Positions 1 to 33,977 of a stretch of 33,977 nucleotides of DNA are shown in pieces. Every line of letters starts with the position of its first letter. Positions within the stretch are counted from its first letter, which is position 1. A program made the position numbers and the translations under genes. Source of the stretch: Microcaldota archaeon (GTDB lineage: Archaea; Micrarchaeota; Micrarchaeia; Micrarchaeales; CABMGC01); assembly GCA_027366155.1 (NCBI GenBank), contig DAHXKV010000025.1, positions 1 through 33,977 of the forward strand. The letters are read 5' to 3'. The notes below the pieces were generated by a model. That model did not search any database, was not told where the DNA came from, and saw only the letters and a list, made by a program, of their open reading frames with translations.

Positions 1-1001
1 AGTTCAATGGCCTTTTTTACTGCCAGGACTTCTTGACGACCCCTTTCAGTCGCTATTATTTTCACGCTGCCGGTTTCTGCCCTTACTGGAGAGAATCCTT
101 CCAGTTCATTTGCATATTCCTTGTTATTGGTATTGGTTTTAAAGTGTTCGATGGCGTAGTTGACGATTTTCTTTGCGCTCCTGTAGTTTTTCACGAGCTT
201 CTCTTTCTTCGGATTCAGTTTCTCTTCGATGATCTTGAAGTTCCTTATCGATCCTCCCTGGAAACCGAATATGGACTGTTTCCTGTCTCCCACAAGAAAA
301 AGCTCTTCACCGCTCTGGATCGCTATCTCCGCCTCCAATTCGTTTACATCCTGGAGTTCATCAACGAGCACGAACTTGAATTTCTTCTTTTCCTTGAGAT
401 TCACAAAATTGATAAGCATATCATTGTAGTCTATGTGCCCGTCTTTCTTTGATTTTTCATAATCTTGGAAAGCTTTCAGGAAGTATTCCGCAAACTTAAG
501 CTCTTCCTCGATGGTTATGTTGTCTACTTCCTCCTCCGTGAATATGTGTTCGATCTCAGGCAGGCATTTTTTCAGGTTTACCAGATTCGGAGTTATTCCA
601 TAGCTCTTTATGTATCTTATCGCGTTTTCCACCTTGGGTACTATGTCCCCTATTATGTATTCTTTCGAGTAGTTGAATGCATTATTGGCCTCAAAACTCT
701 TGAAAATTGAATATCGTATTGCATTGTTTCCAAGAACTTCGTACATGCCTCCCTCTTCTTCCAAGTAGGAAAGGGCGTAACTGTGAAATGTATGTACGTT
801 TAGCTCGTGGAGCTTTGTGGTAAGCTTTTCTTTTACAATGAGTTCCCTTATATTTTGATTCATTTCGTTAGCTGCCTTCTCGGTGAATGTTATGCAGAGT
901 ATGTCTTTTGGCTGGATGCCTTCCTTGAGCAGCTGGACAACTTTCGTAGCGAGAGTGGTTGTCTTTCCGGTTCCAGGATTTGCAAGGATTAGCCTGTTCA
1001 T
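1..1001 (-). CDS. UvrD/Rep-family superfamily 1 DNA helicase (partial, runs off the left edge)
   Basis: Minus-strand frame from ATG at 1001 reads MNRLILANPGTGKTTTLATKVVQLLKEGIQPKDILCITFTEKAANEMNQNIRELIV...NVHTFHSYALSYL. Walker A, SF1 motif Ia (TFTEKAANEM) and THF/HS motif are visible. Open to window edge, so absent from the ORF track. Confidence 0.88.
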   Translation of the reverse strand, partial: MNRLILANPGTGKTTTLATKVVQLLKEGIQPKDILCITFTEKAANEMNQNIRELIVKEKLTTKLHELNVHTFHSYALSYLEEEGGMYEVLGNNAIRYSIFKSFEANNAFNYSKEYIIGDIVPKVENAIRYIKSYGITPNLVNLKKCLPEIEHIFTEEEVDNITIEEELKFAEYFLKAFQDYEKSKKDGHIDYNDMLINFVNLKEKKKFKFVLVDELQDVNELEAEIAIQSGEELFLVGDRKQSIFGFQGGSIRNFKIIEEKLNPKKEKLVKNYRSAKKIVNYAIEHFKTNTNNKEYANELEGFSPVRAETGSVKIIATERGRQEVLAVKKAIE

Positions 1002-1182
1002 ATGGAAAACCTTAGCGATGAGATAGTCGGATGGCTTGTGGCCGATTTTAACATGACATTAGCCTCACGTGAAGGGATTGGCGCGGTAAGAGTGCAGATT
1101 AAACCACAACCCAATAACCGGACCTTACTTTCTATTGTATAGATAGCATTCTTATGCAAAATAATGCACCAGCATGGTTATT

Positions 1183-1776
1183 TTATAACAAGGCCAATTT
1201 TCCTGCGTCTGTTATATTGTAATCGTCATCCAGGTATCCGTGGTCTTTGAGCTCCTTGAGGTGCTGGTATATCATACCCCTGGTCTTTCTCATCTCCTTT
1301 GCTATCTGGAGTATGGTTCTGTTCCGTCTATCCTGCATTTTGACCAGAAGCTCACGTTTGGTAGAGCCAATGTTGTAAGAGAGCTTTGGGAGGCTTATTA
1401 CCTCATTGTCCCTCATGCCGTTAGAGACTATCTTAAAGACTCTGTCGGGACGTGCGTAGCACCCCAGGAGTGCTGCGTTGGCTAGCGACCTGCTTCCGCC
1501 GCCAACGCTTACTACTATTCTCGTTCCGGGAGCCTTGTTCTTGTCTATCAGATCAACCATAGCCTTTGCTATTGCAAAGATGTCATCTTTTGACATTTTA
1601 GCCATTTCAAACTGCACGATCTCACCAAAGGTCTTCTTCACGGACTTTATGTTTTCCTTGAGCTCTCTCCCGTCGTCATCAACAAGCAGTACAACCTTCC
1701 TCGGCTGGTATTTAAGCGCGGCTGGAAGGAATGGTTTAACGTTGTAGAACGTCGCGATAAGCGTTATGTTGTCCAT
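1183..1776 (-). CDS. CARF-HTH transcriptional regulator, Csa3-like
   Basis: N-terminal Rossmann-like MDNITLIATFYNVKPFL...VVLLVDDDG, then IVVSVGGGSRSLANAALLGCYA typical of CARF motif 2, and C-terminal winged HTH (NRTILQIAKEMRKTRGMIYQHLKELKDHGYL). Start chosen at M10 of the listed ORF because of the TATA position. Confidence 0.75.
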   Translation of the reverse strand: MDNITLIATFYNVKPFLPAALKYQPRKVVLLVDDDGRELKENIKSVKKTFGEIVQFEMAKMSKDDIFAIAKAMVDLIDKNKAPGTRIVVSVGGGSRSLANAALLGCYARPDRVFKIVSNGMRDNEVISLPKLSYNIGSTKRELLVKMQDRRNRTILQIAKEMRKTRGMIYQHLKELKDHGYLDDDYNITDAGKLALL

Positions 1777-1800
1777 TGCTACAACTACTATGCAGTAATA

Positions 1801-1815
1801 CATTTATATACTTAT
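1801..1815 (-). promoter_or_regulatory. Archaeal TATA-type promoter for the CARF-HTH gene
   Basis: Minus strand reads AAGTATATAAATG about 25-30 nt upstream of the MDNIT start, consistent with a near-leaderless transcript. Confidence 0.5.
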
Positions 1816-1842
1816 GTATAGTCTAAACATAGACATATAAGT
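1810..1842. repeat. Interrupted palindrome, candidate operator
   Basis: ACTTATgtataGTCTAaacaTAGACatATAAGT: perfect core GTCTA-aaca-TAGAC (1821-1834) with outer arms ACTTAT/ATAAGT, overlapping or just upstream of the TATA box. Confidence 0.5.
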
Positions 1843-1987
1843 TTTTGACTTGATAGATTGCCATTTTATTTCACACCATGGTGGTGATATGATACCAGAT
1901 GAGACAGATGCGCCTTCCGGAATCGGCTGCTCAGTCCGAGAAGAATGGATAGTGGAGGCAAGTTATAAGCACATTTAAGGTGGAGTT

Positions 1988-2443
1988 ATGAATGGATGGG
2001 AATGTAAACTCAATGGGCTTCCGGATTTTGCAATTGTATCTGGACCGAATGGATCTGGCAAGACAGCTTTCCTTCAGAGGATAAGGGATGTTGAACGGCG
2101 AGATGGAAACCTAGTGATTGTTTTGAATTGGGACAATTTTTTGAAGTTTAGAGCTGGGTTTCCAGAGGAAGACTCGAATGCTGGTACCCTTCTTCTTGAC
2201 TTTTTCATGCTTGTCTTGGAGGATGTCGAAGAAATTAGTATAAGAGTTGGCAGTTGTGTAGTGCTGGTCGATGATACAAGCGGTTTGCTTAAAGAGAGCC
2301 AGATGGCCCCCATATATACGAAGCTAATGGAACTTTATTTTATGGGCAGGGTCTCGAGAGCATATATTACAAGGGTTGGTCCAGATAGTTTCAAGGTAAG
2401 GAACATGATTAGGGAGGATAATTTTAAGAGACTGTTTAAGTGA
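1988..2443 (+). CDS. Short P-loop NTPase, function unknown
   Basis: 151 aa; Walker A VSGPNGSGKTAFL, Walker B-like SCVVLVDDTSG; no obvious ABC signature. Confidence 0.65.
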   Translation: MNGWECKLNGLPDFAIVSGPNGSGKTAFLQRIRDVERRDGNLVIVLNWDNFLKFRAGFPEEDSNAGTLLLDFFMLVLEDVEEISIRVGSCVVLVDDTSGLLKESQMAPIYTKLMELYFMGRVSRAYITRVGPDSFKVRNMIREDNFKRLFK

Positions 2444-2447
2444 ATTG

Positions 2448-2717
2448 ATGAACGTTAGAACAAAAAAGAGACCAAGGAAGGAGATAGAGCTGGGCGTAGG
2501 CAAGATAGAGTATGGTTGGCTGGCCGAGAGAAGCAATGCGATGGGCTTCAATAGAGTAAAGAGAGTTGGGGGCAGTAATAGACCAGAGAGTTTTGAGGAG
2601 TTGTATCTTCGGGGGAGGTTCGGAAGGCAGAACGCAGTACAGATCAAGAAATTCCTGAACATTGCAAAGAATAAGGAGGCAGGAAGGGCAGATAAGCCCA
2701 GAGGCAGGGATTCTTGA
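2448..2717 (+). CDS. Small basic hypothetical protein
   Basis: ATG 4 nt after the ATPase stop, same strand; rich in K/R (MNVRTKKRPRKEIELG...). No known family recognised. Confidence 0.45.
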   Translation: MNVRTKKRPRKEIELGVGKIEYGWLAERSNAMGFNRVKRVGGSNRPESFEELYLRGRFGRQNAVQIKKFLNIAKNKEAGRADKPRGRDS

Positions 2718-2779
2718 AAATCTGGAAACGGATGATGCTCGGATTTTATAAAAAGCATATCAGATCGGTGAGGGATGAA

Positions 2780-2799
2780 TGACGAATCAGTATTCGTCA
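2780..2799. promoter_or_regulatory. Inverted repeat upstream of the HTH gene promoter, candidate operator
   Basis: TGACGAAT-cagt-ATTCGTCA perfect 8-bp arms, about 12 nt upstream of a TATA-like TTATAAAA at 2811-2818. Confidence 0.5.
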
Positions 2800-2851
2800 C
2801 TTTGGGGAGCTTATAAAAACCTCACGGTGATATTATGTATGAGGCGCATTG

Positions 2852-3541
2852 ATGGACTCTTTGCAGGAATGGATAGCCGGGGAGATAACACTCTCAGATA
2901 CACCCGGAAGCACGATGAAGAAGTGGAGAGAGCTTTTCGGCATCTCACAGGTAGAGCTAGCCAAGTACCTGAAGATATCAACATCGACAATAAGTGATTA
3001 TGAGGGAAACAGGAGGTCTAGCCCTGGAGTTGGGATCATCAGGAGGTTTATCCAGGCGCTTCTGGCAATAGATGCCCAGAATGGAGGGGAGGTTACGCGG
3101 AATCTTGACAGATTCAGCAGGCCCAAAGATGACGCTTCGTTTTTCTTCCTTAAGGACTTCTCTGCACCAATAAGCGGGGTTGATTTTGTCAGGCTCATAG
3201 ATGCCAAGATAGTAGCAAATCCGAATTACCTTGACACCATAAAGCTTTTCGGCTATACGCTCCTTGACAGCCTGAGGGTCATACTGGAGATATCTCCTTC
3301 GGATTATCCAAGGCTTTTCGGAGCTACAAGCGAGAGGGCGTTCATATTCGACCAGGTAAGCACGGGCAGGTCGCCGATGGTTGTCGTGAGGGTAGCTCCC
3401 ATAAAGCCCAAGGTAGTCGTCATACAGAACATCGAGACCGTGGACAAGCTTGCCATAAAGATTGCCCAGATAGAGCACATACCTCTGCTCACTACAAAGC
3501 TGAATGCGGAGGAGCTGAAGATGCGGTTAGGCAACATATGA
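2852..3541 (+). CDS. XRE-family HTH transcriptional regulator (archaeal COG1709-like)
   Basis: WRELFGISQVELAKYLKISTSTISDYEGNRRSSPGVGIIRRFIQALL is a canonical HTH_3; conserved C-terminal domain. Confidence 0.8.
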   Translation: MDSLQEWIAGEITLSDTPGSTMKKWRELFGISQVELAKYLKISTSTISDYEGNRRSSPGVGIIRRFIQALLAIDAQNGGEVTRNLDRFSRPKDDASFFFLKDFSAPISGVDFVRLIDAKIVANPNYLDTIKLFGYTLLDSLRVILEISPSDYPRLFGATSERAFIFDQVSTGRSPMVVVRVAPIKPKVVVIQNIETVDKLAIKIAQIEHIPLLTTKLNAEELKMRLGNI

Positions 3542-3696
3542 GTGTACAATGGTTGTGGTGGAGTGTACCGCAGCCCATGAGGTAGTGAATACGACTTTGC
3601 TGGGAGCGCCATTGTTCTGGTTTCCTGAATAGTCGTTGGCATTCCCATTGCTGACTGTGATTTTACCAGGACTATAGCCAGTCACGCGCGGGCCGT

Positions 3697-4428
3697 CTAC
3701 TCTCGCCTTGGAATAAGCAGAAGGTTTATGCCATTAGCAGTTATCTCGTATGGAACGGTGGAGAAGCTGTGCGGTGTTCCCCTCATTTTTATTATTTCCA
3801 CAGTAGGCACGCGGTTCTCCTCGACTGCGCCGCTTAGATACATTACTATTATTCCGTCATATATGAAGAACTCCGGCTCGAATATCAGCTTTTCTTTCTC
3901 CGGAGTCTCTATTTCCATGGAGAGCAGGGAAGTGACATTCTGCTTGCGAAGCATGGTTACAAGGCTTGTCGAGACGCTTCTGTATTCGAAAGGATCCTTG
4001 ACAAAGAGTTTCATTACCGAGACGGAGTCTATCGCCACCCTTGTTGCCGAGTACTCTATTATTACAGACTCGATGTCGGCTATCGTGGTAGTGAAGGTAA
4101 ATATGTTTCCCTTCTTGTCTTTCTGGATTAGCGAGGATGCCTGGTCGGTGCCCTTTATTATTAGCTTGTGCTCGGCTATGAGCCGGTCTATCTCGGAGAA
4201 CTGGCCATAGGCTTCCTTCATGTTCTCCAGTATCATCTTTGATTCTTCTTCAAGGGAGAAGAGGATGCAGGTCTCTCCGGCGAGCGCATTCTTGTAAAGG
4301 TACTCCAGGCAGAGAAGCGTCTTGCCTGTTCCAGGCCCTCCCGCAATTACTACCTGGTTGAACTTTGGTATGCCGCCATTTAGCATCTTGTCAAGGCCGT
4401 CTATTCCAGTCAGCACCCTTTCGCGCAT
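3697..4428 (-). CDS. KaiC-like RecA-superfamily ATPase, single domain
   Basis: MRERVLTGIDGLDKMLNGGIPKFNQVVIAGGPGTGKTLLCLEYLY...FSLEEE; typical archaeal KaiC/RadA-like domain. Confidence 0.88.
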   Translation of the reverse strand: MRERVLTGIDGLDKMLNGGIPKFNQVVIAGGPGTGKTLLCLEYLYKNALAGETCILFSLEEESKMILENMKEAYGQFSEIDRLIAEHKLIIKGTDQASSLIQKDKKGNIFTFTTTIADIESVIIEYSATRVAIDSVSVMKLFVKDPFEYRSVSTSLVTMLRKQNVTSLLSMEIETPEKEKLIFEPEFFIYDGIIVMYLSGAVEENRVPTVEIIKMRGTPHSFSTVPYEITANGINLLLIPRRE

Positions 4429-4499
4429 CTATACACACGAGTATAATCAGGCTAAAAACTTATAAACTCTCCTAATTGAAAATCTCTGAATAGCCACAG

Positions 4500-4522
4500 G
4501 TGAGAAAAAATTCATTTCTCAC
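4500..4522. repeat. Intergenic hairpin, possible 3'-end signal
   Basis: GTGAGAAA-aaattca-TTTCTCAC, perfect 8-bp arms, just downstream of the stop of the minus-strand gene ending at 4548. Confidence 0.4.
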
Positions 4523-4547
4523 GTTGTAGCCAATGCCACTTTGCTTT

Positions 4548-5285
4548 CTATTGCCCCTTATGCCCTGGCTTTCGCCTGGAAGTGCCATTGGATTTCGTTT
4601 TGCTTAGCTTATCATAGAAGAGAAGTATCTCCTCCTCCTTTTCCTTTGCAGTCTTGGGCTCTTTTCCAGGGCGTATAAACGAGAGTATGAAGAGCACCAT
4701 CCCCGCCAGCACAAGAAATGCAGATACGGTGCTTGCAGGACCAAGTATCGCGGATGAGGAGCTGTCAAGAAGCAGTCCGGTGTTTGGTATCGCATATTCG
4801 AAGCTGGCATTGGTAGAGTTTGAGCCCAGGTTTTTGTACACGAGATAATATGTGCCGTTGTAGAAAGGGGTGGAAGCAGATAGGTTGTAGGTGTATGAGG
4901 GCTGCCTGAACCCTATCTCGGAATATGTGCTGTTGTATGGAAACACTCCGCCGGTGCTGTTTTTTATGTATAGGAGAAGGCCTTTTCCTTCAAGCGCGGA
5001 TACTGCATTGCTCGTTATCGAGCTTGAGGCAAAGTAGCGCTCGAACAGGGTGAAGCCCGACTGGTTCAGGAGGTAGAAGTCCACAGGAGAGGGCTTCGAG
5101 GAGAATATAAGAGAGAGGAGGCTGGTCTGATTTAGTTTCACTGTTGTGTACGAGATCGAGTTTGGCGCGATAATTATTGATGACTTTGGAGAATATACTA
5201 CAGACGCGGGATTGTAGGACGCCGTTGCAATCGCAAAACCTGCCAGCCCGAGTAGTATACCGAGAAGTGCCAATCGCTTGTCCAT
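4548..5285 (-). CDS. Membrane-anchored secreted hypothetical protein
   Basis: Start at MDKRLALLGILLGLAGFAIATASYNP (signal/TM); C-terminal TM (STVSAFLVLAGMVLFILSFI) followed by a charged tail. Confidence 0.6.
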   Translation of the reverse strand: MDKRLALLGILLGLAGFAIATASYNPASVVYSPKSSIIIAPNSISYTTVKLNQTSLLSLIFSSKPSPVDFYLLNQSGFTLFERYFASSSITSNAVSALEGKGLLLYIKNSTGGVFPYNSTYSEIGFRQPSYTYNLSASTPFYNGTYYLVYKNLGSNSTNASFEYAIPNTGLLLDSSSSAILGPASTVSAFLVLAGMVLFILSFIRPGKEPKTAKEKEEEILLFYDKLSKTKSNGTSRRKPGHKGQ

Positions 5286-5367
5286 CGCATCAGACCAATA
5301 TAGGCTTAGCGTTAATATAATAGTATTGTGATTTAAGTATAAACTTCCCGCAGGGGAGACTGGTATC

Positions 5368-6447
5368 GTGCTTTCCCATCCGCTGAACAACAATGCAAGG
5401 ATAGCAGCATACGTAGTTGTGGCAGCGATGCTTGTGGTGATCGGTGTTGTGGTCAACATACATGCCGCTGGGAGAAGTGGCACAGTTAGAAAATGCAGCT
5501 CGATAATACTTCAGCAGGACAGAAATGCCTGCCTTACGTCCCTTGCAAGCTCTTCGAACAACGCATCAGTATGCGGAATGGTGAGCCAGAGTGGAAAGGA
5601 TTACTGCTATTCCGAGGTAGCGCAGGCAGATAGGAATCCGCGTGCCTGCACGTACCTGTCCTCCAATAACATGACCTATGAATGCATATTGGAAGTTGCA
5701 AACGCGACCAGAGGATATGGAGCATGCAGGTATCTGAACGGCTCAATGGAAAGCTCGTGCATAGAAACGCTTGCAGCAATTACTGGGAATTCCACCGCAT
5801 GCGGGACAATAAGCAATGGCGAAAACAGCACCGTCTGCTATTCCGGAGTTTATCTTTCCGAGGCAAAACGCAGCGGCCATGCATATTACTGCACAATGGT
5901 CTCAAACACAAGCACAGTGCCCGAAGTCTCAAACATAGTATACCTTGGGGAGATAGGAGCAGCAAATGTGAGCTATTCTGGAGTGGGAACACCGGGCCAG
6001 GGCCCGTCGGTCTACCTCTCCGAGTACAACATAAGCTACAGCGCCAAGGATTACTGCTACGCGGAGATTGCCTCAGACACAGGAAACGCTACGGACTGCG
6101 CGATGGTCAGCAACTCAATAGTAAGAGGGATATGCAACCAGACAAGCGGAACGCAGACAGCCCAGAGCAACATTCAGATAAACAGCAGTACCATCTCTAG
6201 CGCATGCGGAACATATTCAGGAGAGAACTTTACAACATGCCAGGGCATACTCCAGATAGGAGAGGCCATCAGCTCCAAGAATGCAAGCAACTGCGGAAGC
6301 ATTTCAGAAACGATATACAAGTATGAATGTTATGCTGCGCTTGCAAAGGCCTACAACGACTCCTCTTTTTGCGGATACATAAGCAACTCAACTGCAAGCC
6401 AGGCCTGCATGCAGGATATATATTATAACTATAGCGCAACACAATAA
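5368..6447 (+). CDS. Secreted cysteine-rich tandem-repeat protein
   Basis: N-terminal TM/signal, then 20 Cys arranged as 10 C-x(10-11)-C units (one carrying a long insertion) and many N-x-S/T sequons. Confidence 0.7.
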   Translation: MLSHPLNNNARIAAYVVVAAMLVVIGVVVNIHAAGRSGTVRKCSSIILQQDRNACLTSLASSSNNASVCGMVSQSGKDYCYSEVAQADRNPRACTYLSSNNMTYECILEVANATRGYGACRYLNGSMESSCIETLAAITGNSTACGTISNGENSTVCYSGVYLSEAKRSGHAYYCTMVSNTSTVPEVSNIVYLGEIGAANVSYSGVGTPGQGPSVYLSEYNISYSAKDYCYAEIASDTGNATDCAMVSNSIVRGICNQTSGTQTAQSNIQINSSTISSACGTYSGENFTTCQGILQIGEAISSKNASNCGSISETIYKYECYAALAKAYNDSSFCGYISNSTASQACMQDIYYNYSATQ

Positions 6448-6452
6448 TAAGC

Positions 6453-7850
6453 ATGAATGGCATAGTCACATGCATAAACCGCTACAGAGGCGTTTCTTAT
6501 GTCGTTGCGGAAGACGGCAGCACCCTCAAGGAAATCGAGACTGGGAGTGCAACCGGGATTAAGTTGGGGGAGAAGGTTTGCGTAGAAGAAGGGAGAGTGG
6601 TTTCAGACAGGGCCGGTGAAGAGCTGAACAAGGAGAAGGTCTTCGGCAAGGTAGATGCCAACGTGGATGAAATGCTGCACGCGGAGGCATATAAGACAGG
6701 CATAGCAGAAATAGACAAGGCAACCGAGAGGATGTGGCAGAAGCTCACCGAGGCAGCAAGGCTTTTCCTGAGAAAGGCGGCTGTCGGGGCGCCTGTGATA
6801 ATAAGGTTCCATAATGATGCAGATGGATCCAGCGGCGCAGTGGGATTGTTCGAGAGCCTGAACAGCCTCGCCGCAGGCAGTCACGCATCTTCAAATTTCA
6901 GATGGATTATGCAGAGAGGAGTAGCTTACGGAAAGGAAGACGCTTTCTACGATATACTTGCGTTCGGCAATTACAGCTGCGTTGAGAAGCCCCTGCTCCT
7001 GATCATAGACTTCGGCACTTCGGAGGGAAGCAATCAGGGAATCGCAAAGATCGAGGGAAAGACGGATATCATATGGCTCGACCACCACCCGATAGAGGAG
7101 AATTTTGCAGGAAGGGAGCTTGAGCATTATATAAACCCGTGGATCTTCGGGTCGGATTCAGGATATACGGCAGGGCTCCTTGCATGCGTGTTTGCGCATG
7201 CCTTCTCTGACGCTGACACCTCCGAGATGGAAGGCGCATCTCTGGTAGGGGACTACAGCAGGTTCGCGGCTGAGAAACAGAAAGGCGGCGAGGCTGCAAT
7301 CATACTGGACCTCATCACAAGCGATCCCAGAATTGTTACCGGGGGAGGAAAGGACCTGACCCCTTCAGAAATAGTCTCGGCCCTTTCAGATAAGAAGAAG
7401 CGCGATGAGCTGTATAGTTATGCCAGGATGAGGCTTGATGAGACGCTTGACGCAGGGCTTAGGTCCATACGCAGGATGAAGACCCCCGTGGCAGACATCT
7501 TCTTGCTGGATTACAGCGAGCTCCGCAGCGCCTCGACCAAATATCCTCTTCCGGGAAGGTTCTCCTCCAAGCTGTTGAGCAGGGTTGAGGAAGGCAGGCC
7601 TGCGGTGGTCATGGTATACATGGGCAAGTACGTATCGATAAGGGTCAGCGGCGCGGTTGGAGAGCGTGCTGACGTACCAGGAAGCATTGCAGATGCAAAA
7701 AAGGCGTTCCCGGGCCTGATAGAGTCGGGAGGCGGGCACAGGAATGCGGCAAGCATAAAAGTGAGCGAGGCTGAAAGGATAGGAGAGGTAGTGAGGTTCC
7801 TTGCAGAAACGATAAAGGAGAAACTTTCTGCAATGGAAACGAGGACATAG
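6453..7850 (+). CDS. DHH/DHHA1 phosphoesterase, archaeal RecJ-like (GAN-type) nuclease
   Basis: Motifs VIIRFHNDADGSSGAVG, LLIIDFGTSE, DIIWLDHHPIEE, and C-terminal SGGGHRNAASIKV (DHHA1). Confidence 0.85.
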   Translation: MNGIVTCINRYRGVSYVVAEDGSTLKEIETGSATGIKLGEKVCVEEGRVVSDRAGEELNKEKVFGKVDANVDEMLHAEAYKTGIAEIDKATERMWQKLTEAARLFLRKAAVGAPVIIRFHNDADGSSGAVGLFESLNSLAAGSHASSNFRWIMQRGVAYGKEDAFYDILAFGNYSCVEKPLLLIIDFGTSEGSNQGIAKIEGKTDIIWLDHHPIEENFAGRELEHYINPWIFGSDSGYTAGLLACVFAHAFSDADTSEMEGASLVGDYSRFAAEKQKGGEAAIILDLITSDPRIVTGGGKDLTPSEIVSALSDKKKRDELYSYARMRLDETLDAGLRSIRRMKTPVADIFLLDYSELRSASTKYPLPGRFSSKLLSRVEEGRPAVVMVYMGKYVSIRVSGAVGERADVPGSIADAKKAFPGLIESGGGHRNAASIKVSEAERIGEVVRFLAETIKEKLSAMETRT

Positions 7851-7942
7851 GCGCAAGGTAGGGATATATTATATATAGATTAGGGGGGTAGTTCTTACAG
7901 TGCCCGCGTGCTTGCGGGATACGTTAATACACATGTGATTTT

Positions 7943-8734
7943 ATGGAAAAGAAGTATTTGTATGGAGTGGCCCTCGTAGTGATTGCGGCTGCAGTTCTGC
8001 TGCTTGTGCTGGGCACGTTTCTCGTGCCAACAGCCTCATCCCAAGGCCTGCCTGCATATGACAACCTAAAGGTCCCACAGAGCATACTTTCGGAATTCTC
8101 GATATCTGATTCCATAAGCAACCAAATAGGAATCGGGCTCGCAAGCAGGAATGTAAAGTCAATAAATGGCAATCCCACTTACGTTGGCGGCAAGCCAGAG
8201 GTACTTTACATAGGTGCAGAATATTGCCCATTCTGCGCAGCTGAAAGATGGGGCATGATAATTGCGCTCATGCGATTCGGGAACTTTTCAAACCTGCATT
8301 TCATGACCTCTAGCAAGACAGACTACGCACCCAGCACGCCCACGTTCACGTTCTACAATTCGAGCTACTACAGCCCCTACATCTCCTTCGTTTCGGTAGA
8401 GCAGACGACAAACAACATGACCCCGCTGCAGCAGCCCAACGCCTCAGAGGCTGCAGTCTTTGGGCAGAATGATCCCAGCGGCGGCATACCATTCATATTC
8501 TTCGCGAACAAGACAGTCATGCTGGACGCGAATTACGACCCGAAGAGCGTGCTTGGCGGAAGGAACTGGACAGAGATAGCACAGCAGCTCTCAAACGCAT
8601 CTTCGTTGCAGGCCCAGTCAATAGTCGGCACTGCAGACCTGATAACTGCGCAGATATGCCAGATCGACAATAACTCGCCTTCAGACGTCTGCTCCCAGCC
8701 TTACGTGAAAGCAGTAATTTCCGAGGCAGGTTAG
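7943..8734 (+). CDS. DUF929-family thioredoxin-like secreted/membrane protein
   Basis: N-terminal [35 protein letters not shown] with CxxC, characteristic of DUF929. Confidence 0.85.
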
Positions 8735-8736
8735 GT

Positions 8737-9153
8737 ATGAGAGTCGGCAGGCGTGAGCTCCAGATAGTGCTTGCCCTCGCGGGGCTCGCAGTGGCGTTGT
8801 ACCTTACGCTCTACCACTATGAGGGCGTACCGCTGGCATGCTCTACCAATGGCATAATAAACTGCAGCAGCGTGCTTAACAGCAAGTATGCATATGTCTT
8901 TGGAGTGCCTATTGCAGTTTATGGAGTCATATTCTTCGTGGTCGAGCTCGGGCTTCTTGCCTTTGGAAATGCGGACGCGCTCCTGCTCTGGGCGATAGCA
9001 GGCCTGGGTTCGGTCTTCTTTTTTATTTACATAGAGTATTTGGTGGGACACATATGCGAGTGGTGCACAAGCGTTCACGGGATAGTCCTCGTGCTGTTCA
9101 TAATATCGCTGTATGAGGTTGCGCGCGGCAGCAAAAAAGACGCAATGCATTAG
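8737..9153 (+). CDS. Vitamin K epoxide reductase (VKOR) family protein
   Basis: Multi-TM; INCSSVLNSKYAYVFGVPIAVYG and CEWCTSVHGIVL, the two VKOR cysteine motifs. Starts 3 nt after the DUF929 gene. Confidence 0.9.
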   Translation: MRVGRRELQIVLALAGLAVALYLTLYHYEGVPLACSTNGIINCSSVLNSKYAYVFGVPIAVYGVIFFVVELGLLAFGNADALLLWAIAGLGSVFFFIYIEYLVGHICEWCTSVHGIVLVLFIISLYEVARGSKKDAMH

Positions 9154-10215
9154 TCAGACATTTCCGCCGCTTATTACTGCGACTGCCCTGTCCTTCGCAC
9201 TCAGACCCAATTTCCTGCATGCAACAATGCTGGCTACGCCTGCAAGCTCGGCATGCAGCCCGTACTCTTTCAGAAACGATTCCTGCTCCCTTCTCATCTC
9301 ATTGTCTGTGACGGCGACGGCCTTTCCGCGTGTTTCCAGCAGGGCTTCGAGCCCCTGAACCCCAAAAGTAGGATATCCGACGGCTATCGCATCGGCTGCA
9401 GTATTCGGCTTCTGATACGTTACGTCTGAACCGGAGACGAATGCCCTGTAAAGCGGAGAGCAGCCGGATGCCTGCACTGCAATTAGTTTCGGCAATCTTT
9501 TTATCCTGCCTGAAGATTTCATCTCCTGCAGGCCCTTGAAGATTCCGCTCAGAAGTGTCGAATTTCCGACGGGCACTATTATGTGTGAAACTGACTCTAG
9601 CTGGTCTATTATTTCGTAGGCCATGCTCTTCTGGCCCTCCTTTCTGTACCCGTAGTCTCCGGTGAGGAAGGCGCCATTCCTCTTCGAATATGCATAGGCC
9701 TGCTCGAGGGCCTTGTTGAAATCGCCCTTCACCCTTACTATTCTTGCGTCATGTGTGTCGCGTATGTACCGCAGCTTGTCAGGGTTGGGCGTGCCTCCGA
9801 TGAATACCGTCGAGGCAATGCCCGCAAGCTCTGCATAGTATGAAAGGGAGAAGGCCATGTTTCCAGTAGAGGCACAGGCTATCTGATTGTAGCCGTACTC
9901 GGCCGCCTTGCTAATTTCTATGACAGAGCCCCTGTCCTTGAATGACCTTGTCGGGTTCTCTATCTCAAGCTTGAGAAAAAGCCCTGGATCAGTTTTGGAT
10001 TCGATTAGTTTTGTGCCGCCTGCGAGCCATCTCTTGTAGCGTCCTCTGGGGAGTGCTGACAGGTATTGCCATAGCGAGGTTGGACTGGCTTTCTTTATCC
10101 TGAACGTCTTTTTGTAGTTTATTTCCAGGTTGCTGCCGCACCGTGCGCATGTCTGGGAGGCATAAGTGCTGGCATATGTGGCTGCGCAGGAGAGGCATTC
10201 TAGCGAATATTCCAT
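9154..10215 (-). CDS. thrC: Threonine synthase
   Basis: N-terminal Zn-ribbon-like Cys; PLP motif NPTRSFKDRGS; ACASTGNMAFSLSYYAELAG. Confidence 0.88.
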   Translation of the reverse strand: MEYSLECLSCAATYASTYASQTCARCGSNLEINYKKTFRIKKASPTSLWQYLSALPRGRYKRWLAGGTKLIESKTDPGLFLKLEIENPTRSFKDRGSVIEISKAAEYGYNQIACASTGNMAFSLSYYAELAGIASTVFIGGTPNPDKLRYIRDTHDARIVRVKGDFNKALEQAYAYSKRNGAFLTGDYGYRKEGQKSMAYEIIDQLESVSHIIVPVGNSTLLSGIFKGLQEMKSSGRIKRLPKLIAVQASGCSPLYRAFVSGSDVTYQKPNTAADAIAVGYPTFGVQGLEALLETRGKAVAVTDNEMRREQESFLKEYGLHAELAGVASIVACRKLGLSAKDRAVAVISGGNV

Positions 10216-10269
10216 TGATAATTGATGGGAACAAGGATTTTTATTACTTGGTTCGGAGGAACGCGAGCG

Positions 10270-10285
10270 GAGGCATGCATGCCTC
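10270..10285. repeat. 16-bp perfect palindrome downstream of tRNA-Phe
   Basis: GAGGCATGCATGCCTC, extendable to 22 nt with one non-complementary pair. Confidence 0.6.
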
Positions 10286-10295
10286 TGCTTTCAGA

Positions 10296-10369
10296 TGCCG
10301 CAGGCAGTATTTGAAACTGCGACATTCCGCTCTTCAGGCGGACGCTCTCCCGGACTGAGCTACTGCGGC
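10296..10369 (-). tRNA. tRNA-Phe (GAA), intronless
   Basis: Minus strand: GCCGCAG TA GCTCAGTCCGGGAGAGC G TCCGC-CTGAAGA-GCGGA ATGTC GCAGT-TTCAAAT-ACTGC CTGCGGC A. All stems pair; anticodon GAA. TATA-like CTTATAACC upstream near 10400. Confidence 0.95.
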
Positions 10370-10428
10370 ATTTATCCTTGAATGTATGTAAAGATACGGT
10401 TATAAGCAACTTCTCCAGAGTTCAGGAA

Positions 10429-11133
10429 TTAGACTCCATGGAACCAGAATCCCTTCTCGCCTTTCTTCTTCTTGCCGAAGAGCTTTTCCCTTATTGAGGG
10501 ATTCCTGTGCTTCGCGGAGACCTTGTCCGAGAGTATCTCGCTGTGCTCCGCTGCGTAGCTGTCCTGCCATTCCTTGAACTTTTTCTGCGATTCCTCCTTG
10601 CCCTTCTCCGTATCGCTGTTGTACTTATCGCGCATCCTCTTCCATTCGGATATCGTGTAGCCGTATGGAGGCCTCTCGCGTATAGAGGGAGGATTAAACT
10701 GGTAGCTATACATCTCCTTCAGGTAGTCGAAATCTTTTTCAGAGAAGTGCGTTGGATCTATCCTCACCCCTTCTTTGGAGAGGAATGAGACCAGCTCCTC
10801 CCTGGATATCTTTGGCTTGTTGTTCTTCGCTTCTGTAGGATTGTAGACGATAGTTATCTTCTGCTTGACGAATTCGACTTTTGCCCTGAGCACCGGCTCC
10901 TGCAGCATGAGGCGGTACTGAAGCCTTGCTGCATGCTCCATGTCCATCATGCCCTCCTTCGGGACGTCTGAGAACTCTATCTCCTTTACCATGCCGTAAG
11001 GCACACGGTACTGCTTGCCGTCGATGGTAACCTGGTCGTTGTAGATTACCTGACTGCCGCTCAGCTGCTCCTCCAGTTCCTTCTGGTAGACATTCTGCTC
11101 GTTATGGTCTTCACGCCGGTCCATGCACTTCAC
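10429..11133 (-). CDS. Conserved-looking hypothetical soluble protein
   Basis: 234-aa ORF, charged, downstream of and same strand as the radical SAM gene; long K/E-rich helical C-terminus. Confidence 0.6.
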   Translation of the reverse strand: MKCMDRREDHNEQNVYQKELEEQLSGSQVIYNDQVTIDGKQYRVPYGMVKEIEFSDVPKEGMMDMEHAARLQYRLMLQEPVLRAKVEFVKQKITIVYNPTEAKNNKPKISREELVSFLSKEGVRIDPTHFSEKDFDYLKEMYSYQFNPPSIRERPPYGYTISEWKRMRDKYNSDTEKGKEESQKKFKEWQDSYAAEHSEILSDKVSAKHRNPSIREKLFGKKKKGEKGFWFHGV

Positions 11134-11162
11134 AAGCGATTATGCTTTTTGAGATGCTGCGT

Positions 11163-13226
11163 TTATCCGCAGCCTCCGGATCCACATGCACATCCATGCC
11201 CTTGCTCCTTTGAAGCGCCGTGTCTGCCACAGGCGCAGCCGCTTTCTTCCTCAGAGGCATTGTCATGGCGGCCACAGGCGCAGCCCGAACCCTCGGCAGG
11301 ATCTTCCCTGTTGGTATGGGCTGGCTTGACTGCCGCATGAGAATGGGCTGGCTTTGAGGCAGGCACTGTTTCCGTGTGGGTATGTGCATGTCCCTTTGAG
11401 CTTGCGGAGTTAACTACAACCACCTGGCGTGCCTCTATCTGCTCGCCTCTGGCTTTCGAGGCGCGTATCTTTGCGGCTTCCTCCAGGTTTACAGGAAGCT
11501 TGAAGATGTCCTTCATCTCCACGTATGCCCTCTTGTAGGACTCTGAGGCTTCTAGCGCCTTGACATCGCGCATGTACTTGTCGCTCCTGTACGTCCAGTC
11601 GTTGTGCATGTTCTGCCATTCCTTTGAAGGTATTGCATACTGCTTCTGTAGTTTGTCCCTGTAGACTTCTGGGAAGACGTTGAACGTGCAGAATGGAAGC
11701 ACCCTTCCGTCAGGCATGGAATAGTGTATGTCGCACTTCTCCACCCTCTTTATGTCGTAGGTGTACTCATCCTGGAAGTGCATCATGCCGAGGAACATCG
11801 ATTTGAGCTGGAAGGCGCCCATCGTCGCGAAGTCGTGCTTGAATATTACCGACATGAGCAGCTTCGAGAAGTTTATGGAATTTGGCTGCTTCTCCTTGTC
11901 GATGAACCTGTTCATCTGCGAGACTGCCTTCATTGCGATCAGCCTCCTGTGCAGCATCGACTTGCCAGACATTTCATTTACCGCGTTTTGAAGGTGCTCG
12001 AGCAGGCCCGGAGCATCAACAAACCTGGTAAGCGGGACGATTTTGCCATTAGGCTCCTGGAATATGTATGAGCCCGCACCGCATGCAAAGTGTATAGATA
12101 GGTCGTATTTGTACTGCCCTGTAAGCGCCTCTATGAACTTGTTTATTCCGCCCACATATGGCACCGAGAACCAGTCCTCCTTGGTTATGACACCGCCTGT
12201 CTGCTCCTCTATGAGCTTTATTGCACCAGGTATGGTTATCCTCTGCTTCTCGCGCATCCTTGAAGGCATCCTGCCAACAAGGGAGACAGGCTGGAAGTTT
12301 ACCGCCTTTATTACATCGTTGTTGTTCAGGGCGAAGTTTATTATGTTTGACATCTCGCCGTCGTTGACCGTCCTGATGAGCGTTGGCACAACCACTATGC
12401 CTATCCCTGCCTTGCGGCATGCGTCAAGCGTCTTTGGGGCTTCCCAGTGGTTCTTAGGGTTCGCCCTCTTTGAGACTCCGTCGAAGCTCATGTACAGGGT
12501 GCTTACCCCGGCATGCCTTATCTTGAATGCCAGCTCAGGATTCTCACCGAGGATTATCCCTGTCGTATTGAGCTGTATCTGGTCGAATCCGGCCTGCTTT
12601 GCAAGGCTTATTATCTCGGTTATGTCGCTCCTCATCAGAGGTTCGCCGCCGGTTATCTGCAGGGCGTTGGCAGGTATCGGCTTCTGGGCCTTGAGCTCCT
12701 TGAATATTTTGAAGAGCTCGTCACGCGTTGGCTCGTATATTGGTTCGCCTTCCTTTGCATAGAAGAAGCAGTACCAGCACGAAAGGTGGCACCTGTTAGT
12801 TATTACTACATTGGCAAGCCCTGTGTGCGACTTGTGCCTCTCACATATGCCGCAGTCGAACGGGCAGTTCTCCCCCTTGTTCACGTAGTTGGGATTGTCG
12901 AAGCCCCTTCCGAAGTAATTGTAATTGCGCATTTTCATGTACATGTCATAGTCTTCCCAGTACTTCTCAACGGTCCATCCGTGCTCGGGGCAGTTCTTGC
13001 GTATCATCACGTTCTCTTCGTCCTTGTATATGGTGCCGTCTATTATCAGCTTGCATTCAGGGCAGACAGTCTTAGTCCGCTCAAGCACAGGCATCTTGCT
13101 TACTTCCTCTATTGTGCGGTGGTAAGGCGCCAGTATTGGATTTTCAGGCACGCTTGCCGGGTCAACCTGGGAGACAGCCATTTTCCCGCTAGGCATAGGA
13201 AGTCCTGTATCGTATTTGTTTTCCAT
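11163..13226 (-). CDS. Radical SAM enzyme of the COG1964 / tetraether lipid synthase (Tes)-like family with Cys/His-rich C-terminal tail
   Basis: NCPFDCGICERHKSHTGLANVVITNRCHLSCWYCFFYAKEGEPIYEPTRDELF (CxxxCxxC), LQITGGEPLMRSD, upstream CPEC...NCPEHG; tail GSGCACGRHDNASEEESGCACGRHGASKEQGHGCACGSGGCG. Confidence 0.85.
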   Translation of the reverse strand: MENKYDTGLPMPSGKMAVSQVDPASVPENPILAPYHRTIEEVSKMPVLERTKTVCPECKLIIDGTIYKDEENVMIRKNCPEHGWTVEKYWEDYDMYMKMRNYNYFGRGFDNPNYVNKGENCPFDCGICERHKSHTGLANVVITNRCHLSCWYCFFYAKEGEPIYEPTRDELFKIFKELKAQKPIPANALQITGGEPLMRSDITEIISLAKQAGFDQIQLNTTGIILGENPELAFKIRHAGVSTLYMSFDGVSKRANPKNHWEAPKTLDACRKAGIGIVVVPTLIRTVNDGEMSNIINFALNNNDVIKAVNFQPVSLVGRMPSRMREKQRITIPGAIKLIEEQTGGVITKEDWFSVPYVGGINKFIEALTGQYKYDLSIHFACGAGSYIFQEPNGKIVPLTRFVDAPGLLEHLQNAVNEMSGKSMLHRRLIAMKAVSQMNRFIDKEKQPNSINFSKLLMSVIFKHDFATMGAFQLKSMFLGMMHFQDEYTYDIKRVEKCDIHYSMPDGRVLPFCTFNVFPEVYRDKLQKQYAIPSKEWQNMHNDWTYRSDKYMRDVKALEASESYKRAYVEMKDIFKLPVNLEEAAKIRASKARGEQIEARQVVVVNSASSKGHAHTHTETVPASKPAHSHAAVKPAHTNREDPAEGSGCACGRHDNASEEESGCACGRHGASKEQGHGCACGSGGCG

Positions 13227-13392
13227 ATCACAACCGCTCTGGACAGTTATACTAAGGCAAGATATTTAAAAGTATCACTGAGTTATAACAGAGATCTGAC
13301 GAGAGATTGACGAGGCGTTTCAGGAAAAGCCTTGGGATGTGGAGACCCGATAAGAGGCGCGCTGGAATGCTAAGGAGTTTGCGCAGCCAGGC

Positions 13393-13923
13393 TTAGTTGA
13401 GCGGGGTTACATGTGCGCTGAATGTGCCCCCATAGATCTGGCTTATTGGGCTTACGCAGCCTATGTTGGTTGGCTGGGTGCATACGTATTCTGAAATTTT
13501 CAGGCTTCCCTCAGTTATCTGGTTCATGTTTATGCCTTTGTTTTCATTAATCACGCACTCTATTATGCCACCGGGAAGTACCACATCCGGGAGGCACGGC
13601 CCTTTGAAAAGGACTTCTCCAGTTATATTTACGGTTGCGATTACATTAGATACGGCATACTCCTGCGCGTTTGTCAGTATGAACGTGGCTCTCGAGGCTG
13701 CGGTGTTTGATGCTATTGCTATCTGCTTGCAGGTTATGTAGCCGGGGAAGTTGCACTGGTTTGGAACGTTTGAGTTGGGCACTATCGCGAAGACATATAT
13801 AATGGAGAGTATTATCGCCATGCTTACTAGGGCGAACCCGTAGATCGAGAAAAACTCCATCGAGGATTGGTTCTTTAGCACAGTTCTGCCTTTTGGGCTT
13901 CTTCCTTCATAGTTCTTGTGCAT
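13393..13923 (-). CDS. Archaeal type IV pilin-like protein with class III signal peptide
   Basis: KGRTVLKNQSSMEFFSIYGFALVSMAIILSIIYVFAIVPN matches the QxSxE(F) class III signal followed by a hydrophobic helix. Confidence 0.7.
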   Translation of the reverse strand: MHKNYEGRSPKGRTVLKNQSSMEFFSIYGFALVSMAIILSIIYVFAIVPNSNVPNQCNFPGYITCKQIAIASNTAASRATFILTNAQEYAVSNVIATVNITGEVLFKGPCLPDVVLPGGIIECVINENKGINMNQITEGSLKISEYVCTQPTNIGCVSPISQIYGGTFSAHVTPLN

Positions 13924-14098
13924 ATGGAGATAGAAAAGGCGTTGGTATTAATAAATATGTCCTTTTCTGCGGGTCTGCCGCGCAGATCTGGTTGACGCCT
14001 GTGGCTGCATCCCTAAAACAAAGGAAAGATTTAAATATCTAAGTGCGGCTACTAATATCGCTGGTTTTGAATAGTTTTAAAAACTTATTGGTGAATAG

Positions 14099-15202
14099 AT
14101 GGCTAAGAACGTAAAGCATGGAAAGAAGACCGATGACGAGAGAATAGTTCCAACAGAAGATCATCCAGGGAAGCCGGGCCTCGGCACAATAGACGTAATT
14201 GGCGGAGGACATGAGGTAGCCCAGGATGCAGCCATTGAGGAGATGGAGATGCCGGTGAAGAAGCCGGGAAGAGGGCTCGGATCTGCAGTGCCGCCTTCGA
14301 TAAAGAAGTGCCCGAGCTGCGGCGGATCTGACATAATATATGATAATGAAAGAGGAGAGAACGTATGCAACAACTGCGGCCTGGTCATAGAGGAGAATAT
14401 AACTGACGAAGGTCCTGAATGGAGGGCATTCGACGCTGACCAGAGGAATGCAAGAGCAAGGACTGGAGCCCCGATAAAGTACATGAAGCCGAACAAGGGG
14501 CTTGTTACAGAAATAGACATGTATAACAAGGACATACGAGGCACGAGGCTCTCCTCTAAAAGGCAGGCACAGCTGTACAGGATGAGGAAATGGCACAGAA
14601 GGGCAAGCATAGCAAGCTCGAGCGAGAGGAACTACCTTGTCGCTTTGCCTGAGCTTAACAGAGTCGCAAGTTACCTTGGGCTTCCGGACAACATAAGGGA
14701 GCAGACCGCGCTGCTGTATAGGCAGTGCGTGAAGAACAACCTGATAAGGGGAAGGCCCATAGAAACAGTGGTAAACGCGGCACTGTATGCGACATGCAGG
14801 AGCGCCGGAATGCCCAGGACACTTGACGAGATCTCGCAGATATCAAACGTTTCCAAGAAGGAAATAGGAAGGACTTACAGGATAATAGCGCACGAGCTTA
14901 ACCTGAAGATACCGCTTACCGACCCATCGAGCTATGTTCCCAGGTACGTCGCTGCGCTCAAGCTCAGCGGCGGTGCCCAGGAGAGGGCAATGGCACTGCT
15001 CAAGCAGGCTATGAAAAAGGGGCTGATAAGCGGCAGGAGCCCCACAGGAGTCTCTGCTGCTGCAGTATACATAGCCGGAGCACTTGCAGGCGAGAGGCGC
15101 ACACAGAAGGAGGTCGCTGACGTTGCAGGAGTCACAGAGGTCACGATACGGAACAGGTACAGGGAGCTCAAGCAGGAGCTTGCAATAGACGTAAACCTCT
15201 GA
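14099..15202 (+). CDS. tfb: Transcription initiation factor IIB (TFB)
   Basis: Zn ribbon CPSCGGSDIIYDNERGENVCNNCGLVIEENITDEGPEWRAF and two cyclin repeats. Confidence 0.97.
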   Translation: MAKNVKHGKKTDDERIVPTEDHPGKPGLGTIDVIGGGHEVAQDAAIEEMEMPVKKPGRGLGSAVPPSIKKCPSCGGSDIIYDNERGENVCNNCGLVIEENITDEGPEWRAFDADQRNARARTGAPIKYMKPNKGLVTEIDMYNKDIRGTRLSSKRQAQLYRMRKWHRRASIASSSERNYLVALPELNRVASYLGLPDNIREQTALLYRQCVKNNLIRGRPIETVVNAALYATCRSAGMPRTLDEISQISNVSKKEIGRTYRIIAHELNLKIPLTDPSSYVPRYVAALKLSGGAQERAMALLKQAMKKGLISGRSPTGVSAAAVYIAGALAGERRTQKEVADVAGVTEVTIRNRYRELKQELAIDVNL

Positions 15203-15212
15203 AGATGCTTAG

Positions 15213-15653
15213 ATGAGACTGGCATCCGGCTTGGCGATAGTGCTGCTGTTTCTTTCACCCGTTTTTGCAGCCCAAGCCTTCCCCGGAGCTGCAACCATAG
15301 GCAACGTGAACTACACCCGCAGCCAGGCCGCCAATATACTATCTAACACCTCAGCATACGTAAACAGGATTAATGAGAGCGGCTACATTTTTTCTTATCC
15401 GAATATGAGCAGGTCGTATGCATACCTGAATGAGGCAGCCGCAAGCCTGAACCAGTCCCCAGGAAGCTCTGTTTTTTATGCGGAGATGTCTGCAGCGTAT
15501 GCTAGGGAGACGTATGCCGAAATGGACACACAAAGGCCTTTTTACACCGGCATCGCAATTGCTATAACCTTTGCCGCCGCATCTATCCTTTATTTCCTTA
15601 TGATCCCAGTTAAAAAAGGCGGAAGCCATGGAAAATCAACCAAGAGAAAGTAA
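15213..15653 (+). CDS. Secreted/membrane hypothetical protein
   Basis: N-terminal signal, C-terminal TM and basic tail (IPVKKGGSHGKSTKRK); overlaps the next gene's start. Confidence 0.55.
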   Translation: MRLASGLAIVLLFLSPVFAAQAFPGAATIGNVNYTRSQAANILSNTSAYVNRINESGYIFSYPNMSRSYAYLNEAAASLNQSPGSSVFYAEMSAAYARETYAEMDTQRPFYTGIAIAITFAAASILYFLMIPVKKGGSHGKSTKRK

Positions 15654-16872
15654 TGGAGGGAGGGTGGAAACCATTCCGAACGTTCCGCTTAGGAACATGA
15701 ACGACCTTTCAGAGTATTACACGCCAGGAGTCGCGAGGCTATGCCTGAAGATAAAGGAGGACAGGGAGAAGGTTTTCGAGCACACGGGGAAGGGAAATAC
15801 CATAGCGATAGTCTCAGACGGCACACGCATACTTGGCCTGGGCAACATAGGGCCAGAGGCAGGGCTTCCCGTAATGGAAGGCAAGGCCATACTCTTCAAG
15901 AAATTCGGTGGAATTAATGCAGTGCCACTCTGTATAGGCACAACCGATGAAGACAAAATAGTCGAGTTCGTAAGAAACATTGCGCCGACTTTCGGCGCGG
16001 TGAACCTGGAAGATATCGAGTCTCCGAAGGCATTCAGAATCTTCGATAAACTGCAGGGCCTCAGCATACCCGTATTCCACGACGACAGGCATGGTACGGC
16101 GGTTGTAACTGTAGGCGCGCTGATTAACGCAGTGAAGCTTGTGGGGAAGGATAGAAAGGCACGCATAGTAATAAACGGCGCCGGAGTTGCTGGCATAGGG
16201 ACCGCGAGCCTTGCGCTGGCCTCGGGCTTTAGCAATGTGACCCTGGTCGACAGCAAGGGAGCGATATACGAGGGCAGGAAAGAAGACATGAATAAATTCA
16301 AGGAAGAGATTGCAGCTAAGACAAACAAGGATAATACCAGGGGAGGCATAGAGGAGGTCGCATCCGGCGCGGATGTGCTCATAGGCCTCTCAAGGAAGGG
16401 CGCTTTCCCAGATAAGATAATAGGCGGAATGGCAAATAAACCGATAGTCTTTGCACTTGCAAACCCAGAGCCAGAGATAGGCTATGAACAGGCAAAGGAT
16501 GCCGGAGCATTTATTGTCGCTACAGGGGCAAGCAATAAGCCCAACCAGGTAAACAATGTCGTAGCTTTCCCAGGGATAATGCGCGGAATACTTGATTCGA
16601 GAGCCCTGGGGATAACAGAAGGCATGCTCTCTGCGGCTGCCGAGGCGCTGGCCGCAGGCACCGGAAAAAACCTTTCAGCCGAACATATACTCCCGTATGT
16701 TTTCGACAGCAAATATGGGGAGGTTTCGGCAGGCATTGCCGTCGCAGTAGCCGGCACAGCAGTAAAGGAAGGCATAGCGCGCATGAAGCCGTCTCCTGAC
16801 GAGATCAGGAAGAACATGGAATCCCTTCTCCTCAGGTACAATAAGCTCGAGGAATTCAGGTTTGGTAGATGA
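15628..16872 (+). CDS. NAD(P)-dependent malic enzyme
   Basis: LSEYYTPGVARLCLKI, VSDGTRILGLGNIGPEAGLPVMEGKAILFKKFGGI, FHDDRHGTAVVTVGALINA, FALANPEPEI. Confidence 0.95.
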   Translation: MENQPRESNGGRVETIPNVPLRNMNDLSEYYTPGVARLCLKIKEDREKVFEHTGKGNTIAIVSDGTRILGLGNIGPEAGLPVMEGKAILFKKFGGINAVPLCIGTTDEDKIVEFVRNIAPTFGAVNLEDIESPKAFRIFDKLQGLSIPVFHDDRHGTAVVTVGALINAVKLVGKDRKARIVINGAGVAGIGTASLALASGFSNVTLVDSKGAIYEGRKEDMNKFKEEIAAKTNKDNTRGGIEEVASGADVLIGLSRKGAFPDKIIGGMANKPIVFALANPEPEIGYEQAKDAGAFIVATGASNKPNQVNNVVAFPGIMRGILDSRALGITEGMLSAAAEALAAGTGKNLSAEHILPYVFDSKYGEVSAGIAVAVAGTAVKEGIARMKPSPDEIRKNMESLLLRYNKLEEFRFGR

Positions 16873-16884
16873 TGCAGGCTTGCA

Positions 16885-17598
16885 CTACTTGAATATGTTG
16901 AATCCGCGCGGAGTTATCTCGTAGGGCATCGACTCGACGCGGTGCGCCGTTTTGCGCATCTTGACTATGCGTACAAGGTACTGCATGCTGCCGTTCATGT
17001 CCACCTGGTTAAGCCAGATTATCCCATCGAACATAAATGTGCCGTACAGGCCTGTCTGGTCCTTTGAGACAGGCGACTCTGATTCCATCGTTATTATTGA
17101 GGTTACGCCCATGTTCCGGAATGTCTCAGTCATCAAGTCCACATAGCGGGTGAAGACCCTGTCGTCATCCTCCGAGGCCCTCAGGCTTGAGATGGAATCG
17201 ATGACAAGAAGCCGGGACTTGTTTGACTGGACTATCTTGTTTATGCCCGCAAGGAATGACTGCCAGTTTTCTTTCGACTTGAATCCGCTTATGCCAGTCT
17301 GCTCCTGTATGAGTATCCTGCTCGAATGTATTATGTCATCTATGTCATCGAAGTACGAGAACGCGCCGCCGGCATTCTGTATTATGGAGTCGCGGCCTTC
17401 TTCAAGGCTTACGAACGTGCCAGGTACGTTGAGTTTTGCGTTGCGGTAGAGCATCTCGAATGAGAGCAGGGTCTTGCCTGTGCCTGCGGCTCCGGCTAGA
17501 AGCACCTGGTTTCCCTCAGGTATGCCCCCCATAGACATCTCATCTAGACCATTTATCCCAGTCATTATCCTGCTCCTGCCCGGTGTGCCCATTTCCAT
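16885..17598 (-). CDS. KaiC-like RecA-superfamily ATPase, single domain
   Basis: SRIMTGINGLDEMSMGGIPEGNQVLLAGAAGTGKTLLSFEML...LLVIDSISSLR. Confidence 0.88.
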   Translation of the reverse strand: MEMGTPGRSRIMTGINGLDEMSMGGIPEGNQVLLAGAAGTGKTLLSFEMLYRNAKLNVPGTFVSLEEGRDSIIQNAGGAFSYFDDIDDIIHSSRILIQEQTGISGFKSKENWQSFLAGINKIVQSNKSRLLVIDSISSLRASEDDDRVFTRYVDLMTETFRNMGVTSIITMESESPVSKDQTGLYGTFMFDGIIWLNQVDMNGSMQYLVRIVKMRKTAHRVESMPYEITPRGFNIFK

Positions 17599-17646
17599 GA
17601 AATCCTAACCTTTGACTCAGTTGTTTAATATAAGCGTTCCTGTCTG

Positions 17647-18606
17647 CTATTTGTCCAGGCCTTCCGTCAGGTCCTTTATCTTGTAGAAGTTCATGGCGTA
17701 TTCTGCCACCGAGATGTCCGGTTCGACACCGAAAGCCCTTACTACATCGATAACATTCTCTATGGTGGGATCCTTGTTGGCCGCATTGAGGAAATAGAGC
17801 CCTATTATGTACACTTCGTGGTTGCGCACATGTACCTCCCCTATCGCACTCAGTATGAGATCGTTTATCTCAAAGCCGTATGCAAGGACGACGCGCTTTA
17901 TGCTACCTTTGTCTACCTCCTTCCCAGAAAAGCTCAGCATGCCTATCGCGCTAATATACGGAAGGAGGTCTGAGCCTTTGTAGTTGCGTATCTTCTCACT
18001 CTTTAGTATCTTGTCCATTTCAGCAAGCCCGAATCTCGCAAGAATATCGTATAGTGAGATGGTTACCTCGTATGACTTGTCGTATACCATCGAGAGCACA
18101 TTCGGAAGGGGAGGCTTCTCAGTGTGCATCCTTCCGGCCGAGAATTCCTTGTAGTATTCTATGGCATATCCAGCCACTATTGCGTCAGGGGACTCGTCTA
18201 TTGCCCTCAGGACACGAGTGAGCATGTCTATTGTCGGGTCTATTTTCAGCGACTCTAGGCTGTATATTGCATTCAGATAAAGGTTGTAGTTCTTATAGTG
18301 AAGGTTCTTTACTACAGTAAGCATGTCCTGTCTGATATCTATCCCCGCAGCCTTGAGCAACATCGAGATGTTGCCGTCATCCATTTCCTTGCATGCGAAG
18401 GCTAGTGCTCCTGCGGCCGCAACGTAATCGAGAACGCCCTTGGCCAGGTTTGCCTGTATCTCCGAGCTTTCTACAGTGTTCTTGAGCTGTATTATGGTCA
18501 TGAGGATCTTTGCTCTTGTAGCTTCCCTTATAACTATGCCTAGTCGCTCCTCTAGCTCCTCCATGTCTATTTCTTTCAGGTTTATCTTGGAGGGTTCTTC
18601 AGCCAT
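17647..18606 (-). CDS. Protein with four ribosomal protein L12/P1 N-terminal-like repeats
   Basis: aa 60-103 LDYVAAAGALAFACKEMDDGNISMLLKAAGIDIRQDMLTVVKNL resembles archaeal P1/L12 N-terminus; related segments at about aa 109-154, 215-259 and 265-311. Confidence 0.55.
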   Translation of the reverse strand: MAEEPSKINLKEIDMEELEERLGIVIREATRAKILMTIIQLKNTVESSEIQANLAKGVLDYVAAAGALAFACKEMDDGNISMLLKAAGIDIRQDMLTVVKNLHYKNYNLYLNAIYSLESLKIDPTIDMLTRVLRAIDESPDAIVAGYAIEYYKEFSAGRMHTEKPPLPNVLSMVYDKSYEVTISLYDILARFGLAEMDKILKSEKIRNYKGSDLLPYISAIGMLSFSGKEVDKGSIKRVVLAYGFEINDLILSAIGEVHVRNHEVYIIGLYFLNAANKDPTIENVIDVVRAFGVEPDISVAEYAMNFYKIKDLTEGLDK

Positions 18607-18627
18607 ATTGCCATCCCATTTCGCATA

Positions 18628-19611
18628 TTATAAATGCTGCATAGCTTTATTTGTTCCACTGTTTCCGATAAACGAACTTGGAAGAGGAGCTGCAGGAAAA
18701 CCAGCCTTGGAGAGGTTTTCGGCAAATTTTTTGGCAGACTCCTGGCTCCCCCGGGTATATATCCTCGAGGGAGAGCATAGGCGTATGTATTCTGTCGCCT
18801 GCGCAAAATCCGCATGGTCGCTTAGGACAAACTGCGCATGTGTGCGCATGTTGAACGTTGATGCAAAGCCGGTAGCCACTGCAGTATATACCTTCTTTTT
18901 GTATAGCGAGCTTAGTAGGGCTGCAGTCTTGTGCAGCTTTGACATCGTGGTTATGCCCATAAAATTCTGCAGCACTGACTGGGCCTGCTCCTCTTCATCC
19001 TTGTAGAACGAGACGTAGTCCAATGCCACCCCGTGCCTGAGATATACCTGGTTTACAAGGTGTATGTTTTTGTCTACGACGGGGATTGTTCCGGTGTCGT
19101 TTGCAATACGTATCAACTCCTGCGCCTTTCCTATTGAGTGGGCCCCGAATAAGATAATCCCGTCGTTCAGCCGTGATAGGATGAATTCGGAGATTTCAGC
19201 AATTACCCTGTTGCGCTCCGGGAAACGTGTCGAGGGGTCGGGATATGTCGAGTCGATTATGAGTATGTCTGTTTGTCGGGTCTCTATGGGCGCGGCCACG
19301 CTGGGCGCCTGCATCTGGAAATCGCCGCTATACAGGACCGAGGCCCCCAGCTCTTCAGGCTCTGCGTACAGCTGCTTTGATCCGAGCACATGGCCCGCAT
19401 TTATGAGAGTGGCTGATTCTAGGTTTGGGATGTGCTCCATGCCATGCTTTCCACGGATTTCCATCAGTTCGATGGTTTCTTTGCTTGCCAAGACCTTTTT
19501 GCCGCGGCCTGCGCCTGAGATATGGTCTGAATGCGCATGCGAGACAAAGTTTATGTCTGAATCCTGTTCCCTGCAATCCAAAGAGACATTTAGCTTGCCT
19601 ACGCGTATCAT
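18628..19611 (-). CDS. Metallo-beta-lactamase-fold nuclease (COG1236-like, beta-CASP/exonuclease type)
   Basis: FVSHAHSDHISG, INAGHVLGSKQLY, YSGDF, LIIDSTYPDP, LSDHADFAQ motifs. Internal start MIRVGKLNVSLDC chosen. Confidence 0.8.
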   Translation of the reverse strand: MIRVGKLNVSLDCREQDSDINFVSHAHSDHISGAGRGKKVLASKETIELMEIRGKHGMEHIPNLESATLINAGHVLGSKQLYAEPEELGASVLYSGDFQMQAPSVAAPIETRQTDILIIDSTYPDPSTRFPERNRVIAEISEFILSRLNDGIILFGAHSIGKAQELIRIANDTGTIPVVDKNIHLVNQVYLRHGVALDYVSFYKDEEEQAQSVLQNFMGITTMSKLHKTAALLSSLYKKKVYTAVATGFASTFNMRTHAQFVLSDHADFAQATEYIRLCSPSRIYTRGSQESAKKFAENLSKAGFPAAPLPSSFIGNSGTNKAMQHL

Positions 19612-19700
19612 CGAATCCCCTTTGCAGCTCGCCCTGGAAACAGACAATATGCATTAGGAATTAATTTATAGGCAAACGTTGAATATGTAGAGGAGAGGCA

Positions 19701-20624
19701 ATGGTTGAGAAGTTAATTGTGATAGGTGGCGGGCCGGCGGGACTCTCAGCTGCGATATATGCGTCTAGGGAAGGCTTCAGTCCACTGGTGATAGTTGGAA
19801 GCGGCGGGGGCGGACAGTTAGAACTCACCACAATAGTCGACAATTTTCCAGGTTTTCCTGAGGGTGTTATGGGTCCCGAGCTTGTGGGCTCGATGCGGAA
19901 GCAGGCGGAAAGGTTCGGAACCAGGTTCGTTCAGGACGATGTTGCGGAGGTTGACTTTTCATCAAGGCCGTTCAGAATTAAGGCAGGAAGCGTGGAGTAC
20001 TTTTCTGAGACTGTCATAATAGCCACCGGGGCCAACGCGAAAACCCTAGGCATAGAGTCAGAATCGAGGTTCGTGGGAAAGGGTGTGTCTACATGCGGCA
20101 CGTGCGACGGGCCGTTTTACAAGGGGAAGGAGGTAATAGTCATAGGGGGAGGGGATACCGCAATGGAGGATTCTGAATTCATAACAAAATTCGCAAACAG
20201 CGTTACCATAATACACCGCAAGTCGGTTTTCAAGGCAAGCAAGGCCATGCAGGACAAGGTTATGTCCAACAAGAAGATAAAGATCATTTGGAACTCGGCA
20301 GTGGAGGAGATACTTGGAGAGGACAAGGTTAGCGCAGTGAGGATAAAGAACCTTGAGAACGGCACCATGAGCGAGATGAAGGTTGATGGAGTTTTCATAG
20401 CTATAGGGCATGCGCCAAATACGAAGCCGTTTGCAGGGAAACTGAAGATGGATGAGCAGGGCTACCTGGTTACAAGAGACGAGGTGCTCACCGAGATAGA
20501 AGGCGTTTATGTCGCTGGCGATGTTGCAGACAGGTTCTACAGGCAGGCGATAACGGCAAGCGCATCCGGGGTAAAATGCGCCCTCAGAGTTAGAGAATAC
20601 CTAATGGCCCACGAGGTCAGATGA
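19701..20624 (+). CDS. trxB: Thioredoxin reductase
   Basis: GGGPAGLSAAIYASR, CGTCDGPFYKGKEVIVIGGGDTAMEDS, GVYVAGDVADR. Confidence 0.93.
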   Translation: MVEKLIVIGGGPAGLSAAIYASREGFSPLVIVGSGGGGQLELTTIVDNFPGFPEGVMGPELVGSMRKQAERFGTRFVQDDVAEVDFSSRPFRIKAGSVEYFSETVIIATGANAKTLGIESESRFVGKGVSTCGTCDGPFYKGKEVIVIGGGDTAMEDSEFITKFANSVTIIHRKSVFKASKAMQDKVMSNKKIKIIWNSAVEEILGEDKVSAVRIKNLENGTMSEMKVDGVFIAIGHAPNTKPFAGKLKMDEQGYLVTRDEVLTEIEGVYVAGDVADRFYRQAITASASGVKCALRVREYLMAHEVR

Positions 20625-20646
20625 AGGAAGGGCGTGGCCCTTCAGT

Positions 20647-21375
20647 TTACTTCAGGAGGCGCAGCATAGTTAGGAACGGAGCTGAAGCGTATGCACCTAG
20701 TCTTCTGTGGGGGACATTTTTAACAAGTGCTTCGTTGCAGACCGTGGAGGTTTCGGCAAAGCCCAGCGACCTGTAGTCTGCAACTACCGTGCGCATTACC
20801 ACCGGATTTGAATCGTTATAGTAGCGAATAATCGGTCGCACGCCCTGCTCTTCGCTCCTTCTAAGAAACCTGCTGCCGGTCGGCGAGGATTGCTGCGTGT
20901 CCAATGGGATCCTGGTTTTTGGATCGGCGTTGCCCCATCCAGGCTGCTGCCTGAAGGATTCAAGCACGACTATTGAAGCAGGTGCGGCCAGGACCACTGC
21001 CTTCTTTCCACGAATCTCCACATCTCCAGGATCGAGAAATAGGCAAATGTTGTTCCTGCCTAGTGAGAGCTCGGGCAGCAAGAATGACGGAAATACCAGC
21101 TGCCTGCCTATGCAGTCAGAGATACCGTCTACAATATCCGCCCCTTTTTTGAAGACCGTCCCGGATTTCGGATAAACAAGCACCTCCCTGCACCACCATG
21201 CAACACTTGCTGGCGCCTTGTTCCTCCTCAGCGCTTTCCATGCGCCAATCGTCAAGAGAGTATCGTCATGGACAGTGTGGGAAGGCAGCCCGCCAACGCT
21301 CCCGGATATCTTTCTCGCGTCTATCCAGCTGTCCTCCCTTCCCAGGGAGACTATTGCTCCTTTCATGGGCGCCAT
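20647..21375 (-). CDS. Hypothetical protein
   Basis: 242-aa ORF filling the interval between trxB and dinB; no family recognised. Confidence 0.55.
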   Translation of the reverse strand: MAPMKGAIVSLGREDSWIDARKISGSVGGLPSHTVHDDTLLTIGAWKALRRNKAPASVAWWCREVLVYPKSGTVFKKGADIVDGISDCIGRQLVFPSFLLPELSLGRNNICLFLDPGDVEIRGKKAVVLAAPASIVVLESFRQQPGWGNADPKTRIPLDTQQSSPTGSRFLRRSEEQGVRPIIRYYNDSNPVVMRTVVADYRSLGFAETSTVCNEALVKNVPHRRLGAYASAPFLTMLRLLK

Positions 21376-21456
21376 CTTACCAGAAAATTATTGGGTCATA
21401 GAAGTATAAATGCCAGCCTCTGCACGCACAGAAAGATGAATTAATGTGAATTGAGG

Positions 21457-22515
21457 CTAGAAAAGCGATTTCTGGCTCCTGTAGCTGGTGAGCCCAGAGA
21501 CCCTAACGCCCAGCTTTCGGATTTTTCGCCTGCCTTCGGAATTTTCCTTGAAGAGGCTGAGTGCCGTTTCGGCTATCTGCCCCGGCTGGTTGGTTTGGCG
21601 GATTGTGCGGCCGTGAAGGCTCTCCGAAAAATCACTGTACCTCAGCTTTATGCCTATCGTCTTAAAGGAGATTTTCTTTGATTCGAGCTCTGTGCCCAGC
21701 TCCGAAGCGAGGCGCCTTATGCTCGAGGATATCTCTGCGGGGTTGGAGGTGTCTGATTCGAAGGTCTGCTCCCTGCTTATGGACTTGGCATCTCCTGCCT
21801 CCACGACCTCGCTTTCGTCTATGGCGTTTGCGATGTTGTGGAGTTCTATCCCAAATGAGCCAAAATTTTCCATCAGCGACATTATGCTTGCCTTGGCGAG
21901 CTCCTCGGCAGTAGTGTATCCAAGTGCATTCAGGCGTTCTTCAGTCTTGCTGCCTATCCCATAAAGTTCCCCAAGCTTCATCTTTGCGATGAAGGATTTC
22001 GCATCTGCGCCGCGCACCAGCTTTATCCCTGAGGGCTTGGCCTTCTCGCACGCCATTTTTGCTATAAGTTTGTTTTCGCTTATGCCTATCGAGCATGGAA
22101 GCTTTGCTCTGGTTGCTATTGCCTCCTTTATCCTTTTTGCATATTCAAGCGCATCCGAAGCCTCGCTGAGAGTGACAGAAAGGTCTATGAAAAACTCGTC
22201 TATGCTTACCTGCTCAACCTTCTCGGCGAATGTCTTTATTATGGAGAATACCTCGTTCGATTTGCTTTCGTAATAGGAATAGTCCATTGGAAGGTATTCG
22301 GCATCGGGCTTTATTTTATATGCCTGCGAGATAGGCATTGCACTGTGTATCCCGAACTTCCTTGCAGCGTAATTGCAGGTCATCACAACCCCGCGGCCCT
22401 TTCCCTCCTTAGGATCTGCGCCGACTATGGTGGGCTTTTGCTTCAGCTCAGGCCTCTTTATTTCCTCGCATGCAACGAAGAAATAATCCATGTCTATTAG
22501 CATTATTACGCGCAT
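21457..22515 (-). CDS. dinB: Y-family DNA polymerase IV (Dpo4)
   Basis: LIDMDYFFVACEEI, GVVMTCNYAARKFGIHSAMPISQAY, EQVSIDEFFIDL; C-terminal QKSLF resembles a truncated PIP box. Confidence 0.95.
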   Translation of the reverse strand: MRVIMLIDMDYFFVACEEIKRPELKQKPTIVGADPKEGKGRGVVMTCNYAARKFGIHSAMPISQAYKIKPDAEYLPMDYSYYESKSNEVFSIIKTFAEKVEQVSIDEFFIDLSVTLSEASDALEYAKRIKEAIATRAKLPCSIGISENKLIAKMACEKAKPSGIKLVRGADAKSFIAKMKLGELYGIGSKTEERLNALGYTTAEELAKASIMSLMENFGSFGIELHNIANAIDESEVVEAGDAKSISREQTFESDTSNPAEISSSIRRLASELGTELESKKISFKTIGIKLRYSDFSESLHGRTIRQTNQPGQIAETALSLFKENSEGRRKIRKLGVRVSGLTSYRSQKSLF

Positions 22516-22530
22516 CTATTTCACTTGCTA

Positions 22531-23145
22531 TCATTGCCAGATTTTTTCCTCGGAGATGCTGCCTCCGGGGTAGTCTTCCTTGAATGTTTGCAGTCTGAAA
22601 GAGTGGAGAGTGCAGACACTTGCCTCCGGTGCGGCTCCAGGTGTGATCCTCCTGCGCAGGATGTCCAACAGCGAGCCCTCTTGCTCGCGGAGACTGGCCG
22701 CTTCCTCGGGAAATACAAAGCTTCTCCAGAAGCCTGCTGAAAGGCAGATTCCCCTCCTCTCGGAGTAGTAGGCATTTTCAACTAATTTAGATTCGGGCGC
22801 AATGGCCTCGAGAGATGAGGATATACGCAATTTTATTACAGTTTCGTCGAGCACAGGCATCGATAATGGAATGCTGTTCTTGCTGAATGCCGCATCCAGC
22901 GCATACTGCACCAGTACATCTGCAGGTTTTTTCTCCACGGTTAGCGAGCCTCCTTCGCCGAGTGCCACTCCGACAGGATGGCTTTCAAGTGATATTAGGA
23001 TGCCTACGCGCCTGTCAAGCCCTGTGAGATACCCATCAAGCATCTCCTTGCGGAAGAGAGGCGACTCCAGCTTGAGCTCGATTGCATTCCTTACAGCCTT
23101 GACCATCGCCAGGCCTTCTTCCTTGCTATACATCCCGCTTGCCAT
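22531..23145 (-). CDS. AMMECR1-domain protein, divergent
   Basis: C-terminal half GICLSAGFWRSFVFPEEAASL...ILRRRITPGAAPEASVCTLHSFRLQTFKEDYPGG resembles AMMECR1/PH0010; the usual LRGCIG motif is not conserved. Confidence 0.65.
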   Translation of the reverse strand: MASGMYSKEEGLAMVKAVRNAIELKLESPLFRKEMLDGYLTGLDRRVGILISLESHPVGVALGEGGSLTVEKKPADVLVQYALDAAFSKNSIPLSMPVLDETVIKLRISSSLEAIAPESKLVENAYYSERRGICLSAGFWRSFVFPEEAASLREQEGSLLDILRRRITPGAAPEASVCTLHSFRLQTFKEDYPGGSISEEKIWQ

Positions 23146-23211
23146 AGATTAATGGTTCGCAAGGTGGTATTTATTGGTTCTTGTCAGAATACGGAAGACG
23201 CGGAAGCGTGG

Positions 23212-23358
23212 TTAGCTTTCCTTGCGTAGCTTCCTGTTCTGGACCAGGTTAAGTTTCTTGCACCTGCCGGTGCAGTAGTATCGCACAGAGCCGTTTTTCC
23301 TTACATATGCAAAGCCTGTGCCGCCCTCTATGTCTTTTGAACAGTATGAGCATTTCAT
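23212..23358 (-). CDS. rpl24e: 50S ribosomal protein L24e
   Basis: Below the ORF-track cutoff. Minus strand reads MKCSYCSKDIEGGTGFAYVRKNGSVRYYCTGRCKKLNLVQNRKLRKES*, with the CxxC...CxxxC Zn finger. Confidence 0.95.
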   Translation of the reverse strand: MKCSYCSKDIEGGTGFAYVRKNGSVRYYCTGRCKKLNLVQNRKLRKES

Positions 23359-23362
23359 GAAG

Positions 23363-23692
23363 CTACCTTGCCATTATCCTCTTGTCTTCCCTGCTTGTGT
23401 CAGGAAGCCTTATCATGTCGCCTTTCTTTATCCTGCCTGAGAAGTTTCTCCGTATTACCCTTCCCTTGTCGCGCCCTTCGAGGATTTTGCACATTGCCTG
23501 CTTTATTTCGCCATAAATCCCGGTGCGGTTGTGCTCAACGCCCACAACCTCTGCGAGAAAGCCCTCGAATCTCTTTTCCTGCCCTTCGGCAGTGTGCTGC
23601 GGAGCTGAAACGCTAGGTGCAGAAGGAGGCTTCTTGCCATCGCCAGTCTTGCCTTCCTGAGGCGATGTTGTTGGTTTTTCTTCAGATGCCAT
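23363..23692 (-). CDS. rps28e: 30S ribosomal protein S28e with N-terminal extension
   Basis: FEGFLAEVVGVEHNRTGIYGEIKQAMCKILEGRDKGRVIRRNFSGRIKKGDMIRLPDTSRE. Confidence 0.92.
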   Translation of the reverse strand: MASEEKPTTSPQEGKTGDGKKPPSAPSVSAPQHTAEGQEKRFEGFLAEVVGVEHNRTGIYGEIKQAMCKILEGRDKGRVIRRNFSGRIKKGDMIRLPDTSREDKRIMAR

Positions 23693-23704
23693 CTTAGAAC
23701 CACG

Positions 23705-24139
23705 TCATTCGCTTTGCTTCTCCTTCTTCTCCTTGTGTTCCTTAGCTCCTTCTTTCTTCTGGGGTTCCTTCTGGCTTTCGGGCTTTTCCTCAGCAGGCTT
23801 GCCGGTAGACATTCCAACAACGCTTTTTACTGCCGATTCCCCATCGCCGGCCTTCTCTATTGCCACCGCGGAGCATGGAACATTTATGCCTACTGCCTTT
23901 CCAAGGTCCATCTTCGTGGGAACATATGAGTAGGTTATGCGCTTCTGGTCACATAGCTTCGGTATGTGCATGAGTATTTCTTCAGGCTCAACATCCTCCG
24001 CCATGACTACCAGTGAAGCCAGCCCTCGTTCAACGCTCTTGGTGACTTCGTTTACACCCTTCCTTACGGTGCCGCCCTGCCTTGCAAGCCTCACTGCCTC
24101 CAGCGATTTATCAGATACTTCTTTTGAAGATTTAGCCAT
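23705..24139 (-). CDS. rpl7ae: 50S ribosomal protein L7Ae
   Basis: GTVRKGVNEVTKSVERGLASLVVMAEDVEPEEILMHIPKLCDQKRITYSYVPTKMDLGKAVG; charged C-terminal tail. Confidence 0.95.
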   Translation of the reverse strand: MAKSSKEVSDKSLEAVRLARQGGTVRKGVNEVTKSVERGLASLVVMAEDVEPEEILMHIPKLCDQKRITYSYVPTKMDLGKAVGINVPCSAVAIEKAGDGESAVKSVVGMSTGKPAEEKPESQKEPQKKEGAKEHKEKKEKQSE

Positions 24140-24291
24140 ACTAATACCTCATCTCATTGGTTTTAGTAGTGTATTGGCAGTAAACCTATTTAAACCTTCT
24201 ATCTGCACCGGCCATTGAAGTTGCAGACAGGGAGATTGCAGGTTATGAAACATGCCAAAATCTGCTCCCAGTCGGAGGGTGCAGGGGCATG

Positions 24292-25878
24292 TTACATGGG
24301 AAGAACGGGAGGCTGTTGCCCACTGGCTGATAGTGTGTTTTGCCTTCCGGCCTGGCTGGCGCGAAGTATGAGCCTTGCATTTATCTTCCTGATCTCGTCA
24401 GCTGCTTTCTTTTCCCTCTGGTCGGATATCCTCAGGTATATCTCGTCTTTTGTGCCGTTTGCTGCGAGTATGTAAATCTCTCCTCCTCGAAACCTGCCAG
24501 TCCTGCCCCTTCGCTGTATGTTTCGTATCTCGCTGGGTATAGGCTCATAGAATATTACAAGGTCTACGCTGGGGATGTCGAGCCCTTCCTCCGCTATGGA
24601 ACTTGCTACCAGCACGTCGAACTTACGCTCCCTGAAATCCAGTATTATTCCCTTCTGCATCTCCTGCGTGACGCCTTCCCTCTTTCCAACGAAAGCCTTT
24701 GCTGAGAATCCGTTGTTCTGCAGGTACTCGACAAGCATCTTTATAGTAGAGCGATATTGCGCGAATATTATGCAGCTCTTTCCGCGGTAATCTTTTATTA
24801 TATCTATGACTGCGATTACCTTAGGGTGTTCTTCCCCATTTTTAAGAGCCTTTTCGGCAATCTCCCTTGCCTTTACCAGGTTTTTGCTGGAAAGCAGATT
24901 TTCGACGGCTCTGCTCTTCTTTTCCCTTGAAGCGAGGCCTTCAAGATAACGATGGAATGGATAAATGCCTTCCGTCATCAGGAGGTCGTACGCGTGCGAG
25001 AGGTTGAGTAGACGGACATAGCTGTATATGGCTGCAAACTTGAAGTTTGAATCCTGTATCTTGCTTATTTGGTCGCCTGCCTGGATAAGCCTGCCCTTTG
25101 GTATCCTTGCGAAATTCTTGAAGTGGAGCAGGCCAACCTTATTGAGTGAGACAAGGCTCGCTTCGGCATCTGGGGCTATTAGCCTTGCGATCTCAGCAAG
25201 CCTTACTCCAACGTCAACATTCACTATGTGTGTGTTTTTAGGCATTACGTACCTCGAGACATCAGGATCGGAAGATGTTCTCGCTTCTATGCGCTGCACT
25301 CCCAGGGACTCGACAAGCGCTTCTATTTTTTCCTTTTTTGATCCGGGGGATGCGGTAAGGCCCAGCACAGGTATCCCCTTTAGCTTGCATTCGTTTGCTA
25401 TGTAGGTGTATGCATATTTGCCTACCGCATGGTGGCATTCGTCAAATACCACAATACCCACGCCCTCCATCGAAAGGCTGCCGGATTTCATGTCGTTTGA
25501 AGCGGTCTGTGGGGTTGCCACTATAACCCTGGCATGCGATTCTGCCTCTGCTCGCTTCCCCCTTACCAGCGAACCGGAGAGGAAGAGCACCTCGGAAGGC
25601 TCCACCTTGAGAAAGGAGGAGAGGGTGGAATGGTGCTGCTCTGCGAGCGGCTTCGTCGGAGCGAGCAGCAGGGCTTTCTTTCCTGCTGCAAGCGCTGAGG
25701 CTATCATTGCAGTGGCTATAAAGGTCTTGCCCAGTCCAGTAGGTATTACAACAAGGGTGTTTCCATTTCTCTGTGCCGAACGGATTATGTTTAGCTGGTA
25801 CTCCCTGAATTCTATCCCGTCAGTCTTTATGAAGTTTATTCCGGGGCCTATTCCTAGCCATCGCGGGTCGGGTTCCAT
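24292..25878 (-). CDS. Hef/FANCM-like superfamily 2 helicase (helicase module only)
   Basis: FREYQLNIIRSAQRNGNTLVVIPTGLGKTFIA, FDECHHAVG, LGLTASPGSKK, IIFAQYRSTIKMLVEYL, IQRRGRTGR; no XPF nuclease domain follows. Confidence 0.9.
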   Translation of the reverse strand: MEPDPRWLGIGPGINFIKTDGIEFREYQLNIIRSAQRNGNTLVVIPTGLGKTFIATAMIASALAAGKKALLLAPTKPLAEQHHSTLSSFLKVEPSEVLFLSGSLVRGKRAEAESHARVIVATPQTASNDMKSGSLSMEGVGIVVFDECHHAVGKYAYTYIANECKLKGIPVLGLTASPGSKKEKIEALVESLGVQRIEARTSSDPDVSRYVMPKNTHIVNVDVGVRLAEIARLIAPDAEASLVSLNKVGLLHFKNFARIPKGRLIQAGDQISKIQDSNFKFAAIYSYVRLLNLSHAYDLLMTEGIYPFHRYLEGLASREKKSRAVENLLSSKNLVKAREIAEKALKNGEEHPKVIAVIDIIKDYRGKSCIIFAQYRSTIKMLVEYLQNNGFSAKAFVGKREGVTQEMQKGIILDFRERKFDVLVASSIAEEGLDIPSVDLVIFYEPIPSEIRNIQRRGRTGRFRGGEIYILAANGTKDEIYLRISDQREKKAADEIRKINARLILRASQAGRQNTLSASGQQPPVLPM

Positions 25879-25998
25879 GATATGCTTTCTTCGCAGGTAA
25901 TATTAATGAGTTAGGCTTGCACAGGTTTTGGCTTGTTGCAAGTGCAACCATCAAAAAAGATAAATAGTTTTCAGTCTTATTAGCCTGAGGTGTTAAAA

Positions 25999-26607
25999 AT
26001 GGGAAAGAAATACGAAGTTCCTCAGCTGCCATATGCGTACAACGCTCTCGAGCCATATATCTCTGAGCAGATAATGAAGCTGCATCACGACAAGCATCAC
26101 GTGGCATATGTCAATGGTGCCAATGCGGCCCTGGAGAAGATGGAGAAGGCAAGGAACGGTGAGATTCAGATAGACATAAAGGCGGTGCTTCGCGACTACA
26201 GCTTCAACTTCGGAGGACACAAGCTGCATAGCCTGTTCTGGCCCAACATGGCTCCACCAGGAAAGGGCGGGGGAAACGTCGGCGGCAACATAGCAGACAA
26301 AATAAACAAGGATTTCGGGAGCTTTGAAAAGTTCAAGAGCCAATTTACCGAAGCTGCAAAGACAGTTGAGGGCAGTGGCTGGGCGCTGCTCCTGTATGAC
26401 GCGGAGACTGACCAATTGGTCCTCACGCAGATAGAGAAGCAGAACTTCATGCATCTGGCAGGGCTGCCGATATTGCTGGGTCTGGACGTCTGGGAACATG
26501 CGTATTACCTGCAGTATTGGAACGACAGGGCCAAGTATGTCGAGGCGTGGTGGAACGTAGTAAACTGGGACGACGTAGATAAGAGGTTTGGGAAGTCCTC
26601 AGTCTGA
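25999..26607 (+). CDS. Fe/Mn superoxide dismutase
   Basis: YEVPQLPYAYNALEPYISEQIMKLHHDKHHVAYVNGAN ... LGLDVWEHAYYLQYWNDRAKYVEAWWNVVNW; GAGGTG SD-like motif upstream. Confidence 0.97.
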   Translation: MGKKYEVPQLPYAYNALEPYISEQIMKLHHDKHHVAYVNGANAALEKMEKARNGEIQIDIKAVLRDYSFNFGGHKLHSLFWPNMAPPGKGGGNVGGNIADKINKDFGSFEKFKSQFTEAAKTVEGSGWALLLYDAETDQLVLTQIEKQNFMHLAGLPILLGLDVWEHAYYLQYWNDRAKYVEAWWNVVNWDDVDKRFGKSSV

Positions 26608-26773
26608 AGCAGATGCCTGAAAATTAGAATGATATCGGTGAGTTTTGGCGAAGTCAGTGGTTCTCGCAGGCCAAGGCGCCAGCGCTCCGGATGAAGCATA
26701 AACAAGGAGAGCGTGGGCAGTTATAGAAAAGAGATATATAGTAAGTGTGGAGAGATATGGGGACTGTGGTTTC

Positions 26774-27235
26774 ATGAAATTGGTTTATTTAGCTGTGCCC
26801 GCAATCCTGGCAGTTGTTATTGCAGCAGTAATTTTTGCAGGAAGCGAACATCATGCCAAGGTACAGGTTTCCTCCCAGGCTTCCCCGCAGACAGCTGGAG
26901 TGCAGGCCCAGCGGGCCTCACAGTCAAGTAATGCAACATTGTTCAACAGCACAGTTTATTCGCACTATGCCTACCTTGTCTCTGGGCAATATCTCAGCAG
27001 CCAGGGCAGATATGCATTGGACGGATTCAATGTGAGCAGAATCCAGGAAGCGAACGGGACAGTAATCGTAAAAGTATCGCTTTCCAGCAGCATACAGAAC
27101 CAGTCAATCTCCATTGCTCCTGGAAACAAACTCTATTTTATAGAGGCAACAATGGGTGATGATGGATACGGCTTTGATTCATCTCTCGGCGATGACGGTT
27201 TCGTAATGGTGAACAGCACAGGATATGTGGTATAA
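26774..27235 (+). CDS. Secreted hypothetical protein
   Basis: Start at MKLVYLAVPAILAVVIAAVIFAG (TM/signal), Ser/Gln-rich linker, small domain. Confidence 0.55.
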   Translation: MKLVYLAVPAILAVVIAAVIFAGSEHHAKVQVSSQASPQTAGVQAQRASQSSNATLFNSTVYSHYAYLVSGQYLSSQGRYALDGFNVSRIQEANGTVIVKVSLSSSIQNQSISIAPGNKLYFIEATMGDDGYGFDSSLGDDGFVMVNSTGYVV

Positions 27236-27246
27236 TAGGTGCAGAG

Positions 27247-28071
27247 ATGAGGGTGGGAAACACCACTATAAGCACTGTTTACCTTTACCCTACAGCGATA
27301 ATGTTATTACTAGTGGCCGTGTCGTCTTTTATTTTGGGCATATTCCCTTACGGTGTTTTGGTTGCGGTTTTGGTCTGTGTTGTTACAGAGATCCTCTTCA
27401 ACAGATTCTTCTCACATAAGAATTGGAAGCATATTTCACTTTCTGCCGTGATAACTGGGCTGATAATCGGCAGCATTGTGCCGCAGAATCCCCCCCTCCC
27501 CCTTGTTGCAGTTGCCGGAATCGTAGCGATTGCATCCAAATTTGTGCTGAAGTGGAAGCATGTGCAGATATTTAACCCGGCTGCAATCGGAGTGCTATTT
27601 GCGATTGCCGTCTTCGCTTCGAGTGATGTCTGGTGGGCCGAGACAACTTACAGCATTTACGGCATTGCAGTCTCACTTGCACCATTGCTGATATTGGCTT
27701 CATGGCAGGCAAGGAGGCTTCCTGCCTCGTTCGCATTTGTTGCAGGTTCCCTTATGCTGGGATTCGTTGGGACAGGCTTTCCTGGCGCTTTCTCCCTTGC
27801 AAGCATCGATGCAGTAATGTTCAGCGTAAATTACATCCTGGCTTTCCTTATGCTTGCCGATCCGAAGACTTCTCCGCAGCATACTGCGCACCAGGTAATT
27901 TACGGCCTTGGCGTGGCCATGCTGATTTACCTTGTTTCCTCATACCATATTAGCTATCCGATACAGGTAGGCCTCTTGGCAGGGAATCTCCTGTTTGCAT
28001 TTTACAGGGTAGCCCTACGGAAAATGAGAGTCTGGCTTCATCCCATAGCCACTGCAGCGGCGACTGTTTAG
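27247..28071 (+). CDS. NqrB/RnfD-family membrane protein
   Basis: Multi-TM; HVQIFNPAAIGVLFA and FLMLADPKTSP motifs resemble RnfD/NqrB. Confidence 0.7.
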   Translation: MRVGNTTISTVYLYPTAIMLLLVAVSSFILGIFPYGVLVAVLVCVVTEILFNRFFSHKNWKHISLSAVITGLIIGSIVPQNPPLPLVAVAGIVAIASKFVLKWKHVQIFNPAAIGVLFAIAVFASSDVWWAETTYSIYGIAVSLAPLLILASWQARRLPASFAFVAGSLMLGFVGTGFPGAFSLASIDAVMFSVNYILAFLMLADPKTSPQHTAHQVIYGLGVAMLIYLVSSYHISYPIQVGLLAGNLLFAFYRVALRKMRVWLHPIATAAATV

Positions 28072-28126
28072 GGAGCAGGCATTGTATAGGTAATTTAGCT
28101 TTTGGTTTGCACGTTATTGTGTTTGC

Positions 28127-29119
28127 ATGATGCTTAATGGCTCAGGGAGGAGTTACGACAACAAGACAGCAGGCATCATACTTGTCGCGGCTGCACTGGT
28201 GCTACTTGCCAACGGCATATTTGACGTACAGCAGTTCGGGGTCCAGTATGGGCTCGGGGTTGGAGCGGCGCTTGAGAGCAGCGCATATAATTTGTCAGTC
28301 GTACAGAGCCTGCAGCCAACCGTGATAGAGGTCAAGGCAGTATACCAGGCAATACTCGAAAGCTTTATGATATCAGGAATAGGCATAGTCTTGTTTGGCC
28401 TTTCCCTCTCTCTCTTGCTCAGGAATTCGAGCATGATGGATAAGTACCTTGACAAGTACGTCCCGGTACACCTTGTGCTCCTGTTCGTCTACCTCCTGCT
28501 GCTGGTAATTATGCACATAACCTTCGGATTCGGGCTTTACGCCGCCTATGCTGCCCTGGGCGTCTGTGTTGTTGTTGACATATACCTTGCCTTAGACGCG
28601 AAACGGTCACTTGATAGGAAGAGGGAGAGCGAGAGCATAAAGATAGACCCGACAACGCCTTATGCAAACCTTGTCGCCATCAGGGAGAGGTTGTTTGGGA
28701 ATCTTTCCGGAGAGGTTAGGATAGTGGACAAGCACTTCAACTCAAATGCCATTTCAAACCTTTACAGGCTGTTTCCCTCAGAAACCAAGATAAGCAAGGT
28801 ATCAGTGATAACCTCGGAAGAGATGCTCGATTCGAAGTTTGGCATGAACTACAGCGATCTAAGAGAGGAGCTCTTGAACAGAGGAGTGGAATTTGAGGTA
28901 AGGATCATGAGAAGGGAGGATTCAACAGAGCAGCACGAGCGTTTCCTGTTCGATGACAGCCTTGCTTACAAAATACCCCCGTTCAACATAATAAACAAGA
29001 AAAGCGAGCATATACTCTCAATGGACCACGCAGAGGCCAGGAAAAGGTTCGATTATCTATACAAGGGAGCCGCAAAGCTGGAGAATTTTGCAGAGAAAAA
29101 GGGAAGGCGGCAGGATTAG
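28127..29119 (+). CDS. Membrane protein with cytoplasmic PLD-like C-terminal domain
   Basis: About 4 TM helices, then a soluble domain ending ...FEVRIMRREDSTEQHERFLFDDSLAYKIPPFNIINKKSEHI, reminiscent of half-PLD folds. Confidence 0.55.
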   Translation: MMLNGSGRSYDNKTAGIILVAAALVLLANGIFDVQQFGVQYGLGVGAALESSAYNLSVVQSLQPTVIEVKAVYQAILESFMISGIGIVLFGLSLSLLLRNSSMMDKYLDKYVPVHLVLLFVYLLLLVIMHITFGFGLYAAYAALGVCVVVDIYLALDAKRSLDRKRESESIKIDPTTPYANLVAIRERLFGNLSGEVRIVDKHFNSNAISNLYRLFPSETKISKVSVITSEEMLDSKFGMNYSDLREELLNRGVEFEVRIMRREDSTEQHERFLFDDSLAYKIPPFNIINKKSEHILSMDHAEARKRFDYLYKGAAKLENFAEKKGRRQD

Positions 29120-29731
29120 TCAGAGGTATGCCTTCCTTACTGCAGGGCGCTTTGAAATCCTCTCGTACCATGCATTTATGTTCTTGAACTCTTCGAGGTT
29201 CTGGCCGTGGGATTCATGTGCAACAATCCACGGGTAGCATGCCATGTCCGCTATAGAGTATTCATCTGCTATGTAATCCCTTCCTTCCAGGCGTTTTTCA
29301 AGCACGCCGTAAAGCCTCTTTGACTCGTTTGTGTAGCGTTCTATCCCGTATGGCACCTTTTCCTTGGCATACACCCTAAAGTGGCCTGCCTGGCCTGCCA
29401 TTGGACCCAGACCGCCTACCTGCCAGAAGAGCCATTCGATCACCTCAACACGCTTTCTGAGGGAACTTGGAATAAATTTGCCAGCCTTTTCCGCCAGATA
29501 CATCAGTATTGCGCCGGATTCAAAGACTGAGATAGGGGTGGCATTGTCCTTTGGCTCTGTGTCGAGTATCGCAGGTATCTTGTTGTTTGGGGAAATCTTG
29601 AGGAACTCCGGCTTGAACTGCTCCCCCTTAGACAGATCTACAAGGTTCTCATCGTATTTCATCCCGGACTCCTCCAGAAATATCTTTATCTTGTAGCCGT
29701 TCGGGGTCCTCGCGTAGTATAGGTTTATCAT
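29120..29731 (-). CDS. Glutathione S-transferase-family protein
   Basis: INLYYARTPNGYKIKIFLEESGMKYD, SPNNKIPAILD, VFESGAILMYLAEK, DYIADEYSIADMACYPWI. Confidence 0.92.
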   Translation of the reverse strand: MINLYYARTPNGYKIKIFLEESGMKYDENLVDLSKGEQFKPEFLKISPNNKIPAILDTEPKDNATPISVFESGAILMYLAEKAGKFIPSSLRKRVEVIEWLFWQVGGLGPMAGQAGHFRVYAKEKVPYGIERYTNESKRLYGVLEKRLEGRDYIADEYSIADMACYPWIVAHESHGQNLEEFKNINAWYERISKRPAVRKAYL

Positions 29732-29749
29732 GGTATCACGCTTTCTAGT

Positions 29750-30649
29750 TTATTTTCGCACTTTGAACGCACCTGCAAGGAAGTCGCCATAAAGCCAGAT
29801 GGCAGTCCCAAGAAGGATTCCTGCAACGCCAGACCAGACATATGGCGTGCCTGCGCCGAAGTCTCCGTATAACCAGATTGTTGTGCCCACAAGAATGAGC
29901 AGCACGCCCAAGACCACAAGCCTTGTTGAAGTCAATTTCATTTTATACACCATGTAAATGGAAATTACCACCATCAGAAAGATTGCCAGAGCGGCAGGCA
30001 GGGAAGATTCAGTAGAGGATGTAGAGAGAGGGTATCCATTGGAAGGCACGGCGATGTTATGGGGAGCCGTTGCGGTGGCATTCTTTGGAGGAACTGACTG
30101 TGATGGCTGCGTGGATGAGTTTGTGGCTTCGCCCTGTATGTTTCCGGCTATGCCCACAACCTTGCCCGAAGATGAATTTTGGCTTGAAGAGCTGCTCGAA
30201 TTAGGATTTCCAGAGACCTTTGCCGGTGAGATCGGCCCCATGACCTGGACCAGCAGGGTTGCATTTGAGGAGGAAGGGTCATCACCGATTGCGCCCAGCG
30301 AGATGTAGTATGCACCTGTCTTCGCGCTTGTGCTCACGTTTAAGGTGAGGTTTCCGGAAAATGGAGGGTCGCCTGCGCTCTGGCTTGCCTCCACGTATAT
30401 GCCTTCCGAGGATAGAACTGACTGGTTTTGTATTATCAGGTCTGTGCCCCATGTGTTCCCTGTTGCAAGGCTGACTTTGTATCCTACCGTGCCAGACGTC
30501 CCCTCGTTTAGTGAAATTGATGTCCTTGAGAGGCTTACCGCAGAGGTGCCATAACCGAAAGCATAAACGCTGGGAATTGAGTACAGCAGGACCGCAAACA
30601 GCGCGATAAAGATAGAGATGTTGGATGTTTTGAAGTTCATTTCCACCAC
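29750..30649 (-). CDS. Secreted membrane-anchored hypothetical protein
   Basis: Signal/TM N-terminus, Ser/Asn-rich stalk, duplicated C-terminal TM motif (TTIWLYGDFGAG / TAIWLYGDFLAG). Confidence 0.6.
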   Translation of the reverse strand: MVEMNFKTSNISIFIALFAVLLYSIPSVYAFGYGTSAVSLSRTSISLNEGTSGTVGYKVSLATGNTWGTDLIIQNQSVLSSEGIYVEASQSAGDPPFSGNLTLNVSTSAKTGAYYISLGAIGDDPSSSNATLLVQVMGPISPAKVSGNPNSSSSSSQNSSSGKVVGIAGNIQGEATNSSTQPSQSVPPKNATATAPHNIAVPSNGYPLSTSSTESSLPAALAIFLMVVISIYMVYKMKLTSTRLVVLGVLLILVGTTIWLYGDFGAGTPYVWSGVAGILLGTAIWLYGDFLAGAFKVRK

Positions 30650-30714
30650 ACTATTTCTAGACTTAAGGTTATTTATAGGTAAGCTAGGATAAGTGGATAT
30701 GTGGAAAAACCCAA

Positions 30715-31068
30715 CTATCCCCTTGTGCGTTCAACTTCAACCCAGACGTTGTCTGCAGATTTGAGTGCTTTTGGCTTCTGCACAGTCACTTTCACCCAGT
30801 CTATGGGCTTATGCTCGAGGCAGATGGCCGCTATACGGTCTGCAAGAGTCTCTATTAAGTTGAAATGTGAGTTCTCAGCGAGGGCGATTGCAGAAGTGAC
30901 AATGTCATGATAATTTACAGTATCAGCTATCTTGTCAGAGGCAGATGCCTTTGAAAAATCAGAATTAAACTCTACGCTTATCAGTATTTCCTGCTTCTCC
31001 TTCTTTTCGTCAAGGTTTATGCCTATCAGGCATCGCACCCGGATATTCTTTATTACTGTTTTTCCCAT
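30715..31068 (-). CDS. folB: Dihydroneopterin aldolase (FolB-type)
   Basis: MGKTVIKNIRVRCLIGINLDEKKEKQEILISVEF ... HFNLIETLADRIAAICLEHKPIDWVKVTVQKPKAL. Confidence 0.85.
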   Translation of the reverse strand: MGKTVIKNIRVRCLIGINLDEKKEKQEILISVEFNSDFSKASASDKIADTVNYHDIVTSAIALAENSHFNLIETLADRIAAICLEHKPIDWVKVTVQKPKALKSADNVWVEVERTRG

Positions 31069-31218
31069 TGCCACACTGCCCTGCAGGAATCTTCGTTCCT
31101 AATATTACTGCTTATTAGCCGGCAAGAAATAATAAGATTGGTATTTTGGCGCCAAGCACCGCGCGGATGCTTTGCGTTTGGCTGCCTAGATTTTGCACAT
31201 GGTTTCAAATGAGTCTGG

Positions 31219-31246
31219 GGGGATATTACTATCCTCTAAAATGTTA
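31219..31246. repeat. Left terminal inverted repeat of putative mobile cassette
   Basis: GGGGATATTACTATCCT(cta)AAATGTTA; matches the reverse complement of 32177-32205 (17 bp perfect plus 8 bp after a short gap). Confidence 0.75.
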
Positions 31247-31254
31247 CTTTTAGG

Positions 31255-32067
31255 TTATTTAAGTATGTATTCTTTAGTTACAAAAACTGTCGAGAATCCC
31301 ATCTTTTTATACAGTTTTTCGTTATAACTGTTAGCTTCTGTCTGAAGAAATATGTCTTTCCGACCGTTTTCCATAGCCGCGTTAACACAGTCCGCTAGTA
31401 AGGCAGTACCAATCCCTTGTTTTCTGAATGAGGGTATTACTCCTACCGAGTAAATTGCCGTATAGTTTTTAAGCATAACCAACATTGCTATTCCAGCAGG
31501 TTGATTATTCAGATATGCTAGATAAAAGAAGATCGTTTTACTTCGCTTGTGTTCAGATTTTAGATAACTATCAAGAAGTTTTTCACCATAAATTGGTGAT
31601 AGTCCACCATAAGGCGTATCCTTAGTTCTTTTACCTCCATAGGAATAGTTGAATACTCGCTTTGCAACTTTCATTTCTTTTTCAGAGTCTACTAATTTAA
31701 TATTGAGGTTTGGGTTTTTTGTTACCCTGATCTTATTTTTAATAAGTGTCATCCACGCCACATTAGACTCGGATTTCCACCCCATATTAACCAAAATAGC
31801 TGATAGATTATGTGGTCTGGTCCAGGAGGTTATAACAAAACATGGTTTTCTGTTAACTTTTCTGTAAAACATAACAACATCGTTAATAGCCTTTGGTACA
31901 TTCTTTGCGGTTAGGTTTATCTGACCGGCATAATTACACAAAATATCAGAGATTCTATCACTATAAAATAAAACATAACCTGACCTTTTCTTCTTATGAA
32001 GTGACAGTACATCTACCCAGAGAGCATTGTGATTCTTTTCTGCTGTTTTCCAATCTTTTGTCTTCAT
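31255..32067 (-). CDS. GNAT-family N-acetyltransferase with additional N-terminal region
   Basis: YSVGVIPSFRKQGIGTALLADCVNAAMENGRKDIFLQTEANSYNEKLYKKMGFS (acetyl-CoA loop); AT-rich relative to flanks. Confidence 0.85.
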   Translation of the reverse strand: MKTKDWKTAEKNHNALWVDVLSLHKKKRSGYVLFYSDRISDILCNYAGQINLTAKNVPKAINDVVMFYRKVNRKPCFVITSWTRPHNLSAILVNMGWKSESNVAWMTLIKNKIRVTKNPNLNIKLVDSEKEMKVAKRVFNYSYGGKRTKDTPYGGLSPIYGEKLLDSYLKSEHKRSKTIFFYLAYLNNQPAGIAMLVMLKNYTAIYSVGVIPSFRKQGIGTALLADCVNAAMENGRKDIFLQTEANSYNEKLYKKMGFSTVFVTKEYILK

Positions 32068-32127
32068 TGTCTATGCCTATAGAATTACTTATGATGCAGT
32101 CAATATGATTGTACTATAGATAATTAA

Positions 32128-32180
32128 GTTATTTGTCTTCGATAACGTAATCAGTAACGTTATTCGCTTTGACAAATAAC
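32128..32180. repeat. Nested inverted repeat (large hairpin) upstream of the GNAT gene
   Basis: GTTATTTGTC(32128-32137)...GACAAATAAC(32171-32180) enclosing ATAACGT(32142-32148)...ACGTTAT(32157-32163). Confidence 0.75.
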
Positions 32181-32205
32181 ATTTCTTAAGGATAGTAATA
32201 TCCCC
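32177..32205. repeat. Right terminal inverted repeat of putative mobile cassette
   Basis: TAACATTT(cttaa)GGATAGTAATATCCCC, inverted copy of 31219-31246. Confidence 0.75.
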
Positions 32206-32206
32206 G

Positions 32207-32233
32207 AATGCGTCTGGGGTTGCGGGGATTTGA
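32207..32233 (-). other. tRNA 3'-end-like remnant, possible att site
   Basis: Minus strand GGTTCAAATCCCCGCAACCCCA: T-loop TTCAAAT, T-stem 3' half, acceptor 3' strand and discriminator A, but the 5' T-stem half (ATTGG) does not pair and no tRNA body follows. Confidence 0.45.
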
Positions 32234-32333
32234 ACCAATCGAATGTCACAAATAAAGCTATTTAACCCAAGATGATTCAGATTTCAGAATATCTGAACCC
32301 AAAATCTAGCGCGCTTGTTTCTTTGTTTCAACT

Positions 32334-32540
32334 TCAGACAACACCGAGTATGCTCAGGATTATCACGCTAAGAATGACTACTATGTAGATCCTAAGCCCC
32401 ACCATCAGATACTCTTCCTTTTTGGTTAGCACCATGCGGCCAAGCTTCTCCTTCTTTACAAAGGTTGCGTGGTCTCCTATTACTCCAATTATCTCCTCTT
32501 TTGTCATCATCGTCGTCTTCAACTCGTGGTTTGCGTTCAT
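32334..32540 (-). CDS. Small C-terminally anchored membrane protein
   Basis: 68 aa; ATG overlaps the NRAMP stop (ATGA); C-terminal TM YIVVILSVIILSILGVV. Confidence 0.6.
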   Translation of the reverse strand: MNANHELKTTMMTKEEIIGVIGDHATFVKKEKLGRMVLTKKEEYLMVGLRIYIVVILSVIILSILGVV

Positions 32541-33910
32541 ATGTGTCCACCTTGTACTAGCAATATTGCTAGAATGGTATTCATCACAATTATTCCGATT
32601 ATTATCGCTACAACAGCGATGTTCGTAAGTTTTCCATTAACCTTGTCGCCCATCAGGCTCTTGTCATTCACAAGGAAATAAAGGAAGATTAGTGCAGGTG
32701 GCATCAATATTGTCGCAGTAATCTGTACCAGTAGTGTAAAAAAGCCAAGAGGCGCATTTGGTATGAGCACTATAAGTGCTGCGCCAACTATACTTATGAA
32801 GAAAACTGCGTAGAAGGGTTTTGCTTCACTGAATTTTCTGTTGAGGCTGTGCGGAAGATTCATTACTTCGCCGAAAGCCCATGCCGATGAGGATGCCAGA
32901 GCGAAGGCAGCTACGAATCCCGCCTCGAACAGCCCTATTGAAAATAGGACTCCGCCATATTGGCCCATCACCTTTGCGATGCCATTGGCGAAGGCAAGGT
33001 CGGTATAAGACAGCGCGCTTGTGCCGCCCATATGCAGAGTCAGGGCTGTAAGTATGACAATCGCGACAGATATGATTCCCATCAACGCTGCTCCGATGAA
33101 GGTGTCTAGTTTCCCATAGAGCAGGTCTTCTTTTACGCCTCCCTTGTCCACGACAGCAGATTGTTGATAGAAGAGCATCCACGGAGCTATAGTGGTTCCG
33201 AGGTTGGCAATCAGTAGGAATACAAATGCGGTGATTGAACTGCCAAGGGGTATTCCCGAAAACGAAAAGGCTTTTTCTATCTGCGTTATGGTGGGATGCG
33301 CCATAAACGCCAGTGGAATATACACCAAGTTCAGGATGGCGAATACGAGAATTATCTTCTCTATGACCAGATACCTTCTGAATGAAAGGATAAAGAGAAG
33401 CACGACGGCACTTATCAAAACGCCATAAACCAGTGGAACGCCAATGAATAGCAGTGCCGCCCCCATGCCTATGAACTCGGTTATCATAGTCAAGAAGTTG
33501 GCTATAATGAGGTCGCCCATGGAGAACAGGCCCCAGCCTTTTCCGAACCTGCTGAAAATCAACTCAGCATGTCCGCGATGCGTCACATCTCCAAGCCTCA
33601 CAGTCATCTCTTGAACAATGTAGGCCACGAAAAGCATCAGAATCAGGAATGGTATGAAGATGCTTATTCCGTAAGTAGCCCCAGTTATCGCATAGGTGAT
33701 GACTCCTCCCGCGTCGTTGTCCGCCAGCATCACGAGCATCCCAGGGCCTATAAGGAGTAGGAACAGCACCATCTTCTTCAGGAGAGATTTCTCTGATTTG
33801 AGGCGGTCTATCTGCCTCCTCTCTTTCACACGCACTAGGTCTTCAGACTTTATGTCGTCGTCCTTCTTCTGTTCGCCTTTGCTATTGGCACTCCGCCTTG
33901 TGTTTTTCAT
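32537..33910 (-). CDS. NRAMP-superfamily transporter, noncanonical
   Basis: GPGMLVMLADNDAGGVITYAITGATYG, multi-TM, LIANLGTTIAPWMLFYQQSAVVDKG; overall NRAMP architecture. Confidence 0.85.
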   Translation of the reverse strand: MKNTRRSANSKGEQKKDDDIKSEDLVRVKERRQIDRLKSEKSLLKKMVLFLLLIGPGMLVMLADNDAGGVITYAITGATYGISIFIPFLILMLFVAYIVQEMTVRLGDVTHRGHAELIFSRFGKGWGLFSMGDLIIANFLTMITEFIGMGAALLFIGVPLVYGVLISAVVLLFILSFRRYLVIEKIILVFAILNLVYIPLAFMAHPTITQIEKAFSFSGIPLGSSITAFVFLLIANLGTTIAPWMLFYQQSAVVDKGGVKEDLLYGKLDTFIGAALMGIISVAIVILTALTLHMGGTSALSYTDLAFANGIAKVMGQYGGVLFSIGLFEAGFVAAFALASSSAWAFGEVMNLPHSLNRKFSEAKPFYAVFFISIVGAALIVLIPNAPLGFFTLLVQITATILMPPALIFLYFLVNDKSLMGDKVNGKLTNIAVVAIIIGIIVMNTILAILLVQGGHI

Positions 33911-33977
33911 CGGGCCGCCTTCTTCTGCAGACGTTATGTTTGTATATCAAACTCGGGTATTGATACTCAAATGTTAT

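Follow-up and report, generated by a model that had tools for sequence, protein, structure and literature searches.

A ribosomal stalk domain in tandem: a family of repeat proteins encoded beside KaiC-like ATPases in Micrarchaeota

The locus described here raises the question of what a protein assembled from repeated ribosomal stalk domains does in a genome that also encodes a separate, normal aL12 with its acidic tail, plus uL10. The window, by which we mean the whole stretch of 33,977 nucleotides that was analysed (contig DAHXKV010000025.1 of assembly GCA_027366155.1), comes from a micrarchaeal genome assembly of 0.78 Mb that is 78% complete. The target gene is one open reading frame of 319 aa on the minus strand at 17647-18606; read on the plus strand, the same interval is interrupted by stops. 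A sequence-only reading had proposed that its product consists of four L12-like modules. That part stands, and what the reading missed is the adjoining KaiC-like gene and the wider family to which the protein belongs. The features on which our argument draws are as follows.

17647-18606, minus strand: whole gene, encoding P0001, a double-unit, four-module protein of 319 aa derived from the aL12 N-terminal domain (open reading frame and translation, AF2 model, TIGR03685)
18472-18564, minus strand: long N-terminal helix of unit 1, residues 15-45 (AF2 secondary structure)
18295-18432, minus strand: module 1, residues 59-104, aL12/P1 N-terminal domain type 1 (Y61, A64, G66, L68)
18139-18291, minus strand: module 2, residues 106-156, aL12/P1 N-terminal domain type 2 (Y110, Y115)
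18004-18096, minus strand: long helix of unit 2, residues 171-201 (AF2 model)
17827-17976, minus strand: module 3, residues 211-260, type 1, a repeat of module 1
17656-17823, minus strand: module 4, residues 262-317, type 2, a repeat of module 2
16885-17598, minus strand: KaiC-like ATPase ('KaiC-B' clade), lying downstream of the family gene at a distance of 48 bp (PF06745, E=4.7e-44)
3697-4428, minus strand: KaiC-like ATPase of the 'KaiC-A' clade, 12 kb from KaiC-B (PF06745, E=1.2e-46)

P0001 is made of two copies of one unit of about 155 aa, each comprising a long helix and two three-helix modules. The four modules lie where the sequence-only reading had put them, at residues ~59-104, 106-156, 211-260 and 262-317. 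The spacing of about 155 aa from which it had deduced the duplication of a pair comes out at 156 aa (Y61 to Y217, Y110 to Y266), and the two halves are 32% identical to each other (E=5e-22). The AlphaFold2 model of the protein, built from an 11-sequence alignment (mean pLDDT 86.6, pTM 0.86), places the helices of module 1 at residues 59-70, 77-86 and 93-100 and those of module 2 at 107-119, 126-135 and 142-156. Helix and loop lengths of the modeled modules agree with those of the aL12/P1 N-terminal domain. The chain ends right after module 4, and both the hinge and the acidic factor-binding tail, whose absence had been noticed before, are missing.

Type-1 and type-2 modules alike are genuine homologues of the N-terminal domain of archaeal aL12/P1, with similarity far beyond chance. 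P0001 alone matches the NCBIfam model of archaeal P1 (TIGR03685) in three stretches (E=1.1e-6) with 29 bits, below the curated cut-off of 100, and its PF00428 score of 12.4 is likewise below the curated cut-off of 28.1; among single-unit relatives, 17 of 19 match TIGR03685 (best 2.7e-14). On P0001, an HMM built from 28 micrarchaeal aL12 N-terminal domains reaches 42.4 bits, compared with 10.8 for the best of 2000 shuffles, and matches modules 1, 3 and 4 separately at 14.2, 12.7 and 13.5 bits (shuffles of module 1, at most 7.8 bits). Family models of the two module types, built without the window's genus, match all four modules, each with its own type and at 41-64 bits (shuffles at most 11): the module-1 model gives 41.5 bits on module 1 and 49.7 bits on module 3, and the module-2 model 41.0 bits on module 2 and 64.2 bits on module 4. 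Aligned by hhalign, module 1 matches aL12 with 98.6% probability (score 63) and module 2 with 98.3% (score 59), the shuffled controls staying at or below 13-14. The modules match each other with 98.4%, the scores of the three pairs spanning 58-63 and the maxima of their controls, 60 column-shuffled profiles per pair, spanning 13-19.

Structural comparisons lead to the same protein. Module-1 family profiles retrieve Pyrococcus horikoshii P1 (3a1y_A) from PDB sequences with E=3.3e-8 and 5.5e-9 and the module-2 family profile retrieves eukaryotic P2 more weakly (best E 0.005); a single-sequence phmmer search against the PDB gave no match. When a single-unit relative is modeled by AlphaFold without templates (pLDDT 90.9) and compared with the PDB by Foldseek, 3a1y_A, which is P1 in the archaeal P0-P1 stalk structure, comes first (probability 1.00; 0.6 Å over 42 residues at 40% identity; TM 0.70 by target length), and human and wheat P1/P2 come next, at 0.72-0.84. 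The Foldseek E-value for 3a1y_A, 0.62, is not significant alone, because the target has only 58 residues; what counts in this match is its probability, rmsd and identity. As AlphaFold was trained on the PDB, the fold match is therefore support and not fully independent proof. Profile and fold evidence together uphold the proposed L12/P1-like repeats and their pairing as 1/3 and 2/4, the likeness to P1 being plainer in single sequences for repeats 1 and 3, while repeat 2 needs the family profile.

Only the N-terminal domain of aL12 has been copied into the family; hinge and acidic tail have been dropped. The acidic C-terminal factor-binding motif (...GGLASLFG) is present in all 28 true aL12 proteins of relatives. 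Positions invariant in aL12 are altered in a module-specific manner: at the equivalent of Leu8, 68% of type-1 modules have Gly and 76% of type-2 modules have Tyr, and 50 of 95 units show the G/Y combination. The dimer interface of human P1-P2 is where helices 1, 2 and 4 of one chain meet those of the other (PMC3794596). With helix 1 at that interface, a small/large exchange there would fit an asymmetrised covalent pseudo-dimer. The earlier suggestion of an intramolecular mimic of P1 dimers is thus plausible, given the tandem fusion and the replacement of L/L by G/Y, and the two modules of a unit may pack against each other as the chains of a P1 dimer do.

Two observations concern uL10, the partner of aL12 in the stalk. 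The long helix was considered as a cis mimic of the uL10 spine and this candidate was rejected, as its hhalign comparison with the spine gives 1% probability and a score of 10.5, inside the range of shuffled profiles (up to 12.5). Separately, micrarchaeal uL10 C-termini (loci L164-L192; the copy of the source genome is L179, on G000:C32) lack the acidic GLFG-type tail of aL12, ending for example in ...GINSLVKKEES; the tails of aL12 may therefore be the only ones to recruit factors.

The family is narrowly distributed. P0001 has matches in 49 of 98 genomes, two of them at aL12 strength only, and across 295 genomes of the phylum matches well above aL12 strength are confined to 66 genomes in two families (f1 and f2) of one order; outside these families, matches reach aL12 strength only. 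A scan of the genome collection with P0001 alone returned no relative; with the alignment of close relatives it returned 21 loci, nearly all titled Micrarchaeota (record titles read Candidatus Micrarchaeota, with one Marsarchaeota and one 'uncultured archaeon'). Virus and phage collections yielded no family relative, and P0001 is unmatched in the defence library.

Family members are single units or fused doubles, sometimes in many copies per genome, and a tree of 92 units resolves them into two clades (split support 99). Clade I consists of single-unit proteins without KaiC linkage, the exception being one pair of units on long branches (G238 and G074); clade II holds the window protein, KaiC-linked single units, double units and expansions. 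Within the window's genus, the first units of the window protein and of four relatives cluster together, as do their second units; the duplication of the unit therefore predates the split of those species. Large expansions, partly in tandem arrays, occur in six genomes (G015, G026, G031, G035, G037 and G040), all of which carry KaiC-B. A few matches in the expansions, which include L095 (G015:C18) and L094 (G035:C27), apparently contain in-frame stops.

Genomic context points to KaiC-like ATPases rather than to ribosomal genes, and thus lends no support to the P0-stalk binding that the sequence-only reading had considered. KaiC-A and KaiC-B form separate clades (support 100 each), of which the window has one member each; in other genomes KaiC-A usually lies beside KaiC-B, commonly in the order KaiC-A, KaiC-B, family gene. 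Neither window protein comes near any curated NCBIfam cut-off for a KaiC subfamily (for KaiC_arch_3, for example, the score is 90.7 and the cut-off 249). An all-against-all comparison of neighbours identified a KaiC-like ATPase as the one recurrent partner beyond lineage-specific synteny; other conserved neighbours sought in the same comparison amounted to such synteny only, and the neighbours of unlinked family members are not conserved. The family gene is next to a KaiC-like gene in 18 genomes from both taxonomic families and many genera (G000, G015, G016, G021, G023, G027, G031, G037, G063, G064, G080, G084, G170, G200 and G283; G035, with one gene between; G074, at about 1 kb and on the opposite strand; G238, convergent), and in a 59-genome subset 16 adjacencies were seen where about 2 would be expected by chance, on a rough estimate. 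Gaps between the neighbours are often 4-16 bp; the 48 bp in the window do not prove an operon.

The two genes also co-occur. KaiC-B is found at 196 bits or more in 23 of 158 genomes of the order, and 22 of these 23 carry the family (p=6e-9), as do 22 of 26 at a looser cut-off (p=1e-6) and 15 of 16 KaiC-B genera when counted by genus (p=6e-4), all in Fisher tests that ignore phylogeny. A phylogeny-aware test on 29 genomes, with a tree of uL10 and aL12, had too few supported branches and low power. In each of four genera (g7, g10, g13 and g32) the one genome with KaiC-B also has a KaiC-linked family member, and neither occurs in the other genomes sampled from these genera; a clade I member is present in one relative from g10. 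KaiC-A and KaiC-B stand side by side without the family in three genomes (G070, G065 and G255). The recurrent placement of family genes beside KaiC genes suggests that part of the ribosome has been put to new use as an adaptor in signalling.

Synteny within the window's genus shows exceptions to this linkage. Four relatives keep a block of malic enzyme, family gene and metallo-beta-lactamase-fold nuclease without KaiC-B, which in the window occupies the very interval that separates the family gene from the malic enzyme. Thus, KaiC-B was either gained in the window or lost in the relatives, and the family can persist without it. Within the genus the family gene is 28-35% identical, the adjoining nuclease 51-54%, the malic enzyme 59-63% and TFB 85-86%; with most neighbours of the block at 50-86%, the family gene evolves much faster. 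Such divergence suits a component of the ribosome less well than a protein that acts as an adaptor or sets specificity.

Other genes of the window deserve mention in their own right. The nuclease-like gene (18628-19647, minus strand), 21 bp upstream of the target gene and a conserved neighbour in the genus, encodes a metallo-beta-lactamase-fold protein related, below the cut-off, to the ligase-associated DNA exonuclease family TIGR04122. A second very fast-evolving but syntenic protein of 204 aa (22531-23145, minus strand; 24-29% within-genus identity) lies beside conserved genes. The product of 1183-1803 (minus strand) matches the CRISPR-associated CARF/HTH family Csa3 (TIGR01884, E=1e-18).

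We lean towards the view that the family is a stalk-domain-derived adaptor or scaffold of a KaiC-based signalling module and not a ribosome component. The N-terminal dimerisation domain of aL12/P1 was copied with loss of hinge and acidic tail, two diverged copies were fused behind a new long helix to form one unit, and this unit is duplicated again in the window protein. Each unit may be a self-contained pseudo-dimer with an all-helical binding surface, serving as adaptor or scaffold of a two-component module of KaiC-A and KaiC-B. Binding of KaiC rings to the adaptor would depend on ATP state, with a signal being passed on to client proteins, and doubling and lineage-specific expansion could provide multivalent adaptors or adaptors of different specificity. 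The fuller proposal, that an exapted stalk dimerisation domain docks on KaiC-A and KaiC-B rings as a covalent pseudo-dimer and that doubling and paralogues build an order-specific signalling network, is one we advance tentatively, at close to an even chance. It has been proposed that signalling in archaea runs through KaiC-like ATPases as hubs, which are served by output or adaptor domains that are small, stand-alone, lineage-specific and often multi-copy (PMC5847659, in a passage citing Makarova 2017). The family fits such a role in distribution, linkage and copy number; its source, a stalk domain, differs. A counter-point to the adaptor reading is that clade I single units, present in many genomes, are untied to KaiC-B, so KaiC-B is not always needed.

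This counter-point belongs to a wider alternative, in which the family is a general scaffold for protein-protein contacts. The unlinked single-unit clade would then represent its core function, which has nothing to do with KaiC, and the KaiC link would be incidental or only one of several uses. The unlinked clade itself, the genus-mates without KaiC-B beside the gene and the variable neighbours of unlinked members all agree with it, but recurrent close linkage in 18 genomes of many genera does not, nor does the finding that KaiC-B genomes are nearly all among the carriers of the family; we consider it rather unlikely. Ribosome-centred function takes its most interesting form in a stalk decoy or translation damper, whose tandem pseudo-dimers would bind the uL10 (P0) spine instead of aL12 dimers and leave ribosomes without factor-recruiting tails, perhaps under KaiC control. 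True homology of the modules to the aL12 N-terminal domain, a core that follows the P1 pattern position by position and the missing factor-binding tail speak for such a decoy. However, the genes are not located with ribosomal genes, within-genus identity is 28-35% against 50-86% for most block neighbours, both modules depart from aL12 at positions that are invariant there (G or Y for L8), and the extra long helix of each unit may occupy the groove. We regard a decoy as improbable.

Far less probable still is that the modules are unrelated to L12 and converged on this appearance as helical repeats of HEAT/TPR or Death-like type. Whole-chain Foldseek of the 319-aa four-module model found no relative in the PDB and P0001 falls below the curated TIGR03685 and PF00428 cut-offs, but the profile, per-module and fold evidence all single out P1, and the hhalign and Foldseek results contradict convergence. 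The sequence-only reading had itself named a HEAT/TPR fold or a missing L12 match as what would overturn it, and profile comparison and Foldseek instead point to P1. Scanned against Pfam, P0001 and the relatives that make up alignments A1 and A2 gave no match to the Death-like NitrOD2 (PF18550) and NitrOD5 (PF11537); the sole HEAT match was HEAT_2 in one relative (E=0.15), and no TPR was listed.

We are not aware of any other case in which the P1/L12 N-terminal domain serves away from the ribosome, and none came up when P0001 and its relatives were scanned against Pfam or in a literature search. The copying, asymmetrisation, fusion and expansion of this domain in genomes of only ~0.6-1.3 Mb show by what route archaea with highly reduced genomes acquire new parts. 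Should the KaiC link prove functional, the adaptor reading would give archaeal KaiC-like ATPases, whose inputs and outputs are still being worked out, a specific partner that can be tested. Genetics is very hard in Micrarchaeota, which are tiny, acid-loving archaea, and recombinant biochemistry is feasible.

Among known systems, HalOD1, NitrOD2 and NitrOD5/'Death domain-like' resemble the family, as described in PMC5847659, in being small, stand-alone, multi-copy and narrowly distributed; all are proposed there as parts of KaiC networks, and the Death-like ones are also helical. The family differs from these domains in giving no sequence match to their Pfam models, in descending from the stalk domain rather than from a Death-like fold and in showing no receiver-domain fusion among the members seen. 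In relation to KaiC-like ATPases and the archaellum protein ArlH (PF06745, NF052589), the neighbour genes are single-domain members of that superfamily, and the stalk-derived family is a neighbour of KaiC, not KaiC itself. The closest comparison is with aL12/P1 (TIGR03685, PF00428; 3a1y), with which the family shares a three-helix N-terminal domain of equal helix and loop lengths and the pattern Y-x-x-A-x-x-x-L-x-x-x-GKE-I/P-x-x-E-N-I-x-x-V-x-x-A-x-GI-x-PD. In contrast to aL12/P1, family proteins score under the curated cut-off, are without hinge or acidic factor-binding tail, are encoded outside the ribosomal gene cluster and carry two diverged copies of the domain in tandem behind a new helix, often duplicated again.
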